Part shown: piece after piece, positions 1 to 63,690 of the stretch
How the letters are laid out: each line of letters begins with the position of its first letter
Position numbering within the stretch: position 1 is the stretch's first letter
DNA from: Eubacteriales bacterium
GTDB taxonomy: Bacteria > Bacillota > Clostridia > Tissierellales > GPF-1
Assembly (NCBI GenBank): GCA_030625815.1
Contig: DAOUQF010000020.1
Span: 1 to 63,690 of the forward strand
Length of the DNA: 63,690 nucleotides
Reading direction: 5' to 3'
The notes under the pieces: generated by a model
The model's database searches: none
What the model saw: the letters and a program-made list of their open reading frames with translations, nothing else
What the model was told of the DNA's origin: nothing
Made by a program: the position numbers and the translations under genes

Positions 1-35
1 GCAGTGCCAATCAATTGATTGGCACTGCTTTTTTT
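1..35 (+). terminator. Rho-independent terminator of a gene upstream of the window
   Basis: A perfect 14-bp inverted repeat (1-14 with 15-28) is followed by seven T residues (29-35). The T-run lies on the plus strand, so it ends a plus-strand transcript that starts before the window. Confidence 0.85.
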
Positions 36-102
36 ACGCACTCAGCCGTAAGGCAAGCCGAGTCCGATATTGTTTGCATGAATCGTTGAATCAGGTGCAT
101 CG

Positions 103-1314
103 TCATTGGGGAAGAAGCTGAAGAAAGCCCAGGGGCGATTCCGTCAGAAAAACAACCGGATCGACATAAGCGCCATTGACATAGATACAGAAGTGAAGAT
201 GAGGACCCGTTGAAAATCCGGTGGTGCCAACTGTGCCGATGATTTCGCCTTGTTGAACAAGTTCGCCAGCTTCGACCGCCAGGTCGTCCATGTGATAGTA
301 TTGGCTGAAAATGCCCATGCCATGCTCCACGACAACGGTGTTCCCGGTTAGGATCAACTCTCCTGCGAATCGAATCATCCCGGCTTGCGTAGCTTTAATG
401 GGAGTGCCTGTTGGAGCGGCCAAATCATAGCCGGAATGACGGGAGCCGCTGGGGACTCCGTTGATGGTGCGCCCCTGTCCATATTCGGTCGTCATCCGAC
501 CGTCTACAGGGAGGATGAATCCTTCTGCAAAGAGGGGCAGGGCTTCTGTGACGGTGCGAGATTTAAGCAGCATATTGTGAAATTCTTCGTAGGAATTGTC
601 TGTTCGTGTTGTGGCGTTTATATTGGGATCAATGATCAGGGGCTGCATGACAAAGTTGCGCGGGGTGACGGTAATGGGAATCAAAATGGCTCGTTCGTTC
701 TCTGCCGCAAGGGTTAATTGATAGCTCCCATCCTTGGTGCTGGAAGGAATGGGATAGAGGAGCATGCCAACCCCATTTTGATAGAACCATTGGGGATCTG
801 ACACAAACCAGTTGCCCGATGCGGTAAGCTCTTGACCGACTTCCAGATACTCAGCTCGAATCAAAACCAATTCTCCAGGGGCAAAGGTATCTTGATTGAG
901 ATGAAAGTCAACATCCCGACGAGGCGCGACAATAAAGCGGGATTCCATGGGCGAATTTTGATTGGGATAGAGGAGAGAAACCTTGATTTCCGTCATTCCA
1001 TCTTGTTCAGGTATGGGTAAAATTGATTCGTTTTCGATTGTTGAATGCCAGATTGTTTTTCCTTTTTTAGAATAGGTCACTTCGATGGAGGCTGGCACGG
1101 GTGAAATCGAGAGTGGATCAGATAAAAGTTCGGCTTCAATCCAAGGTCGGGTTTTGGAGGAAAGGGCATAATGAGTACGCCCAAATTGGATCATTGGGCG
1201 AAGCGATTCTACGGTTGGCCTTGGTTCAGCTCGATGCTCTGTGTTTAAAGAGCCCGCAAACCAAGCGCTGCCGATCAGAAAGAACAAAAGAATTGTCAAA
1301 AATCCTCGTTTCAT
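103..1314 (-). CDS. Membrane-anchored M23-family metallopeptidase (LytM/LytH type)
   Basis: Predicted cell-wall endopeptidase of 403 aa that would cut peptidoglycan cross-links outside the cell. A hydrophobic segment at residues 4-20 acts as signal anchor. The C-terminal 110 residues carry the M23 zinc site: H293 and D297 in 'HSGYD', and the 'GPHLHF' motif near residues 371-375. The middle part (about 40-280) is a beta-rich extracellular region of unknown role. The ATG at 1314 was chosen because GGGAGG stands just upstream; an in-frame extension to 1431 has no binding site and would run into the divergent gene's start. It is transcribed away from the diguanylate cyclase gene with only 64 bp between the two starts. 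Confidence 0.88.
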   Translation of the reverse strand: MKRGFLTILLFFLIGSAWFAGSLNTEHRAEPRPTVESLRPMIQFGRTHYALSSKTRPWIEAELLSDPLSISPVPASIEVTYSKKGKTIWHSTIENESILPIPEQDGMTEIKVSLLYPNQNSPMESRFIVAPRRDVDFHLNQDTFAPGELVLIRAEYLEVGQELTASGNWFVSDPQWFYQNGVGMLLYPIPSSTKDGSYQLTLAAENERAILIPITVTPRNFVMQPLIIDPNINATTRTDNSYEEFHNMLLKSRTVTEALPLFAEGFILPVDGRMTTEYGQGRTINGVPSGSRHSGYDLAAPTGTPIKATQAGMIRFAGELILTGNTVVVEHGMGIFSQYYHMDDLAVEAGELVQQGEIIGTVGTTGFSTGPHLHFCIYVNGAYVDPVVFLTESPLGFLQLLPQ

Positions 1315-1338
1315 CGTGATTTTCCTCCCTCTACTGGT

Positions 1339-1344
1339 TATAAT
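1339..1344 (+). promoter_or_regulatory. Candidate -10 box (TATAAT) for the diguanylate cyclase gene
   Basis: A perfect TATAAT lies 34 bp before the start at 1379 in the short divergent spacer. I see no convincing -35 element, so this is a weak call. Confidence 0.35.
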
Positions 1345-1378
1345 ATCCATATAGGGAACACATAAACGGAGGAGCTTG

Positions 1379-2944
1379 ATGAAAAATCGATTTTCAAAAC
1401 AATTTATCCGATACTTCTTGCTGATTTTCATGATGCTGTTTTTTCTTTCGGGGATTCGGTATCAGAGGGGCAGCAATGTGATTGTTGATCATATCAATGA
1501 CGATGTGGAAGACTATTTTCGACTTCTGGAGAATCGAATGATCTCTACGTATGAGGATCGAATTCGGGATCTAGTTTATACGCGGGAGTTGACTGAGACG
1601 CTTTTGGCAGATGACGTAAGTTTTAATCAAATTCCAAGTTTCTATTATGAATTATCCAAAACCCTCGGCCTTTATGATCAAATTCGCTATCTTGATCTTC
1701 ACGGACAGGAACAGATCCGGATTAATTATGATGAGGGTCATCCGAGAATTGTAACTGGGGATGAGCTTCAAAATAAATCGGAATGTTATTATTTTATGGA
1801 AATGACTCAGTTGGGGCAAGATGAAGTTTATTTGTCGCCTTTGGATTTGAATATTGAAAATGGGAAACTGGAATGGCCGTTAAAGCCAATGATTCGAATG
1901 GGCATGCGGGTACAAAACGAGCAAGGAAGTCCAATTGGGTTTGTGGTGTTAAATTACTTGGCATCGAATTGGATGCAGGCGGATACAAAATACTTTTCTT
2001 CCTCGCAAGAGCATATGATTGATTTTCAGGCGCTTATGATTGTGAATGAGGACGGATATTATTTGCAGCATGAAAAGGAAGAGTTTAAGTGGGGATTTAT
2101 CTTACCGGACCGAAGCGGAGCGAATTTTGCCCAAGAATTTCCAGCGATTTGGGAGCAAAGAGATCAAGGTTCTGTGGTGCGGGAAGAAGTCAATCATGGA
2201 TTGGTGTATATCAAGAAAATTACAGCCCTTCGTCCAGAGCCGCCTTATCAAGCGGAACCGTATGAATTGGGGTATTTGAGCTATAGCGTTTCAGAGGACT
2301 TGTATCGTGCGTATTTTGCCAGTATTAAACAAGAATGGGCGATTATGATCAGTCTATCGATTTTCTTTGCGCTTTTGGGGGCGTATTTTTTGGAGAACTC
2401 GGTAAAATCCCGAAGAGAACTGATGGATACTTTGCATCATCAAGCTAATCGTGATGAGCTGACGGGGCTTTTCAACAAGTCGGGTTTTTTAATGATGATG
2501 CCGAGTGAAGCGAAACGTTGGAATGACGGCGTCTTGGCTATTGGCTATTTCGACATCGATGATTTCAAGGCCATCAATGACCGGTATGGACATGCGGTGG
2601 GAGACGAGGTATTAATTGAAATGGGGAATCGCCTGCAAGAAGTTTTGCGGGAGCGGGATCTGCCGGCGCGGATTCACGGGGATGAGTTCAATATTCTCTT
2701 GAAATTGAGAAAAGAGATTGATGCAATGGTTGTTGCGCGCCGCTTGATCAATCGGATGAAGGATCCGATCGAAACTTCTGTGGGAGAGATCTTTGTGACG
2801 GTTTCCCTGGGAATTGCCTTTATCCGTCCGGGAGAATCCTTTGAGGAAGTGGCCGAGCGAGCGGATCGACTGATGTATAAGGTGAAACGATCTGGAAAGT
2901 CGGATTATCTTATCGAAGGACTTGCGCCTGAGCCTGAAAAGTGA
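1379..2944 (+). CDS. Membrane-bound diguanylate cyclase (extracellular sensor plus GGDEF)
   Basis: Predicted to make cyclic di-GMP from two GTP in response to an outside signal. Of 521 aa, residues about 11-28 form a first membrane helix, 30-315 an extracytoplasmic sensor region (Cache-like by layout), about 320-340 a second helix, and the last 170 a GGDEF domain. The active-site loop reads HGDEF (433-437), so the first Gly is His; the metal- and GTP-binding residues remain. An RxxD inhibition site (R424-D427) stands five residues before it, so product feedback is likely. The ATG at 1379 is preferred over the TTG at 1376 for its spacing from GGAGG. It appears to be a single-gene unit. Confidence 0.88.
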   Translation: MKNRFSKQFIRYFLLIFMMLFFLSGIRYQRGSNVIVDHINDDVEDYFRLLENRMISTYEDRIRDLVYTRELTETLLADDVSFNQIPSFYYELSKTLGLYDQIRYLDLHGQEQIRINYDEGHPRIVTGDELQNKSECYYFMEMTQLGQDEVYLSPLDLNIENGKLEWPLKPMIRMGMRVQNEQGSPIGFVVLNYLASNWMQADTKYFSSSQEHMIDFQALMIVNEDGYYLQHEKEEFKWGFILPDRSGANFAQEFPAIWEQRDQGSVVREEVNHGLVYIKKITALRPEPPYQAEPYELGYLSYSVSEDLYRAYFASIKQEWAIMISLSIFFALLGAYFLENSVKSRRELMDTLHHQANRDELTGLFNKSGFLMMMPSEAKRWNDGVLAIGYFDIDDFKAINDRYGHAVGDEVLIEMGNRLQEVLRERDLPARIHGDEFNILLKLRKEIDAMVVARRLINRMKDPIETSVGEIFVTVSLGIAFIRPGESFEEVAERADRLMYKVKRSGKSDYLIEGLAPEPEK

Positions 2945-2954
2945 TAAAATCCGG

Positions 2955-2960
2955 TATAAT
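2955..2960 (+). promoter_or_regulatory. Candidate -10 box for the riboswitch operon
   Basis: TATAAT occurs 50 bp before the glycine aptamer core and just after the stop codon of the upstream gene. No good -35 box is visible at 17 bp. Confidence 0.45.
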
Positions 2961-3010
2961 CAAATAGAAACCTGGATGAAGGGAGCGGAAGTCAATTGGT
3001 AACCGTTTGT

Positions 3011-3091
3011 GGACAGAACTCTGGAGAGACTCGAGAGAGCACCGAAGGGGAAAGCCGAAAGGCGAAACTCTCAGGTAAAAGGACAGGGCGC
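3011..3091 (+). ncRNA. Glycine riboswitch (one complete aptamer visible)
   Basis: The leader contains the conserved glycine-aptamer signatures in order: CTCTGGAGAGAC, GCACCGAAGGGG, AACTCTCAGGTAAAAGGACAG. Only one complete aptamer is present; the 50 nt before it could at most form a reduced partner stem ('ghost' aptamer) as known for singlet glycine riboswitches. A terminator hairpin follows directly at 3108-3131 and the ACT-domain gene starts at 3154, so control is probably by premature termination. Whether glycine turns the operon on or off cannot be decided by eye. Confidence 0.9.
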
Positions 3092-3107
3092 AGAAGATGG
3101 GATCTTT

Positions 3108-3131
3108 CCGCGCTTTTTAGCGCGGTTTTTT
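3108..3131 (+). terminator. Terminator of the glycine riboswitch expression platform
   Basis: A 7-bp GC-rich stem (3108-3114 with 3119-3125), four-base loop and six T residues. It lies between the aptamer and the first start codon, where a regulatory terminator belongs. Confidence 0.85.
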
Positions 3132-3153
3132 GTTTGTTTAAGGGAGGAAAAAT

Positions 3154-3423
3154 ATGAAGGCGATTGTAACGGTAATTGGAGAAGATCAGGTGGGCATTAT
3201 CGCGGAGGTCACTACGACCTTGGCAAAACAACAAGTCAATGTATTGGATATCAGCCAGACGATTATGCAGCAATTCTTTACGATGATGATGTTGGTGGAT
3301 GTCAGCAACGCAGTGATCAGCTTTGAAAATGTGCAAAAGGAACTCAAAGCGATTGGTGAGAAAATGAATGTATCGATTCAGATCCAGCACGAAGAGATCT
3401 ATCACGCGATGCATCGACTATAA
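3154..3423 (+). CDS. ACT-domain protein, UPF0237 family
   Basis: A free-standing 89-aa ACT domain, a fold that binds amino acids and usually regulates enzymes. The start '[19 protein letters not shown]' matches the UPF0237/GcvR-like pattern. It has no catalytic part. GGGAGG stands before the ATG. It lies directly behind the glycine riboswitch and 11 bp before the UPF0210 gene; these two families are commonly adjacent in Bacillota. The riboswitch suggests that the ligand is glycine or a related amino acid, which is inference. Confidence 0.9.
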
Positions 3424-3434
3424 GGGGGATAACG

Positions 3435-4793
3435 ATGATTGATCCGAAGAGTATATTTGAAACCATTCAAATGATTGAAAAAGAGAAGTTGGATATCCGA
3501 ACGATTACCATGGGGATTTCTCTTTTGGATTGTATCTCTTCCACCCAGGAAGAAACCAGAACGAAGGTCTACAACAAGATCGTGGATTCTGCAAAGGACT
3601 TGGTCGAAACGGCTCGGCAGATTGAAATTGCTTATGGGGTGCCGATCATTAATACTCGAATTTCTGTAACTCCAGTTGCGATGCTGGTGCAGAACGGAAC
3701 CGTTGCAGACGCGGTGGAGATGGCAAAGACCTTGGATCGCGCAGCGGTAGCCGTGGGTGTGAACTTTATCGGCGGATTTTCCGCCTTGGTGCAAAAGGGA
3801 TTTACACGGGGCGATCGAAACCTGATTGCGGCGATCCCGGAAGCATTGGATGTAACGGAACGGGTTTGCTCTTCCGTGAATGTGGGAGATACCCGATCCG
3901 GCATCAACATGGATGCTGTTAAATGGATGGGTGAAATCATTCAGGAAACAGCGAAACGGACAGCGGATCGCGACGGGATTGGCTGTGCGAAACTTGTGGT
4001 CTTCGCCAATGCGGTTGAGGACAATCCTTTTATGGCAGGTGCTTTTCACGGAGTCGGCGAAGCGGAGCGGGTGATCCATGTGGGCATCAGCGGCCCTGGC
4101 GTCATCAAATGTGCCTTGGAAAAGGTGAAGGGGGAACCCATGGACGAGGTGGCTCAAACCATTAAGAAGATGGCCTTTAAGATTACTCGTGCGGGACAAT
4201 TGGTTGCCAATGAGGCAGCGAGACGATTGGACGTTCCTTTTGGGATTATCGATCTTTCCCTGGCGCCGACACCGGCTGTGGGTGACAGTGTTGCCCGCAT
4301 TCTGGAAGAGATTGGGCTCGAAATGGTGGGAACCCACGGAACAACCATGGCATTAGCCATGTTGAATGATGCTGTGAAAAAGGGCGGCATTATGGCCTCT
4401 TCCCATGTCGGTGGATTGTCTGGCGCCTTTATCCCGGTCAGCGAGGATGAAGGGATGATCGCAGCGGTGAGAGCTGGAGCGATTAATATCGAGAAGCTGG
4501 AAGCCATGACCTGCGTATGTTCCGTTGGGCTCGATATGATTGCAGTGCCGGGGGATACGCCGGCGACAACCCTTGCAGCGATGATCGCGGATGAGGCGGC
4601 CATCGGAGTGATCAATCATAAGACGACAGCGGTGCGAGTGATTCCGGTGTTTGGCCGACAAGTCGGCGACGAGGTTCACTTCGGCGGATTATTGGGAAGC
4701 GCGCCTGTGATGAAGGTTAACAAATTCAGCAGCGCGGACTTGATTAATCGGGGCGGCCGCATGCCGGCTCCCGTACACAGCTTTAAAAACTAG
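3435..4793 (+). CDS. UPF0210 / DUF711 family protein
   Basis: A 452-aa protein of the UPF0210 (PFL family, DUF711) group, full-length for the family. The segment '[10 protein letters not shown]' and the glycine-rich stretches in the C-terminal half fit the family, whose fold is related to glycyl-radical enzymes although no Gly-radical motif has been proved. Biochemical role unknown. It is the second gene behind the glycine riboswitch, after the ACT protein, which would be its natural regulatory partner. A strong terminator follows at 4818-4862. Confidence 0.9.
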
Positions 4794-4817
4794 GGGCAAT
4801 CGCCCCTTTAAACCCGA

Positions 4818-4862
4818 AGACCCGGAACCCATTCGAATGCGGATGGATTCCGGGTCTTTTTC
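4818..4862 (+). terminator. Rho-independent terminator after the UPF0210 gene
   Basis: A 10-bp stem AGACCCGGAA / TTCCGGGTCT with a 20-nt loop, followed by a T-run. Confidence 0.85.
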
Positions 4863-4937
4863 AGTTTGCAAACAAGATACTCGTCGCTTTCCTCGGATTC
4901 CGACTCATGATAGAATAAAGGGCAAAGAAAGGGTGAC

Positions 4938-7088
4938 ATGATGAAAAAACGATTGATACTTGCGGAGAAACCCTCCGTTGGAAAAGAGATAGCACGAGTA
5001 TTAGGTTGCAAGAAGCCGATCAATGGCGGACTGGAAGGCAATGATGCCATCGTTACCTGGGCATTTGGTCATTTGGTGACCCTGGCTGTGCCGGAGAAAT
5101 ATGACGAGAAGTATAAGCATTGGAAGATGAGCGATCTGCCCATGCTGCCGACGCCATTAAAACTCGAATTGATTCCCCAGGGGAAGAAACAATTTTTTCA
5201 GATCAAAAAAATGCTGACTCGTTCCGATGTCGCGGAAGTGATCATTGCCACAGACGCGGGCCGGGAGGGAGAATTGGTTGCTAGATGGATCTTGAAGCTG
5301 GCCGGATGCAAGAAGCCGATTCAACGGCTGTGGATTTCTTCTCAGACGGATCGAGCCATCAAGGAAGGATTTCAAAATCTCAAACCGGGAGAGAATTACG
5401 ATTCTCTGTATGAAGCGGCCCAGGCGCGATCCGAGGCGGACTGGTATCTGGGATTAAACCTGACCCGTGCCTTGACTTGCAAATATAATGCGCAATTGTC
5501 AGCTGGCCGGGTGCAGACGCCGACGTTATATATGGTGGTGGCAAAGGAAGAGGAGATTCAGGCGTTTAGAAGCCGTCCCTTCTGGCGATTGACCGGGACG
5601 CATAACGGAGTGAATTATGCCTCTGTCAATTCCCATCAAGTGTTTGATCAGCAGGAAGCCAAGAAGCGATTGGCGACGGGTCAAAAAGAGACAGCGGTGG
5701 TAAAGGCCATTGACCGAAAGGAAAAGGAGGTTCCAGCGCCTCAATTGTATGATTTGACGAGCCTGCAAATTGAAGCGAACCGCCGTTATGGCATGGGAGC
5801 GAAACAAACCCTTAGGTCTCTTCAGAATTTGTATGAGCGCCATAAGTTGGTGACCTACCCAAGAACCGATTCCCGGGTATTGACGAGTGACTTGGTGGCA
5901 ACATTGCCGGAGCGCTTGGAAGCCTTGATGGGGGGACCTATGAAAAGGGAAGCGCATCAGCGGTTGAAGAAAGGGGCGCAGGTGACGAAACGCTTGGTTA
6001 ATGACAAGCTGGTTTCCGATCACCATGCCTTGATTCCAACGGAAGCCACCGTCTTTCTTTCGGATCTGTCCAAGGATGAGCGTCGAATCTACGACCTGAT
6101 TGTGATTCGATTTTTGGAAGCGATCGCCGAGCCAGCCAAGGTGGAGACCTATAAGGTGAAGGTGGGAGTAGGGTTGGAAGTCTTTTCCGCGACAACCACG
6201 AAGAGTTTGGTTTTGGGTTGGAAAGCCATAACGGGAGAAGCGCAGCCGGATGAAACCCCGCGGGTGAAAGCAGGCGAGGTCCTTAACAACTTTACGCTTC
6301 GATTGAAAGAGGAACGCACGCAGCCGCCGGAGCGGTACACCGAGGCGACTTTGCTTCGCGATATGGAAAATCCCAAGCGATTCGTGAAGGACGAGGCCAT
6401 GAAAAAGACCCTGGATCAAACTGGGGGAATTGGCACCGTGGCAACCCGGGCCGATATCCTGGAGAAGCTTTATTCGGTCGGATACTTTGAAGAAAAACAG
6501 GGACATATTTTCCCCACTTCCAAGGGCAAGCAATTGATTGAACTGGTGCCTGAGATGGTGAAATCCCCTGCGCTTACAGCGAAATGGGAAGGTGAGCTGA
6601 ATCGAATCCAGCAGGAGAATTGCAAGCGGCAAGAGTTTATCGGTGAGATCAAGGGAAAAACGAGGGAGTTGGTCCAGGGAATCGAGCGGTCGGATGCGAC
6701 CTATCGCCACGACAATCAGACGAACACCCCTTGCCCGGACTGCGGAAAACGCCTGTTGCGGGTGAAAAACAAGAACGGAGAACGGCTGGTTTGTCCGGAT
6801 CGAGAATGCGGGTACAAAAAGAACGTCTCGAAAGTGACCAACGCAAGATGCCCGGAATGCCATAAGAAATTGGTGATGATGGGAGAAGGCGATCAGAAGT
6901 TTTTTAAATGCAATACCTGCGGATTCCGCGAAAGCCTGAAGTCCTGGGAAAAGAAAAACGAAAAGAAAAAGCAGCAGATGAACAAGCGGGAAGCAACCAA
7001 ATATATGCAGAAGATGAAAAAGAAAAAGGAAGAGCCGGTGAACAATGCTTTGGCGGATGCCTTGAAGAATTTTAAATTCGACGAATAG
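4938..7088 (+). CDS. topB: DNA topoisomerase III
   Basis: Type IA topoisomerase of 716 aa that relaxes and decatenates DNA through a 5'-phosphotyrosine intermediate. The N-terminus 'LILAEKPSVGKEIARVLG' is the Toprim domain. The catalytic tyrosine is Y307 in 'YPRTDSR', and 'LSAGRVQTPTL' is typical of the family. The C-terminus has two zinc ribbons, C599/C602 with C619/C624 and C638/C641 with C658/C661, then a lysine-rich tail. Two ATGs (4938 and 4941) are possible; the second is better spaced from AAAGGGTG. It appears to be a single-gene unit. Confidence 0.96.
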   Translation: MMKKRLILAEKPSVGKEIARVLGCKKPINGGLEGNDAIVTWAFGHLVTLAVPEKYDEKYKHWKMSDLPMLPTPLKLELIPQGKKQFFQIKKMLTRSDVAEVIIATDAGREGELVARWILKLAGCKKPIQRLWISSQTDRAIKEGFQNLKPGENYDSLYEAAQARSEADWYLGLNLTRALTCKYNAQLSAGRVQTPTLYMVVAKEEEIQAFRSRPFWRLTGTHNGVNYASVNSHQVFDQQEAKKRLATGQKETAVVKAIDRKEKEVPAPQLYDLTSLQIEANRRYGMGAKQTLRSLQNLYERHKLVTYPRTDSRVLTSDLVATLPERLEALMGGPMKREAHQRLKKGAQVTKRLVNDKLVSDHHALIPTEATVFLSDLSKDERRIYDLIVIRFLEAIAEPAKVETYKVKVGVGLEVFSATTTKSLVLGWKAITGEAQPDETPRVKAGEVLNNFTLRLKEERTQPPERYTEATLLRDMENPKRFVKDEAMKKTLDQTGGIGTVATRADILEKLYSVGYFEEKQGHIFPTSKGKQLIELVPEMVKSPALTAKWEGELNRIQQENCKRQEFIGEIKGKTRELVQGIERSDATYRHDNQTNTPCPDCGKRLLRVKNKNGERLVCPDRECGYKKNVSKVTNARCPECHKKLVMMGEGDQKFFKCNTCGFRESLKSWEKKNEKKKQQMNKREATKYMQKMKKKKEEPVNNALADALKNFKFDE

Positions 7089-7100
7089 AAGACAATTTTT

Positions 7101-7151
7101 AAAAAAAGCACACCCCAATGATTCTAGAATTACGAATCGTTGAGGTGTGCT
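7101..7151 (-). terminator. Terminator of deoB (minus strand)
   Basis: A long imperfect hairpin (7108-7151), with AGCACACC pairing with GGTGTGCT at its base, has a run of seven A on the plus strand at 7101-7107, which is a T-run for minus-strand transcripts. It may also slow plus-strand transcription from topB. Confidence 0.8.
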
Positions 7152-7204
7152 TGATTATGGTCTGAAATTCCCATTACAGAGCTTGAATGGGAAATATGAT
7201 TGAA

Positions 7205-8398
7205 TTAAAGCAGTGGCAATAAAGAGTGTCCGATTGTGCCTTCCGGCTTTTGAACATCAAAATTGTCGGCAATGGTAGCGCCGATTACGGCAAAGGTTTC
7301 TTGCGTCTCGATTGGGTTTGCTTCTGTCATGGATGGCGAGTATGCAAGGAAAGGAACATATTCCCGGGTGTGGTCCGAACCTTTATAGGTTGGATCGTTT
7401 CCATGATCCGCCGTGATGATCAACAGATCATCTTCGTTTAGATTTTCAAGCAAGATTCCAAGCTTTTCATCGAAGCTTTCCAATTCGTTCGCGTATCCGA
7501 CCGGATTGCGGCGATGACCCCAGAGGGCGTCGAAGTCTACCAGATTGGTGAAGCATAGGCCTGTGAAATCGCGTTTTGCAATTTCGATGGTTTGTTCCAT
7601 GCCGTGCACCGAACTTTTGGATCGATTGGATTCCGTAATTCCTTCATCACAGAAGATATCTGAGATCTTTCCAACGGAAATCACATCGTATTTTTCTGCT
7701 TTCAACGCGTCTAAAACAGTCTTGCCGTAAGGTTTTAATGCGTAGTCGTGGCGATTGCTTGTACGCGTGAATTCACCTTTTTTCTTTCCAAGATATGGGC
7801 GGGCAATGATTCGGCCGACTCGCCATTCCTCTTTCATGGTCAATTCTCTTGCGATCTCGCAGCAGCGATATAATTCATCCAGCCCGAAGGTTTCTTCGTT
7901 CCCGCAGATTTGCAGCACGGAATCGGCTGAGGTGTAGACGATCATATTTCCCGTTGCGATTTCTTCTTCTGCATATTCATCCAGAATGGTTGTGCCGCTG
8001 GAGCTTTTATTTCCGATAACTTTGTGGCCGGTTCTCTTTTCCAACTCGTCAATCAGTTCTTTTGGAAATCCAGTATCCGTAAAAGTTTGGAAGGGTTGTG
8101 TGATATGCAGCCCCATCATTTCCCAGTGTCCTGTCATGGTGTCTTTTCCGATGCTGGTTTCCGCCAATTTCGCATAAGATCCCATTGGTTTTTCCACGGG
8201 AAGAACTTGTTTCATTGAGCAGAGATTTGCCAGTCCCAGTTTTTGTAGATTGGGGATTTCGAATTGATCGACGCTTTGTGAAATATGAGCCAGGGTGTTT
8301 ACGTTCAGATCACCGTAGATTTCAGAATCCGGCAGAGCGCCAATTCCCAAAGAATCGATTACAACAGTAAATATTCTTTTATACTTTTTATAGTTCAT
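7205..8398 (-). CDS. deoB: Phosphopentomutase
   Basis: Interconverts ribose (or deoxyribose) 1-phosphate and 5-phosphate in nucleoside salvage. The 397 aa are normal for DeoB. It begins with '[12 protein letters not shown]', has '[11 protein letters not shown]' around the phospho-Thr site, and near the end 'TADHGNDPT', all typical of the alkaline-phosphatase superfamily metal site. The ATG at 8398 follows AGGAGGT. No other nucleoside-salvage gene is adjacent. Confidence 0.96.
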
Positions 8399-8556
8399 GA
8401 TTGCGACCTCCTATTATTTATTCCATTAACTTTGTAAGTTTAATGATATCAAATTTGTTTGGATGATAATATGCCGCATGGCATTTTTCCCGATTTTAGG
8501 GACCGCTGTCTATGGACTGGATCTCTTGGGAGAACAGTCAAATTGCATGATCCGCA

Positions 8557-8585
8557 TTGTGAATGGCGGTCGGATGGTTTATACT
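8557..8585 (+). promoter_or_regulatory. Probable sigma-A promoter of the DMT transporter gene
   Basis: -35 TTGTGA (8557-8562) and -10 TATACT (8580-8585) are separated by exactly 17 bp and lie 38 bp before the ATG at 8624. Confidence 0.6.
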
Positions 8586-8623
8586 ACAGAAGTTATCGAG
8601 TAGAGTAGAAAAGGGAGTAGAAG

Positions 8624-9508
8624 ATGGATCACAAATCGAGAGCCGTATTATATATGATCATATCCGCTTTGGCTTTCGCTGTAATGGGAGCCATGGTGAA
8701 GTTGTCGGGGGATATTCCCGTTTTTGAAAAAGTGTTTTTTAGAAATTTAGTCAGTCTTGTTTTCGCATATGGCATGCTTCGAAATAATCATGCAAAAGTA
8801 TTTGGGGAAAAAGAAAATCGGAAGCTTCTGATGGCGAGAGCGCTATTGGGACTTGTCGGGGTTGTCATGTATTTTTATGCTATCAACAATTTGATCTTGG
8901 CGGATTCGGCGATGTTGAATAAATTGTCTCCGTTCTTCGTCACCTTGTTTGCCTGTTGGTTTTTGAAGGAGAAATTATCGCCTATTCAAATTCCGGCATT
9001 GATTGTGGTTTTTATGGGTGCATTGATGGTTATCAAGCCGCAATTTGATCTGTCGATTCTTCCGGCTGCGGCAGGAGCTCTGTCAGCGATGACGGCAGGC
9101 GCAGCCTATACCATTGTGCGATATTTAAAGAACAAAGAGCATCCTGCCACGATCGTATTTGTTTTTTCATTTGTTTCCGTCGTCGGCATGATTCCCTTTG
9201 TGCTTTTGGATTTTCAGGTGCCGTCATGGACCCAATTGTTCTTTCTGATTGGAACGGGCGGATTTGCCGCTATCGGTCAATTCTCACTGACCTATGCCTA
9301 TAAGTACGCACCAGCCTCGGAGGTTTCCATCTATAATTACTTCAGCATCCTTTTTTCGACGGTTATTGGATTCTTTATCTGGCATGAGATTCCTGATTGG
9401 AAGAGTATGATTGGCGGTGTTTTAATTGTCGTGGCCGCTTTGGCGACCTATCTGTACAACAATCGAAAGGCGCGGATGCCAATTGGGGGATCGATAGAAA
9501 ACCAGTAG
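8624..9508 (+). CDS. EamA/DMT-family transporter
   Basis: A 294-aa integral membrane protein with about ten hydrophobic helices in two similar halves, the layout of the drug/metabolite transporter (EamA) family, which usually exports amino acids or metabolites. The motif 'PVFEKVFFRNLVSL' in the first half and 'GTGGFAAIGQFSLTYAYKYA' in the second are typical. The substrate cannot be read from sequence. GGGAG precedes the ATG. It lies downstream of a good promoter and 70 bp before the HAD phosphatase gene, which has its own RBS. Confidence 0.88.
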   Translation: MDHKSRAVLYMIISALAFAVMGAMVKLSGDIPVFEKVFFRNLVSLVFAYGMLRNNHAKVFGEKENRKLLMARALLGLVGVVMYFYAINNLILADSAMLNKLSPFFVTLFACWFLKEKLSPIQIPALIVVFMGALMVIKPQFDLSILPAAAGALSAMTAGAAYTIVRYLKNKEHPATIVFVFSFVSVVGMIPFVLLDFQVPSWTQLFFLIGTGGFAAIGQFSLTYAYKYAPASEVSIYNYFSILFSTVIGFFIWHEIPDWKSMIGGVLIVVAALATYLYNNRKARMPIGGSIENQ

Positions 9509-9578
9509 TTTTTTTGCGCATAAAGGAGCGGTTTGCCTTATGCGCTGAGCATTATTTTGTAACGGGAGGAACAGGACG

Positions 9579-10100
9579 ATGAAAATTGCCTTTTTGGATC
9601 GGGACGGAACGATCATATCGGATTATCCGGATCAGGAATGGAGAAACAAGTTGGAACCGGAATTTCTTCAGGGGAGCATGCTGGCTTTAAAGAAACTGAC
9701 GATTTTGGGGTATCGGCTGATCATTGTGACCAATCAGGGCATGATTAACGATGGCATTATAACGGATGAGCAGTTCCGGAGGTTTCACGGGAAGATGCTG
9801 AAAGAGCTGGAGCGGCAAGGCATTGAGATTTTGGAGACCTTTTATTGTCCGCACAGGATCGAGGAAAATTGCACTTGCAAAAAGCCTAAACCGGGAATGA
9901 TCAAGCAGGCACTGGAAAAGTACCCAACGATTGATTTGAGCGAGTCGTTTATGGTGGGAGATTCGGCCTGCGATATCGGACTGGCGGAATGCTTTGATAT
10001 GACGGTTTATGGAATTGGATTGCAGCCAAACGAAATTTCGTATGCAAAATACAAATGGGTTGCCTCGTTGGCGGAAGCAGTTGAAGACATAAAAGAATAA
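9579..10100 (+). CDS. HAD-IIIA family phosphatase, GmhB/HisB-N-like
   Basis: A 173-aa phosphatase of the HAD superfamily. Motif I is 'FLDRDGT' with D7 as nucleophile and D9 as acid/base; 'VTNQG' follows as motif II, and 'MVGDSACDI' is the Mg-binding motif IV. The stretch 'CPHRIEENCTCKKPKPGM' is the zinc loop of heptose-1,7-bisphosphate 7-phosphatase and of the HisB phosphatase domain. No other heptose or histidine gene is near, so the substrate (a sugar bisphosphate or histidinol phosphate) is open. GGGAGG precedes the ATG. Confidence 0.88.
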   Translation: MKIAFLDRDGTIISDYPDQEWRNKLEPEFLQGSMLALKKLTILGYRLIIVTNQGMINDGIITDEQFRRFHGKMLKELERQGIEILETFYCPHRIEENCTCKKPKPGMIKQALEKYPTIDLSESFMVGDSACDIGLAECFDMTVYGIGLQPNEISYAKYKWVASLAEAVEDIKE

Positions 10101-10111
10101 GAAATGAGAAT

Positions 10112-10146
10112 GCATGGTTTTGAGTCAATGAAACCATGCTTTTTTT
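10112..10146 (+). terminator. Rho-independent terminator after the HAD phosphatase gene
   Basis: A 9-bp stem GCATGGTTT / AAACCATGC (10112-10120 with 10131-10139) followed by seven T residues. Confidence 0.85.
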
Positions 10147-10337
10147 GTTTTGAAAGAACAATTAATGATGTCTTGATGGAAATAATTGCTTGGAGATAAT
10201 CATGGGAAAGTTGAATGAAGTGGAGCGAGAATATGACCGGGGCAGGTCAGTTTTTTATTGAAATACAGTAAACAATAGTTGGATAAAATTGAATTGAATA
10301 AGATGCTTGAGGGGATTTATTTTTATTATAAATGAGG

Positions 10338-10343
10338 TATAAT
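10338..10343 (+). promoter_or_regulatory. Candidate -10 box before the small membrane protein gene
   Basis: TATAAT in an AT-rich stretch, 39 bp before the proposed TTG start at 10382. The -35 region is unclear. Confidence 0.4.
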
Positions 10344-10381
10344 GGTATAAAGTTGAATTGTTTTCCAATTTAGGAGCGGGA

Positions 10382-10636
10382 TTGGAATCATATAATAGAC
10401 TTTGCTGTAATGGTAATCTTTTTCTGTTTTGGGAACAGAGCGAGATTCGGCTTATTTATAAAACATTGAGTATCATCGCCCTGCTTGTACGCTATGGGAT
10501 CTTGGAGAAGGATAAGGTTTCTTTGAAGGTGAAGGTTTTTTTCGAAAAGAGAAAGATCAAAGTGATTTATATTTGGATCATGTTGATTGCCGTATACTAT
10601 GGCACTGTTAGTTTGATGGATTTGTTGCATGGATAA
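10382..10636 (+). CDS. Small hypothetical membrane protein
   Basis: An 84-aa product of unknown family. The TTG at 10382 is preceded by AGGAG at good spacing; an in-frame TTG at 10358 has no such site. Hydrophobic stretches lie at residues about 28-37 and 60-80 ('IYIWIMLIAVYYGTVSLM'), with a lysine-rich linker between, so it is likely a one- or two-helix inner membrane protein. It ends 15 bp before the stalk-type exported protein and may be co-transcribed with it. Whether it is expressed is uncertain. Confidence 0.5.
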   Translation: MESYNRLCCNGNLFLFWEQSEIRLIYKTLSIIALLVRYGILEKDKVSLKVKVFFEKRKIKVIYIWIMLIAVYYGTVSLMDLLHG

Positions 10637-10651
10637 TAAGGAAGGGATTTT

Positions 10652-11752
10652 ATGAGAGAGAAGAAATTGTGGATCATATCGTTAAGTTTGTTGGTTTTTG
10701 GATTTTTCATGTTCTTTGCACTGAAGATTCCTGGGTTGCACGGAGGCGAGGATACGGTTTATGCAGATGGTCCGGTTGTAAAGGTGGAACAGGAAGCCAG
10801 TGAAACTTTACAAGGAACACCGGCAGAACCTGAGTTGGATGAAAAACAGGTCGCGATCCTATGGAAGCCATACTCTACGGCTTATGCGTCTTGCGAAGAG
10901 ATTGCCAGAGCTATGCATTGGGAATACGCGTGGGATGCGGACAGCTTTTTGTTTCAGGAGGATGATATTCAGTATGATTTTGTTGTCGGTTCCTTATTGG
11001 TGACTCGTCAAGGCAAAATTATGGATGTCATGCCTCAAAGCCCGATCTTGGAGAATCAAGCGCTCTACATGTCGGTGGACTGGCTGGAGGAGGTCTTCGG
11101 TTCGGCAATTCTTCGAAGGGATGATCGGATCGAGATTCAAAACCCAGAAAAGATCTCCTTCTATGATGTCACCCTGTACTTCAGTGATGAGTTAAAGTTG
11201 GTTTTTAAACATCCAGAACTGCCTTCATCAAAACGGCTGATGGGCGCTATTGAATTGCCGCGGTCCATGGGGATTGACATTCCCAAGATTGATGCGAGCC
11301 GGATGTTGAATATGACGCCGATTGCGGAACGCGCGCCGGAATTTCGATATGAATTACAGGCGCATGGATATTCCGACGAAGATATTGCAGCGCTTTCCTA
11401 TGGCGAGTACCGGATTTTGGAAGATCATTGGTTGTTGCCGGAAGAGATGCAAGCGTGGGCATTGAGGGACTTCTCCGAGTATTCGAAAGAAGAAGTGGAG
11501 AAATGGACCTATGGGGAGTTGTCAAAGCGCCGGAAGGCAGATACGGAAAAGGCTCGTTTGAATCGCTTTAGCGAAGAGGAATGGCGTTCCTTGCAAGAAC
11601 GCGGGATCGTCGAGGCAGATTTGTTCCTTTTGTTGAAGGAATACCATCAGCCCAGCCAAATTGTGATGCAATCGGATGAAACGCTCAAAGCGATTTTGGA
11701 AGGGTACTATCAGTTCCACATCGATTACTGGATTTATAATGAAAACGATTGA
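10652..11752 (+). CDS. Exported protein with copper-amine-oxidase-N-like stalk domain
   Basis: A 366-aa protein with an N-terminal membrane segment (residues 6-26) and no lipobox, so it is probably anchored by its signal. Residues about 70-165 resemble the 'copper amine oxidase N-terminal-like' stalk module common in exported Clostridia proteins; this module is not catalytic. The C-terminal half (about 225-345) is helical and charged and contains related units built round 'GYSDEDIAALSYGEYRILE', 'YSKEEVEKWTYGELSKRR' and 'FSEEEWRSLQERG'. Function unknown; surface-exposed or wall-associated location is inferred. GGAAGG precedes the ATG. Confidence 0.7.
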   Translation: MREKKLWIISLSLLVFGFFMFFALKIPGLHGGEDTVYADGPVVKVEQEASETLQGTPAEPELDEKQVAILWKPYSTAYASCEEIARAMHWEYAWDADSFLFQEDDIQYDFVVGSLLVTRQGKIMDVMPQSPILENQALYMSVDWLEEVFGSAILRRDDRIEIQNPEKISFYDVTLYFSDELKLVFKHPELPSSKRLMGAIELPRSMGIDIPKIDASRMLNMTPIAERAPEFRYELQAHGYSDEDIAALSYGEYRILEDHWLLPEEMQAWALRDFSEYSKEEVEKWTYGELSKRRKADTEKARLNRFSEEEWRSLQERGIVEADLFLLLKEYHQPSQIVMQSDETLKAILEGYYQFHIDYWIYNEND

Positions 11753-11789
11753 AAAATGTAACAGTCGAATACTTGGAGTAGGAGGGAAA

Positions 11790-12404
11790 ATGGCGAATTT
11801 GATTTTTGCGACACCGTTGTATCTATTTTTGAGATATTGCAGCGAGACGAATCTTGAACGTATTGTGCTTGATTGCGGTGCGGGAGGCGAGCATCCGCCA
11901 TTATCACTTTTTCATGAAGCAGGTTATCAGGCGTATGGCATTGAGTTGTCGGAAGGACAATTGAAAGCTGCGCAAGATTTTAGCAAAAAGAATAATTCGG
12001 ATTTAAAACTTGCATTGGGAAGCATGTGTGAGCTGCCATTTGATGATCGGTTTTTTAGCTTTCTGTATTCTTGGAATACGACGGTTCATATGGAAAAATC
12101 TGATGTTGAGAAAGCGCTGCATGAATTTCACCGTGTCTTGATACCTGAGGGGCTGTGTTATATTAATTTTCTATCCTATGAGTGTGATACCTATGGGATA
12201 GGGGATGAGGTGAGAATAGGCGAATTTGAGGTTCCAGATGGAGAGGGAACGATTCAATTCAGCCATTATCGGCAATCGGAAATTGAAGAAATGCTTTTTG
12301 GATTTGAGATTATTTACTGCGAGCATCGAGTAATCACGAGAAAGAGAGCGGGGAAATCAATGGTCTCAGGATTTTATGATTATATTTTACGGAAATATCA
12401 GTAG
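11790..12404 (+). CDS. Class I SAM-dependent methyltransferase
   Basis: A 204-aa methyltransferase of the small-molecule (Methyltransf_11) type. 'IVLDCGAGGEHPP' is the SAM-binding motif I, 'GIELSEGQLKAA' follows as motif II, and 'CELPFDDRFFSFLYSW' is the acidic motif III region. The ATG at 11790 has GGAGGG directly upstream; in-frame ATGs further up lie inside the end of the previous gene or lack an RBS. Substrate unknown. A terminator follows at 12444. Confidence 0.85.
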   Translation: MANLIFATPLYLFLRYCSETNLERIVLDCGAGGEHPPLSLFHEAGYQAYGIELSEGQLKAAQDFSKKNNSDLKLALGSMCELPFDDRFFSFLYSWNTTVHMEKSDVEKALHEFHRVLIPEGLCYINFLSYECDTYGIGDEVRIGEFEVPDGEGTIQFSHYRQSEIEEMLFGFEIIYCEHRVITRKRAGKSMVSGFYDYILRKYQ

Positions 12405-12443
12405 AAAGAATAGATTAAGAGTACGGTTAATTTGAGATAGGAG

Positions 12444-12481
12444 CCTAGGCGATGGACGAAAGTCTACTTCCTAGGTTTTTT
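12444..12481 (+). terminator. Rho-independent terminator after the methyltransferase
   Basis: CCTAGG at 12444-12449 pairs with CCTAGG at 12470-12475; the stem continues inward to a GAAA tetraloop, and six T follow. Confidence 0.85.
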
Positions 12482-12505
12482 CATTTGCAGGGAAAGGTTG
12501 CCCAC

Positions 12506-12534
12506 TTGACGGATAGGAAAGCGTTCGCTACCAT
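12506..12534 (+). promoter_or_regulatory. Candidate promoter of the FGGY-Etf operon
   Basis: -35 TTGACG (12506-12511), 17 bp, then TACCAT (12529-12534); an alternative -10 TATAAG starts at 12534 with a longer spacer. It is the only promoter-like site I see before the eight-gene block. Confidence 0.45.
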
Positions 12535-12587
12535 ATAAGTATAGATGTCCGGACGTTTGGATGAATTATGACAAAAAGGAGGATCGC

Positions 12588-14135
12588 GTGGGAGACGGAG
12601 TCGTTTTGGTATTGGATTGTGGTACGCAAAGTATTCGCAGTATTATTTATGACGACACAGGAACATTATTAGGTTTGAAAAAGGTCAAGTATCCAAAGTA
12701 CCATATGACGGAAGATGGGTTTATAGAGATGCATCCGGACGTATTCTGGGAGAGCGCCTGCAAAAGCGTTGCGATGTTTTGGGAAGAGGAACCTGATCTG
12801 ATGGCGCGAGTCATTGCGATTGCTTTGGCGTCCCAAAGAAGCACCAGCGTATTCGTGGATGAAGAGGGGAAACCCTTGCGCAACGCGATCAGCTGGATGG
12901 ACACCCGAAAAACGGAAAAGAATGATCAGATCAATGGAACCATGAAGAAGATGTACAAGGCGATGAAGGTGTGGGATATCGTCGACAGCTATAATCGCGG
13001 ATGCCCGTATCATTGGGTGAAGGCGAACGAAAAAGAGATCTTTGAAAAGATACACAAGGTCTTGTTTTTATCTACATATATCAATTATAAGTTGACCGAC
13101 GAGTATCGGGACAGTGTCACCTCCGCATCGGGGTATCTGCCATTTTCCGGAAAGAGGCTGGACTGGGCGAAGAAAAATGATATCGAAGGGCGGATCTTTC
13201 ATGTCGAGCCGGAGAAGCTTTTTGAATTGGTCGAACCGGGGGAATTGATCGGACAGCTTACGGAAGTTGCTGCTAAAGCCTTGCAATTGCCAGCAGGGAT
13301 TCCCGTGGTTGCAGCCGGGTCTGATAAGGCCTGCGAGACCCTTGGCGTCGGGTGCATGGATACCAAGACAGCTAGTGTATCGCTTGCCTCTATGGTGACT
13401 GTGCAGACAACAACCGAAGAGTATCTGCCCTTATATAAGTATGGGACGGTATTTCCAGCGGCAATAAAGGGGAAATATAATCCTGAGCTGGGGATTACTC
13501 GCGGGTTCTGGCTGATCTCTTGGTTTGTGGATGAATTTGCGGAATTGGAGCGGCAGGAGTCTAAGGAGAGAGCAATCAGCATTGAAAAATTACTTAACGA
13601 AAAGCTCAGTGCTGTGCCTCCGGGATCGGAAGGCTTGCTGATGCAACCCTATTGGATGAGCGATGTGCGGCATCCTGGCGCTTCGGGCACATTGATCGGA
13701 TTGAAGGATGTCCATACGCGGATCCATATTTACCGCGCCCTTGTGGAAGGACTGGGATATTCCATCAAGGAAGGAATCCGGAGCATCGAGAAGAAAACGC
13801 ATCAGAAGGTTGAGCGAATTGCCTTGTCGGGCGGCGGTGCTCAGAGTGAAATTCTTTGCCAGATGTTGGCGAATATCTTCAATCGACCGGTGTATGTAGT
13901 GCAGTCCCATGAGACAACAGGGCTGGGCGCGGCGCTCTTGGGCTATTTGCATTTGGGGATTTATTCAACGGTAGAGGAAGCGGTTCAGGAAATGGTTCAT
14001 GTGACTCATGTGTATGAGCCTCAAAAAGAGGATGTAATCATATATGAAAAGCTGTATGAAAGCATCTATCAATTGACATATCAACGGCTAAAGCCGGTTT
14101 ACCGCAAGATGGCAGAGTTAGTGAGCGCAAAGTGA
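12588..14135 (+). CDS. FGGY-family carbohydrate (polyol) kinase
   Basis: ATP-dependent kinase of 515 aa from the FGGY family (glycerol, xylulose, gluconate and related kinases). 'VLVLDCGTQSIRSIIYD' is the N-terminal phosphate-binding motif, 'ISWMDTRK' fits the substrate/catalytic loop and 'LSGGGAQSEILCQMLANIF' plus 'ETTGLGAALLG' are the C-terminal FGGY signature. The GTG at 12588 follows GGAGG; an upstream ATG at 12561 would place that RBS inside the gene. It begins an operon of redox flavoproteins and so probably makes the phosphorylated substrate that they oxidise. Glycerol is one candidate because of the GlpA-like neighbour, but the enzyme differs from plain GlpK. Confidence 0.88.
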   Translation: MGDGVVLVLDCGTQSIRSIIYDDTGTLLGLKKVKYPKYHMTEDGFIEMHPDVFWESACKSVAMFWEEEPDLMARVIAIALASQRSTSVFVDEEGKPLRNAISWMDTRKTEKNDQINGTMKKMYKAMKVWDIVDSYNRGCPYHWVKANEKEIFEKIHKVLFLSTYINYKLTDEYRDSVTSASGYLPFSGKRLDWAKKNDIEGRIFHVEPEKLFELVEPGELIGQLTEVAAKALQLPAGIPVVAAGSDKACETLGVGCMDTKTASVSLASMVTVQTTTEEYLPLYKYGTVFPAAIKGKYNPELGITRGFWLISWFVDEFAELERQESKERAISIEKLLNEKLSAVPPGSEGLLMQPYWMSDVRHPGASGTLIGLKDVHTRIHIYRALVEGLGYSIKEGIRSIEKKTHQKVERIALSGGGAQSEILCQMLANIFNRPVYVVQSHETTGLGAALLGYLHLGIYSTVEEAVQEMVHVTHVYEPQKEDVIIYEKLYESIYQLTYQRLKPVYRKMAELVSAK

Positions 14136-14148
14136 ATGGAGTGTAAGG

Positions 14149-15936
14149 ATGAAGAATAAAATCGTACAGGCAATCAAGGAAGACGAAACCCTCTCTGGAT
14201 ATCAGATTGAGGTTTTCGTTTCTGCCGACAAGATTGTAACCTTGACAGGCGAGGTGGATGACTGGCAGCAAGTGGTGGATTGCGGTCATCTGGTCGCAAA
14301 GATCAAAGGGGTTCGAAATATCGTCAATGACATGACCGCCAAGGGGATTGTGATTCCGAAGCGGGATCGAAGCATGGAGATTCAGCAGGCAATGGAAAGC
14401 GGCAACGAGACTGCTTGCGATATCCTGGTGATTGGTGCTGGGATCGCAGGTTGTGCCATTGCGCGGGAACTGGCCAAGTATCAGGTAAAGACGATTGTGG
14501 TGGAGAAGAACAGTGATGTAGCGGAGGAAGCGACCAAAGCGAACAATGGCAATATTCATCCGGGTGTTTTGGCGAAGCCGGGCACCTTGAAGGCGGAGCT
14601 GAATCTAAAGGGAAATGAGATGTATACGCAACTGGCGGAGGATTTACATTTTGAACTAAAGCGGCCGGGATCCTTGAATGTGATCTACAAGAAGAGTGAA
14701 TGGAGGAAAATGAAGGCGCTTCAAGTGATGCGAGTAACAGGTCTTGGACATTTGGTACCTCCGTTGCGTCAGGTGATGAAGGTGCCGGGGTTGAAATGGC
14801 TGACAGGCGACGAGGTCAAGAAGATGGAACCCCATCTTAAGGGGGAGCCCATCGGCGGATTTTGGATGACGACCATGGGCTTGGTGGAACCCTACGAGGT
14901 TTGCATCGCCATGGCGGAGAATGCGGTGGAGAATGGAACGGAGATCCGTTTGAATGCCGAGGTGCTGGATGTCTTGGTGGAGAATGGACGGATTGCCGGC
15001 GTGGTGACAAATCAGGGTGTGATTCGAAGCGAGATCGTCATCAATTGCGCAGGGGTTTATTCCGACACCATTGCGGAAATGGCGAATGACCGATTCTTTA
15101 CGATTCATCCGAGAAGGGGCGCCATTGCGATTATCGATAAAAGCAGAAAGGGATTTTTGAAAACTCCTGCTGGAATTCGCGGAGGAAAAGAAGCGGAAAA
15201 GAACAATACAAAGGGCGGCGGTGCTTCCGTAACCCCGGAAGGGAATTTGCTTTGGGGACCGACTGCGGTAGAGATTCCTTGGAAAGAGGACAAATCCGTG
15301 GAAGCCTCGGATCTGGATTATATAACAAAGCTTGGCATGTCGGTGACAAATAAGGTGAAACGCTCGGAGATTATCACCTTCTTTGCAGGAATCCGGGCGG
15401 CGGACTATATGGAGGATTTTATTATTGAGAGATCTCGCAAGGTCGGCGGATTGATTCATGTTGCTGGCATTCAATCACCAGGGCTCGCCTCCGCGCCGGC
15501 GATCGCGGAAATGGTGGCCGGTCTTGTGTACGAGGAGAGAGGCGGATTGCTCGTGAATCCGGCATTCAATCCGGTTCGAGAACCGAAGCCGCAATTTCGT
15601 CATCTTTCCCATGAGGAACAGGATGCCTTGATTCAAAAGAATTCAAAGTATGGGAATATCATTTGCCGTTGCGAGTTGATCACGGAAGGCGAGATTCTGG
15701 ATGCGATCCATGCCACCATTCCCGCAACGACGGTTGACGCGGTGAAACGAAGGACCCGTTCTGGAATGGGACGATGCCAAGGCGGATTCTGCGGACCGAG
15801 GGTATTGGAAATTCTGGCGAGAGAGTTGGAAAAAGAACCGACGGAAATCACAGTAAAAGGAAATGATTCGTTTATTTTGAAGGCCGATAATCGACAGCCA
15901 CAGAAAGGAGGAAGTCATGAAAGAACTGAAAATTGA
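14149..15936 (+). CDS. BON-GlpA-BFD fusion: FAD-dependent glycerol-3-phosphate-dehydrogenase-like protein
   Basis: A 595-aa flavoprotein. Residues 1-68 form a BON-like domain ('VTLTGEVDDWQQVVDC', 'VRNIVNDM'), unusual on a cytoplasmic dehydrogenase. From residue 92 'ILVIGAGIAGCAIARELA' opens a DAO/GlpA-type FAD domain, and 'IHVAGIQSPGLASAPAIAE' closes it. The C-terminal BFD-like domain has cysteines C506/C508 and C543/C548 for a [2Fe-2S] cluster, as in anaerobic GlpA. It would oxidise glycerol-3-phosphate or a related phosphate ester and pass electrons on. The gene starts 13 bp after the kinase and overlaps the next gene by 20 bp, so the products likely form a complex. Confidence 0.88.
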   Translation: MKNKIVQAIKEDETLSGYQIEVFVSADKIVTLTGEVDDWQQVVDCGHLVAKIKGVRNIVNDMTAKGIVIPKRDRSMEIQQAMESGNETACDILVIGAGIAGCAIARELAKYQVKTIVVEKNSDVAEEATKANNGNIHPGVLAKPGTLKAELNLKGNEMYTQLAEDLHFELKRPGSLNVIYKKSEWRKMKALQVMRVTGLGHLVPPLRQVMKVPGLKWLTGDEVKKMEPHLKGEPIGGFWMTTMGLVEPYEVCIAMAENAVENGTEIRLNAEVLDVLVENGRIAGVVTNQGVIRSEIVINCAGVYSDTIAEMANDRFFTIHPRRGAIAIIDKSRKGFLKTPAGIRGGKEAEKNNTKGGGASVTPEGNLLWGPTAVEIPWKEDKSVEASDLDYITKLGMSVTNKVKRSEIITFFAGIRAADYMEDFIIERSRKVGGLIHVAGIQSPGLASAPAIAEMVAGLVYEERGGLLVNPAFNPVREPKPQFRHLSHEEQDALIQKNSKYGNIICRCELITEGEILDAIHATIPATTVDAVKRRTRSGMGRCQGGFCGPRVLEILARELEKEPTEITVKGNDSFILKADNRQPQKGGSHERTEN

Positions 15937-17179
15937 TGTTGCGGTAATTGGTGGCGGTCCTGCCGGGTTGGCTGCGGCAATTGAGGCGAAAGATCAAGGG
16001 GCGGAACAGGTCATGATCTTGGAGAGAGATGTCGAATTGGGCGGGATTTTGCAGCAATGCATCCATGATGGTTTCGGGCTTCATCGCTTTGGGAAGCGGT
16101 TGTCCGGATGCGGATACGCGCATCATTTTATTGAATCCGTGGCATCCAAAGAGATTGACGTGAAGTTGAAAACCATCGTCTTGGAGATTACGGATCAAAG
16201 AATTATTTATGCCATGAATGAAATCGACGGGATGATGCGAATCGAGTGCGGAGCAATCATTCTGGCCATGGGTTGTCGGGAGAGAACCCGATCCCAGGTC
16301 TTTATCTGGGGAACTCGCCCAAGCGGCGTGCTGACGGCGGGAACTGTGCAGCGTTATATCAACATGGAAGGATATCTGCCGGGAGAGAAGGCGGTAATCC
16401 TAGGATCTGGAGATATCGGATTGATTATGGCGAGACGAATGACCCTGGAAGGCATTGAAGTCGAAGGGGTCTATGAGGTCATGGAGTCACCGGGCGGACT
16501 GACGAGAAATATCAGTCAGTGCCTGAAAGATTTTCAGATTCCGATGTATCTCTCCACAACTGTGGTGCGCATCCATGGGAACAGGAAACTGGAAGGCGTT
16601 ACCGTGGCGCAAGTGGATGAAAATCGTCAGCCTATTGAAGGCACGGAGCGATACATCGCCTGCGACTTGCTGGTACTTGCTGTTGGACTGATTCCGGAGA
16701 ATGAATTGTCGCGGCAATTGGAAGTGGAGATGGATCCAAGAACAAAGGGTCCCATTGTTGATGAGCATTTTATGACCTCGATGCCGGGGATTTTTGCGGC
16801 GGGCAATGTGGTCACTGTTTTTGATCTTGTAGATTATGTGTCTTTGACTGGAGAGATTGCCGGGCGGGGAGCGGCCAAGTATTTGCAGGGCAAGTTGAAC
16901 CTGGAACTGCCTGCAAAGGATATTTTGCCGGGCGACGCCGTGAACTTTGTGGTTCCGCAACGGATACGAACGGCGAATGCCGAAGATTCGATACTGATTT
17001 ATTTCCGAGTGAAAGAGGAAATGAGAAAAGTGGAAGTGACGGCAACCGTGGACGGAGAAGTGTGTATGCGGAAAAAGCATCCGATTGCCTTGCCTCCGGA
17101 GATGATGGTGGAGAAAATTCAGGTGGGAAAAATTCAAGAAGACGCGCGTGAACTTCGCGTCAGCGTAAAGGTGGGATAG
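15917..17179 (+). CDS. FAD/NAD(P)-binding oxidoreductase of the GlpA-partner type
   Basis: A 420-aa two-dinucleotide-domain flavoprotein. 'VIGGGPAGLAAAIEA' (from residue 10) binds FAD and 'AVILGSGDIGLIMARRM' binds NAD(P). 'GFGLHRFGKRL' and 'GTRPSGVLTAGTVQRYI' are typical of the oxidoreductase found with GlpA-like and DUF1667 proteins in Clostridia. It probably links the dehydrogenase to NAD(H) or another carrier. AAAGGAGG precedes the ATG, inside the end of the fusion gene. The next gene starts 3 bp later. Confidence 0.88.
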   Translation: MKELKIDVAVIGGGPAGLAAAIEAKDQGAEQVMILERDVELGGILQQCIHDGFGLHRFGKRLSGCGYAHHFIESVASKEIDVKLKTIVLEITDQRIIYAMNEIDGMMRIECGAIILAMGCRERTRSQVFIWGTRPSGVLTAGTVQRYINMEGYLPGEKAVILGSGDIGLIMARRMTLEGIEVEGVYEVMESPGGLTRNISQCLKDFQIPMYLSTTVVRIHGNRKLEGVTVAQVDENRQPIEGTERYIACDLLVLAVGLIPENELSRQLEVEMDPRTKGPIVDEHFMTSMPGIFAAGNVVTVFDLVDYVSLTGEIAGRGAAKYLQGKLNLELPAKDILPGDAVNFVVPQRIRTANAEDSILIYFRVKEEMRKVEVTATVDGEVCMRKKHPIALPPEMMVEKIQVGKIQEDARELRVSVKVG

Positions 17180-17182
17180 AAA

Positions 17183-17563
17183 ATGAAAAATGAATTTACC
17201 TGTATCGTCTGTCCCATGAGTTGCGTGCTGACGGTGGAAGAGCAAAACGGCGAGATCACGGTTTTGGGGAACGGATGCAAGCGGGGAAAGGAATTTGGGA
17301 AGAATGAATTTATCAATCCCAAGCGAATGGTAACGACAACGGTGAAGGTGACCGGAAGTCATTTGAATCGGCTGCCGGTGATCAGCACGGAAGAGCTGCC
17401 ATTGGACCATCTATTTGCGTATATGCATGAGCTGTATCAGGTCGTGTTGGAAGCGCCCGTTGAAAAGGGGCAAATCATTATTGAAAATATTGGAGGAAGC
17501 GGAGTTGATATCGTAGCTTCACGGAGTCTCAATCAAATTGAATCGAAAAAGGAGAGAGCATAA
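17183..17563 (+). CDS. DUF1667 cysteine-rich protein
   Basis: A 126-aa protein of the DUF1667 family. Conserved cysteines 'CIVCPMSC' (7, 10, 14) and a later Cys in 'GNGCKRGKEFG' could hold an Fe-S cluster or metal. The family is regularly the third subunit beside GlpA-like and GlpB-like oxidoreductases, and that is the arrangement here. Role as electron-transfer or assembly subunit is inference. Confidence 0.88.
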   Translation: MKNEFTCIVCPMSCVLTVEEQNGEITVLGNGCKRGKEFGKNEFINPKRMVTTTVKVTGSHLNRLPVISTEELPLDHLFAYMHELYQVVLEAPVEKGQIIIENIGGSGVDIVASRSLNQIESKKERA

Positions 17564-17564
17564 C

Positions 17565-18989
17565 ATGGAAAATCAGAAGGTACTTGAAACATTCGAGCAA
17601 ATGGTGGGGAAAGAGTTTGTGCAGACAGAGGAAGCGATCCTGCAGGAGTACGCGACGGATATCACCGGGCTTCGGATGGTGCAAAAGCATTTCGGGTGGA
17701 AATCAGAAAATCTTGCGCAATGCATTGTAAAAATTCACACCAAAGAGGAAGCTGTGGAAGTGCTTCAATTCTTGAATCAAGAAAAAATTGTCAGCGTACC
17801 GCGCACGGGCGGATCCGGCGTTTGTTTGGGACTTGAAACACCAAAGGGATCGGTAGTCTTGGATTTAAGTGAAATGAATGAAATCATCGAGATCAATGAA
17901 GAGAATCTAACGGTAACAACCCAAGCAGGTGTCGCTCTGGAGCGATTGGAAAAGGTCCTCAATAAAAAGGGCTACACGACGGGACATTTTCCTCAGTCTT
18001 TGCCATTGGCACAGATGGGCGGTTTGGTAGCAACGCGAAGCATCGGTCAATTCTCAACGCGATACGGCGGAATTGAAGATTTGCTTGTTGGAATCGAAGG
18101 GGTTTTGCCGGACGGTGAGCTGGTGCGCATCAAGAATATTCCAAGAAAATCAACGGGACCGGATCTTCGCCATATCTGGCTGGGATCAGAAGGAACCATG
18201 GGCGTAATCACGGAAGTGACGGTGAAGATTTTTCCGATGATGGAAGAGCGATGCATGCAAGCCTATGCCATCGACTCTTTTCATACGGGACTCGCCATTA
18301 TTCGAGAAATTGTGCAGGCTGGCTGGAAGCCGGCTGTAACGCGCCTTCATGATGAAACGGAAGCGGCGGAAAGCTATGGGCCGTTTATGCAACCGGGAGA
18401 GTCCATGCTGCTCTTCTTATCGGAAGGACCAAAAGGCTATGCGACTTTGGAAGGCAACGCGATTCAAGCGGTTGTGGAGAAATATGGCGCCCGCGCCTTG
18501 GGAAGCAAACCCTTGGAGCTGTGGTTGAAGCACCGCAATGATATTTGCGATCATTTAGATATGTATGCGAAACAGGGAGCCGTGGCGGACACCTGCGAAA
18601 TCTCGGCGATGTGGTCGGATATCGGAAAGATCTATACCGAGGTGTTGGAACGAGCGAAAGCGGAAGTGCCGCATTTGGTGGCAATTACCGGACACTCTTC
18701 CCACAGTTATGAGCAGGGAACCAATATCTATTTTATGATGGGAGCGATGTGCGCGCCGAAGGTTGAAGCGGCGCAAAAGACTTATGATCAGCTGTTTGGC
18801 ATTATCATGGAAACAACGCTGAAGTACAACGGATCCATTTGCCATCATCATGGGGTGGGCCGATACCGCGCGAAATGGATGAAACAAGAACTAGGCTCGG
18901 CGTATCCAATGCTTGAAAAGTTGAAAATGGCCTTTGATCCCAATGGCGTGATGAACAGAGGGGTGCTTTTGCCCGTCGATGAAAAATAA
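17565..18989 (+). CDS. FAD-binding oxidoreductase, alkyl-DHAP-synthase-like (YgcU type)
   Basis: A 474-aa VAO/PCMH-type flavoprotein. The FAD domain shows 'VPRTGGSGVCLGLETPKG' and 'LGSEGTMGVITEVTVKIFP'. The C-terminal part contains 'SHSYEQGTNIYF' and a triple histidine H427-H429 in 'CHHHGVGRYR', the signature of alkyldihydroxyacetonephosphate synthase (AGPS) and of E. coli YgcU rather than plain GlcD. No acyl-DHAP gene is near, so oxidation of a DHAP- or sugar-phosphate-like substrate is as likely as ether-lipid synthesis. ATG 17565 follows GGAGAG. It lies 12 bp before etfB, so Etf is a likely electron acceptor. Confidence 0.85.
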   Translation: MENQKVLETFEQMVGKEFVQTEEAILQEYATDITGLRMVQKHFGWKSENLAQCIVKIHTKEEAVEVLQFLNQEKIVSVPRTGGSGVCLGLETPKGSVVLDLSEMNEIIEINEENLTVTTQAGVALERLEKVLNKKGYTTGHFPQSLPLAQMGGLVATRSIGQFSTRYGGIEDLLVGIEGVLPDGELVRIKNIPRKSTGPDLRHIWLGSEGTMGVITEVTVKIFPMMEERCMQAYAIDSFHTGLAIIREIVQAGWKPAVTRLHDETEAAESYGPFMQPGESMLLFLSEGPKGYATLEGNAIQAVVEKYGARALGSKPLELWLKHRNDICDHLDMYAKQGAVADTCEISAMWSDIGKIYTEVLERAKAEVPHLVAITGHSSHSYEQGTNIYFMMGAMCAPKVEAAQKTYDQLFGIIMETTLKYNGSICHHHGVGRYRAKWMKQELGSAYPMLEKLKMAFDPNGVMNRGVLLPVDEK

Positions 18990-19001
18990 TGGGGTGCTGA
19001 T

Positions 19002-19808
19002 TTGAAAATTGTAACGTGCATCAAACAGGTTTTTGACTTGGATCAAGTGCTGTCCGCGGATTGGGTTGTGCAGGAGGATCAAACGATTGATCTCTCCTAC
19101 GCCAATCGCGTGATCAATACCTATGATGAACAGGGATTGGAGACGATGCTGCGGCTGAAGGATGCGGATCCGAATTGCAGCACCATCGCCATGACTTTGG
19201 GAACGAAAGAAACCGAATCCATGTTGACGAAGGCATTGGCGCTTCAGGTTGAGAAAGCGATTCGCATCGATGGGGAGACGGCAATTTCTCAGCCTCCACA
19301 GGCGGTGGCCCGAATACTGTGCGCGGGGATCAAAAAGATCGGAGAAGTTGATTTGGTACTCTGCGGTCGTCAGGCAAGCGGAAGCGAGAACGGGCAAACG
19401 GGTTTGATTCTGGCCGAGCTTTTGGGCTGGCCCTGCATTTCCCTTGTTACGGAGGTGTTGAAGCGAGACGATCGATTGGTGATTCTTCATCAGGTGGACG
19501 AAGGGATTGAGGAAGTGGTGATGGGAGGCCCCGTCGTGTTGACCATGACGCAATCGGCGGACCACTTTCTACGAATGGCAACTCTTCGGGATATGATGGA
19601 TGCAAAGAAAAAGAGCATTATCCATTGGCGGCTTGAAGATTTAAAAGAGTTGCAATCGGTGAAGGAAGCGGCAGGCGCTAGCCTGTCTAGGATTTTCACC
19701 ATTGAAGAGCGTAAAAAATGTGTGATGGTGGAGGATGCAGAGGAATTCGCGGATCGAATGATCGAAGAGATGCGAAGGGTGAGTAAGAGCGAAGGAGTCG
19801 GCTTATGA
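19002..19808 (+). CDS. etfB: Electron transfer flavoprotein, beta subunit
   Basis: A 268-aa EtfB with the expected 'MKIVTCIKQV' start, 'NTYDEQGLE' in place of the usual NPxxxxALE motif, and 'CGRQASGSENGQTG' of the nucleotide-binding loop. It begins with TTG at 19002 after GGGGTG. It overlaps etfA by 4 bp (ATGA), as expected for two subunits of one complex. Flanking flavin dehydrogenase genes suggest it serves them rather than fatty-acid oxidation. Whether the Etf bifurcates electrons cannot be decided without structural alignment of the beta-subunit flavin site. Confidence 0.92.
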   Translation: MKIVTCIKQVFDLDQVLSADWVVQEDQTIDLSYANRVINTYDEQGLETMLRLKDADPNCSTIAMTLGTKETESMLTKALALQVEKAIRIDGETAISQPPQAVARILCAGIKKIGEVDLVLCGRQASGSENGQTGLILAELLGWPCISLVTEVLKRDDRLVILHQVDEGIEEVVMGGPVVLTMTQSADHFLRMATLRDMMDAKKKSIIHWRLEDLKELQSVKEAAGASLSRIFTIEERKKCVMVEDAEEFADRMIEEMRRVSKSEGVGL

Positions 19809-20773
19809 CAATTGGTGTGGTTGGTGAGAGGCGTGACGGGAAGCTGACGCGCGAGTCTTGTGAAGCGATTTGTCGTGCGGTTCAACTAAAAAAACAATTG
19901 GCCATGTCCGTTGAGTTGGTGTTGATGGAGCCGAAGGGGGTTTTCGATTCTCCGTGGATCGATCGCTGGGGAGCGGATCGGGTGGTTGTCTATGACCTAG
20001 CTGATTCGGAGCGGTGGAACATGGAACGAAAGCTTTCGATTCTTGAGAAATATGTGCAGGAAACCAAGCCTGCGGTTTTGCTTTTTGCGGGAAGTATCCA
20101 GGGACAAGAGTTTGCACCGAGACTCGCGACACGGATTGGCGCATCGGGTTTGGTGGATTGCGTGACGGTTTCCGCGGATTCGAAATCGAAGGGATTGAGT
20201 GTAACAAAGCCGATTTACGGTGGAAATGCCTACGGGGAGTATTGTGTGATGACACCCTGTTTTCTGGCCTTGCGGGCGAGACAGATCAAGCTGGAAGAAA
20301 AGGGCGAGGTGGCGATTCCCGTGGAATGGCGGGAGGCTGTGAAAGCGCAAGGCTGTGATTCAATTGTCAGTCGTCGTTTGCAATCCGCCGCAGGCCATGA
20401 TCTGGAGGACAAGAAGATCCTCTTTGTCTGCGGGCGGGGAATCGGAAACAAAGAAAATTTGGAGCGGATCAAAGGAATCGCTGAAATAAGTTCTGCGGGA
20501 GTTGCGGGCACAAAAAAAGCCATTGAAAACGGATGGCTGCCGTTGGAAGTCCTGGTTGGCCAGACAGGGAAAATTCTCGCGCCGGAGCTTTGCATCGTGC
20601 TGGGTGCTTCAGGAGCGACGCCATTTGTTCATGGAATTGCGGGAGCCGAGAAAATCATTGCCATCAACAAGGATGAAGACGCGCGAATTTTTGAAGTCTC
20701 CGATCTGGGACGGTCGGACGATTGCGAGCAGGTGATCGCGGCGATCGAAAGAAAATTGGAAGAAATCTTGTGA
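19805..20773 (+). CDS. etfA: Electron transfer flavoprotein, alpha subunit (divergent, YgcQ-like)
   Basis: A 322-aa EtfA. The C-terminal FAD domain has 'LFVCGRGIGNKENLERIKG' and 'VGQTGKILAPELCIVLGASG'. Two usually conserved places differ: the 'GASR' arginine near the flavin is Lys here ('AGTKKAIENGW'), and the 'SGAIQH' loop reads 'SGATPF', without the flavin-contacting histidine. These changes would alter flavin potential and set it apart from housekeeping Etf. It is translationally coupled to etfB. Confidence 0.9.
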   Translation: MTIGVVGERRDGKLTRESCEAICRAVQLKKQLAMSVELVLMEPKGVFDSPWIDRWGADRVVVYDLADSERWNMERKLSILEKYVQETKPAVLLFAGSIQGQEFAPRLATRIGASGLVDCVTVSADSKSKGLSVTKPIYGGNAYGEYCVMTPCFLALRARQIKLEEKGEVAIPVEWREAVKAQGCDSIVSRRLQSAAGHDLEDKKILFVCGRGIGNKENLERIKGIAEISSAGVAGTKKAIENGWLPLEVLVGQTGKILAPELCIVLGASGATPFVHGIAGAEKIIAINKDEDARIFEVSDLGRSDDCEQVIAAIERKLEEIL

Positions 20774-20787
20774 GAGGAGGGAAAAGG

Positions 20788-22302
20788 ATGCAGGCGGATT
20801 TGTTGAATCGGGATCAGGATCAAATTCAAGGCTTTTTGCAGGACGAATCGAAATGCCAAGGCTGGGCGGAATCTATTTCTTTTCCTCAATCGGAAGCTGA
20901 AATTCAAGCCATTGTGACAGTTTGCGAGGAGAATCGAATGCCTCTTACGATTCAGGGGAATCGCACCGGGCTTTGCGGAGGAGCTGTTCCGCAAGGGGGG
21001 CATATTCTGAATCTGACCAAAATGAATCGGATTATAGAAATTTGTTCGAATGAAAGTTTGGTTCGAGTGGAGCCAGGTGTTTTGTTGGAAGACTTGAATA
21101 AAACGTTGAGGCGCAAGTTCTATTTTCCACCGGATCCGACGGAAATCTCAGCAAGTCTTGGGGGAATGGCAGCCTGCAATGCTTCGGGAGCGGGCTCTTA
21201 TTTTTACGGTGCAACAAGGGACTATGTGAACGGGATTCGCATGGTGACGGCGAGAGGAGTTTTGCAGCTGCAGCGAGGAGAAAAAACACAGCAAGCATTG
21301 CTAGAATATCTAGGCGAGCCGAAGGGTTCTTTTCCCCTTGAAACGGGAGTTTCAGGAAAGAATGCTGCCGGATATGACTGGGATCCCGAGGGGGATGCGG
21401 TGGATTTGCTCTTGAGCTCTGAGGGAACCCTGGGGGTGATTTCGGAGCTTGAACTGCGGGTCATTTCAGTTCCATCGCAGAAGATGGGTATTCTTTTCTT
21501 TTTTAAAGAAAATGGGTCCGCGATTGATTTTGTTCGTTGGATGCGGGGAGAGGCGGTTGCCTCAATAAGGGAAAGACCAGTGGGTTCCCCGATTGCTATC
21601 GAATATATGAATCAGGCGTCGTTTCGGATTGTAGAAGATTTTCGAGAAATCAAATCCGAATTGAAGCGGTTTCAGCGGATTCCTCAGGAACTTGAGGCGG
21701 GCATCTATGTGGAGTTTCATGAAGAATCGGAAGAAAAAATCGAGGGGGAAGCGGAACAATTGCTTCGATTGGCTGCGGTTTTGGGAATTGAAGCTGGACT
21801 TGAATGGTGCGCCTTTGACGAGGAGAGCCTGGAACGCATCAAGATCTTTCGTCATGCAGTGCCGGAGTGCGTGAATCTTCGAATGGACGAACGGAAGGGT
21901 GAGGAATCCAGGCTGCGGAAGCTGGGTACGGATTTCGCGGTTCCCAATGAGAAGTTGAAGGCATGCATGGACATGTATCAACAGGGTGTAAGGAAATTGG
22001 GGATTGATTCTGTGATTTTTGGCCATATTGGGGATAACCATCTTCATGTCAATCTTTTGCCAAGGACCTGGGAAGAATATCAAAGAGGTCAAGCCGCAAT
22101 TGAGAGTTGGGCGGAGCAGGCGATTGCTTGGCAGGGCACCATGACGGCTGAGCACGGCGTGGGTCGAACCAAGCGATCCACTTTTCAACGCATGTTTTCT
22201 CCGGGAGATCTGGAAAAAATGAAGGGGATTAAAGCACGATTCGATCCAAAAACAATCTTCAATCGAGGCGTGATCTTCGACGCAAAAACACCCGCGAAAT
22301 GA
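20788..22302 (+). CDS. FAD-linked oxidase, GlcD/D-lactate-dehydrogenase family
   Basis: A 504-aa flavoprotein of the VAO family. N-terminal FAD motifs are 'TIQGNRTGLCGGAVPQGG', 'GGMAACNASGAGSYFYGATRD' (in part) and 'SSEGTLGVISELELRV'. The C-terminal 'FGHIGDNHLHVNLLP' and 'AEHGVGRTKR' are typical of GlcD and of Etf-linked lactate dehydrogenases. The ATG at 20788 follows GAGGAGGG; an in-frame upstream start lies inside etfA. Together with the AGPS-like gene on the other side of etfBA it gives the Etf two possible electron donors. A hairpin overlaps its stop codon. Confidence 0.9.
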   Translation: MQADLLNRDQDQIQGFLQDESKCQGWAESISFPQSEAEIQAIVTVCEENRMPLTIQGNRTGLCGGAVPQGGHILNLTKMNRIIEICSNESLVRVEPGVLLEDLNKTLRRKFYFPPDPTEISASLGGMAACNASGAGSYFYGATRDYVNGIRMVTARGVLQLQRGEKTQQALLEYLGEPKGSFPLETGVSGKNAAGYDWDPEGDAVDLLLSSEGTLGVISELELRVISVPSQKMGILFFFKENGSAIDFVRWMRGEAVASIRERPVGSPIAIEYMNQASFRIVEDFREIKSELKRFQRIPQELEAGIYVEFHEESEEKIEGEAEQLLRLAAVLGIEAGLEWCAFDEESLERIKIFRHAVPECVNLRMDERKGEESRLRKLGTDFAVPNEKLKACMDMYQQGVRKLGIDSVIFGHIGDNHLHVNLLPRTWEEYQRGQAAIESWAEQAIAWQGTMTAEHGVGRTKRSTFQRMFSPGDLEKMKGIKARFDPKTIFNRGVIFDAKTPAK

Positions 22303-22313
22303 TCTGCGGGTGT
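22284..22313 (-). terminator. Terminator shared by convergent genes
   Basis: An 8-bp stem ACACCCGC / GCGGGTGT (22288-22295 with 22306-22313) surrounds the stop codon of the GlcD-like gene. The A-run at 22284-22288 makes it a proper terminator for the minus-strand panE gene; in the plus direction the T-run is poor. Confidence 0.75.
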
Positions 22314-22318
22314 TGAAA

Positions 22319-23248
22319 TTATAGGGATTTTTTTGTCATTTGATTCTTCAGCTCCATGGAGCGAAGGGTGGCAAAGAGCATTTCGTTGGTCGGTGTGTTT
22401 ATGCCGGCCTTTTTTGCGCGTTCGATAACGATGCCGGCAAAGGCTTCCACCTCTGTTTTTCGTTTGGCTTCCATATCTTGGCACATCGAAGTCTTCATAG
22501 CCGGATGAAGAGTCATCAGAACTTTTTTCCATTCGATCACGTCTTCAGGTTTTAGATTGACGCCTTCCGCTTGCGCCAGGGCAATCACTTCGTACATGGC
22601 CGCATCGACCAAGGTGTTGGGAAGCGCTTCTTGCTGAAAGAGTTGATAGGGTGCTTGCAGGATCGCGGATACCTGGTTGATCCCGACATTGATCATAAAT
22701 TTCCACCACATGTCCCGATCCAAATCTTCCGGCACGACATACTCGATTCCGGCTTTTTCAAAAAGAGAGGCAACGAGTTTGATGGCGGGGTGCTCGGGAT
22801 TTTCATGTCCGAAATGGATGACGCCCGGCAAGGTGAATTGCACATTGCCGTCTTCACGCACCGCATCGATCTTTACGATCATGGCGGGCAAGATCGAGGC
22901 TGTCGGAAAGGACCTGCCCAGAATTTCTTCGCTGACGATGCCGTTCATCAGGGAAAGCAGGATGGTGTTGGGTCCGACAAAGGGTTTCATGGTCTCGATG
23001 GTAGCAGCCAGATGATGGTGTTTGACCGCAATCAGAATGAGATCCATGGGGGCTGCATTTTCCGGTGCCAGGTATTCAAGATACAGGGGAGTTCCATTGA
23101 TGGCTAGCGGGTTGTTCAGATAGCGATCGATTCGTGTTCCGTCGGCAAGTACGGAAAATTCAATAATTTCCGTTCGATTGAGTTTTTCGGCAACAATTCC
23201 GCCAATGGCGCCAAGGCCGATTAAGCCTACCTTTTTGATTTTTTCCAT
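22319..23248 (-). CDS. panE: 2-dehydropantoate 2-reductase family protein
   Basis: A 309-aa NADP-dependent reductase of the ketopantoate reductase (PanE/ApbA) family. 'KKVGLIGLGAIGGIVAEKL' is the N-terminal Rossmann motif; 'IAVKHHHLAATIE' and 'LSLMNGI' fit the family, as does 'WWKFMINVGINQVSAIL' with its conserved Lys and Asn. Family members reduce ketopantoate or other 2-keto acids, so the pantothenate role is likely but not certain; no other pan gene is near. GGAGGG precedes the ATG. Confidence 0.85.
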   Translation of the reverse strand: MEKIKKVGLIGLGAIGGIVAEKLNRTEIIEFSVLADGTRIDRYLNNPLAINGTPLYLEYLAPENAAPMDLILIAVKHHHLAATIETMKPFVGPNTILLSLMNGIVSEEILGRSFPTASILPAMIVKIDAVREDGNVQFTLPGVIHFGHENPEHPAIKLVASLFEKAGIEYVVPEDLDRDMWWKFMINVGINQVSAILQAPYQLFQQEALPNTLVDAAMYEVIALAQAEGVNLKPEDVIEWKKVLMTLHPAMKTSMCQDMEAKRKTEVEAFAGIVIERAKKAGINTPTNEMLFATLRSMELKNQMTKKSL

Positions 23249-23271
23249 AGTGCCCTCCTGATTCTATAGGA

Positions 23272-23856
23272 TTATTTGATTGCGACGCCCCAGACGAAGC
23301 TTCGGCGCATAAAATAGTGCGTTTCTTTTATTGTCAGATCGAGTTCTTCGATTCGCTGATCGGTCCTGCGATTCAAATGACAGCCCTTCGCGAGTTGTTT
23401 CCAGAGGGGCGTAGCCATATTCATGGCGGGTCCTAAAATGGGACCATCGGAAAGAATATGCTCGATAAAAAGATATCGGCCGCCCGGTTTCAATACCCGC
23501 TGAATCTCCATTAGTCCCTTTTGCGTGTCCGGTACGGAACAAAAAACTAGACAGGCGATAACGGTGTCGAAAGATTCATCCTCGTAGGGAAGCGATTCGA
23601 CGGTGCCGATTGTGGTTGCAAGGGACAGGGTTTCTGGAAAGGCAAAGGATTCGATCGTGGGTTGAATGCGCTGATCAAACAAGGACAATGAATCGATTTG
23701 ATCGAAGGCGTAGTACCGGAGATTGATACCCGAACCGGGTCCGATTTCCAAGACAGCTCCCTGTGCTTGAGGAATCAGTTTTTCTCGTGCTTCAGCAAGT
23801 CCGTTTTTTTCAAGCGGATGCATAAAGTGATCATAGAAACTTTTCCCGTATTCCAT
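23272..23856 (-). CDS. Class I SAM-dependent methyltransferase
   Basis: A 194-aa methyltransferase. 'AVLEIGPGSGINLRYY' is motif I, 'VESLPYEDESFDTVIACLVFCSV' the motif III/IV region and 'RVLKPGGRYLFIEH' motif VI. The ATG at 23856 follows GGAGGA; the longer open frame upstream has no RBS. The family resembles UbiE-like and phospholipid methyltransferases. It lies 23 bp downstream of panE's start on the same strand, so the two may share a transcript. Confidence 0.85.
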   Translation of the reverse strand: MEYGKSFYDHFMHPLEKNGLAEAREKLIPQAQGAVLEIGPGSGINLRYYAFDQIDSLSLFDQRIQPTIESFAFPETLSLATTIGTVESLPYEDESFDTVIACLVFCSVPDTQKGLMEIQRVLKPGGRYLFIEHILSDGPILGPAMNMATPLWKQLAKGCHLNRRTDQRIEELDLTIKETHYFMRRSFVWGVAIK

Positions 23857-23949
23857 GGCGATTCCTCCTTTTATGTATCCTATCCCAAAATGAAGGAAAG
23901 ATGCAAGTTGTAGTATAATAAAGTAAGGAAGAAAGGGAGGGAGAGCAAG

Positions 23950-24456
23950 ATGAAGATCAATGAATGGGAAAAATTCCTGCAAACCGGCCTGGATGAAATG
24001 AAACCGCGGGGCGGATTTGCCTTTGCCGACGGTTCCTTTGATGAGCGGATTCACGCCCATGGGGTGGCCTATTTTTGTGTGATGCTGGCAAAGAAACGGG
24101 GGCTTAATACCAAACTTGCCTATTGCATGGGACTGCTTCATGATTGGGGTCGGATCCATGGGGAGGACTTTACCTCCACTCATGGAAGGACCGGGGCAGA
24201 AAGCTTGAAAGAACAAGTGAGAGCTTGGGGGGATTTTACCGATACGGAGCAAGAGATGCTCTTGGAAGCGATTGGGTTGCATTCCAAAAAGAAACGGGTG
24301 GATGGTCCTTATGCGGAAATTCTGAAGGATGCCGATCTTTTCGAGCGGGTGTTCTCTTTGGAAGATTTGCGGTACGGCGCGCATCCGAAAAAGGAAGTGC
24401 GGTTGTTGAAGGTATTGGAAGAATTTGAATTGCATAGAGTTGAAGAAGGAAGCTGA
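23950..24456 (+). CDS. HD-domain protein
   Basis: A 168-aa protein with an HD phosphohydrolase pattern: H37, the H64-D65 pair in 'LLHDWGRIHG' and later D110-region acids ('KDADLFERV'). It may hydrolyse a phosphate or nucleotide; no partner domain gives the substrate. GGGAGGGAG precedes the ATG. It is separated from the efflux operon by a weak hairpin. Confidence 0.78.
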   Translation: MKINEWEKFLQTGLDEMKPRGGFAFADGSFDERIHAHGVAYFCVMLAKKRGLNTKLAYCMGLLHDWGRIHGEDFTSTHGRTGAESLKEQVRAWGDFTDTEQEMLLEAIGLHSKKKRVDGPYAEILKDADLFERVFSLEDLRYGAHPKKEVRLLKVLEEFELHRVEEGS

Positions 24457-24478
24457 GTGTTTTTGGCTTCTTTTTGTT

Positions 24479-24533
24479 TTAAGAAAAAGGTAAGACTCTC
24501 GTTCAGGGTTTGTTAAGAATTGACCGCTATACT
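24479..24533 (+). promoter_or_regulatory. Regulated promoter with four phased TTAAG-like repeats
   Basis: Four direct repeats, TTAAG (24479), GTAAG (24490), TTCAG (24502) and TTAAG (24513), are spaced 11, 12 and 11 bp, about one helix turn, and end just before a TATACT -10 box (24528-24533). No good -35 box exists at the right place. This is the layout of sites for OmpR/PhoP-type response regulators that activate from one face of the DNA. The regulator itself is not next to this operon. Confidence 0.55.
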
Positions 24534-24561
24534 GATAAAAGAAATGAAAGGGAGGACTATC

Positions 24562-25785
24562 ATGAAAAATAAGCGATTAAAAATAAAGAAACGATGGATT
24601 CTAATCTTAATTTTGGTATTGGCGGCGGGCGGTTTTTACGCAGTTAAGATCAAAGCGCCTGCACAAGCGGCAGCGATGCCTGCTTATTCGACCATTACAT
24701 TGGAGAAGCAAACCGTAAGCGAAAAGGTATTGATTTCCGGTTTGGCGGTTTCGGAGCAGGAGCAGATATTGCAGGCCGGATTTACGGGAGAGATCAACGA
24801 GATCGCAGTAGCGGAAGGCGATCCTGTTGAAAAAGATCAGGTGATGATCCGGATGGAGGATTCCAAAGCCTTGGCTATTGTAAAGCAAGCTGAACTGAAT
24901 CTTCAAGAGGCGCAGGAAAAGCTGATTACTTTTAATCAGGATGCGGGACAGTCTGTTTTAATGAATTATCAAGCGGCCAAAATGGCTTATGATCGAGCGG
25001 TGCAAACCAATGATCAGCAAGCGCAGCTTTTGGCATTGGGATCCATCTCGATGCAGGAAGCCAATCAGGCAAAGGAAGTCATGACGCAAGTAAAAGCAGT
25101 CTACTTGAACGCAAAGATTCAGTACGATGCCTTTGATCTGGATCAGGAACGGGCAAAATGCGTATTGACGATTGAACGGGCGGAGAGTGAGTTGGCGGAT
25201 GCCAAGGAAGAGTGGAGCAATGCCGAAGTCAAAGCACCGATGGATGGGGTGGTAACGAACATTGATGTGAAAGCTGGCGATCAAGTGCAGGTTGGCACAA
25301 ATTTGATTGAAGTGAAGGATGTTCGATCACTGAAGGTGCTTTCTACTATTAATGAATTTGATGCGGCGAATTTGACACAGGGGAACCCAGTGACCATACG
25401 CCGTAATGCAGAGCTTGGCAAGGAGTATCATGGAACGATTATTTATTTGTCGCCTGCCGGGATTCGACTGAATGGAAAGACTGTTTTTGAAGTGGAAGTT
25501 CAAGTCAATGACGAAGATGAATTCTTTAAAATCAATAATTCTGTACAGATGGAGATTGTAGTTCATGAGAAGCAGGATGTGCTTGCCGTTCCATTTGAGG
25601 CTGTCGGTGATCAAGACGGGCAAAAGGTCTTATTTGTGGACCGCGAGGGCGTTGAAACGGCGATTCCAGTTGAGCTGGGTGTCCGAGGAGATTACAAGGT
25701 TGAGGTATCGGGCGAGGGCTTGCAAGAAGGCGACACAGTGCGTGTTTATGTAGAAGACGCCGGTGCCTTTATCGAAAGGTGGTAG
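24562..25785 (+). CDS. Membrane fusion protein (HlyD/RND adaptor type) of an ABC exporter
   Basis: A 407-aa adaptor with one N-terminal membrane helix (residues about 12-30). It shows biotinyl-lipoyl-like halves ('GEINEIAVAEGDPVEKDQV' and 'APMDGVVTNIDVKAGDQVQVG'), a coiled-coil hairpin between them (about 105-220) and a beta-barrel part after. Such proteins link a MacB-type transporter to an outer component. The ATG at 24562 follows GGGAGG. First gene of a four-gene operon. Confidence 0.9.
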   Translation: MKNKRLKIKKRWILILILVLAAGGFYAVKIKAPAQAAAMPAYSTITLEKQTVSEKVLISGLAVSEQEQILQAGFTGEINEIAVAEGDPVEKDQVMIRMEDSKALAIVKQAELNLQEAQEKLITFNQDAGQSVLMNYQAAKMAYDRAVQTNDQQAQLLALGSISMQEANQAKEVMTQVKAVYLNAKIQYDAFDLDQERAKCVLTIERAESELADAKEEWSNAEVKAPMDGVVTNIDVKAGDQVQVGTNLIEVKDVRSLKVLSTINEFDAANLTQGNPVTIRRNAELGKEYHGTIIYLSPAGIRLNGKTVFEVEVQVNDEDEFFKINNSVQMEIVVHEKQDVLAVPFEAVGDQDGQKVLFVDREGVETAIPVELGVRGDYKVEVSGEGLQEGDTVRVYVEDAGAFIERW

Positions 25786-25788
25786 CCG

Positions 25789-26481
25789 ATGATTCAATTG
25801 GAAAAATTGACAAAGGTATATGAGCAGGGCGAGATTCGTGTAGAAGCGCTGAAAGAAATCGATCTTCATGTAAAGGAAGGGGATTTTATGGCGATTATGG
25901 GACCTTCCGGTTCTGGAAAATCCACATTGATGAATGTGCTCGGGTGTTTGGATCAGGCTACTGAAGGCGCCTATCGAATCGATGGAACCCATGTCGAGGA
26001 ACTTACAGAAAATGAATTGGCGGATGTGCGGAATCAAAAGATTGGATTTATCTTTCAATCCTTTAACCTCTTGCCAAAGCTTAATGCACAGCAAAATGTG
26101 GAATTGCCCATGATCTATTCCGGAAAATCAGCGAGAGAACGAAGTCAGAGAGCGGAAAAAGCCCTGGCACAAGTGGGACTTGGAGATCGCGGAAAGCATC
26201 GCCCGGCAGAAATGTCGGGAGGACAGTGTCAAAGGGTTGCCATCGCGCGAGCCTTGGCAACGGATCCAGCGATTCTTCTTGCCGATGAACCTACGGGGAA
26301 CTTGGATTCGAAATCGACAGAAGAAATACTCCGATTGTTTGAAGAGCTGCACGAAGAGGGCCGCACCATCGTGATGGTTACGCATGAGTCTGATGTGGCA
26401 AAGCATTGCTCCCGTGTGATTGTGATTAAAGATGGTGAGATCGTTGACGATTATCGCAACAAGGAGGGCAAACGCATATGA
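25789..26481 (+). CDS. ABC transporter ATPase, MacB/LolD family
   Basis: A 230-aa ATP-binding subunit. Walker A 'GPSGSGKST' (38-46), Q-loop in 'IGFIFQSFNLLP', signature 'MSGGQCQRVAIARAL', Walker B 'ILLADEPTGNLDS' and H-loop 'VTHESDVA'. The first signature residue is Met instead of Leu, which occurs in this family. It starts 3 bp after the adaptor gene and overlaps the permease by 4 bp. Confidence 0.95.
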   Translation: MIQLEKLTKVYEQGEIRVEALKEIDLHVKEGDFMAIMGPSGSGKSTLMNVLGCLDQATEGAYRIDGTHVEELTENELADVRNQKIGFIFQSFNLLPKLNAQQNVELPMIYSGKSARERSQRAEKALAQVGLGDRGKHRPAEMSGGQCQRVAIARALATDPAILLADEPTGNLDSKSTEEILRLFEELHEEGRTIVMVTHESDVAKHCSRVIVIKDGEIVDDYRNKEGKRI

Positions 26482-27671
26482 AAGAGCTATTTCAGATTGC
26501 CTTAAGCGCCATCTGGTCCAATAAAATGCGTTCGCTGCTGACGATGCTCGGGATTATTATCGGCATCTCTTCCGTGGTGACCATTGTATCGATTGGAGAC
26601 GGAACGAAAGCCAGCATGAATGATCAACTCTCCAATTTGAGCGGAAATAATTTTCAGGTGTATATGAATTATCGGTTGGATTCCGAGGTGTTTGAAAAGG
26701 CGATGATCACAACGGAAGATATTGCCGCCTTGCAGACAAAGTTTCAAGATGAAACCATCGAAATTTCACCAGAGAGCAGTGTATCAGGCGAATTGGTGGG
26801 AAACCTTGAGCAACCGGGTGCAACCTTCAGCGGGGCTTCGTCAGGAACACTCAAGATGGCAAAAGCGACCATCGTCGAGGGACGAGATTTATTGGACGAG
26901 GAACGCGCGAACAAGAAAAATGTGGTGGTTGTCGGTGAGCGACTGGCAAAGGATTTGTTTTCAGGGAAATCAGCAATTGGCCAGACCTTGTTTCTGCAGA
27001 TGGATGATACCAGTACCGGATTTCAAGTTGTTGGCGTTTATACCCAGAAGGATAAACGTACGGATTCCTACGGCGGATTCATTCCCATTGAAACTGCGCA
27101 AAAGATTCTCAATCAAACCTATTATGGGTCCTTGACGATCTATCCGGCCGAAGGACAAAGCATAGATGTGTTGAGTACAAGAATCGTCAAGTTTTTGGAA
27201 AGTCGTCATGATGCGGAAGGACAAGATTTTTATAAGGTCTTTAGCCCGGAAGCCGCAATGGCGACGGTGAATGATATTTTAGGGAAGGTTACCTTGTTGA
27301 TCGCTGCGATTGCGGGAATTGCACTCTTGGTTGGCGGGATTGGCGTGATGAATATCATGTTGGTGTCGGTAACCGAGCGGATTCGGGAGATCGGCATTCG
27401 AAAAGCCATCGGGGCGAAACGGCATCATATTATGATTCAATTCTTGATTGAATCTGTTCTTTTAACTCTGACAGGCGGGATTATCGGGGCAGCCTTGGGC
27501 ATGGGGCTTGCGGCCATTGCCTGCAGCTTGATGAAGGTTCCGCGGGTTGTGTCAATGGACGCCATTCTCTATGCTTCGGCATTTTCCATTGCCATTGGTT
27601 TGTTCTTTGGAATCTATCCAGCCAATCAGGCGGCGAAATTGAGTCCCATTGAAGCCCTGCGTCATGAATAG
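26478..27671 (+). CDS. MacB-like FtsX-domain permease
   Basis: A 397-aa permease with one N-terminal helix ('RSLLTMLGIIIGISSVVTI'), a large extracytoplasmic MacB-PCD domain (about 45-265) and three C-terminal helices, the FtsX arrangement. 'ERIREIGIRKAIGAKRHHI' is the family's cytoplasmic coupling motif. It works with the preceding ATPase, probably in mechanotransmission export of a peptide or drug. Overlaps the ATPase gene (ATGA). Confidence 0.93.
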   Translation: MKELFQIALSAIWSNKMRSLLTMLGIIIGISSVVTIVSIGDGTKASMNDQLSNLSGNNFQVYMNYRLDSEVFEKAMITTEDIAALQTKFQDETIEISPESSVSGELVGNLEQPGATFSGASSGTLKMAKATIVEGRDLLDEERANKKNVVVVGERLAKDLFSGKSAIGQTLFLQMDDTSTGFQVVGVYTQKDKRTDSYGGFIPIETAQKILNQTYYGSLTIYPAEGQSIDVLSTRIVKFLESRHDAEGQDFYKVFSPEAAMATVNDILGKVTLLIAAIAGIALLVGGIGVMNIMLVSVTERIREIGIRKAIGAKRHHIMIQFLIESVLLTLTGGIIGAALGMGLAAIACSLMKVPRVVSMDAILYASAFSIAIGLFFGIYPANQAAKLSPIEALRHE

Positions 27672-27684
27672 AGGAGGAAAAACA

Positions 27685-28983
27685 ATGAAGAAAATAAAGG
27701 GTTTGACCCTTGGTTTGATACTAATGCTGGGGATTGCCTCCAGCGGGTTTGCCAGCGAAGCAAATTTGACTTTGGATCAGGCTCAGAAACAGGCAAAAGC
27801 GGAGCCGAGTTATCGAGTGAAAATACTGGAAGAGCAAATCAAACAGGCGGAAGAAAATTTTGAGGATTCCATGGAAGAATCCGGTAAGGCGGCGAAGCGA
27901 AACTACGCCAACAAGGATGACTGGAGCGGTCTTTCGATTCAAAATCAGCGGGCGATCTACCTGATGCCTTTGAATGCAAAGGAGCAAGTGGACGGTCTTA
28001 AGCAGCAATTGGAGGACCTGAAAACCAGTGGAGAGGATCAAGTGGAGACGCGATATTTCGTGCTGGCGGATGCACAGGCGGAATTGAATCTGGCGGATCT
28101 GCAATTGGAACTGGCAAAGATGAATCAGGCTTCTGCAAAGATTCGCTATGCAAATGGGAGCATCTCGCTGATGGATTACCACGATGCCTCCTATGCCTTG
28201 TTGAATCAGGAGAGAAGTCGATTTCAGGCGCAATTGAAGGTGGTTGCGGCAGGTGAGAAATTCAATCAGAAGCTGGAAAAGCCGCTTAAAGAAGGTCAGG
28301 CTTTGGAAATTGTCTGGGGTGCATTGCCGATGATGCCGCGCGTTTTGGCGAATAGCGAGATTGATCAGATCGCCTTGGGAACCGATGGATTCCGATCGGC
28401 AATGAGCGCGTATCAAAAAACAGTTTTGGAGATTCGCGCCATCGAGAAAGGTTTTCGAGGGCCAAAATTTGAAACAAATCGGCCGGAAGCCTATCCGCAA
28501 TATCTGTTGAGTGAAATCGAGGAGGTTGGCAAGGTAGTCGACGCCATGCTGGACAGCAAGGCCAAGATCAAGGAGCGGTTTGCCAATTTGCAGGATCTGA
28601 ATGTAGGGCTTCGACAAGATGCGATGAATTGCAAAACCCGTGAGCAGGAACGAGTCTTTGTCGAGGGGAAATTACAGAGCGGACAGGGCAGTCAAAAAGA
28701 AGTTTTGGAAGCAAAAATTGGGGTTGCGGAAGCAAGACTTCGTTATAATCGAGATCGATTGGCTTATGAACAGGCGGTGGAAGCCTGGAACCGCGACCTG
28801 CAAAATTGGGGTGAGAATCTTTCGGCAGCGGGAGAGGTTTGGAATCAGGCGCTGAACGTCTATGTCGCGAACTGGAAATATGATCCGGAATCGACCATGG
28901 ATCGAATTGGCAAAGCCTATACGGATTGGATCTTGAGTGCCCATGGCATTTCACCGAGCATTCTTGAGGATCATAAAGAATAA
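27685..28983 (+). CDS. TolC-like exported coiled-coil protein
   Basis: A 432-aa protein with a signal peptide (residues 1-24, 'ASSGFASE' at the likely cleavage site) and long amphipathic helices rich in Gln, Glu, Lys and Ala. 'LTLDQAQKQAKAEP' at the mature N-terminus and the repeated helical pattern ('YFVLADAQAELNLADLQLEL') match the TolC/outer-membrane efflux family. It is last in an adaptor-ATPase-permease operon, where TolC would sit in diderm bacteria. In a one-membrane cell it may act as a wall-spanning or accessory piece. ATG at 27685 follows GAGGAGG. Confidence 0.75.
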   Translation: MKKIKGLTLGLILMLGIASSGFASEANLTLDQAQKQAKAEPSYRVKILEEQIKQAEENFEDSMEESGKAAKRNYANKDDWSGLSIQNQRAIYLMPLNAKEQVDGLKQQLEDLKTSGEDQVETRYFVLADAQAELNLADLQLELAKMNQASAKIRYANGSISLMDYHDASYALLNQERSRFQAQLKVVAAGEKFNQKLEKPLKEGQALEIVWGALPMMPRVLANSEIDQIALGTDGFRSAMSAYQKTVLEIRAIEKGFRGPKFETNRPEAYPQYLLSEIEEVGKVVDAMLDSKAKIKERFANLQDLNVGLRQDAMNCKTREQERVFVEGKLQSGQGSQKEVLEAKIGVAEARLRYNRDRLAYEQAVEAWNRDLQNWGENLSAAGEVWNQALNVYVANWKYDPESTMDRIGKAYTDWILSAHGISPSILEDHKE

Positions 28984-28992
28984 GTGAACGAA

Positions 28993-29022
28993 AAGAGAAA
29001 CCTTTGCAGGTTTCTCTTCTTT
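28993..29022 (+). terminator. Terminator of the export operon
   Basis: A 10-bp stem AAGAGAAACC / GGTTTCTCTT with a six-base loop, followed by a short pyrimidine run. Confidence 0.75.
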
Positions 29023-29110
29023 ACGATATGAATGTACGAAACAATTAGTGGGTTGAATGCTTATAGGGCGTAAAAATTTGGAAATTCATTGCCAAATGTC
29101 CCTTGAAAAA

Positions 29111-29139
29111 TTGACAAGGATGAGCGGTTTCGATATGGT
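29111..29139 (+). promoter_or_regulatory. Sigma-A-type promoter of carbamate kinase
   Basis: Perfect -35 TTGACA (29111-29116), 17-bp spacer and -10 TATGGT (29134-29139). It leaves a leader of about 130 nt in which I see no recognised riboswitch. The rest of the 293-bp gap holds only the upstream terminator. Confidence 0.65.
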
Positions 29140-29276
29140 TCAGATAGAGAGAAAAATCCAGTTGCCGACGAAGCCTTTGATTCATCAAATGTCGAGATTT
29201 TTATTGATCAATGAGGGTATGGGTTTTTGAAATTGCAGGAGCCGGATATTCGCTAATCATGAAAAGGGGGATGACT

Positions 29277-30233
29277 ATGAAACATAAGAATGCCATACCA
29301 CGTGTTGTAATCGCTTTGGGAGGAAACGCCCTTGGCAAATCGCTGAAAGAGCAGAAGATCAATGTCAGGAACGCGGCGAAGCCCTTGATTGAACTGATCA
29401 AGCAAGGCAATGAAATTATCATTTGCCATGGAAACGGGCCACAAGTTGGCATGATTAATTTGGCCTTCGAAGAAGCTTCGAAGAGCAATGATAAAATTGA
29501 GGCCTTTGATTTGCCGGAGTGCACGGCTATGAGTCAAGGATATATCGGTTTTCACTTGCAAAACGCTTTGCAGGCGGAGATCTTTGCGCAGAAAAAGTCG
29601 TGGTTTGTTGCAACGGTTGTGACGCAAATCGAAGTGGATGAAACGGATCCCGCTTTTCATAATCCAACGAAACCCATTGGAGCCTTCTATACGGAAGCGG
29701 AAGCGAAGGCGATGATGGGAAAAGACGAGAGCCTTGTGATGAAAGAGGATGCGAATCGGGGGTATCGGCGAATGGTGCCATCCCCAAGACCGGTACGCAT
29801 TCTGGAAAAAGAATCGATTATCAGCATGTTGGACAATCAGTTTGTTGTCATTACCTGCGGCGGAGGGGGAATCCCGGTTGTGCGCAAGGAAGACGGCAGC
29901 TATGAAGGGATTTCGGCGGTGATCGACAAGGATTTTGCCGCTGCGGAATTGGCCAAATCTGTACATGCGGATTATCTCTATATTTTAACGGCGGTTGATC
30001 GAGTCGCCATTAATTTTGGAACGCCGGAGCAGCAGGATCTTGCAAAGATGTCAGTGGAAGAAGCCGTTAAATATTGCGAAGAGGGTCAGTTTGCATCAGG
30101 GAGCATGTTGCCGAAGGTGCAGGCGGCAATCGCCTTTGTGCGAGGGGGAGAAAATCGAAAAGCAGTCATTGCCTCTCTCGAAAAAGCGCCCCTTGCAATC
30201 AAGGGTGAAAGCGGTACGATTATTTACGCATAA
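29277..30233 (+). CDS. arcC: Carbamate kinase
   Basis: Makes ATP from carbamoyl phosphate, or the reverse, normally the last step of arginine or agmatine fermentation. 318 aa, normal length. 'VVIALGGNALGKSLKEQ' and 'CHGNGPQVGMI' are the amino-acid-kinase motifs at the start, 'VITCGGGGIPVV' and 'DKDFAAAELAKSVHADYLYILTAVD' the nucleotide site. ATG 29277 follows AAGGGGG; upstream in-frame ATGs are not well placed. No arcA or arcB is adjacent, so it stands alone here. Confidence 0.95.
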   Translation: MKHKNAIPRVVIALGGNALGKSLKEQKINVRNAAKPLIELIKQGNEIIICHGNGPQVGMINLAFEEASKSNDKIEAFDLPECTAMSQGYIGFHLQNALQAEIFAQKKSWFVATVVTQIEVDETDPAFHNPTKPIGAFYTEAEAKAMMGKDESLVMKEDANRGYRRMVPSPRPVRILEKESIISMLDNQFVVITCGGGGIPVVRKEDGSYEGISAVIDKDFAAAELAKSVHADYLYILTAVDRVAINFGTPEQQDLAKMSVEEAVKYCEEGQFASGSMLPKVQAAIAFVRGGENRKAVIASLEKAPLAIKGESGTIIYA

Positions 30234-30300
30234 AGATTGAATAAGAAAGCAAGCGAAACTTTCCGTATAATAAAAGAAGAATAATGGGGGAGGATACGGA

Positions 30301-31305
30301 ATGAAAAAGACAATTGTAAGCGCTTGTCTGGTGGGGTGTGCATGTCGTTACGACGGCAAATCCATGCCGAATTCCTTGCTGAAGGCAATGTTTGAGGCGG
30401 GAGAACTGGTTGCGGTTTGTCCGGAGGTTTTGGGAGGCTTGGCTACCCCGCGGGATCCGGCTGAGATTGTTTCTGAAGATCCTGTTCGGCTTTCTACGAA
30501 TCAGGGAATGGATGTCACTGCGGAGTACAAACAGGGCGCGGATCAGGCGGTGGGAGTTGCAAATGCCATTGATGCAAACCTGGCAATCCTGAAATCAAAA
30601 AGTCCGTCCTGCGGGTCTCGACAGATTTATGACGGAAGCTTTCAACGACAATTGATACCAGGCGCCGGGGTTACCGCAAGAGCCCTGCGGGCTGCAGGAA
30701 TCAAGGTGATCAACGAGGAGGAAGCAAGCGTTGAGTTTTCCTCGGCGTGTACGCGAATTCTGATTCTGCGGCATGCGGAATCGGTCTTTTCTTCCGATGA
30801 TCGAGGCCGTGGATTATCATTGGATGGAGAAAAAGCAGCAGCGGCTTTGGTTGAATTCTTCAAAGGGCGATTTCAGGCGGATCAGATTTATTCGAGTCCC
30901 TATCGGCGAGCGATGGATACGGTGAAACCTGTGGCGGAAGCGTGGAACCTGGAAATTATTCAGGACGAACGGCTGCGGGAACGGAAGGTTGCGGATACTC
31001 CGGTGGAGGATTTTGCTTCCTTTGTCGCGAATCAATGGCTGGATCATCGGTTTTCCTTGCCAGGCGGCGAGTCTTTGGATGAAGCGGCAAAACGAGGGAC
31101 GGAATTTTTATTGGAGAGTGAAGCAGGTAATCGCGGCAAGACAATTCTTCTTTCCACCCATGGAACTTGGATGGGGGCAGTTATGCATGCTTTCGATCCT
31201 GAATTCGACTTTTCAGATTGGCAATCCCTTCAAATGCCGGATTGCTGGGAGATGGTTTTCTATCAGGGCGTCTGGGTAGAGACAAAACGAGTATGGGAAG
31301 ACTGA
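30301..31305 (+). CDS. DUF523-histidine phosphatase fusion protein
   Basis: A 334-aa two-domain protein. Residues 1-145 are a full DUF523 domain with its cysteines: C9, C13, C15 in 'SACLVGCACRYDG' and C104 in 'KSKSPSCGSRQIYDG'. Residues 150-334 form a histidine phosphatase (phosphoglycerate-mutase fold) with the phospho-histidine motif R157-H158 in 'LILRHAES', 'IYSSPYRRAMDT' and a second conserved His in 'LLSTHGTWMG'. DUF523 function is unknown; the fusion suggests that both act on the same metabolite. A TATAAT box lies at 30266-30271. Confidence 0.88.
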   Translation: MKKTIVSACLVGCACRYDGKSMPNSLLKAMFEAGELVAVCPEVLGGLATPRDPAEIVSEDPVRLSTNQGMDVTAEYKQGADQAVGVANAIDANLAILKSKSPSCGSRQIYDGSFQRQLIPGAGVTARALRAAGIKVINEEEASVEFSSACTRILILRHAESVFSSDDRGRGLSLDGEKAAAALVEFFKGRFQADQIYSSPYRRAMDTVKPVAEAWNLEIIQDERLRERKVADTPVEDFASFVANQWLDHRFSLPGGESLDEAAKRGTEFLLESEAGNRGKTILLSTHGTWMGAVMHAFDPEFDFSDWQSLQMPDCWEMVFYQGVWVETKRVWED

Positions 31306-31396
31306 TTGAACAATCGCTCTTTTTGATGGGAAGAGTGTGGTAAAATAAAAGGAGAGGCAATACAGAACCGGAATCAAGATGTCGGGAGGGAAAACT

Positions 31397-32206
31397 ATGA
31401 TTGAAGCAATGATGACAAGACATTCAGTACGGTCATTTTCCAATGAATCCTTGTATCAAAAGCGGGAATTGATCGATCAAATTCGCCAAGAGTCCATTAA
31501 GGGACCATTGGGGCATCCGATTGAATTGTTGCGGGTTTCTCCTCTGGATTTGAAGAAGCAAGGAATCGGCAATCTGGCGACATTTGGTGTGATTACCGGG
31601 TCAGCCGATTATCTGTTTGGCATCATTTCCGATTCTCGCGCCGGACATGTGAATTATGGATATAGTTTGGAAAAGGTTGCAATCACGCTCTGCAAGAATG
31701 GGATTGGCACTTGCTGGTTGGGGGGGACCTTTAAAAAACTGCGGCTTGAGTCGTTGTATTTGATGAAGGGAAAGCGGAGCATACCGGCCGTTTTGGCCAT
31801 TGGTCTGCCGACAGCATCCGAATCGGTGATCGGGAAGGTTGTGAAGCTTGCGACTCGCCCGGCAGATCACAAACCCTTGAGCGAGCTTGTCTTTGATCGA
31901 GATTTTCAGCATTCCCTTGTTCTTAAACCTGGATCAAGATGGGAGACGATTTTCACTTGTGTTCAACGAGCGCCTTCTGCGAGAAATGCGAAGCCGTGGC
32001 GAATTTTGAAGGAATACAATCAGTATCATTTTTATTTGGAAACCAGAGAAGAGACGGATTTGAATCGGATTGACATGGGAATCGCCATTTGCCATTTTGA
32101 TTTGGCTCGAATGGAATTGGGGATTGAGGGCAGGTGGCGTGTGCGGCATTCTTTAGAGGATCCCGAGCATCGATATTTTATTACGTTTGTACGGGAGAAG
32201 GAGTAG
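31397..32206 (+). CDS. Nitroreductase-family protein
   Basis: A 269-aa protein whose N-terminus 'MIEAMMTRHSVRSFSN' is the FMN-binding start of the nitroreductase fold. 'GYSLEKVAITLCKNGIGTCWLGG' is the typical central motif, and 'QRAPSARNAKPWR' is another FMN contact that here comes late, as in the putative TM1586-like subfamily of longer members. Likely an NAD(P)H- and FMN-dependent reductase of unknown substrate. ATG 31397 follows GGGAGGG. The next gene begins 2 bp after its stop. Confidence 0.82.
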   Translation: MIEAMMTRHSVRSFSNESLYQKRELIDQIRQESIKGPLGHPIELLRVSPLDLKKQGIGNLATFGVITGSADYLFGIISDSRAGHVNYGYSLEKVAITLCKNGIGTCWLGGTFKKLRLESLYLMKGKRSIPAVLAIGLPTASESVIGKVVKLATRPADHKPLSELVFDRDFQHSLVLKPGSRWETIFTCVQRAPSARNAKPWRILKEYNQYHFYLETREETDLNRIDMGIAICHFDLARMELGIEGRWRVRHSLEDPEHRYFITFVREKE

Positions 32207-32208
32207 GA

Positions 32209-33090
32209 ATGAAATCAGCCATTGAATGGGATCAATCAGAAAAACAAAAGGTCGTTGATTTCTTGAGCGAGGTTTTCCGCGATCATGCATTTGTCAGCTC
32301 GGATGCGATTAGCGAGATCTTTTTCCAATCGATTTATCTGGATGGAGAAACCTATCTGGCAAGCTTTCGAGACGGTGAGTCAACCGCGATCGCAGCCATG
32401 ATTGTGGAGGCGATTGAACGGGATCAAATTGTATACTTCAATACCTGCTATTGTATGGAGGGCGAGGAAGAAAGCCTGAAGAAACTGATTGTGGCATTGG
32501 AGCATATGGCGATCGATTGGGGCGCCAAGATTTCCAAGATCGGACTGCGAAAGGAAAATCGAACCCTGGGGGATCGACTCCTGCCAGCGGTTGGGTATCA
32601 TCCCACCTATCGAATTGTTCAGATGGGGAAAGAGATTCGAGGGGAAGTCGGTTTGCCTGCAGGATTTTACGATCAGATGGTGGCTGCGGATTCACTAGAA
32701 CAATATGTGCTTTTGCATAATGAGGCGTTTCTTAATAGTCCCAACAACAGTGAAATGTCCCTGGGTGAAGCGCAGGAATTATTCGAACGCCAAGATCAGG
32801 GGGAAACTCGATTGGGTTTTCTCGTTCACAACGGGGAGACTGTGGGAACCTATCTCTTGTCCTTGGAAAAGGGAGTCTTGTGGTCGGATGCCATAACCAT
32901 CAATCCATCTCATCAGGGAAAAGGCTGGGGGAAAGTATTGATGCAAAATATTGAAAATCAAGCGGCTTCCATGGCGAATTCCCTTCATCTTTTGGTGGTG
33001 GATTCCAATGAGGTTGCATTCCATCTCTATCAGGGAGCAGAATTTTTAGAGGAAAAAGTATATAGCGAATGGTTTGAAAAAAATCTATAG
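32209..33090 (+). CDS. Two-domain GNAT-family N-acetyltransferase
   Basis: A 293-aa protein. The C-terminal half holds the acetyl-CoA site 'TINPSHQGKGWGKVLMQNI' and 'LLVVDSNEVAFHLYQGAEF'; the N-terminal half looks like a degenerate second GNAT domain. It probably acetylates a small amine. AGGAGTAGGA precedes the ATG, and it is likely co-transcribed with the nitroreductase gene. Confidence 0.82.
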   Translation: MKSAIEWDQSEKQKVVDFLSEVFRDHAFVSSDAISEIFFQSIYLDGETYLASFRDGESTAIAAMIVEAIERDQIVYFNTCYCMEGEEESLKKLIVALEHMAIDWGAKISKIGLRKENRTLGDRLLPAVGYHPTYRIVQMGKEIRGEVGLPAGFYDQMVAADSLEQYVLLHNEAFLNSPNNSEMSLGEAQELFERQDQGETRLGFLVHNGETVGTYLLSLEKGVLWSDAITINPSHQGKGWGKVLMQNIENQAASMANSLHLLVVDSNEVAFHLYQGAEFLEEKVYSEWFEKNL

Positions 33091-33097
33091 TGAAAAC

Positions 33098-33155
33098 AAA
33101 CTGAAACCTATAAAGCAGACCCTTACAAAGTGCTCTACTTTATAGGTTTCAGTTT
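33098..33155. repeat. Perfect 18-bp inverted repeat with 22-nt loop
   Basis: AAACTGAAACCTATAAAG at 33098-33115 is repeated exactly in inverse orientation at 33138-33155. It follows the GNAT stop codon and stands before a separate terminator. It may be a strong RNA hairpin or the remains of a small mobile element; I cannot tell which. Confidence 0.8.
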
Positions 33156-33156
33156 A

Positions 33157-33183
33157 AAAACCACGATTTCTCGTGGTTTTTTT
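33157..33183. terminator. Bidirectional terminator between convergent genes
   Basis: CCACGA / TCGTGG with a four-base loop, extended by A on the left and T on the right, so it works on both strands: for the GNAT gene and for the minus-strand methyltransferase. Confidence 0.85.
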
Positions 33184-33895
33184 ATCGTGCGATGCATACA
33201 TAGGGGATGGAATCCCCGGTAAGGGGAGACTTGTCAAATCCGCCGAAGGTTTGCAACTCTTTAAACCCCGCTTCCTTCAGCAAGTGTTCTAGGGTCGCGT
33301 GCCTTAGCGGGATCAGGGGAATTGAATTCTCCAGGATTCGATCCTCCGTTTGAAGCTTTAATGTGGTCTGGAAATCGATGCGTCCGTCAGCGCGTTTGGT
33401 GTAGAGGCGAGTGAATTCCAGACTGGGGGTTTTGATGGTGGGCAGACCCAGGGTTTCTTTTTCCATGATCATATCGTAGTGGATCATCTGCAGGCGAAAT
33501 TCGCCATTGGGTTTCAAAAGGGACTTCACTTTTTTTAGAAATCGCAATAGGGCTTGTTCATCTGGAAGATGAACCAAGGTGTTGCCCAGACAGAGAATCC
33601 GATCAAAGTGATCGTTCGGAAAGTAATGATCAATGGCCATCATATCCATGGTGGCGTAATGAGCGCCTGTATGGGCGTGGTTGCAACGCGCGAGTCGGAC
33701 CATGGTGGGATCCTTATCGATGGCATGAACATGAAACCCGTCTGTGGCCAGGCCTTGAGCCAGACTGCCAGTGGAACATCCGATATCCAAGAGGGTGCTG
33801 TCCGGTGTCAACGCCTCCTTGGCAAAGTTCCATTTCCCTTGAGTGAGAGGAAAGATTTCATCGTAGTAGACGGAAATGGATTCATAAAAATTCAT
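33182..33895 (-). CDS. Class I SAM-dependent methyltransferase
   Basis: A 237-aa methyltransferase. 'LLDIGCSTGSLAQGLA' is motif I, 'VHAIDKDPTMVRLAR' motif II, and 'HFDRILCLGNTLVHL' motif IV. The C-terminal part is a beta-rich extension, as in glycine/sarcosine-type small-molecule methyltransferases. ATG 33895 follows GGAGGT; the longer open frame beyond it has no RBS. Substrate unknown. Confidence 0.85.
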   Translation of the reverse strand: MNFYESISVYYDEIFPLTQGKWNFAKEALTPDSTLLDIGCSTGSLAQGLATDGFHVHAIDKDPTMVRLARCNHAHTGAHYATMDMMAIDHYFPNDHFDRILCLGNTLVHLPDEQALLRFLKKVKSLLKPNGEFRLQMIHYDMIMEKETLGLPTIKTPSLEFTRLYTKRADGRIDFQTTLKLQTEDRILENSIPLIPLRHATLEHLLKEAGFKELQTFGGFDKSPLTGDSIPYVCIAR

Positions 33896-33986
33896 AAAAA
33901 ACCTCCTTTGTCGGTCATGGAAATGATACCCAAATTCAGGGAGAATCCTTCTTTTTGTGGTAAGATAAAGGCATCGAGGTGAAGAG

Positions 33987-35093
33987 ATGGAGTCGAAAAA
34001 TCGGTGGTTGCTCGAAAAGAGCATGATGATGATTGTCATATTTGTTCTGGCGCTTGCATTTGAGCGCGCAGCTCCTGCACGCCGCGAGATCTTATTGCTC
34101 GTGAGCGGAGGCTTGCTTTTGATGGGCGTTATACGAAGTCGTTTGAGGAAGCCTTGGGCCATTGTGGGATCCTATTTGGCCGACGGCGTCTTTTTGATTT
34201 TGTTGGAGTCCTATTCGCGATTTGCAATCAATCTGGCTATTCAAGGGATCTATATTCTCTTGATTGTCGATGCCTATCGGTATCTGAGCAAGAAGAAATT
34301 TTTAGGGGTTGGCATTGGAATCAGTCTTGTCGGCATGGTGAAATTTGTTCAGCAGATTGCTTTGGAAGCCAATTTTCTGATCTTGTCTCAGACCTTGTTC
34401 TTCGGAATGGTGCACGGCTTGGTATTGACGACCCTGTGGTTTTCGCGTTCTTATCTGGAAGAGAAGAAAAAGATCGAGGAAGCGAATCGACGGATTGAAG
34501 CCTTAAGCCGGGATCGGGAGCGGGCACGGCTTGCTCGGGAACTTCACGATTCCATCGGGCATTCCCTGACGGCTTTGATTATGCAGCTTGAGATTGTCAA
34601 GCGTTCGGAATCCACGCTTTCAGATTCCGGGAAGCAGGGATTGGAAGAGGCGGTCGGCACCGCGAGACAAACCCTGACAGAGGTGAGATCAGTTGTGGAT
34701 GCACTTCAGGAAGACGAGGGAGAGAAGAACTTTCGAGAGATGTTGAAGGAATTGCTGCAAGCCTATGCCGAGAAGACGCGGATCCAGGTGGAAATGGACG
34801 GCACGGATTGTTTGCCGGCCTTTCTTTCGCGAGAGGCCCTTGATTTGTACAGAATCATTCAAGAGTCCCTGACAAATACAGCGCGCCATGGACAGGCTAC
34901 AGCGGTTAAAATCCATTGGGAAATAGACTCGGAGTTTCTGATCCTTATGATTGCGGATAATGGCATAGGGGCTGAATCTATTGCTAAGGGGAATGGTTTG
35001 ACGGGAATGAAGGACCGCGTGGGACGGCTGCGGGGAGAGATTGAATTTTCAGGAGAGGATGGATTTCAAACCAGGCTTCGAATTCCAAGGTGA
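33987..35093 (+). CDS. Sensor histidine kinase, NarL-partner type (HisKA_3)
   Basis: A 368-aa membrane kinase. Five or so hydrophobic helices fill residues 1-155, with almost no extracellular domain, so the signal is probably sensed in or at the membrane. The H-box is 'ARELHDSIGHSL' with phospho-acceptor H187. The ATPase domain has 'NTARHGQATAVKIHW' (N-box) and 'IADNGIGAESIAKGNGLTGM' (G-boxes). The matching LuxR-type regulator is most likely the gene at 37995, three genes downstream; no other regulator is nearby. Confidence 0.92.
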   Translation: MESKNRWLLEKSMMMIVIFVLALAFERAAPARREILLLVSGGLLLMGVIRSRLRKPWAIVGSYLADGVFLILLESYSRFAINLAIQGIYILLIVDAYRYLSKKKFLGVGIGISLVGMVKFVQQIALEANFLILSQTLFFGMVHGLVLTTLWFSRSYLEEKKKIEEANRRIEALSRDRERARLARELHDSIGHSLTALIMQLEIVKRSESTLSDSGKQGLEEAVGTARQTLTEVRSVVDALQEDEGEKNFREMLKELLQAYAEKTRIQVEMDGTDCLPAFLSREALDLYRIIQESLTNTARHGQATAVKIHWEIDSEFLILMIADNGIGAESIAKGNGLTGMKDRVGRLRGEIEFSGEDGFQTRLRIPR

Positions 35094-35115
35094 TCAATTT
35101 TTCGACAAAGAGTTA

Positions 35116-35138
35116 CCCCCTTGGAAATTCCAAGGGGG
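35116..35138. repeat. GC-ended 11-bp palindrome after the histidine kinase gene
   Basis: CCCCCTTGGAA and its exact inverse repeat flank one A. It lies 22 bp after the kinase stop codon. There is no T-run behind it, so it is not a normal terminator; it could be an operator or an RNA-processing stem. The remaining 150 bp up to the next gene are AT-rich without other clear signals. Confidence 0.6.
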
Positions 35139-35291
35139 CGGAGGAGTATTGGACATTAATCAGCTTAATATAGGGGGAAAAGCTAATTAGAAGAACTTTC
35201 TCTTCAATAAGTTGATACCCATTATTTTGAAAATTATCAGAAAATTCATAAAAAATAATCGGCTACGAGGTTTTAGTGAAAGGAAGGGGAA

Positions 35292-36092
35292 ATGGGACAG
35301 GGAATTTATCACTATTTTGGATATGATCTTTCCTTTGAGGAGCGAACCGAAGAAATCAGCAGGGCGGGTTTTGAATCGACAATGCTCTGGTGGGGAGATG
35401 AAGATTTTATCCCTTTGTCCAAGGCTGAGCAGATTGATTGTGTCCGTCGAGCGGGACTTGTGGTGGAGAATGTTCATGCGCCCTATGCGCATACATGGAA
35501 GCTTTGGTCCAAGGATCCGCAAACGGCGGCAGAAGCGCAAATGGAGTATTGCAGATACATTGACGAATGTGAACGGTATCAAATTCCGATGATGGTTATG
35601 CACGGGATACCGCAGGAACCCATCGAGGATGATGGTCAAGGATTTGAAAGCTTCGCCAAAATATTGGCTCATGCGAAGGCGGCCGAAGTGCTCTTGGCCA
35701 TAGAAAACACCATCGAGGATCCGCGTTTTGATCGGCTCTTGTCGGATTTGATTCCCGAGGGAATCAAGTGGTGCTATGATTCCTCTCACGATTGGATCTA
35801 TAGCCAGTCTCCCACACGATTGTTGAGCACCTATGGAAAGGCGCTCGCTTGCTTGCATCTCTCGGATAACGATGGCCAGTTCGACCGGCATTGGCTTCCC
35901 GGGAAGGGACTTGTTTCGTTTCAACGGATTCAAGAGCTCCTGAAAAGCCAGGACTTTGACGGACAGTGGTCGTTGGAGGTCTTTCCGCAAGAGGTGAAAG
36001 GCTCGGCGGATGAATTCTTGACTGAGGCAAGGAAACGATTGACATGGGTGATGGAAGGAGACGGGCATGAATCTGAATTTTCGAAAGGTTGA
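35292..36092 (+). CDS. Sugar phosphate isomerase/epimerase (AP-endonuclease-2-like TIM barrel)
   Basis: A 266-aa TIM-barrel protein. Metal-site residues are visible in strands: E in 'VLLAIENTIED', D-H in 'WCYDSSHD', H in 'LACLHLSDNDGQFDRHWLPG', and E near 'WSLEVFPQE'. This pattern fits sugar epimerases/isomerases such as IolE/hydroxypyruvate isomerase relatives, with divalent metal. Substrate unknown. AGGAAGGGG precedes the ATG. The GNAT gene starts inside its 3' end. Confidence 0.85.
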   Translation: MGQGIYHYFGYDLSFEERTEEISRAGFESTMLWWGDEDFIPLSKAEQIDCVRRAGLVVENVHAPYAHTWKLWSKDPQTAAEAQMEYCRYIDECERYQIPMMVMHGIPQEPIEDDGQGFESFAKILAHAKAAEVLLAIENTIEDPRFDRLLSDLIPEGIKWCYDSSHDWIYSQSPTRLLSTYGKALACLHLSDNDGQFDRHWLPGKGLVSFQRIQELLKSQDFDGQWSLEVFPQEVKGSADEFLTEARKRLTWVMEGDGHESEFSKG

Positions 36093-36603
36093 TCCCCTGA
36101 AGGATGAGGATATTTTGGTTTTAATGCAGGGGATGAATGATCCTGAGATTCAACATCTGGTGACGCCTAATTTTCAGGAAGGGCTGCTGCCGGTGGTTAC
36201 CTTGGAGGAATATCGGGTAAGCATCCTTGCGTATCATATCGAGAGCCATCGGTTTATAATTTTGGATGGAGACCATCCCATTGGCGATCTCTCCATGATG
36301 GTGGATCCGGAATATCTATTTCTGCGCATACCTCGCAGTGGATGGCTGGGCATTTGCATTTGCGACGGGGCGTATCGAGGCAAGGGTGTTGGCGGACAGG
36401 CCCTGCAATTTATTGAAGATTTTGCATGGGAAATGGGACTGGTGCGGATCGAACTCGGTGTATTTGCGTATAATGAACCCGCAATACGATTGTATCTGAA
36501 GTCGGGCTATCATGAAATTGCACGGATTCCAAATTTTGTCTGGTATCAGGGACGATGGTGGGCAGATATTAGAATGGAAAAATTGAACCCCTCGCAGAGG
36601 TGA
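36067..36603 (+). CDS. GNAT-family N-acetyltransferase
   Basis: A 178-aa acetyltransferase of the RimJ/RimL-like subgroup. The CoA-binding stretch is 'GICICDGAYRGKGVGGQAL', followed by 'RIELGVFAYNEPAIRLYLKSGY'. It overlaps the isomerase gene by 26 bp and has GGAAGGAG upstream, so the two are coupled. Substrate unknown. Confidence 0.88.
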   Translation: MNLNFRKVDPLKDEDILVLMQGMNDPEIQHLVTPNFQEGLLPVVTLEEYRVSILAYHIESHRFIILDGDHPIGDLSMMVDPEYLFLRIPRSGWLGICICDGAYRGKGVGGQALQFIEDFAWEMGLVRIELGVFAYNEPAIRLYLKSGYHEIARIPNFVWYQGRWWADIRMEKLNPSQR

Positions 36604-36620
36604 TTGCGAGGGGCATTTTT
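36588..36620 (+). terminator. Terminator after the GNAT gene
   Basis: A 9-bp stem CCCCTCGCA / TGCGAGGGG that includes the stop codon in its loop, followed by CATTTTT. Confidence 0.85.
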
Positions 36621-36665
36621 ATCGAGGGGTTATACGGAAAAGATATCCAAAATTTGGTTTTTCTC

Positions 36666-36695
36666 TTGCTAATCAGCCGGCTTTTCCGCCATAAT
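36666..36695 (+). promoter_or_regulatory. Candidate promoter of folC
   Basis: -35 TTGCTA (36666-36671) and -10 CATAAT (36690-36695) with an 18-bp spacer, 29 bp before the folC start. Confidence 0.5.
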
Positions 36696-36724
36696 AGAAA
36701 GTGGAGAAAAAGGAGTGAGAAGGA

Positions 36725-38017
36725 ATGAAGGAGACAAGATCGAAAATTGATCAGTATTTCAAGAAAAACGATGCCTTGGGATGGGACCTTGGCCTTCGAT
36801 CCATTCTCGAATTATTAAGACGATTGGGAGATCCGCAGAATCAAATCCCTGTCGTTCATGTAGCAGGAACCAATGGGAAGGGGAGTACTTTGGCTTTTCT
36901 TTCATCCATCATGGAAACGACGGGAATGCGGATCGGACGATTCACCTCTCCAGCCTTGGGCGACCGCAATGAGATGATTGCCATTAATGGCGTGGAAATC
37001 TCGGATTCCGAGATGGAGCGGGGACTCGAGATGATTGAAAATGCCTGCGAGCAAATGGTTACTTGCGGTTTTCGTCATCCGACTTCCTTCGAGGTAATGA
37101 CCGCGCTCGCTTTTCTTCATTTTGACGGCCAGGCGGATCTTGCCTTAATTGAAACGGGAATGGGCGGCAGACTGGATGCAACCAACGTGGTTGCGAAACC
37201 GAAAATCTGTATTATCACGCCGATCGGAATGGATCATGAGGCGTTTTTAGGGGATCGATTGGAGCAGATTGCGGCAGAAAAAGCCGGGATTTTTCGCTCC
37301 TTCGTACCCATTGTTTCTGCGCCGCAAGACGGACAAGCAGAAGCGGTTTTGAAGGAAAAGGCGGAGTCGGTTCAGGCGCCGCTTCATCAGCTCGCGCTTT
37401 CTGAAATCTCGATTCTGGAAGAGGGGCAGATCCTGCGATTTACCTATCAGGGGAAAGAGTATCGAACCGGGATGTTGGGACGGCATCAGGCAATAAACGC
37501 TGCTGTGGCGATTGAATCGGCAAAAATATTGCGGGAAATGGGTTGGGCCGTGCGGGAGGAAGATCTGGTTTATGGGATTTCGAATACGAAATGGTCCGGG
37601 CGTTTCGAGATCTTGCGCGATAAGCCTTTGTTGGTGATCGACGGCGCCCATAATGCGCAGGGAATACAGGCCTTGAATCACGCGCGAAAGCAGATTTTCA
37701 AGAGTGATTATCGCGTGGTTGTCGGTGTTTTGGGAGAGAAGGAACTGGGAACCGATTTTGTTGAAATTCTGCAGGATGCCAAAGCGATCTGGACAGCAAC
37801 GCCAGACAATCCGCGTGCTCTGTCGGCGAGTGAGTTGACAGTTAGATTATTGGAGCAGGGGATTGAAAGTGAAGCGAAAGGGAATCTGGAAGCCTTGATT
37901 GATTTGATTCTCCGTGAACCCAGTCCGTGTTTGATTTTTGGGTCCCTCTATCTGATTGGACCTGTAGGCAATGCCCTGAAGAGGAGGCTGAAGGATGATT
38001 CGTGTTCTGATTGTTGA
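36725..38017 (+). CDS. folC: Folylpolyglutamate synthase / dihydrofolate synthase
   Basis: Adds glutamate to folates (and possibly to dihydropteroate) with ATP. 430 aa, normal for FolC. 'VHVAGTNGKGSTLAFLSSI' is the P-loop, 'ALIETGMGGRLDATNVV' and 'GMDHEAFLGDRLEQIAAEKAGI' are the family's central signatures, and 'VIDGAHNAQGIQAL' is the C-terminal domain motif. It overlaps the response-regulator gene by 23 bp, which makes it part of the signalling transcript. Confidence 0.96.
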   Translation: MKETRSKIDQYFKKNDALGWDLGLRSILELLRRLGDPQNQIPVVHVAGTNGKGSTLAFLSSIMETTGMRIGRFTSPALGDRNEMIAINGVEISDSEMERGLEMIENACEQMVTCGFRHPTSFEVMTALAFLHFDGQADLALIETGMGGRLDATNVVAKPKICIITPIGMDHEAFLGDRLEQIAAEKAGIFRSFVPIVSAPQDGQAEAVLKEKAESVQAPLHQLALSEISILEEGQILRFTYQGKEYRTGMLGRHQAINAAVAIESAKILREMGWAVREEDLVYGISNTKWSGRFEILRDKPLLVIDGAHNAQGIQALNHARKQIFKSDYRVVVGVLGEKELGTDFVEILQDAKAIWTATPDNPRALSASELTVRLLEQGIESEAKGNLEALIDLILREPSPCLIFGSLYLIGPVGNALKRRLKDDSCSDC

Positions 38018-38639
38018 TGATCAAGAGATCATGCGGCAAGGCTTGAAAATGATTTTGGGACAAGAACCGGATTTGGAGGTTGTCGGGACTGCGGGAAATG
38101 GAGAAGAAGCCATTGCCTTTTGCCGGATGCAAGAACAGCCGGATGTGGTGCTGATGGATATTCAAATGCCAGTGATGAATGGGGTGGAGGCAACGAAGGC
38201 CTTGAGGGCATTCAACCCTGAGATTCGTGTTGTTATTTTGACAACCTTTCATGACGATGCCTATATCTTTGATTCCTTGCGGGAGGGAGCTCATGGGTAT
38301 TTATTGAAGGATGCACCGCCTGAGACCATTGCTCGATCAATTCGCGCCGTCTATGAGGGCGGAGCGATGATTCAGCCGGAGATTGCCTCAAGGGTGATTC
38401 GCCAATTCAATAAAATGCAGGATGGACGCCCCTTGTTTTTGAGGGGCGACAAAGAAAAGCTGACAAAAAGGGAAAAAGAGATTTGTCTTTTAGTCGCGCG
38501 TGGGTTAAATAACCGGGAGATTGCAAAGGACTTGTTTTTAAGCGAGGGAACGGTGAAAAATCATGTGACGCGAATCTTGGACAAGTTGGACTTGCGGGAT
38601 CGGACACAATTGGCAATCTACACATTATATGAGGTATAG
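37995..38639 (+). CDS. Response regulator, NarL/LuxR family
   Basis: A 214-aa two-domain regulator. The receiver has acidic D8/D9, phospho-acceptor D55 in 'VVLMDIQMPVMNG' and K in 'YLLKDAPP'. The C-terminal LuxR helix-turn-helix is 'LTKREKEICLLVARGLNNREI'. It belongs by type with the HisKA_3 kinase at 33987. The gene starts within the end of folC. It could control neighbouring genes or the export operon; neither is shown. Confidence 0.93.
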   Translation: MIRVLIVDDQEIMRQGLKMILGQEPDLEVVGTAGNGEEAIAFCRMQEQPDVVLMDIQMPVMNGVEATKALRAFNPEIRVVILTTFHDDAYIFDSLREGAHGYLLKDAPPETIARSIRAVYEGGAMIQPEIASRVIRQFNKMQDGRPLFLRGDKEKLTKREKEICLLVARGLNNREIAKDLFLSEGTVKNHVTRILDKLDLRDRTQLAIYTLYEV

Positions 38640-38650
38640 AGAGGGAAACG

Positions 38651-40792
38651 ATGGGAAGATTACGAGGGATTTGCAGACGAATGGGAGGGACCTTGCTCCT
38701 CATTTTGTTGATGGGAAATATTGCCTGGGCGGAACCCGCGGCAATCACAGTTTCGTTTTACGACAATTACCCGCTGTGCTTTCAGGATGAAAAGGGGATG
38801 CCACAGGGTGTATTTATTGATGTCCTGGAAGAGGTGGCCGATCAGGAAGGCTGGGAGTTGGCGTATGAATACCATACCTTGGAGGAGCAATTGAATCTTG
38901 TTGCCGAAGGAAAGGTTGACCTGGGAGTTGCCGTAGCCTATACGGACACACGAGCCAAAAAAGTCCGATTTCACGGGGAGACGGTTTATTCCAATTGGGG
39001 ACAGATTTTTGTCGGGGAGGATTATACTGCCGTCGATACCTTGGACTCCTTGGCTAATTATCGAATTGCGTTAGTTCGCGGAGCTGTTTATTCAATAGAA
39101 TTGGAAGATAGTTTCAAATTTTTGGGATTGGAAGATAATTTCGTTTATGTGGATGGATTTACGGATGTATTTAAAGCCATTGATGTGGGTCAAGCAGAAG
39201 CAGGAGCGGTTGCCCGAACCTTTGGTCTTTTGAATATGGATAAATATGGGGTGAAGGCTACGGCCATGGCATTTCGTCCCGTTAAAGTGAAAATCATTGG
39301 AGCGCCGGGCCAAGAGAATCGACTTGCGGGGATTGATCGATGGCTGTTGGGCGTCCAAGAGGATTCGAACTCGAAGTACTATGATATTTTATCCAGATGG
39401 CTTCGGGAAGAGGTTCAGGATGAAGTGGTGCCGGAGTGGCTGGTTTGGGTGTTGGCAATTGCTGCAATGATCGGTGTTTTGTCGTTGGGTTTCGTAAGTT
39501 TCTTGAGGAAGATGGTGGCAAAGCAGACCGAGGAATTGACGTATTTGGCGTATCATGACTCTCTTACGGGCTTGCCGAACCGCCGAGCCATGAATCAGCT
39601 GATTGAAAAAAACTGCCAGGAAAAGGGCTATGATTTTTTGCTGATTGACTTGGATCAGTTTCGACGCGTCAATGATCTCTATGGGCATGAAATGGGGGAT
39701 CAATTATTGCTTGGTTTTATGGCTCTTGTGCAGGAATATTTGCCGGAATCAGCAACCCTCAGTCGATTGAGCGGAGATGAATTTATCATTCTTTTGCCAC
39801 GGGACCAGGGAGATGCGATCGCGAGGATATTGTTGAAGGCGATTCAAAAACCGATCAAAGTGGGTTCGGAAATTTTCGAGATCGGGATCAGCATGGGGCT
39901 TGCTCGTTTGCCTGAGGATGGCCATGACTATGAAACCTTGACGAAGAAAGCAGAAATGGCCATGTACCAAGCCAAGGGAAAAGGCCGTAAAAAAATCCAA
40001 TGGTTTCAGGTGGAAATGGAAGAACGGCTTCAACAAACCCATTGGTATTTTAGGTATCTGAGAGAAGCCATTGAACGCAAGGAGTTTTACTTGGTTTATC
40101 AACCCATCGTGGACACAGACACTCAGAAGATGGTTGGGGTGGAAGCCTTGCTGCGCTGGAAGCATGAAGAGAAGTTGATTCCGCCGAGTGTCTTTATTCC
40201 TATTGCGGAGCAATCGGGATTGATCCATGAGATCGGCGATTGGGTTGTGAGGGAAGCCGTCGAGCAGATGATCGCTTGGCGCGGAAAATCCAATGCTCCG
40301 CAGTTTCTGAGCTTGAATCTGTCTGCGGTTCAATTGAATCATGAAGGATTTGTCGATCATTTGGATGCCATGGTGGAAGCTTTTGATGTGAACAAATCAA
40401 GGATCCATTTCGAGGTCACAGAAAACGCCGAGATTGAAAGAATCGGCCAGTCCCGCATTGCGCTGGAATCCTTGAAGAGAAGAGGGTATCGCATTTCATT
40501 GGATGACTTCGGCATGGGCTATTCGTCCATGAATTATCTGAAGGAATTGCCGATTGACACCATGAAGATCGATCGATCCTTTATTATTGAAATCGGCCAG
40601 GATCGGGAAACGGAAATTTTGATTGAAGAGCTGTTGATTTTGGCGAGGCGCATGAATCTGATGACGATTGCGGAGGGTGTCGAAACCGAGCAGCAATGGC
40701 TGTTTTTAAAGGAGCACGGGTGCCGAATGATTCAGGGATATTATTTTGGCCGGCCGGTATTGCCGGATGAATTGATGCAAGAAACAGAATGA
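38651..40792 (+). CDS. Periplasmic-binding-protein-type sensor with GGDEF and EAL domains
   Basis: A 713-aa c-di-GMP enzyme. Residues 1-26 form a signal/anchor; about 30-255 is an SBP_bac_3 solute-binding domain facing outside; one helix follows near 262-284. The GGDEF domain reads SGDEF and lacks an RxxD inhibition site. The EAL domain keeps 'EALLRWKHEE', 'NLSAVQL', 'TENAEIE', 'DDFGMGYSS' and 'AEGVETEQQ', so phosphodiesterase activity is expected. It probably adjusts c-di-GMP to a bound amino acid or similar ligand. It follows the response-regulator gene by 11 bp. Confidence 0.92.
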   Translation: MGRLRGICRRMGGTLLLILLMGNIAWAEPAAITVSFYDNYPLCFQDEKGMPQGVFIDVLEEVADQEGWELAYEYHTLEEQLNLVAEGKVDLGVAVAYTDTRAKKVRFHGETVYSNWGQIFVGEDYTAVDTLDSLANYRIALVRGAVYSIELEDSFKFLGLEDNFVYVDGFTDVFKAIDVGQAEAGAVARTFGLLNMDKYGVKATAMAFRPVKVKIIGAPGQENRLAGIDRWLLGVQEDSNSKYYDILSRWLREEVQDEVVPEWLVWVLAIAAMIGVLSLGFVSFLRKMVAKQTEELTYLAYHDSLTGLPNRRAMNQLIEKNCQEKGYDFLLIDLDQFRRVNDLYGHEMGDQLLLGFMALVQEYLPESATLSRLSGDEFIILLPRDQGDAIARILLKAIQKPIKVGSEIFEIGISMGLARLPEDGHDYETLTKKAEMAMYQAKGKGRKKIQWFQVEMEERLQQTHWYFRYLREAIERKEFYLVYQPIVDTDTQKMVGVEALLRWKHEEKLIPPSVFIPIAEQSGLIHEIGDWVVREAVEQMIAWRGKSNAPQFLSLNLSAVQLNHEGFVDHLDAMVEAFDVNKSRIHFEVTENAEIERIGQSRIALESLKRRGYRISLDDFGMGYSSMNYLKELPIDTMKIDRSFIIEIGQDRETEILIEELLILARRMNLMTIAEGVETEQQWLFLKEHGCRMIQGYYFGRPVLPDELMQETE

Positions 40793-40794
40793 AG

Positions 40795-40819
40795 AAAGCC
40801 CTTCCGTCGGAAGGGCTTT
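40795..40819. terminator. Strong hairpin between convergent genes
   Basis: An 11-bp perfect stem AAAGCCCTTCC / GGAAGGGCTTT with a three-base loop. T-runs are only three long on either side, so it is a moderate terminator for both directions. Confidence 0.65.
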
Positions 40820-40837
40820 CGCATTGTATAAATGGAT

Positions 40838-42019
40838 TTATTTGCGTGAAGCGGCAGATAAGCTGCGTTTCAGGATGGTTCTCATGATTATGCCGGCTGC
40901 GAGGAGCGCCGCAAACAGAGTTGCGTGAACCGTAAAGATGTCGGTCCGATCCATCACGGCTCCGATTAAGGGAAAGAGGATCGCGATGGTCAGGTTCTGC
41001 AGCATGCTCTGCAGGGATAAAACGGTGGCTCGCTCTGTGCTTGGAATATGCTTGTTGATGAACTTTTGTGTGGTGGGGCGATAGAGCCCTCTCGCGATTT
41101 GTTGCAGGGATAAAAAGAGGATTCCCCACCAGCTTTGCAAACGCCAAAGTCCGAAAAAGGAGATCAGGAGAATGCCCATCAATCCAATCAGGCTCCAGCC
41201 TTTGCTTAGCTTCAAATATTGAGGTGTCCAACGAGAGCTGAAGGCGGCGATCAGATTTAGTCCGGCAAAAAGAAGTCCAAAATAGCGAATCGGAAAATGG
41301 ACTGCTTTTAAGTAAGGCTGTGTCATCCAAAATCCCGTACGGCTAAACAGCAGATAAACCATGCAGAAGAAGACGATGGAACGGATTTTGGGATGGGTGA
41401 ATAGGGTATGGGTGCTCTTTGCAATCTGCTCAAAATATTTCGGACGCTCATGCTCTTCATAGGCCTCAATTTCCTGAAATCGCAAAGCAATCAAAAAGGA
41501 GACGGCGATAAACCCGGCGGAAATAAAGAGCGGAAGGGCAATCGACCATTCAAACAAGATACTGGAGATAATGGAGCCCGGCACCTGTGCCAAAAGGGCG
41601 TAGAAGCTGCCGCGACTGATGACATCTTTGAACTCTGATTCCCGATTGAGCTTGAGCAAACTGTCATAGAGCAGGGCGGTGTCGGCGCCTGATTTGAAGC
41701 TGGCGCCAACCGCAAACAGCATTTCTGCCATGGCAAAGACCAGAAAGTTCGTTCCGAGCCCATAGAGGAAAATGCTGACTGCCATGGTGCAGGCGCCAAG
41801 CAGGATGCTTTTCTTTCTGCCCAAGAGATCGGCAACAGCACCGGTTGGAACCTCAAGCAGAACAACGGTGACTGCTGAGATTGCCTGCAGGGATAAGATC
41901 TGGGTATAGCTTAAGTCTCGCGCCAAATAATAGAGCGTGATGATCGGCCCTATAATCAAAAGATTGGCAAATACGGTATAGCTGTAATAGAGTTGAATAT
42001 TCCGCGCTAGAGACTTCAA
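40838..42019 (-). CDS. MFS transporter
   Basis: A 393-aa membrane protein with about twelve hydrophobic helices. 'LLEVPTGAVADLLGRKKSILLG' contains the MFS loop 2-3 motif, and the layout fits the drug:H+ antiporter-like group. It starts with TTG at 42019, after GGGGGG. Substrate unknown. It is on the same strand as the ABC exporter but lies beyond a terminator. Confidence 0.88.
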   Translation of the reverse strand: MKSLARNIQLYYSYTVFANLLIIGPIITLYYLARDLSYTQILSLQAISAVTVVLLEVPTGAVADLLGRKKSILLGACTMAVSIFLYGLGTNFLVFAMAEMLFAVGASFKSGADTALLYDSLLKLNRESEFKDVISRGSFYALLAQVPGSIISSILFEWSIALPLFISAGFIAVSFLIALRFQEIEAYEEHERPKYFEQIAKSTHTLFTHPKIRSIVFFCMVYLLFSRTGFWMTQPYLKAVHFPIRYFGLLFAGLNLIAAFSSRWTPQYLKLSKGWSLIGLMGILLISFFGLWRLQSWWGILFLSLQQIARGLYRPTTQKFINKHIPSTERATVLSLQSMLQNLTIAILFPLIGAVMDRTDIFTVHATLFAALLAAGIIMRTILKRSLSAASRK

Positions 42020-42083
42020 ATCATCCCCCCTTTTTTTTATTATTTAGAGTGTATCATAACGGAATTCGATATTCTTGTCAATG

Positions 42084-42114
42084 AAAAACCTCCCAGTAAT
42101 TGGGAGGTTTTTTT
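42084..42114 (-). terminator. Terminator of the MarR-ABC exporter operon
   Basis: CCTCCCA / TGGGAGG stem (42089-42095 with 42101-42107) with A before and T after. For the minus strand the five A at 42084-42088 become the T-run. Confidence 0.8.
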
Positions 42115-43960
42115 ATGCCAATTGTGTTTCGAATTGACTGGTATACAATTGGTGATAAAATCCCTTGGACTCCAATAGGCTGTGATGGTTGCCCCGTTCG
42201 ATAATTTTTCCTTCTTGAATGACCAGAATTTGATCCGCATTGCGGATGGTGGATAATCGATGAGCGATGACGAAGCTGGTTCGGCCTTCCATCAAGGTCT
42301 TCATGCCCTTTTGGATCTGGAACTCGGTTCGCGTATCCACACTGGAGGTCGCTTCGTCCAGGATGAGGATATCCGGATTGGAAAGAATTGCGCGAGCGAT
42401 GGAAATCAATTGTTTTTGTCCCTGGCTGAGGTTGCCGCCCTCTTCCGTCAATTGAGAATGGTAGCCGTTTGGCAATCGATGGATAAAGCTATGGGCGTTG
42501 GCCAGTTTCGCCGCTTGGATAATTTCCTCTTCTGTGGCGTCCAATCGACCGTATTGAATGTTTTCATAAATGGATCCGGAAAAGAGGTAGGGGTCCTGCA
42601 GGACGATGCCCAAGCGCTGTCTCAACTCTTCCTTTTTCAGGGAACGAATCGGGTTTCCGTCGATCAGGATATTTCCGGACTGGATGTCATAGAATCGAGT
42701 CAAGAGATTGATAATCGTGGTTTTCCCCGCACCGGTTGGGCCAACCAGAGCGATAATTTCACCAGGCTTCACTTGGAAGCTAACGGACTGGAGAACGGGC
42801 TTATCGGCCGTATAGTGGAACTCGACATCATCAAAAACAACGGATCCCGATAGGGTTTCCACACTGATGGCTTGCGCATCCTCTTCGACTTCCGGTTTCT
42901 CGTCCAAGACTTCAAAGACTCGTTCCGCTCCGGCAATGGCTGCTTGTACGGTGTTGTATAATTGGGCAACCTGGTTGAGGGGTCTGCCGAATTGTCTGGA
43001 GTAATTCATAAAGCTGGCGATCAAGCCCAGGCTCGCTCGTCCTTGAAGCGCGAGGAGACCGCCGACACCGACCACGAAGGCGTAGGTGAGGTTGTTTGTC
43101 ATGCCCATCAGAGGACCCATAATCCCGCCGAAGAATTGCGCGCGAATGGATGCGCCCCGCAGGGCGTCGTTTTCGACATCGAATTTTTCAATGATGGCAT
43201 TTTCCTGGCCGTAGGCTTTGACGACCTTTTGACCGCTGACGTATTCCTCGATGATCGTATTGACATTGCCCAAGAAAGCCTGCTGCTCTTTAAAAGCCTT
43301 TCGGGTTCGTTTGATGACGCGGTTCACGATCAAGAAGATCAAAGGTACCGTCGCGACGGTAACCAGAGCGAGGATCCAATTCAAGCGGAACATGATGATC
43401 AACACGCCAAAAATGGTAATCACACTGCTGATCAATTGTGTAATGGATTGAGTCAGGGTGTTGCTTACATTGTCGATATCATTGGTCATGCGGCTCATCA
43501 AATCCCCATGGGGATGGGTGTCAAAATAGCGCAGGGAGAGGGTTTGCACATGTTCGAACAAATCCTTTCGAAGTCGCAAGACTGTATCTTGTGCAATATT
43601 TGCCATCAAGTAGGTCTGCGCCCAGGTGAAAAGCGCGCTGACGGTGTAGACAAGGATCATCAATCCGGCAAAGCGAGCAAGTTCAGTCAATGGCGATGCC
43701 TCAAAAAGGGCATCGATGGCTCGGCCCATGAGATAGGGACCAGCCAAGCTGCTACCAACAGAGAGCAAAACCAAGAAGATGACGAAGCCCAAGAGCCACT
43801 TGCTGCCGGCTAAATATTTCCATAATCGCTTGAGGGTCGTTTTTGAATCCTTGGCGCGAACGATGGGTTTGATATGATGGCCGGGACCTCGTTCGGGAAC
43901 GTGAGAAGGCTTTGGACCGGCGCCTTGGTCGGCTGAGGTTCTTTTTGCGGGTTTACTCAT
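42113..43960 (-). CDS. ABC exporter, membrane-ATPase half-transporter (second subunit)
   Basis: A 615-aa half-transporter: cytoplasmic N-terminal tail rich in Lys/Pro, six helices (about 45-330) and an ATPase domain. Walker A 'GPTGAGKTT', signature 'LSQGQKQLISIARAI', Walker B 'ILILDEATSSVDT', H-loop 'VIAHRLST'. All catalytic residues look intact, including the Glu after Walker B. ATG 43960 overlaps the end of the upstream subunit gene by 8 bp. It forms a heterodimer with the product of 43953-45692, as in the BmrCD/LmrCD type of multidrug exporter. Confidence 0.93.
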   Translation of the reverse strand: MSKPAKRTSADQGAGPKPSHVPERGPGHHIKPIVRAKDSKTTLKRLWKYLAGSKWLLGFVIFLVLLSVGSSLAGPYLMGRAIDALFEASPLTELARFAGLMILVYTVSALFTWAQTYLMANIAQDTVLRLRKDLFEHVQTLSLRYFDTHPHGDLMSRMTNDIDNVSNTLTQSITQLISSVITIFGVLIIMFRLNWILALVTVATVPLIFLIVNRVIKRTRKAFKEQQAFLGNVNTIIEEYVSGQKVVKAYGQENAIIEKFDVENDALRGASIRAQFFGGIMGPLMGMTNNLTYAFVVGVGGLLALQGRASLGLIASFMNYSRQFGRPLNQVAQLYNTVQAAIAGAERVFEVLDEKPEVEEDAQAISVETLSGSVVFDDVEFHYTADKPVLQSVSFQVKPGEIIALVGPTGAGKTTIINLLTRFYDIQSGNILIDGNPIRSLKKEELRQRLGIVLQDPYLFSGSIYENIQYGRLDATEEEIIQAAKLANAHSFIHRLPNGYHSQLTEEGGNLSQGQKQLISIARAILSNPDILILDEATSSVDTRTEFQIQKGMKTLMEGRTSFVIAHRLSTIRNADQILVIQEGKIIERGNHHSLLESKGFYHQLYTSQFETQLA

Positions 43961-45692
43961 GATCGTCACCTCCCAATTGTGAGTCATACAGTTCGCGGTA
44001 CACGGCGCTTTCTTTCATCAGTGAATCGTGGGTGCCTATAGATTCAATGGAACCGTCGTCCAAGACGAGAATCGTATCGGCAGTCATGACGGAGCTGATT
44101 CGTTGCGCGATCAGGATGCTTGTGCGATCCTTCATAAAGTGTTTTAATCCGGCACGAATCTTCACCTCGGTTTCAACATCGACAGCAGATGTGCTGTCAT
44201 CCAAGATTAGAATAGCTGGATCCGTCACCAGCGCGCGGGCAATGGCGATTCTTTGTTTCTGCCCACCCGAAAGATTCACGCCTCGCTGCTCCAGGTGGGT
44301 ATCGTATCCAGCTGGCATTTTCATAATAAAGTCGTGCGCCTGGGCGATTTTAGCCGCGTGGATCATTTCTTCCTCTGAAGCCTCAGAGCGACCGAAGGTC
44401 AGATTTTCGCGGATGGTGCCGCTGAAAAGAACGGCTTTTTGCATCGCGAATCCAATCTGGCTTCGGAGCCATTCTTTTGAAACGTCTTTGACGTTGACAC
44501 CATCAATCAGGACCTCGCCTTGACTGGCGTCGTAGAATCGCGGAATCATTTGAACCAGGGTTGATTTCCCTGAACCCGTCGAGCCAAGGATTGCCAGGGT
44601 TTTCCCCGGAGAGATGGTGAGATTGATGTTCTTCAGAACAGAATCACCGCAATTGGCTTGATAGCTGAAGCAAACATCGCGAAATTCCACTTCGCCTCGA
44701 GGAGAAGCCGGGTTTTCTGGTTCGGCTGGATTCAGTATCGCTGGAGTAGCGTTCAATACCTCCAGGATCCGGGAAGCGGATGCTTCCGCTCGCGACATAA
44801 TCATCATAACCATGGCGACCATCATCAAGGACATCAACAAAAGCATGATGTAGTTGATAAAAGACATGATCTGTCCGATCTGCATATCGCCTGCAACAAC
44901 AGAACCTCCTCCGTACCAGATAGCGGCAACAATGGCTAGGTTGAGGATCATTAAGATCACCGGAAAGATCATGGCGAGGATATGCGCCGCCTTGACGGAA
45001 ATGTCGCGGTATTCATGATTGACGCCATCGAAGCGCTTGTTCTCAAAGTCTTTTCGTACAAAAGCCTTGATGACGCGAATTCCCGATAGGTTTTCCTGAA
45101 CCACTTGATTCACGGAATCCAGTTTCCCTTGCACCTGCTTGTAGACGGGGAAAGCTTTTTTGATGATCAGGGCGAGAATCACGAGAAGGATGGGAATCAT
45201 AATACCCATAATCCAGGCCAATTGAGGACTGACGATTAGGGCCATTGCCACGGATCCAATCAACATGATCGGTGCACGGATCAAAACCCGCAGAGATAAA
45301 AAACCAAGGGTCTGCACCTGGGTAACGTCATTGGTTAAGCGGGTGATCAATTGTCCGGTTTCCAGTTCGTCGATATTGGGAAAGGACAGGGATTGGATCT
45401 TGACAAAAAGATCCCGGCGAAGGTCGCGAGCCATGGACATGGAAGCTTTTGACGCGTAATAGGCGCTGATAATTCCGCCGAAGGCGCCAATAAAGGCCAG
45501 GAGAATCAAGACCCCTCCATTTCTCAGGATATAGGGCATATCTTGTTGAGCGACTCCAATATCTACCATGCGCCGCATGATTGCGGGTTGCATCAATTCG
45601 GCGAAGACGGCGACGATCACGAGGATTGGCGCGATCAAAGCCCATTTTTTATAGGGTGACATATATCGGTATATGTGTCTGAGTGACTTCAT
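43953..45692 (-). CDS. ABC exporter, membrane-ATPase half-transporter (first subunit)
   Basis: A 579-aa half-transporter with six helices and an ATPase domain. Walker A is 'GSTGSGKST', signature 'LSGGQKQRIAIARAL', Walker B 'ILILDDSTSAVDV'. The residue after Walker B is Asp instead of catalytic Glu, and the H-loop His is replaced ('LIAQRISS' for IAHRLS). This makes it the degenerate-site partner of the heterodimer, the usual arrangement for BmrC-like subunits. ATG 45692 follows GGAGGG and overlaps the marR stop by 4 bp. Confidence 0.93.
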   Translation of the reverse strand: MKSLRHIYRYMSPYKKWALIAPILVIVAVFAELMQPAIMRRMVDIGVAQQDMPYILRNGGVLILLAFIGAFGGIISAYYASKASMSMARDLRRDLFVKIQSLSFPNIDELETGQLITRLTNDVTQVQTLGFLSLRVLIRAPIMLIGSVAMALIVSPQLAWIMGIMIPILLVILALIIKKAFPVYKQVQGKLDSVNQVVQENLSGIRVIKAFVRKDFENKRFDGVNHEYRDISVKAAHILAMIFPVILMILNLAIVAAIWYGGGSVVAGDMQIGQIMSFINYIMLLLMSLMMVAMVMMIMSRAEASASRILEVLNATPAILNPAEPENPASPRGEVEFRDVCFSYQANCGDSVLKNINLTISPGKTLAILGSTGSGKSTLVQMIPRFYDASQGEVLIDGVNVKDVSKEWLRSQIGFAMQKAVLFSGTIRENLTFGRSEASEEEMIHAAKIAQAHDFIMKMPAGYDTHLEQRGVNLSGGQKQRIAIARALVTDPAILILDDSTSAVDVETEVKIRAGLKHFMKDRTSILIAQRISSVMTADTILVLDDGSIESIGTHDSLMKESAVYRELYDSQLGGDDHE

Positions 45693-46126
45693 TCTTTCCC
45701 TCCTTTTTCTTTTTCCACCAGGTGTTCGCAAAACTTCGCAAAGACTCGTTGCAGGGTTTCTTTTTCTTCTGGTGTCATTAGGGCGGAGAATTCTTCGTCC
45801 AGCTCATGAATGACACGGGCGGAAGCAATCTGCGCTTTATGGCCAGCCTCCGTCAATTGGATCTCTAGAATCCGGTGATCCTTCGATGATGGCGTGCGGA
45901 CGAGCAGTCCGTTTTTTTCCATGCGTTGCAGCATGCGGGTTAAGGTTGCGGGGCGAATATCCATTTTTTGCAAAAGATCTTTTTGGGTTTTGCAGTCATG
46001 CGCCGCGAGGAGGTGTAGAATACGGGGTTGCCCCTTTGATAAACCGTAGGGCTCCAATTGATTGCCCATATATCGATGAGCGATTCGATAGGTACGACCA
46101 AATTGTCGAAAAAATTGATTTTTCAT
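45689..46126 (-). CDS. MarR-family transcriptional regulator
   Basis: A 145-aa winged-helix repressor. 'MDIRPATLTRMLQRMEKNGLLVR' is the DNA-recognition region and 'SSKDHRILEIQLTEAGHK' the wing. It heads the operon of the two exporter halves and overlaps the first by 4 bp. A perfect 16-bp palindrome lies between its -10 box and its RBS, so it very likely represses its own operon, released by a toxic ligand of the exporter. Confidence 0.93.
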   Translation of the reverse strand: MKNQFFRQFGRTYRIAHRYMGNQLEPYGLSKGQPRILHLLAAHDCKTQKDLLQKMDIRPATLTRMLQRMEKNGLLVRTPSSKDHRILEIQLTEAGHKAQIASARVIHELDEEFSALMTPEEKETLQRVFAKFCEHLVEKEKGGKE

Positions 46127-46141
46127 GGGAGCTCCTTTCTG

Positions 46142-46157
46142 TTAGTTAGCTAACTAA
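46142..46157. promoter_or_regulatory. MarR operator palindrome
   Basis: TTAGTTAGCTAACTAA is a perfect 16-bp palindrome immediately downstream of the -10 box and 15 bp before the marR start codon. This is the place and shape of an autoregulatory MarR site. A related AT-rich palindrome (TAATTAATTA, 46203-46212) lies further upstream. Confidence 0.75.
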
Positions 46158-46185
46158 ATGATATCATGTCAGTAAAAGAAGTCAA
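46158..46185 (-). promoter_or_regulatory. Promoter of the marR-ABC exporter operon
   Basis: On the minus strand, -35 TTGACT (46180-46185) and -10 TATCAT (46158-46163) are separated by 16 bp. Confidence 0.65.
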
Positions 46186-46201
46186 GACAAAATGTAGTCG
46201 G

Positions 46202-46414
46202 CTAATTAATTAACGCTGGAGTGGCATGGAAAATGGAAAAGACGCGGAAGATTTCCCGATCGGGACCCACAATGATCAGGTCCTGTTCTTCAATCCATCG
46301 AATAATCGTTTGATAAGCTTGATGAAGCCCTTCATAGTGTTCATGGAGTCCCATTTCCTTCATCTTCAGTGTAGGCGTTCCTCTGCGAGGAGGGTCAAGG
46401 GAAAGTGCAAAAAG
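46202..46414 (-). pseudogene. Fragment of a GyrI-like effector-binding protein
   Basis: The minus strand between 46414 and the stop codon at 46202-46204 encodes about 70 residues with no start or RBS of its own. 'HEHYEGLHQAYQTIIRWIEE' and 'LIIVGPDREIFRVF' match the C-terminal part of GyrI-like/AraC effector-binding domains (BmrR-type). An in-frame stop at 46415-46417 closes the frame upstream, and no N-terminal part or DNA-binding domain is present. It appears to be the remnant of a drug-responsive regulator beside a drug-exporter operon. Confidence 0.6.
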
Positions 46415-46473
46415 TCATGGGTTTTCAGAAAATTTGATGCGGGGAGGCACAAGACGGATGGGTGGATTTTGCG

Positions 46474-46479
46474 TATAAT
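46474..46479 (+). promoter_or_regulatory. Candidate -10 box for the lipoprotein-ABC operon
   Basis: Perfect TATAAT, 28 bp before the lipoprotein start codon. No clear -35 box. Confidence 0.45.
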
Positions 46480-46506
46480 AGGGGTAGAAGAAAGGGAGGA
46501 AGTGTC

Positions 46507-47445
46507 ATGAAGAGACGAATGCTTGGCATGATGGTTGTGATTCTAGTGTTATTGTCCGGGTGTCAATCGGGAACAGATCTGGATGCTTATCGCGCAGCAG
46601 TGGAGAAGACGGATGCGGCGACATCAGGAAATTCGGAGTTTAAACTGACGATCAACAATGAATTTCACTTGAAAGAAAGTACGCCGGAGTCGCAAAAAGC
46701 CATGGCTTTTTTTGAGCGAATCGTGTTTTCCACTGCGACGCGTTTCGATGAGACTCGAATTCAATCCGATCTGTATTTAAATTTTGGTGGGATAGGATTT
46801 GACGCGTCTTATTATCGCGATGGCGAGCTTGAATTTACAAAGTTACCTTTGGTTGGAAAGTATATGAAGTTGGATGAGATGGATCCAGGGATGGCGATTG
46901 ATTCTGAGCTGCTGGAGAGTTTTGACCCGGTCGGAGAAGAATGGCTTCGCATGATGCGGGAAGAGAATATATTCAAAGGGAAACGTCATGTGCTTTCGAC
47001 AGCAGATGGCGATGTAAAGGTCACTCGATTTTCCATTGAACTGACGGATGAGCAGATTCAGCAAGGTTTGGCATTGATTGCGGATTTAATCGAAGAAAAC
47101 GAGGAAGAGATACTTGCCAGTGGATTTTTTGGCGAGAGCAGCCAGGAGAATGGACATCAATTGATTCAAGAAGGAGCTGAAAACGTACGATCCGTGCGTT
47201 TTGAAGACTTTGTGTATACCACGGATATTGACATCGATGGGTATGTGATCCAAAGCGAGTTTTCAGGCACACTGAAAGTTGGAGACGGCGAGGATATGAT
47301 CACCCGAGTTACGGTGCAAACATTGAATTGGGGATTCGATCAGGAACCGGAGTTCTCGATTCCAACTCCAGAAGCGGACGAGTGGGCGGATCAAGAGGAT
47401 CTCGGGACAAATCCCTTCTTTTCGATGGATATCCTGGGGAAATAA
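46507..47445 (+). CDS. Lipoprotein, possibly LolA-like fold
   Basis: A 312-aa lipoprotein. Signal 'MKRRMLGMMVVILVLLSGC' ends in the lipobox LSGC, so it is anchored outside the cell. The body, with alternating beta-strands such as 'FKLTINNEFHL' and 'FDASYYRDGELEFTKL', recalls DUF6612/LolA-like exported proteins, but I do not recognise it with certainty. ATG 46507 follows GGGAGG. It is 12 bp from the ABC ATPase gene and may help the exporter or sense its cargo. Confidence 0.75.
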   Translation: MKRRMLGMMVVILVLLSGCQSGTDLDAYRAAVEKTDAATSGNSEFKLTINNEFHLKESTPESQKAMAFFERIVFSTATRFDETRIQSDLYLNFGGIGFDASYYRDGELEFTKLPLVGKYMKLDEMDPGMAIDSELLESFDPVGEEWLRMMREENIFKGKRHVLSTADGDVKVTRFSIELTDEQIQQGLALIADLIEENEEEILASGFFGESSQENGHQLIQEGAENVRSVRFEDFVYTTDIDIDGYVIQSEFSGTLKVGDGEDMITRVTVQTLNWGFDQEPEFSIPTPEADEWADQEDLGTNPFFSMDILGK

Positions 47446-47456
47446 GGAGGATAAGT

Positions 47457-48392
47457 ATGAATCTAGTGGAGATACAAGGCGTGAAAAAGCATTTCGGTGA
47501 GATCCATGCGGTTGATGGGATTGACATGCATGTGAAAAAGGGAGAGATCCTAGGATTATTGGGTCCCAATGGCGCGGGAAAATCAACGACGATTTCGATG
47601 ATTGCAACCTTGCTGGAACCGACCAACGGGACGATCCTGTTTATGGGGGAGTCTATTCAGACAAATCCCAAACGAATCCAAGAGGTTCTTGGGTTTGTGC
47701 CTCAAGAGATCGCGTTATATCCAACCCTGACGGGGAAAGAGAATCTCCAGTTCTGGGGCAGGGTCTATGGACTGCGCAGTAGCAAATTGAAGGAAAGAAT
47801 TTCCGAAATCTCACAGGTAATTGGGTTGGAGGAACGATTGAAAGACCGCGTGGACACCTATTCTGGTGGGATGAAGCGCCGCTTGAATATTGGGGTTGCG
47901 CTTCTTCACAAGCCAGCGTTTATTATTATGGATGAGCCAACGGTTGGCATTGATCCGCAATCGCGCAGTTTTATTCTCGATACGGTGCGGGAATTGCGGG
48001 ATCAGGGAAGCACTGTTTTGTATACGACACATTATATAGAAGAAGTAGAATCCCTTTGCGACCGGATCTATATTATGGATCATGGAAAGATAATTGCGGA
48101 AGGGACCAAGGAATCCCTCACAGAAATGATCGATGCCAGCGAGGTGATTCGGTTGTCTGTGGAAGCGGTTGATCCCATGTTGATAACTACCCTGCAAGAA
48201 TTGAAGTTTGTGGAAAAGGCGGTTGTAGAGGCAAATTCGATTTTCTTGACAGTCAAGGAAAACGGTAATCACTATCAGTCGATTATGAATGCGCTGAAGG
48301 AATCGGGCACGGAATTAAAAGGAATGGATATACAAAAGCCAAGTTTGGAAACCGTGTTTTTGCATTTGACGGGCAGAGGCTTGCGGGATTAG
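47457..48392 (+). CDS. ABC-2 type exporter, ATP-binding subunit
   Basis: A 311-aa ATPase. Walker A 'GPNGAGKST', Q-loop 'LGFVPQEIALYPTL', signature 'YSGGMKRRLNIGVAL', Walker B 'FIIMDEPTVGIDPQS', H-loop 'YTTHYIEEVE', then a C-terminal regulatory region of about 80 aa. Typical of drug, peptide or Na+ efflux ABC-2 systems. ATG 47457 follows AAGGAGG. Two permease genes follow without terminator. Confidence 0.94.
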   Translation: MNLVEIQGVKKHFGEIHAVDGIDMHVKKGEILGLLGPNGAGKSTTISMIATLLEPTNGTILFMGESIQTNPKRIQEVLGFVPQEIALYPTLTGKENLQFWGRVYGLRSSKLKERISEISQVIGLEERLKDRVDTYSGGMKRRLNIGVALLHKPAFIIMDEPTVGIDPQSRSFILDTVRELRDQGSTVLYTTHYIEEVESLCDRIYIMDHGKIIAEGTKESLTEMIDASEVIRLSVEAVDPMLITTLQELKFVEKAVVEANSIFLTVKENGNHYQSIMNALKESGTELKGMDIQKPSLETVFLHLTGRGLRD

Positions 48393-48401
48393 GAGGAGAA
48401 T

Positions 48402-49763
48402 ATGATTCGAATATGGGAAATCATTAAAAAGGATTTCAAAATTATTGTCTCGGATCGAAAGGCGTTGTTTATCATCTTGGCAATGCCCATCTTGCTGACG
48501 GGAATTTTGAGCATGGCTTTAGGTGGTTCTTTTCAAGAGTCGGGAAAACGAATGGCGATTCCCGTTGCCCTTGTGGTGGAAGGAGATGCTGAATTGGATC
48601 AGGAGCGATTTATTTCCCTGCTGGATTCGGGTCCGCTGAAGGCATCCATGACGCAAGATTCCCGAGCAGAGCTAGAAGGAGCGATACGCGATCTGAGTCC
48701 GATCGCAATGTTTCAAGAGGATTTTTTAGGGAGCGAAGGGATTGAGGAGCTTGTAGAGCTCACGGTGATGGATCGAGAGATGGCGGAGGCAGCCTTAGAC
48801 GCGACAGAGGTTCATGCGGTGATCGTGTTGCCCAAGCATTACACCTATGATATGTATATGAATTTTTTTACCCCTTTTCGGAATCAAATCGAAGTGGAGG
48901 TTCTGGGACATACGGATTATCAATATACCCTTCGGATTATAAAAGAAGTCGTTACTGGTTTTTTTCAGGTCATCAATACAGGGATCATTGAGAAGAATGT
49001 TTTGCTCTCTGTCGGCAGTCTCGCTGGAGAATCAGAAGTGGTGTATGAAAACATGGATGAGATCATCAAAGGATTTGTAGGGAGTATAGAGGGTGTTCAG
49101 ATTCAGGAACTTCAAGGAACGAAACGAGTCCATGTGGATGGTTTCACCTACTACTCGGCTGCGATGTTGGCCATGTTTGTGCTGTTTACAGCGGGTTTTG
49201 GAAGCCGTTCCCTTCTGACAGAAAAACGGGATCATACAGCCAATCGGATGCAAAGCGCCGGGGTTTCTCTTCTGGATATGATGGTTGGCAAGTGGGTCAT
49301 GATGGTGGGATTGACGATTTGTCAGATGGTGGTTCTTTTCATGTTTTCGTGGTTTGCTTTTGGGGTGCGATGGACTTCGCCGGCTGGATTGTTGATTACC
49401 AGTCTGGTAGTCGGCATGGCGATTGCCTCATTGGGGACCTTGATCAGTTTGATCTCCTATCGCAGCAATAATTACAAGGTTGCCAATCTTTTTGAGAGTG
49501 TGATCGTTCAGGTCATGGCTTTATTGGGTGGGAGCTATATTCCCCTGGAGGTGTTGCCAAAAGGACTTTCCTTAGTGGCTCCCTTCACAATCAATGGATT
49601 AACGTTGCAGGCGATCATCACCCTGCAAAGGGGATTCGGTTTCTTATCTGTACTATGGATTTGGGCGGCTTTATTGGGAATTTCCATGGGTTTGCTACTG
49701 CTTGTTTTTGGTTTGTCTCGATGGAAGGGAGGGATTCAACATGAGAACCATTCTATGGCTTAA
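48402..49763 (+). CDS. ABC-2 type permease
   Basis: A 453-aa permease: one N-terminal helix (about 22-42), a large extracytoplasmic region (45-245) and five or six C-terminal helices. This is the YhgE/Pip-like or ABC-2 (type-3) layout. 'GSYIPLEVLPKGLSLVAPFT' is a typical late motif. Partner of the next gene, with which it overlaps by 23 bp. Confidence 0.9.
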   Translation: MIRIWEIIKKDFKIIVSDRKALFIILAMPILLTGILSMALGGSFQESGKRMAIPVALVVEGDAELDQERFISLLDSGPLKASMTQDSRAELEGAIRDLSPIAMFQEDFLGSEGIEELVELTVMDREMAEAALDATEVHAVIVLPKHYTYDMYMNFFTPFRNQIEVEVLGHTDYQYTLRIIKEVVTGFFQVINTGIIEKNVLLSVGSLAGESEVVYENMDEIIKGFVGSIEGVQIQELQGTKRVHVDGFTYYSAAMLAMFVLFTAGFGSRSLLTEKRDHTANRMQSAGVSLLDMMVGKWVMMVGLTICQMVVLFMFSWFAFGVRWTSPAGLLITSLVVGMAIASLGTLISLISYRSNNYKVANLFESVIVQVMALLGGSYIPLEVLPKGLSLVAPFTINGLTLQAIITLQRGFGFLSVLWIWAALLGISMGLLLLVFGLSRWKGGIQHENHSMA

Positions 49764-50901
49764 GCTTCGTCTTTTGAAGCGTGACTATATGATCCTTGTG
49801 ATTCTTACAGCCATGGCGCTACTCCTGACCGGGATTTTTGGTGGAAGCATGATCGGAAAGTATCAGCCAAGTATTTTGGTAGTCTCGGAAGAATCCTCTC
49901 TTGAATCGGATCGTTTTTTTGAATTGATGCAGACGTCAGAGACCTTTCAATTTGAGTGGGCAGATCAGGCGGATGCTATTATGCGCGTGGAATCCGATGA
50001 AGTCATGGCGGCGTTGATTTTGCCGGTTGGGTTTGGGATGGATTTAAAATCCGGTATTGCGCCTAGTATTTCTTTCTTTCAATCCAAGGACGCTCTTGAA
50101 TTGATGGAGCTTAAAAATTGGGTTCGCGCTATGGTATTTCGCATGCAATCCGATCAGCGGATGGTGCACTTTTCTGTGGAAAACTTTCAAGGGGACGAGT
50201 TGGGTGTGAAAGTATTGGCGGAAGCGGACACCCATTGGGCAAATAAAGTCCCTGTGCTGGTACATACAACGACAAAGACGACTGGCTTTTTTGATTTTTA
50301 TGATATTAAGATCCATTATATGGTCGGATTTTTACTCTTTTTCAGCACCTTTAGCATTGTCTTTACCATGGCGGATCTGCTGCAGGAAAAGAAACAATTC
50401 ACTTGGAATCGGCAGATGATCTCACCGATCACAAAGAAGAAAATCCTAGCTGGAAATATCCTTTATTCTTGGTGCTTGGGTTTTATGCAGGCATTGGTAC
50501 TGGTAGGCGTAGGCGGATTTTTATTTGATATTGATTGGAAGGCGCCTCTGGCTGTACTCTTGGTTCTCGGCATGTATATTTTAGCCATTGCTGGCCTGGG
50601 GATGCTCATTACAGGATTTGTTCGAACCCTAGAGCAATTATCGGCAATTACGCCGGTGATTCTGGTCTCATTCGCCATGTTGGGGGGATGCATGTGGCCC
50701 CTAGAGATCATCAGCAATCCTATTCTTTTGTTTGCGGCGAATCTGACGCCTCACAAATGGGCGCTGCAGGCTGTCGAACGAATAGTCATGTTCGATGCTC
50801 CGATTGAAACCATCGGATTCCCAATTCTGATCCTGGGGACGATGAGCCTGGTGTTTTTTATTCTGGGACTCTGGCGATTTCATAAACATGCTATTTCATA
50901 A
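49741..50901 (+). CDS. ABC-2 type permease, second subunit
   Basis: A 386-aa permease with the same layout as the preceding one: helix near the N-terminus, outer domain (about 40-185) and a C-terminal bundle of helices. 'LGGCMWPLEIISNPILLFAANLTPH' in part matches the ABC-2 motif. The ATG at 49741 lies inside the previous gene after GGGAGGG. A GC-rich terminator follows immediately. Confidence 0.9.
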   Translation: MRTILWLKLRLLKRDYMILVILTAMALLLTGIFGGSMIGKYQPSILVVSEESSLESDRFFELMQTSETFQFEWADQADAIMRVESDEVMAALILPVGFGMDLKSGIAPSISFFQSKDALELMELKNWVRAMVFRMQSDQRMVHFSVENFQGDELGVKVLAEADTHWANKVPVLVHTTTKTTGFFDFYDIKIHYMVGFLLFFSTFSIVFTMADLLQEKKQFTWNRQMISPITKKKILAGNILYSWCLGFMQALVLVGVGGFLFDIDWKAPLAVLLVLGMYILAIAGLGMLITGFVRTLEQLSAITPVILVSFAMLGGCMWPLEIISNPILLFAANLTPHKWALQAVERIVMFDAPIETIGFPILILGTMSLVFFILGLWRFHKHAIS

Positions 50902-50921
50902 CCGCGCTTTGCGCGGTTTTT
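50902..50921 (+). terminator. Terminator of the ABC-2 exporter operon
   Basis: CCGCGC / GCGCGG with a three-base loop and five T. Confidence 0.8.
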
Positions 50922-50959
50922 CTTTATGTTCGGGTACAATATGGATAGGAGGGATGAAA

Positions 50960-51808
50960 ATGGAAGCGAGATACTATGTCAAAGAGGGAGAACGGATTCG
51001 CTGCGAGCTTTGCCCCCATCGCTGTGTAATCGCAAAGGGGGAAACCGGGATTTGCGGCGTCCGAAAGCATATAAAAGGAAAACTGGTGAGTGAAAATTAC
51101 GGGAAGATCACAGCCCTGCAGGTGGATCCCATTGAGAAGAAGCCCTTGGCATATTTTCACCCGGGAACGCAGGTGTTTTCGATTGGCAGCTTTGGATGCA
51201 ATTTGAAGTGTCCCTATTGCCAAAATCATTCGATTGCCCATGGAAAACCGGCATCCACAGAATATCGTCCCGATGAGGTGGTGGAAGCGGTATTGCGAAG
51301 AGACTTGGATTTCTTGGCGTTTACATATAATGAACCCTTGGTTGGATTCGAGTTTGTTTTGGATACGGCTAAATTGGCTAAGGCAGCGGGAATTACCACC
51401 ATTATGGTAACGAATGGTTATGTAGAGCCGGAACCATTGACGGATTTGCTGCCGCATATTGATGCATGGAATATTGATCTAAAAGGATTTTATCCGCAAA
51501 CCTATCAAAAATTAGGGGGGCGGGTAGAGCCGGTACTCAGAACCATTGAACGGGTATCCGCTGTGGCGCATTTGGAAATCACGACCCTGCTTGTTCCGGG
51601 AATCAGCGATGATCGGGAAGAATTGCGGGCGCTGTTCAAGTGGATCGCCGCATTGGATCCATCCATTCCGCTGCACTTGACTCGCTATTTTCCGGCGTGG
51701 CGGTATCATGAACCGCCGACATCGGTGGAGTGGATGGGTGAGATCGCCCAAGAGGCGCGTCGAGTTTGTCATCGCGTGAATCTGGGGAATGTTTGGGAGG
51801 TGAAGTAA
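50960..51808 (+). CDS. amrS: AmmeMemoRadiSam system radical SAM enzyme
   Basis: A 282-aa radical SAM protein. The [4Fe-4S] motif is C80, C84, C87 in 'GCNLKCPYCQN'. An upstream cysteine set in 'RCELCPHRCVIAKGETGICGVR' is characteristic of the AmrS family, formerly annotated as PflA-like activating enzymes. ATG 50960 follows AGGAGG. Its stop codon overlaps the start of the MEMO-AMMECR1 gene (TAATG). The reaction is unknown; the three-part system is defined by gene co-occurrence. Confidence 0.93.
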   Translation: MEARYYVKEGERIRCELCPHRCVIAKGETGICGVRKHIKGKLVSENYGKITALQVDPIEKKPLAYFHPGTQVFSIGSFGCNLKCPYCQNHSIAHGKPASTEYRPDEVVEAVLRRDLDFLAFTYNEPLVGFEFVLDTAKLAKAAGITTIMVTNGYVEPEPLTDLLPHIDAWNIDLKGFYPQTYQKLGGRVEPVLRTIERVSAVAHLEITTLLVPGISDDREELRALFKWIAALDPSIPLHLTRYFPAWRYHEPPTSVEWMGEIAQEARRVCHRVNLGNVWEVK

Positions 51809-53226
51809 TGATTGTTGGTGTTGCATTGGTTCCTCATCCGCCCATTATTTTGGAAGAGATTGGCCGGGGCGAGGAAAGAAAAGCGAAGGAAACCCTGCGG
51901 GGAATGGAAGCGGTCAAAAAGAAGATTCGAGGGATTGAACCGGATTTGATCATTTGCATTTCGCCCCATGGCGCTTTTTTCTCAGATGGATTTTGTTTTT
52001 TGGATGAGCGCTGGGTGCATGGGGATTTTGGATCCTTTGGAATGCCGGAACTGAGCATGAAAAAGGAGGTTGCCCAGGAACTGAACCGTGAACTGGAAGA
52101 AGTCTTGGCGAGAGAAGGGATTCCCGCCTTGTTTCTGACGGGAGAAACGGCGAAAGAATACGGGATTAAAGCAGAATTGGATCATGGGTGCATGGTGCCG
52201 CTGAAGATGATTGACGAGGGGTATGAGTCCTATCGCATCCTTCATATCACCGTTAGCGGATTGTCCAGAATGGCGCATTATCGCTTGGGAATGGTACTCG
52301 CGAAGGTTCTTGAGCGATCCAATCTCAATGCGGTTGTCGTGGCAAGCGGAGATCTTTCCCATGCGCTTAAGGAAAAGGGTCCCTATTCCTATCATCCGTC
52401 GGGATCCGTCTTTGATCATGAGATCAGGGAAGCCATTCGAAAAGGGGATGTGTTCTCCTTGGTGACCATCGACGAAGGATTAGCGACGGAAGCCGCTCAA
52501 TGCGGATTGCCGTCATTTCTCGTGGGACTGGGTGTCCTGGACGGCAAGCATATTCATACGGAGCTGTTTTCCTATGAAGGTCCCTTTGGGGTTGGGTATT
52601 TAACGGCTTTTTTGGAGCCGGGAAATCCGATGGACTCTTGGGTTGAAACCCTGGATGCGCATTTTTTACAGCAAATGGAAGAGCAAAAAAAAGAGGAAGA
52701 TCCTGTATTGCGCTTGGCGCGCAGAGCCATTGAGGAGAAGGTTCGCCACAGGCATCGACTCTTGTGGCGAACGGCGCGTGAAGAGGAAGAGTCCATTCAT
52801 GATTTGGAAGAGAAACGATTTGGCGCCTTTGTTTCCATCTTTGAATCCGGGCAATTGCGCGGATGTATCGGCACCACTGAACCGAGTTATGAGCACCTGG
52901 GCGAAGAAATTATCGCCAATGCCATCGCGGCGGCGATGCATGATCCGAGATTTCTTCCGATTGAACCGAAGGAATTGCCATTTTTGTCGGTCAAGGTAGA
53001 TGTGGTGCAGCCTCCAGAGGCGATCAAATATTTGGCGGATTTGAATCCGCAGCGATATGGGGTGGTCGTGGAATGGGAAGGAAGACGCGGGGTGTTGCTG
53101 CCTCGCCTTAAAGGCGTTGATACGGCGACGGAACAGGTTCGCATCGCAAAGCACAAGGCGGGGATTCCTTACGAAGAAAAAGTGAAGATGTATCGTTTCG
53201 AAGTGATTCGTTATGAAAACAAATAG
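51808..53226 (+). CDS. AmmeMemoRadiSam protein: MEMO/LigB-like domain fused to AMMECR1
   Basis: A 472-aa fusion. Residues 1-270 are a LigB/MEMO-like domain with likely metal-site histidines ('VPHPPIILEEIG', 'SPHGAFFSD', 'LDHGCMVPL', 'ASGDLSHAL'). Residues about 290-472 are an AMMECR1 domain, recognised from 'GAFVSIFESGQLRGCIGT' with its near-invariant LRGCIG, and 'LSVKVDVVQPPE'. Together with the radical SAM enzyme it makes the complete AmmeMemoRadiSam set in two genes. The family function is not established; redox or modification of an unknown small molecule is the usual guess. Confidence 0.92.
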   Translation: MIVGVALVPHPPIILEEIGRGEERKAKETLRGMEAVKKKIRGIEPDLIICISPHGAFFSDGFCFLDERWVHGDFGSFGMPELSMKKEVAQELNRELEEVLAREGIPALFLTGETAKEYGIKAELDHGCMVPLKMIDEGYESYRILHITVSGLSRMAHYRLGMVLAKVLERSNLNAVVVASGDLSHALKEKGPYSYHPSGSVFDHEIREAIRKGDVFSLVTIDEGLATEAAQCGLPSFLVGLGVLDGKHIHTELFSYEGPFGVGYLTAFLEPGNPMDSWVETLDAHFLQQMEEQKKEEDPVLRLARRAIEEKVRHRHRLLWRTAREEEESIHDLEEKRFGAFVSIFESGQLRGCIGTTEPSYEHLGEEIIANAIAAAMHDPRFLPIEPKELPFLSVKVDVVQPPEAIKYLADLNPQRYGVVVEWEGRRGVLLPRLKGVDTATEQVRIAKHKAGIPYEEKVKMYRFEVIRYENK

Positions 53227-53247
53227 CCAGCGAAAGCCGGCTATTTT
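53221..53247. terminator. Hairpin terminator between convergent genes
   Basis: AAATAGCC and GGCTATTT enclose an inner GC pair and GAAA loop; T and A runs on the two sides allow action in both directions. Confidence 0.7.
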
Positions 53248-53888
53248 CATGCGTCAAAGGGTTTCCAATAGGTGGTTTCAACAGGGGATTTTCCTTCGTT
53301 CGGCAAGATCGCTTTATAGATTCGATCCTGATATCTAACCAAGTCACCGGGTTGATAAACGTTGAAGACACGCCAATCGGAGGTGATCTCTTGCCAGGGA
53401 GAACCGAATAATCCGGGGATCAACCCTTTATTGGATGTCCTCGCTTGATAGATGGCGTCTCGATAAAGGACACAGTTGTCTTTCGCGTAAAAGGTGGTTT
53501 TGTTCCAAGCGGCAGGATTCTTTTCTTTCTGCATTTTCGGTGGCAGGTCGTAGTCGATTTGCCAGCCATCATTGGTTCGTTCCCATCTTGGATTTTGAAT
53601 GGACTGAAAGGTGACGGATTCCAAATATCCATCTTCCAGAATCGCGATGGAGTCTGCAAATAGGGTTTCATTCTGTGCCATTCTGGAATCAAAGCTATGA
53701 CGATTGTTGGTTATGGAGTAAAAAACTTCTGCCCGTTGGATCATGGCAACGGTGAACTGGTCTGCCGTAAACCGAGCTTCATCGAGGATATTCGCATAGA
53801 TCGGGGTTGCGATTCCAAGGATTAGGCTGAGGATTGCAAGAACCAAGAGGAGTTCAATTAAACTAAAACCATTTTGCTTATTTCTCAT
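53247..53888 (-). CDS. Type IV prepilin-like protein with two chitin-binding-like modules
   Basis: A 213-aa pseudopilin. The class III leader is 'MRNKQNG|FSLIELLLVLAIL' with cleavage after G7 and the conserved Glu at mature position 5, followed by the hydrophobic assembly helix. Residues about 124-213 hold two similar units with the ChtBD3/CBM5-12 pattern: 'YAKDNCVLYRDAIYQA' with later 'SPWQEI', and 'YQPGDLVRYQDRIYKA' with later 'TTYWKPF'. No pilus assembly, prepilin peptidase or secretion gene lies in the window, so the machinery must be elsewhere. GGGTGG precedes the ATG at 53888. Confidence 0.85.
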   Translation of the reverse strand: MRNKQNGFSLIELLLVLAILSLILGIATPIYANILDEARFTADQFTVAMIQRAEVFYSITNNRHSFDSRMAQNETLFADSIAILEDGYLESVTFQSIQNPRWERTNDGWQIDYDLPPKMQKEKNPAAWNKTTFYAKDNCVLYRDAIYQARTSNKGLIPGLFGSPWQEITSDWRVFNVYQPGDLVRYQDRIYKAILPNEGKSPVETTYWKPFDA

Positions 53889-54087
53889 GAGTACCACCCT
53901 AAACATAGATTCTAGATATCACTTAAAGTTTATAGTAGAATCCTGTGGATGTAAAGTAAGAAACTGTAAGGTTTCGAAAAATTGAAATTTGATTCACTAG
54001 AAAAAAATGAATGCATTCAAGACGAAAGGAAGGGGGAATTTAGGGTATATAAATAGTGAATAAATCCAAAGAGAAAGAAGGGATGAC

Positions 54088-54585
54088 ATGCAAGAGCGCT
54101 GGATCATGGAATTCAACCAATTAAACACTTCTCAATGGAAAGAATTATTGCACGACCCAATCACTGGGAATCGCAGCGGAGCATTTTATGTTTCGGAAGG
54201 TTTCGGTGTTTTCTCTGGGGATGTGCAGGAGATGGATGAAAATGGATATTGTTCGATTCGAAGCGAGGTATCAGGCCTTGATTTCGTAGAGGCGAAGGGT
54301 TTGATCCTGGATCTGGTGGGAGACGGGCAAAGCTATTTTATTGATTTGCGTATGTTGTTGCCCTTGGGACCTTTTGGGTTCTACGCGGCTTTTCATACCC
54401 TGTCCAAAATTCGCCAAAAAATCTATCTGCCGTTTTCGGAGTTTGAGCCGAGTTATTTGGGGGAAACCCTGGCGGCTTCACCACCGTTGAATCCCGTTCA
54501 AATTTCCAGTATGGGTGTGATGATCTTGGATGCGATGGATGGCGATTTCGAGTTGAAAATTCGTTCGATCGGCACATACAAATAA
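54088..54585 (+). CDS. CIA30-family (NADH:ubiquinone oxidoreductase intermediate-associated 30-like) protein
   Basis: A 165-aa beta-rich protein. The order 'DPITGNRSGAFYVSEGFGVF', 'GYCSIRSEV', 'GLILDLVGDGQSYFIDLR', 'IYLPFSEFEPSYLGE', 'PPLNPVQISSMGVMILD' follows the CIA30 family closely (the D-P-V-M-G-G-x-S start reads DPITGNRS here). In mitochondria CIA30 helps complex I assembly, but bacterial members are a galactose-binding-like fold of unknown use. No complex I genes are in the window. AAGGGATGAC precedes the ATG. Confidence 0.8.
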   Translation: MQERWIMEFNQLNTSQWKELLHDPITGNRSGAFYVSEGFGVFSGDVQEMDENGYCSIRSEVSGLDFVEAKGLILDLVGDGQSYFIDLRMLLPLGPFGFYAAFHTLSKIRQKIYLPFSEFEPSYLGETLAASPPLNPVQISSMGVMILDAMDGDFELKIRSIGTYK

Positions 54586-54614
54586 AGACCCGTGCAACGC
54601 ACGGGTCTTTCTCT
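54584..54614. terminator. Bidirectional terminator
   Basis: A 12-bp stem AAAGACCCGTGC / GCACGGGTCTTT with a three-base loop, between convergent genes, with T-rich sequence to the right. Confidence 0.85.
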
Positions 54615-54615
54615 T

Positions 54616-55218
54616 TTATTTCACTTCAAAATGCATTTCGTATGCGGATAACTCTGTTCTTGCAGCCTCCGCAAAGATAACAGGAAGATCGAGTTCTTCT
54701 GTTGTGATTTCAACAGCAGTTTCAGCGGCGTTCCAGTAAAGATTATATTCAAAGGAGTCTTTCAAAAAATTCGGTGAGAAGAAAATGCGGTCGCTTTGTT
54801 CACTTTCTGTGAGTCCAATGATCGGTGATCCGAATTTTACCTTCGGTTTTTGATCGATAGAGATTTGTTTTTGATCGTAAGGGACTTCTACAGCATGTTC
54901 AGCCATCGTAAATCTCATTTTGCTTGGCATCAGTTTAAGATCCGAGGCATTGAGGGCAATCAACAGCGGTTGATACGGTATGCGAACAACCTGGCTGACT
55001 TCCTCTACCCAAGGATAACCGAAGGCGTCATTAAAGCCGATCAATGTTCCGTTCACTTTGATCTTTATTCCTTCGTACTCCGTTGAGGTTTCCTGAGTGC
55101 GGAATTCTTCCATCAAATCAACGACTTCTTCTTCCACTTCTGTCTCCTTATTGCCGCCACATCCCGCTAGGAATGAAAGGGACAAAATCAGAACCAATCC
55201 CAATGCAAGTTTCTTCAT
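54616..55218 (-). CDS. Lipoprotein with stalk (copper-amine-oxidase-N-like) domain
   Basis: A 200-aa lipoprotein; the signal ends in the lipobox LAGC. The segment 'GIKIKVNGTLIGFNDAFGYP' followed by 'RIPYQPLLIALN' is the start of a stalk domain of the copper-amine-oxidase-N-like type, here as a single copy. A related module occurs in the protein at 10652-11752. Role unknown. GGAGG precedes the ATG. Confidence 0.82.
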   Translation of the reverse strand: MKKLALGLVLILSLSFLAGCGGNKETEVEEEVVDLMEEFRTQETSTEYEGIKIKVNGTLIGFNDAFGYPWVEEVSQVVRIPYQPLLIALNASDLKLMPSKMRFTMAEHAVEVPYDQKQISIDQKPKVKFGSPIIGLTESEQSDRIFFSPNFLKDSFEYNLYWNAAETAVEITTEELDLPVIFAEAARTELSAYEMHFEVK

Positions 55219-55246
55219 AACCTTTCCTCCTGTTTTTTGAATTTCT

Positions 55247-55264
55247 CCGTAATAAATATTACGG
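55247..55264. promoter_or_regulatory. Candidate operator before the stalk lipoprotein gene
   Basis: CCGTAATAAATATTACGG is an 18-bp palindrome (8-bp arms, 2-bp centre), 29 bp before the lipoprotein start. It could bind a dimeric repressor or activator; the protein is not identified. Confidence 0.5.
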
Positions 55265-55347
55265 TATACGATACTTTATTTTAACGATTTTGTAATAAAA
55301 TAGCAAGAAAAACAAGAAAATACCAATTAGTGATTTTGATTCTATGG

Positions 55348-55353
55348 TATAAT
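55348..55353 (+). promoter_or_regulatory. Candidate -10 box of the shikimate operon
   Basis: Perfect TATAAT 29 bp before the aroQ start; -35 box not clear. Confidence 0.45.
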
Positions 55354-55381
55354 ATTCCACAAAATAGAAGGAGGGTATCGA

Positions 55382-55822
55382 ATGAAAGTATTGGTGATCA
55401 ATGGACCGAATCTCAATATGTTGGGGGTTCGAGAACCGAAAATTTACGGAAGTCGAACCTATGCCGATCTTGAGGCGAAAATCTTGGAGGACGCTCGAAA
55501 CTTACATCTTCAGGTGAAGGTGAAGCAAAGTAATTTTGAAGGTGAAATAGTGACGATGATTCAAAAGGCCTATGGGAAATATGATGGGATTGTGATCAAT
55601 CCGGCAGCCTATACCCATACCAGCATCGCCGTGTTGGATGCCTTGAAGGCTGTGGGGCTTCCAGCGGTGGAAGTTCACCTCAGCGATATCGAGCAGCGGG
55701 AAGACTTTCGCAAGCACTCCGTGACGGTGGCAGGCTGCATTGCCCAGGTGGCGGGTCTTGGATTTGAAAGTTACCGGGAAGGTCTAAAGAAATTGAAAGA
55801 ATATTTAGAAATGACCATGTAA
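55382..55822 (+). CDS. aroQ: 3-dehydroquinate dehydratase, type II
   Basis: Converts 3-dehydroquinate to 3-dehydroshikimate. 146 aa, normal for the dodecameric type II enzyme. 'VLVINGPNLNMLGVREPKIYG' (in part) has the catalytic Arg/Tyr loop, 'SNFEGEIV' the Gln/Asn-type loop (F for the usual N-x-E), 'INPAAYTHTS' and 'EVHLSDI' the substrate-binding residues including catalytic His. AGAAGGAGGG precedes the ATG. First gene of a six-gene run. Confidence 0.95.
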   Translation: MKVLVINGPNLNMLGVREPKIYGSRTYADLEAKILEDARNLHLQVKVKQSNFEGEIVTMIQKAYGKYDGIVINPAAYTHTSIAVLDALKAVGLPAVEVHLSDIEQREDFRKHSVTVAGCIAQVAGLGFESYREGLKKLKEYLEMTM

Positions 55823-55850
55823 ATGAGGGTTAAAGCGGAATCTCCTGTGC

Positions 55851-55856
55851 TATAAT
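55851..55856 (+). promoter_or_regulatory. Candidate internal -10 box before the EPSP-synthase-like gene
   Basis: Perfect TATAAT in the 81-bp gap after aroQ; the best -35-like hexamer (TTAAAG, 55830-55835) is at only 15 bp. Confidence 0.4.
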
Positions 55857-55903
55857 AAAGACAGAAATTCAATATTTTTCTAAGGCTGAAAGGAGAATGG
55901 ATT

Positions 55904-57169
55904 TTGAAATCAATCGTGATTCAACCGTCTTCCCTAAAGGGAAGCGTATTGGTCTCTGCGGAGGAGGATATTGCGCGGGTTGCAGTCTGTTGCGCTGCGC
56001 TTTCGCATGGAATGAGTTATCTCAGTCATATGCCGCAGACCTATGATTTTCAACTCTTTATTGATGCGGTTTCGCAAATGGGCATGAAGGTGATGAAAAG
56101 GAGAGAAGTGGACAATCGGATCGACTATCTGATCAAGGGAACGGATCGCCTGCAAGGTGCGACGATTCAAAATGCGGGAAGCGAGAGAAATCTTCGCTGG
56201 CTGATTTCTTTGGCAGGGCGATGCGAAGAACCTGTCCGCCTGTCGACGAAGAACCAGATCTCTCATGATTTCTTGGTTCCTTACCTGGCTGTCTTAAATG
56301 AAAAGAACGTCATTTACCATAGCGAAAAGGGGCATTTTCCGTTGGTGGTTGACGGTGCCTTGCCAGGGGGCGAATATCGAATTCCGGAGTCCTTCTCGCC
56401 ATTGGCTGTAGCAGGCTTGCTTTTGGCTTTGCCGGTTGTGGATCGGGACTCGTGGATTGAATTTCCTCCAGAGTATAAACTCCATGATTGTCATGATTTG
56501 GTGATCGATTTAATGGCGCGGTTTGAGATGGAAGTGATTGAAGAACAGAATCGATTGCGGCTGCCGGCAAGGCAAAGCTTTCAATCGGCGGATATTACGA
56601 TCGATGGAAATATGAAGACCGGAATGGTGTGGCTTTTGGCGGATGCCATTGGCGGCGAGGTTGTGATTGAAGGAATTAAACGCGCCTCTTTGCAGCAGGA
56701 GCGGACTTGGCGATTCTTGTTTCAAGAGCTGGAGTTGGAGATTATGAAAGCCGAGTCGAAATATTGGCTTGAGGGACATCAATATACCGGATTGACTTCA
56801 ATTTGCGAGGATGAGGATTTTGCGATTTTTGCAACCGCTGTTTTGTTGTTCGCGGAAGGGGAAAGTCGCATTGAATTGAAAAGCATGTCGAAAAAAACCT
56901 TAAATCGATTGGGCGCCCTGCAAAGCTTGGGTGCAGAGATTGAGATTCAGGATGGATATTGGTTAGTGACGGGAAGAGACGAATTGTTGGGTGGAGAAGT
57001 CAATGTGTCAGGCGATCCGTTTTTTGGCATGCTTCTGGCGATTCTTTCGACGCGATCCAGACAGCCGATGATTATTCGTGGGTTTGAATGGATTCATCAA
57101 CAGGAACCGATGTTTTGGAAACAATTTTCTCAATTAGGCGGGAAGGTCAGCGAGGAGGAAATAGTGTGA
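55904..57169 (+). CDS. EPSP-synthase-like protein lacking catalytic residues
   Basis: A 421-aa homologue of 5-enolpyruvylshikimate-3-phosphate synthase (AroA), full length and with the right strand pattern ('IQPSSLKGSVLV', 'CCAALSHGMSYLSHMP', 'NAGSERNLRWL', 'RLGALQSLGAEIEI'). Residues that bind substrate in E. coli AroA are mostly changed: the K22-S23...R27 loop reads EEDIARV, the SSQ loop reads FSPL, the DHR motif reads DPFF and K411 is Gln. So normal EPSP synthase activity is doubtful. TTG start at 55904 follows AAGGAG. It sits between aroQ and chorismate mutase, where a real aroA would be expected. It may be a regulatory or repurposed paralogue. Confidence 0.8.
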   Translation: MKSIVIQPSSLKGSVLVSAEEDIARVAVCCAALSHGMSYLSHMPQTYDFQLFIDAVSQMGMKVMKRREVDNRIDYLIKGTDRLQGATIQNAGSERNLRWLISLAGRCEEPVRLSTKNQISHDFLVPYLAVLNEKNVIYHSEKGHFPLVVDGALPGGEYRIPESFSPLAVAGLLLALPVVDRDSWIEFPPEYKLHDCHDLVIDLMARFEMEVIEEQNRLRLPARQSFQSADITIDGNMKTGMVWLLADAIGGEVVIEGIKRASLQQERTWRFLFQELELEIMKAESKYWLEGHQYTGLTSICEDEDFAIFATAVLLFAEGESRIELKSMSKKTLNRLGALQSLGAEIEIQDGYWLVTGRDELLGGEVNVSGDPFFGMLLAILSTRSRQPMIIRGFEWIHQQEPMFWKQFSQLGGKVSEEEIV

Positions 57170-57450
57170 CAGAAAATCAGACATTAGCAACGCTTCGAAA
57201 GGAGATCGACGAGGTCGATCGTCAGATCGTTCAACTATTTGAGGCGCGAATGGAAATAGCGGGGAAAATTGCGGACGCAAAGATTGCCATTGGAAAAGCG
57301 GTATTTGATGAAGAACGAGAGCGCGTGGTATTGGAGAAAAATTCCGATCGTTTGCAGCATCAGGAATGGCGGGAAGAACTTCAATCGGTATTTCAAGAGA
57401 TGATGAAACAAAGTTGCGCCATTCAAAAGAGGAGGATGTCGGAAGAATGA
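57166..57450 (+). CDS. Chorismate mutase, AroQ class (type II)
   Basis: Rearranges chorismate to prephenate for Phe and Tyr synthesis. A 94-aa all-helical domain beginning 'LATLRKEIDEVDRQIVQLFEAR' (in part), with 'KIADAKIAIGKAVFDEERE' carrying the conserved Lys and acidic residues. The GTG start overlaps the previous stop (GTGA) and has GGAGG upstream. It overlaps aroE by 4 bp. Confidence 0.9.
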   Translation: MTENQTLATLRKEIDEVDRQIVQLFEARMEIAGKIADAKIAIGKAVFDEERERVVLEKNSDRLQHQEWREELQSVFQEMMKQSCAIQKRRMSEE

Positions 57451-58280
57451 AGTATGGGTTGATCGGCAAGGGAATTTCAAAGAGTTTGTCTCCAGCCATT
57501 CACCGACTGATTTTTCAGGAATTGGCGATTGCAGAGGAATATCTGCTTTACGAATTAGAAGAAGAGGAAGTGGAGAATCACCTGAACAGCTTTCGTTCAG
57601 GCGGCACGGGCCGCAATGTGACCATGCCCTATAAGCAGGTCGTGATGCCTTTCTTGGATGAAATTGATCCGGCGGCTCAAGCCATTGGCGCAGTTAATAC
57701 CATCTCAAACGGGGATGGCGGGCTGAAGGGCTGGAATACGGATTATTGGGGTTTTGCATGGATGCTGAAACGGCTCAAGGGAACACCGCAAGGCAAAAGC
57801 GTGGCTTTTTTAGGTACCGGGGGCGTGATGAAGGCGGGATTTCGTTATTTTTACGATCATGGCGCCTCGGAAATCTGGATTGTTTCCAGGGATCCCGAAA
57901 AGACGAAGCGGCAATTTGAAGGAGCGGATTGGTGGAAGGATCCGAGGGTGAAATGGCTGGATTATCGCGGCCTGGAAGAAATTCAGGGCGACTATTTGGT
58001 AAACTGCACCCCGTGCGGCATGGTGGCAGGACTGCCGGCTTGCGCGGTATCGGAGTCCGTGGTGCAAAATTTTCATGCCGTTCTCGAGGTGATCTATCAC
58101 CCTTGGGAGACGGAATTGGTGCGGATGGCCCGGAAACTTGGAAAGTCCGCTGAAAACGGCTTCAGCCTTCTATTGGGGCAAGCCATGGTAGCGGAGGAGA
58201 TTTGGCAAAAGCGAACCCTGTCAGACTCTATGTTTGAAGAAATTTACGAGGAATTGTCAAGCCGGGAGGAAAACCGATGA
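57447..58280 (+). CDS. aroE: Shikimate dehydrogenase
   Basis: Reduces 3-dehydroshikimate to shikimate with NADPH. 277 aa. 'KSLSPAIHRLIF' binds the substrate carboxylate, 'NVTMPYKQVV' has the catalytic Lys, 'GAVNTI' and 'GWNTDYWGF' the Asn and Asp of the active site, and 'FLGTGGVMKAGFRYF' is the nucleotide motif. ATG 57447 overlaps the chorismate mutase stop (ATGA). All the key residues are kept, in contrast to the EPSP-synthase-like gene two positions upstream. Confidence 0.93.
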   Translation: MKYGLIGKGISKSLSPAIHRLIFQELAIAEEYLLYELEEEEVENHLNSFRSGGTGRNVTMPYKQVVMPFLDEIDPAAQAIGAVNTISNGDGGLKGWNTDYWGFAWMLKRLKGTPQGKSVAFLGTGGVMKAGFRYFYDHGASEIWIVSRDPEKTKRQFEGADWWKDPRVKWLDYRGLEEIQGDYLVNCTPCGMVAGLPACAVSESVVQNFHAVLEVIYHPWETELVRMARKLGKSAENGFSLLLGQAMVAEEIWQKRTLSDSMFEEIYEELSSREENR

Positions 58281-59392
58281 GCAAGGTATTTATGATGGAT
58301 CTGCGGTCCAGGGGGACCAGTTCCAATAAGCAGGCGAAAATTAAGAAATTATTGGCGGCGGCGGGGAATAATTTGTTTCAAGCAGATTCATTGATTGCTG
58401 TGAAGACGCATTTTGGCGAGCAGGGAAACGACGGATTTATTCGGCCCATTTATTTGCGATCAGCCGTTGATTGGCTGCGGGAGCAAAAGACAAAGCCATT
58501 CCTAACGGATACCAATACCCTTTATACAGGCAAGCGCGGCCATGCTGTTGATCATCATGAAACAGCGGCAAGCCATGGATTTGTACCCAGCGTGGTCAAT
58601 GCGCCTGTGGTGATTGCGGATGGTCTTTGCGGAGAGAATGAGATCAGGATTCAGCTGGACGGCAAGCACTTTCAATCGGTTCGGATCGCTGGTGCCATCG
58701 CTCAGGCGAATGGCATGGTGGTTTTTAGCCATTTTAAAGGACATCAAATGGCAGGATTTGGCGGTGCCATTAAAAACCTTGCCATGGGATGCGCAACTCC
58801 CGCGGGGAAGCGCGATCAGCACGCAACTCGTCAGCAAGTCGATGAAAGCAAGTGCATCGCCTGTGGGACCTGTGTCCCCGTATGTCCGGTGGATGCCATC
58901 GATTTGGGCGAGACGGCGAAGATTGATAAAGCGGTTTGCATCGGATGCGGTGAATGCATGGTCGTTTGTCCCACTCGAGCCATTGGCTTGAATTGGGATA
59001 CGGAGATTCCTGAATTCAATGAGCGCATGGTGGAGTACGCCTATGGCGCGGTGAAGGACAAGCCGACAGTCTATGTGAATTTTGTTTTGCAGATTGCTTC
59101 GGATTGCGATTGCGCGCCATGGAGCGATGCACCCATTGTAGGGGATATCGGAATCTTGGCGTCAACGGATCCTGTTGCATTGGATCGGGCTTGTTTGGAC
59201 TTGGTGAATCAGCAGGAGATCAATCCAGCTTCTTGTCTGGCTCATGAGCATGCGGACAGCGAGTTTTTGATGGCTGATCAGCGCGATTTGTTTAAAGCGG
59301 TTCATCCAAACACCCAGGGGGAAATCCAGTTGTCTTATGGCGAGACCATCGGCTTGGGTTCTCAAGACTATGAATTGGTGGTGATGAAATGA
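58277..59392 (+). CDS. DUF362 protein with two [4Fe-4S] ferredoxin motifs
   Basis: A 371-aa protein. The N-terminal 180 residues and the C-terminal 120 are DUF362 ('LIAVKTHFGEQGNDGFIRP', 'VVFSHFKGHQMAGFGGAIKN'). Between them 'CIACGTCVPVCP' and 'CIGCGECMVVCP' bind two [4Fe-4S] clusters. The family is widespread in anaerobes and of unknown reaction. The start overlaps the aroE stop (ATGA) and the stop overlaps the next gene, so it is translated with the shikimate genes. Confidence 0.92.
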   Translation: MSKVFMMDLRSRGTSSNKQAKIKKLLAAAGNNLFQADSLIAVKTHFGEQGNDGFIRPIYLRSAVDWLREQKTKPFLTDTNTLYTGKRGHAVDHHETAASHGFVPSVVNAPVVIADGLCGENEIRIQLDGKHFQSVRIAGAIAQANGMVVFSHFKGHQMAGFGGAIKNLAMGCATPAGKRDQHATRQQVDESKCIACGTCVPVCPVDAIDLGETAKIDKAVCIGCGECMVVCPTRAIGLNWDTEIPEFNERMVEYAYGAVKDKPTVYVNFVLQIASDCDCAPWSDAPIVGDIGILASTDPVALDRACLDLVNQQEINPASCLAHEHADSEFLMADQRDLFKAVHPNTQGEIQLSYGETIGLGSQDYELVVMK

Positions 59393-60237
59393 GAGCGTTA
59401 AGAATTCAAGCAATTGTTGACAATTATTCGAGACCTGCCGAAGATAAGCTCGCAACGGAAGCGGGTCTTTCTTATTGGATTGAGTATGGGGAAGAAAACT
59501 TTCTCTTTGATACAGGGGATGGAGAGGCGATTCAAAAGAATATGCCGATTTTGAAAAGAAATCGCGAGTCTATTGATTCCATTATCTTGAGTCACGGACA
59601 TTACGATCATACCGGGGGATTGGGGTGGGTTCTTTGCGGAAACAAAGAAGCGGAGATCTTTGCGAAAACCACCGTTGCCAATACCCTTTGGTCCGAGCGA
59701 ATTACAGGATTTGCCCTTGCCGGGATGAATGAGCAAGTGGCCCTTGAGGCTGCCGACCGTTTTCATTATTTTGAGGAGGTTCTTGAGATCGCGCCTGATT
59801 TCTTTTTGATTCCCAAGGCAAGCGATCGTTACCCGCGTCCGGAAAGCAGTAAATTTCTCTGGGAAGGGAACGAAGGCGAACTTCAACCGGATTCTTTTGA
59901 TCACGAGTGTTTTATTGTCGTCAGACGAGAAGCGGGCTTGATTGTGATCACGGGGTGCTCTCATCAAGGGGTAACCAATATGGTCGATCAAGCGATGATT
60001 TTATTTCCCGATGAGCCAGTTTTGCATGTGCTCGGCGGATTCCATCTTCAGGGGCGGAAACCGGATTTTCATGAAAAAGAAGAAACCATTGATGCTGTGG
60101 GAGAATATTTGAAAGCGCAGGTTGCCCGAACCATCTACACGGGGCATTGTACGGGGCTTCCTGCCTTTGAGCGCTTGCAGGAGAAAGTGGGCGATCAGGT
60201 GCAATATTTCTATGCGGGTGATATTTTAGAACTTTAA
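59389..60237 (+). CDS. Metallo-beta-lactamase-fold hydrolase
   Basis: A 282-aa MBL-fold protein with the metal motif 'LSHGHYDHTGGL' and later ligands 'TGCSHQG' and 'YTGHCTG'. The N-terminal 'LSYWIEYGEENFLFDTGDG' and overall plan resemble the MBL family near methanopterin-type enzymes, also common in anaerobes. Substrate unknown. ATGA overlap with the DUF362 gene places it last in the shikimate operon. Confidence 0.88.
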   Translation: MRALRIQAIVDNYSRPAEDKLATEAGLSYWIEYGEENFLFDTGDGEAIQKNMPILKRNRESIDSIILSHGHYDHTGGLGWVLCGNKEAEIFAKTTVANTLWSERITGFALAGMNEQVALEAADRFHYFEEVLEIAPDFFLIPKASDRYPRPESSKFLWEGNEGELQPDSFDHECFIVVRREAGLIVITGCSHQGVTNMVDQAMILFPDEPVLHVLGGFHLQGRKPDFHEKEETIDAVGEYLKAQVARTIYTGHCTGLPAFERLQEKVGDQVQYFYAGDILEL

Positions 60238-60268
60238 CCCCCAGTTTTTCGATTTCGGCACTCGTATT
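60238..60268 (+). promoter_or_regulatory. Candidate sigma-I-type promoter of sigI
   Basis: CCCCCA (60238-60243) directly follows the previous stop codon, and CGTATT (60263-60268) comes 19 bp later, 21 bp before the sigI start. Sigma-I promoters are described with a CGWA -10 element, and sigI operons are often autoregulated. The match is suggestive only. Confidence 0.35.
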
Positions 60269-60288
60269 TATGAGTAGGAGAGACTTCT

Positions 60289-60987
60289 ATGGATAGCAAG
60301 AACCATGACCTTCTGGGTAAAATTGAATTGGCGAAGAAAGATCAGCAGGCGTTGAACGCCCTTTTAAAGGAACAGCGGGGAATTGTAATTCGTGTGGTTG
60401 ATCAATATCCCTTTCCAAATCGAAGAGACGAGCATTTGCAAATCGGGATGATCGCCATGCAAGAAGCGATTATGAAATACGATGCAACACGAGGACGATT
60501 TTCTTCCTTTGCCTCACAGGTGGTTCGATCCCGTTTGATCGACTACGAGAGAACGGTATTTCGGCAGACGCGGAACGAATCTCTGGAATTGGTGGCAAGG
60601 GAAGAACAAGAATTGAGTTATTCGGAAATTCAGCAGGCGATGCAGCGCTATCAACGGGATCAGGAACGAGAATTGGTTCAATTGGAAATCAGCGCGTATC
60701 GACAAGAGCTGGAGGGGTGGGGATTGTCTTTTGCGGAATTGGTGAAAGTGTCTCCGAAGCAGGATCGCCTTCGGCAACGGTATTTTCGTGTGGTTCGATT
60801 TGTTCTTGAATCTCCGGAATTGTTGGAATGGACCAATACCCATCATAAATTGCCGATTCAGGCATTGATGGAAGGCATAGATGAAAAGAAACGAAACTTG
60901 GAACGAGGCAGAAAATATATTCTGTCGATGATTGTTTTGATGCAAGGCGAGTATCCACGGTTGAAGTCGCGAATCACGGAGGTGTAG
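60289..60987 (+). CDS. sigI: RNA polymerase sigma factor SigI
   Basis: A 232-aa sigma-70-family factor of the SigI group. Region 2 is seen in 'FPNRRDEHLQIGMIAMQEAI' and 'YDATRGRFSSFASQVVRSRLIDYER'. The second half lacks an ordinary sigma region 4, as usual for SigI. In Bacillus SigI answers heat and wall stress; in cellulolytic Clostridia paralogues answer extracellular polysaccharides. The next gene, 3 bp later, is its anti-sigma factor. Confidence 0.93.
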   Translation: MDSKNHDLLGKIELAKKDQQALNALLKEQRGIVIRVVDQYPFPNRRDEHLQIGMIAMQEAIMKYDATRGRFSSFASQVVRSRLIDYERTVFRQTRNESLELVAREEQELSYSEIQQAMQRYQRDQERELVQLEISAYRQELEGWGLSFAELVKVSPKQDRLRQRYFRVVRFVLESPELLEWTNTHHKLPIQALMEGIDEKKRNLERGRKYILSMIVLMQGEYPRLKSRITEV

Positions 60988-60990
60988 AGG

Positions 60991-61935
60991 ATGAAGGGAA
61001 CTGTTGTGGAGCAAAAAAAGAAATTTTGGATCGTGCTCGATGAAAAGGGGCGATTCCGCAAAGTCTCTATCTCTCATACCTTGGGACTTGAGATTGGCGA
61101 CCGGATGGAGATTGAGGAGGGTAAGCCACGAGTGAACTGGCGAAGTGCGATGGCAATCGCTACAGCCATGGTTGTTTTGTTCAGTGGCTGGCTGTATCAG
61201 GTGCCATACGGATTTATGGTGGTTGACATCAATCCAAGCACGGAATTGGTTTATAATCGATTCCATCGTGTTCTGCAAGTGAATCCGTTGAATGAGGATG
61301 CGGAAGGCTTGGTTCGCGTGCAATTGAAACACCGCTCTTTGAAGGAGGCTGTCGAGGAAGTTGTGGCTGCCGCCGAGGAAGCCGGATTTTTGCAAAAAGA
61401 CGGATATGTTTTATTGACTAACCAAGAGAAGAAAAATAGAGTCGATGAAGAAGCCTTTGTTGAAGAACTGCATCAAGCGATGTTGGACGACGGCTTTGAC
61501 TTAACCATTGCGGCGCTGGAAGTGACCCGGGCGGAATATCAAAACGCCAAGGGGCTCGGGGTTTCGCCCGGCAAAGAAATTTTGCGAGAGGAAATTCTCT
61601 CTCGAAAGGGAGAGATCAAAGAAGCGGGCGGCACTGTTGGCGCTTTGATCCGAGAGGTGAATCGAGTCACCAAGCCGACGAAGGAAGAGAAGGAAGCGGC
61701 GCGGATGATTATGCAGGAAGAAAAGCGTGCAAAGATCAACGCGGAAGAATCGAATGCCGGTCAGGGTCAGGCGCAATCAGGCAAGAAAGAGACGCCGCCG
61801 GGCCAAGCGAAAAAGGAAGAAAATTTAAATCCAGATGAGACTGGATCCGAGAATGAAGATCAGACGAACGGCAAAGGAAGTCCCAATGGCAATGGGAACT
61901 CCAGAGGCAATAGTTCGTCAAGTGGGAATAAATAA
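60991..61935 (+). CDS. rsgI: Anti-sigma-I factor RsgI-like membrane protein
   Basis: A 314-aa protein. The N-terminal 50 residues are the RsgI domain that binds SigI in the cytoplasm; one membrane helix follows (about 52-70, 'AMAIATAMVVLFSGWLY'). The outside part begins with the conserved 'VDINPSTELVYN' and 'VLQVNPLNEDAEGL' motif where RsgI proteins are self-cleaved. The C-terminal 70 residues are Gly/Asn/Ser/Lys-rich and disordered; there is no carbohydrate-binding module. GGAGG precedes the ATG. Confidence 0.93.
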   Translation: MKGTVVEQKKKFWIVLDEKGRFRKVSISHTLGLEIGDRMEIEEGKPRVNWRSAMAIATAMVVLFSGWLYQVPYGFMVVDINPSTELVYNRFHRVLQVNPLNEDAEGLVRVQLKHRSLKEAVEEVVAAAEEAGFLQKDGYVLLTNQEKKNRVDEEAFVEELHQAMLDDGFDLTIAALEVTRAEYQNAKGLGVSPGKEILREEILSRKGEIKEAGGTVGALIREVNRVTKPTKEEKEAARMIMQEEKRAKINAEESNAGQGQAQSGKKETPPGQAKKEENLNPDETGSENEDQTNGKGSPNGNGNSRGNSSSSGNK

Positions 61936-61950
61936 GAAAAAGTAGGAAAA

Positions 61951-61986
61951 CGCCCCCAATGCAGCGGATATTTGGAGGCGTTTTTT
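61951..61986 (+). terminator. Terminator of the sigI-rsgI operon
   Basis: CGCCCCCAA / TTGGAGGCG stem with one mismatch and a 12-nt loop, followed by six T. Confidence 0.85.
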
Positions 61987-61987
61987 A

Positions 61988-62015
61988 TTGCGCTTTTCGC
62001 AGCCTTCGTTATAAT
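61988..62015 (+). promoter_or_regulatory. Promoter of the MFS transporter gene
   Basis: -35 TTGCGC (61988-61993) and perfect -10 TATAAT (62010-62015) with a 16-bp spacer, 20 bp before the start codon at 62035. It begins right after the terminator. Confidence 0.6.
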
Positions 62016-62034
62016 AGTGGGGAGGAGTGATGGG

Positions 62035-63240
62035 ATGAAAAGCAATAAGCGAGTGAATATCATCAATGGAATTTTTTTGGCGCTTGCATTGAATTTAACG
62101 AAACCGTATAATGCGAAGTTTGCTTTGCGATTGGGCGGAAGCGATTATCATGTCGCCATGATCTCGTCCCTGCCGGCCATTGTTGCGGCATTGAGCCTGA
62201 TCCCCATATCCATATGGATTGAACAGGCAAAAGATCAGCAGCAGCGTACAGCGACCCTGATGTTTTTACATAAATTGTTTTATTTGGGGATGGCGTTATT
62301 GCCCTTTTTTCACGGAGTCGATCAGGCGGCGATTTTTGTCCTGTGCGTCGGATTGATGAATCTGCCCTTTGCGGCCAGTCAATTGGGCCATCAATCTTAT
62401 GTGGGCGCACTCTTTTCTCCGTCGGAGCGAGGGCACGCAATGAGTCTTCGCAATCGATTCTCCGATCTGGCGAGGCTCTTGGTCATGATTGCAACGGGGC
62501 AATTGATGCTGTGGATCCCGAAGACCAATCAAGACTTTATTCATCTCTATCAGATTTTCTTTTTAGTGGCCTTTGTGATCGGGCTGGGTGAAGTGATCAG
62601 TTTTAAGTGGTTTTCGAAGATCGAATCCCCCGCGAAGACGGAGGGTGGCGGATTGAAATTGGTGCAGGAGGTCTTGACTCGTCTGCCAAAAGAAAAGGAT
62701 TTTCTCCTTTATACGGCATGCGCCTTGGTTTTCTATTTCGGATGGCAAATGGGCTGGCCGCTGTTTAGCCTGTATATGATTCAGGATTTGGGGGCGGATG
62801 AATTTTGGTTGAGCGTCATTTCCGTAACCGCGAGCCTGTTCAGCATTTTATCAGTGACTTTCTGGGCGAAGCTGGCGGACGAAAAAGGAAATCGAACCGT
62901 AATTGTGATGACAACCTTTTTGATGGCCTTAACGCCTGCTGTGTTTGCCTTAACCAAAAGCCTGCCGATGATGGCCCTGCTTCAAATCATTCCGGGTACG
63001 GCAACCTCGGGAACCATCTTGGTTTTGTTCAACAGCCTTTTGGAGGTCACACCAACAAAGAATCGCATGATTTATTTGGCATTTTTTACCACGGCCGTCA
63101 ATATTTCAGCCAGCATTGCTCCGGTTTTCAGCGTTTGGATTAAGAGTCAAACCGCGATTGTGCCAGCCCTCTTGATTACAGGAGTCGTGCGGATGGCGGG
63201 GTGTGTGGCGTTGTATCTCAGAAGAAAAGTAAGTGTGTAA
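62035..63240 (+). CDS. MFS transporter
   Basis: A 401-aa protein with about twelve hydrophobic helices. It lacks a strong drug-antiporter signature; 'SPSERGHAMSLRNRFSDLARL' is a charged loop between helices, and the second half has 'WAKLADEKGNRTVIVM', the usual MFS loop motif. Substrate unknown. ATG 62035 follows GGGGAGGAG; an in-frame ATG at 61972 lies inside the terminator. Confidence 0.85.
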   Translation: MKSNKRVNIINGIFLALALNLTKPYNAKFALRLGGSDYHVAMISSLPAIVAALSLIPISIWIEQAKDQQQRTATLMFLHKLFYLGMALLPFFHGVDQAAIFVLCVGLMNLPFAASQLGHQSYVGALFSPSERGHAMSLRNRFSDLARLLVMIATGQLMLWIPKTNQDFIHLYQIFFLVAFVIGLGEVISFKWFSKIESPAKTEGGGLKLVQEVLTRLPKEKDFLLYTACALVFYFGWQMGWPLFSLYMIQDLGADEFWLSVISVTASLFSILSVTFWAKLADEKGNRTVIVMTTFLMALTPAVFALTKSLPMMALLQIIPGTATSGTILVLFNSLLEVTPTKNRMIYLAFFTTAVNISASIAPVFSVWIKSQTAIVPALLITGVVRMAGCVALYLRRKVSV

Positions 63241-63279
63241 GTCTTCTTTCCCGGGTAATAGGTTAAGGGAGGGATGATC

Positions 63280-63690
63280 ATGAAAGATTTAAAGAAATAT
63301 GAAGTGAAGAATCGAGAAGAAAAACTGAAGCGCTTATCGGAGAACCAGGTGGAAATTACGCAAAACTCCGGTACGGAACATCCCTTTGATAATGAGTTTT
63401 GGGATGAGGAGCGGGAAGGAATCTATGTGGATCTGATATCGGGAGAGCCCCTTTTTTCTTCCCTGGACAAGTATGATGCTGGGTGCGGGTGGCCAAGTTT
63501 CAACAAGCCGATTCATCGGGAACTGATTATTGAGAAACGGGATTTTCGTCATTTTATGGTGAGAACCGAGGTGCGTAGCCGATATGGCGACGCTCATCTG
63601 GGTCATGTGTTTTCCGACGGACCGCAGCCTGCGGGACTCAGGTATTGCATCAACTCCATGTCCCTTAAGTTTATTCTGAAGGAAGAGATG
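63280..63690 (+). CDS. msrB: Peptide-methionine (R)-S-oxide reductase (runs off the window)
   Basis: Repairs oxidised methionine in proteins. 137 codons are visible with no stop, so the 3' end lies beyond the window; MsrB alone is usually about 145 aa, so little is missing. '[18 protein letters not shown]', '[11 protein letters not shown]', '[13 protein letters not shown]' and '[13 protein letters not shown]' with the catalytic Cys are the family motifs. The two CxxC zinc pairs seen in some members are absent. ATG 63280 follows GGGAGGG. Confidence 0.93.

Follow-up and report, generated by a model that had tools for sequence, protein, structure and literature searches.

The window, i.e. the whole stretch of 63,690 nucleotides that was analyzed, carries at 55904–57169 of the forward strand an uninterrupted reading frame whose product is a homolog of EPSP synthase, referred to here by the working name AroA*. 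The features of this region are:

55382–55822, forward strand: aroQ, type II 3-dehydroquinate dehydratase (PF01220, E-value=1.6e-55; TIGR01088, 184 bits, above the cut-off of 169.85)
55837–55863, forward strand: 27-bp block between aroQ and aroA*, from the alignment of three genomes
55904–57169, forward strand: aroA*, EPSP-synthase homolog without most catalytic residues, 421 amino acids, TTG start
57166–57450, forward strand: chorismate mutase (CM), AroQ-class, monofunctional (PF01817, E-value=7.2e-20; TIGR01805, 80.6 bits, above the cut-off of 71.2)
57447–58280, forward strand: aroE, shikimate dehydrogenase (PF08501, E-value=1.8e-24; TIGR00507, 172 bits, below the cut-off of 200)
58277–59392, forward strand: DUF362/4Fe-4S protein (PF04015, E-value=3.2e-52)
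59389–60237, forward strand: metallo-beta-lactamase (MBL)-fold protein (PF00753, E-value=1.3e-13)

The CM gene begins with GTG and overlaps the stop of aroA* by 4 bp; aroE (ATG start) overlaps the stop of CM, the DUF362 gene that of aroE, and the MBL-fold gene that of the DUF362 gene, each again by 4 bp. The overlaps joining aroA*, CM and aroE occur in all three genomes of the genus. This series of overlaps, running from aroA* to the MBL-fold gene, suggests that the five genes are translationally coupled, and the DUF362/4Fe-4S gene presumably belongs to the same transcription unit as aroA*, CM and aroE. The DUF362/4Fe-4S and MBL-fold genes (58277–60237) follow aroE as the same neighbors in two related genomes. 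A ribosome-binding site of the AAGGAG type precedes the TTG start of aroA*. The 27-bp block at 55837–55863 is identical in the three species and contains an extended -10-like sequence, TGCTATAAT, with its hexamer at 55851–55856, and is a putative promoter of aroA*-CM-aroE; a consensus promoter scan gave no report of this block upstream of aroA*, and an Rfam scan of loci L027 and L004 returned no match. Upstream of aroQ lies a CIA30-domain (PF08547) protein (window 54088–54585; 88–93% identity within the genus, dN/dS about 0.04), and the genes at 50888–53226, judged from their translations, resemble what we take to be the radical-SAM and Memo/AMMECR1 parts of the AmmeMemoRadiSam set.

In the genome, PF01220, PF01817 and PF08501 each match a single gene, namely aroQ, CM and aroE, respectively, type I dehydroquinase and AroH-type mutase lying outside this search. 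Compared with nine relatives CM retains its motifs, as does AroE compared with one relative despite its score of 172 bits against 200, the catalytic residues of both being assumed. An initial reading of the sequence alone (hereafter the sequence-only reading) had stated that AroQ, CM and AroE retain their active sites, with which the motifs of CM and AroE agree.

AroA* spans the full-length, two-domain PF00275 profile (E-value=1.3e-23; 83.9 bits; profile positions 3–415 of 417), its sole Pfam match at E≤1. In a profile-profile comparison with 12 ordinary AroAs, 419 columns were aligned with a probability of 100%, so that both length and fold are kept, as expected of the full-length EPSP-synthase homolog that had been described at this position. 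Against the aroA equivalog model TIGR01356 it scores 114.2 bits, its two orthologs 117.2 and 108.6 bits, all under the cut-off of 287.25, and against the murA model 27.3 bits (cut-off 392.7), which places it outside MurA. It is about 25% identical to the ordinary AroA of its own genome. Structure prediction with two sequences gave a poor model (mean pLDDT 44.7, pTM 0.30), on which no surface patch could be mapped. The TTG start and the length are common to three genomes, on which ground a sequencing error or misplaced start was rejected, and the frame is free of stops, as first read. Contamination was rejected because orthologs with the same neighbors occur in three genomes, one of them on a single contig of 3.49 Mb.

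AroA* is present in all three genomes of the genus, the other two copies being 84% and 80% identical to it, and the three agree in length, TTG start and neighbors. Among 249 genomes of the order, searched at E≤1e-20, these three scored 928–937 bits and the next best match 178 bits; the best other match was 193 bits among 391 genomes of the class and 185 bits among 398 of the phylum (matches at E≤1e-50). No ortholog was thus found beyond the genus in these sets, which overlap and include the genome of the window, those of the class and phylum being samples. Four of the 249 genomes of the order gave two matches to AroA* each; three of them belong to this genus and the fourth is G040, in which both copies keep the catalytic residues. 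The two ordinary aroA genes of G040 (L012 and L039, on contigs C37 and C5) both lie in aroB-aroA-aroC settings and may reflect either a true duplication or contamination, which is 5% in this genome. Two peptide patterns, run against the genome_contigs collection, picked out one ortholog, in the metagenome-assembled genome "Clostridiales bacterium isolate GPF-1", which is the already counted gene of G002; no AroA was found by the scan of viral contigs. GPF-1 is described as a member of the Clostridia from subarctic marine sediment that was 13C-labelled from protein and lipid and whose amino acid identity to every genome available at the time was below 54% (PMC8027456).

The genome of the window consists of 58 contigs (98.5% complete, 3.1% contamination) and contains three PF00275 genes: a MurA on contig C36 (TIGR01072, 545.5 bits), an ordinary AroA on contig C20 and AroA*. 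The second, canonical aroA that the sequence-only reading had proposed to look for is therefore present. It scores 375 bits against TIGR01356, over the cut-off of 287.25 (375, 375 and 372.9 bits for the ordinary AroAs of the three genomes of the genus), and lies in an operon with the order DAHP synthase-tyrA-aroB-aroA-aroC-pheA, the tyrA being assigned by similarity, under every listed cut-off. Two shikimate-kinase genes (157 and 152 bits) lie elsewhere (L032, C24:2662–3138; L033, C54:44887–45351). With this operon, the aroQ, CM and aroE genes and the two kinase genes, the pathway to chorismate is complete without AroA*, which is not needed for the EPSP reaction. AroA* as the filler of a missing pathway step was rejected on account of the two kinase genes. 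The ordinary aroA is 92% identical between this genome and G001, while that of G002 (L031:9410–10669) is 75% identical to both; the adjoining tyrA, aroB and aroC are 90–92% identical between this genome and G002. Possibly, aroA alone has been replaced by another allele inside the operon of G002.

The active site was studied in a residue map in which the three AroA* orthologs were aligned with 42 ordinary AroAs and the E. coli enzyme; the 42 comprise the three of the genus and 39 from relatives fetched for their resemblance to AroA*. These 39 were taken from 50 AroA loci, of which 11 were dropped: a fragment (L021) and ten duplicate copies of included genes (L035, L036, L037, L038, L041, L044, L045, L047, L053 and L055). 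The rows were extracted independently of catalytic motifs. We assumed a set of 19 ligand-contact positions in E. coli AroA, and took K22, R27, R124, Q171, E341, H385, R386 and K411 to be the residues that contact S3P and PEP.

Twelve of the 19 contact residues are lost in all three orthologs: K22 (E/D21 in AroA*), S23 (D/E22), R27 (V/I26), N94 (G92), G96 (E94), R124 (D122), Q171 (L/F167), S197 (L/R193), Y200 (C196), E341 (T332), H385 (P372) and R386 (F/L373), although the N94 position is E in 40 of the 42 ordinary AroAs. Charge is reversed at two anion-binding positions (K22 to E/D, R124 to D). Five positions are mixed among the orthologs (S169, S170, N336, K340 and K411), that of K340 reading K/K/R and that of K411 Q/H/K, with the lysine only in G001. 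The three orthologs jointly retain no contact residues but D313 and R344, R344 being the sole cationic one; D49, R100 and D384, outside the 19-residue set, are also kept. The 42 ordinary AroAs all keep K22, S23, R27, R124, Q171, S197 and Y200, as well as D313, K340, E341, R344, H385, R386 and K411. All eight S3P/PEP residues are thus intact in every ordinary AroA, while the AroA* trio has lost seven of them and has Q/H/K at the eighth, K411.

As a rescue check, the alignment was slid around nine of the lost residues in the three AroA* proteins. Within 8 positions the trio has no common residue of the required type for K22, R124, Q171, E341, H385 or R386; the nearest residues of the same letter were an R one position from the R27 site, a Y five from Y200 and a K seven from K411. 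The residue map, the profile alignment and the sliding check, carried out as the proper alignment on which the earlier claim could have failed, therefore did not restore the catalytic residues. The sequence-only reading had these residues gone, which holds in all three orthologs for K22, R27, Q171, H385 and R386; at S169, S170 and K411 the picture is mixed.

Selection was estimated from the three pairs of genomes by the method of Nei and Gojobori. The dN/dS of aroA* was 0.130, 0.099 and 0.103, values to be taken as rough, since dS (0.59, 1.19 and 1.10) approaches or exceeds 1 in most pairs. For the same pairs, dN/dS was similar, at 0.111, 0.115 and 0.108 for CM, 0.084, 0.096 and 0.091 for aroE, and 0.124, 0.057 and 0.073 for the ordinary aroA. 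With dN/dS at 0.10–0.13 the gene is not decaying; the earlier claim that it is under selection is backed by these ratios, the argument from the lack of a stop codon being weak by itself. Variation is uneven along the protein, with invariant stretches at residues 27–53, 198–215, 1–15, 103–116 and 122–134, the longest run being of 27 residues.

The constraint is less at the old active site than elsewhere. Of the 19 positions that once contacted ligands, 11 differ among the three AroA* proteins, compared with 99 of the remaining 402 (Fisher p=0.0027), as judged from three sequences, small counts and an assumed residue list; with a 22-position set the numbers are 11/22 against 99/399 (p=0.013). 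In the ordinary AroAs of the same three genomes none of the 19 contact positions varies, against 117 of 401 others. The variable positions of AroA* include those of S169, S170, Q171, S197 and K411, and four of the 11 fall in one variable patch at residues 161–200. Since the contact positions drift within the genus, a role for the fold or surface is favored over a new enzyme working in the same cleft. Of the two options left by the sequence-only reading, a pseudoenzyme and an enzyme for another reaction, the first is hence preferred.

The branch joining AroA* to the other AroAs measured 5.6 and 8.8 changes per column in two trees, saturated in both, while branches inside the AroA* clade were 0.01–0.17 long, a pattern that would fit fast change followed by constraint. 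An AU test of AroA* and the genus's own AroA as one clade gave p=0.51, by which a sister relationship is neither favored nor rejected, the branch that separates AroA* from the other AroAs being saturated. The AroA of G007 groups with the ordinary AroA of the genus (support 90/59 in one tree and 97/97 in the other), and its gene order, aroE-DAHPS-tyrA-aroB-aroA-aroC-pheA, is that of the C20 operon plus aroE. The fetched stretch includes aroC in 37 of the 39 ordinary aroA loci and aroB in the two remaining ones. In 17 of the 39 it shows CM downstream of aroA, and in three of these (L013, L017 and L022) it extends far enough to show aroE following CM. Locus L022 (G035) has aroA-CM-aroE without aroC, the order seen at aroA*, and its AroA is ordinary though divergent; in L072 the order is aroA-aroC-CM-aroE. 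From these arrangements we infer that the genus may carry what is left of a second aroA-(aroC)-CM-aroE block, in which aroA had become redundant.

AroA* has the features of a pseudoenzyme paralog in that it has lost most catalytic residues, has an ordinary paralog in the same genome and is under purifying selection. As a normal-looking aroA lies elsewhere and the catalytic residues of AroA* are lost, it is probably a partner or regulator and not an enzyme. The reading we prefer, to which we give a probability of about 0.5, is that AroA* is a pseudoenzyme acting most likely as a scaffold or allosteric partner of enzymes presumably made from the same message. The redundant EPSP synthase of the ancestral block would have lost its S3P/PEP site, evolved very fast and then settled under purifying selection for fold and surface, not for the old cleft. 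It would bind the enzymes of its message as a scaffolding or allosteric subunit, chorismate mutase in the first place and AroE in the second, and as such a partner may tune the flux at the chorismate branch point. Position in the operon alone is no proof of an interaction with CM or AroE, and the overlapping series also takes in the DUF362 and MBL-fold genes. Genomes of the order in which CM stands beside an ordinary aroA have no AroA*, and such a partner is therefore not generally required. A tentative proposal, with somewhat less than an even chance, is that a whole bacterial EPSP synthase has been turned into a subunit dedicated to chorismate mutase, shikimate dehydrogenase or both, with an allosteric or scaffolding function.

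A new enzyme, using the EPSP-synthase fold for another reaction on a substrate related or unrelated to the pathway, is rather unlikely. The whole fold is kept under purifying selection, and the former site has positions that do not vary in the trio (E94, D122, C196, D305, T332, R335, D371 and P372), which speaks for it; against this, variation of the old cleft above the average of the protein would be unusual for a site in use, and R344 is the only cationic contact left in all three, with K/K/R at K340 and a lysine at K411 only in G001.

Among the possible roles, a non-catalytic partner of CM and/or AroE would rank first and a sensor-regulator next. The latter, improbable on present evidence, would bind a metabolite of the shikimate pathway or a transcription factor and so control expression, in the way of the AROM-like fungal repressor QutR. 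The location in the pathway's own gene cluster behind a conserved intergenic -10-like block would suit it. The loss of most S3P- and PEP-contact residues makes it unlikely that the ancestral ligands are sensed in the old site, and Pfam shows no DNA-binding domain in AroA*. The precedent comes from fungi: QutR repressors resemble the last three domains of AROM (kinase, dehydratase and dehydrogenase) and are, by a working hypothesis, inactive yet inducer-binding (PMC10512348). Like AroA*, QutR and QutX resemble shikimate enzymes, are thought inactive and are tied to the gene cluster of an aromatic pathway (PMC10512348, PMC12610400). QutR differs in being a repressor from fungi whose partner is a zinc-cluster activator, and in lacking likeness to the EPSP synthase domain, of which AroA* is a homolog. 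With these differences, the QutR family is the closest published idea that we found.

A decaying relic without function, to which the many lost catalytic residues and the very long branch would point, is very improbable in view of the dN/dS in all three comparisons, the 421 residues without stops, the conserved TTG start and upstream block, and the invariant runs. That AroA* still works as an EPSP synthase through a remodeled active site, for which the operon context and the retained D313 and R344 speak, is hardly credible when the trio shares no substitute within 8 residues for six of the S3P/PEP residues, R25 alone adjoins the R27 site, and a normal aroA makes such a role unnecessary.

Compared with EPSP synthase AroA (PF00275, TIGR01356), AroA* is alike in its full-length fold and operon setting, and differs in that most of the active site is gone, in its score (114 against 287 bits) and in being confined to one genus among the genomes searched. 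For the fungal activator QUTA, an origin from the first two domains of AROM, one of which is EPSP synthase, has reportedly been proposed; if that derivation is right, it would be another non-catalytic EPSP-synthase-like domain controlling an aromatic pathway, although QUTA is a transcription activator with a zinc cluster, whereas AroA* has no DNA-binding domain by Pfam. HisZ, a paralog of HisRS that activates HisG, is non-catalytic for the original reaction and serves as a regulatory subunit with a proven partner. Both HisZ and AroA* are enzyme paralogs kept in biosynthesis, HisZ differing in its fold, its pathway and its proven partner. The AroA of Clostridium group I forms a strongly divergent clade linked to aromatic amino acid production (PMC6656338). 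By description only, it resembles AroA* in being clostridial, strongly diverged and in an unusual gene context, and the excerpt of that source claims no loss of the active site (PMC6656338). In the literature searched by title and the start of abstracts, most subscription journals being outside it, no EPSP-synthase pseudoenzyme or inactive aroA paralog was found. An "aroA paralog" that has been published was set aside, since AroA there is a DAHP synthase and unrelated to AroA*.

EPSP synthase, the target of glyphosate, is among the best-studied enzymes of primary metabolism. AroA* is likely, on the evidence of its sequence, to be a well-conserved copy of this enzyme that has lost most catalytic residues and is kept beside genes for aromatic amino acids in one little-known genus of the Clostridia. 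A conserved bacterial AroA paralog of this kind would show that the fold lends itself to reuse as a module without catalytic function, and "aroA" annotations within aro operons would need a check of their residues. AroA* could reveal a new way to control the flux through chorismate and, if the preferred reading is true, the genus would have a control point of the shikimate pathway built from a dead enzyme of that pathway.
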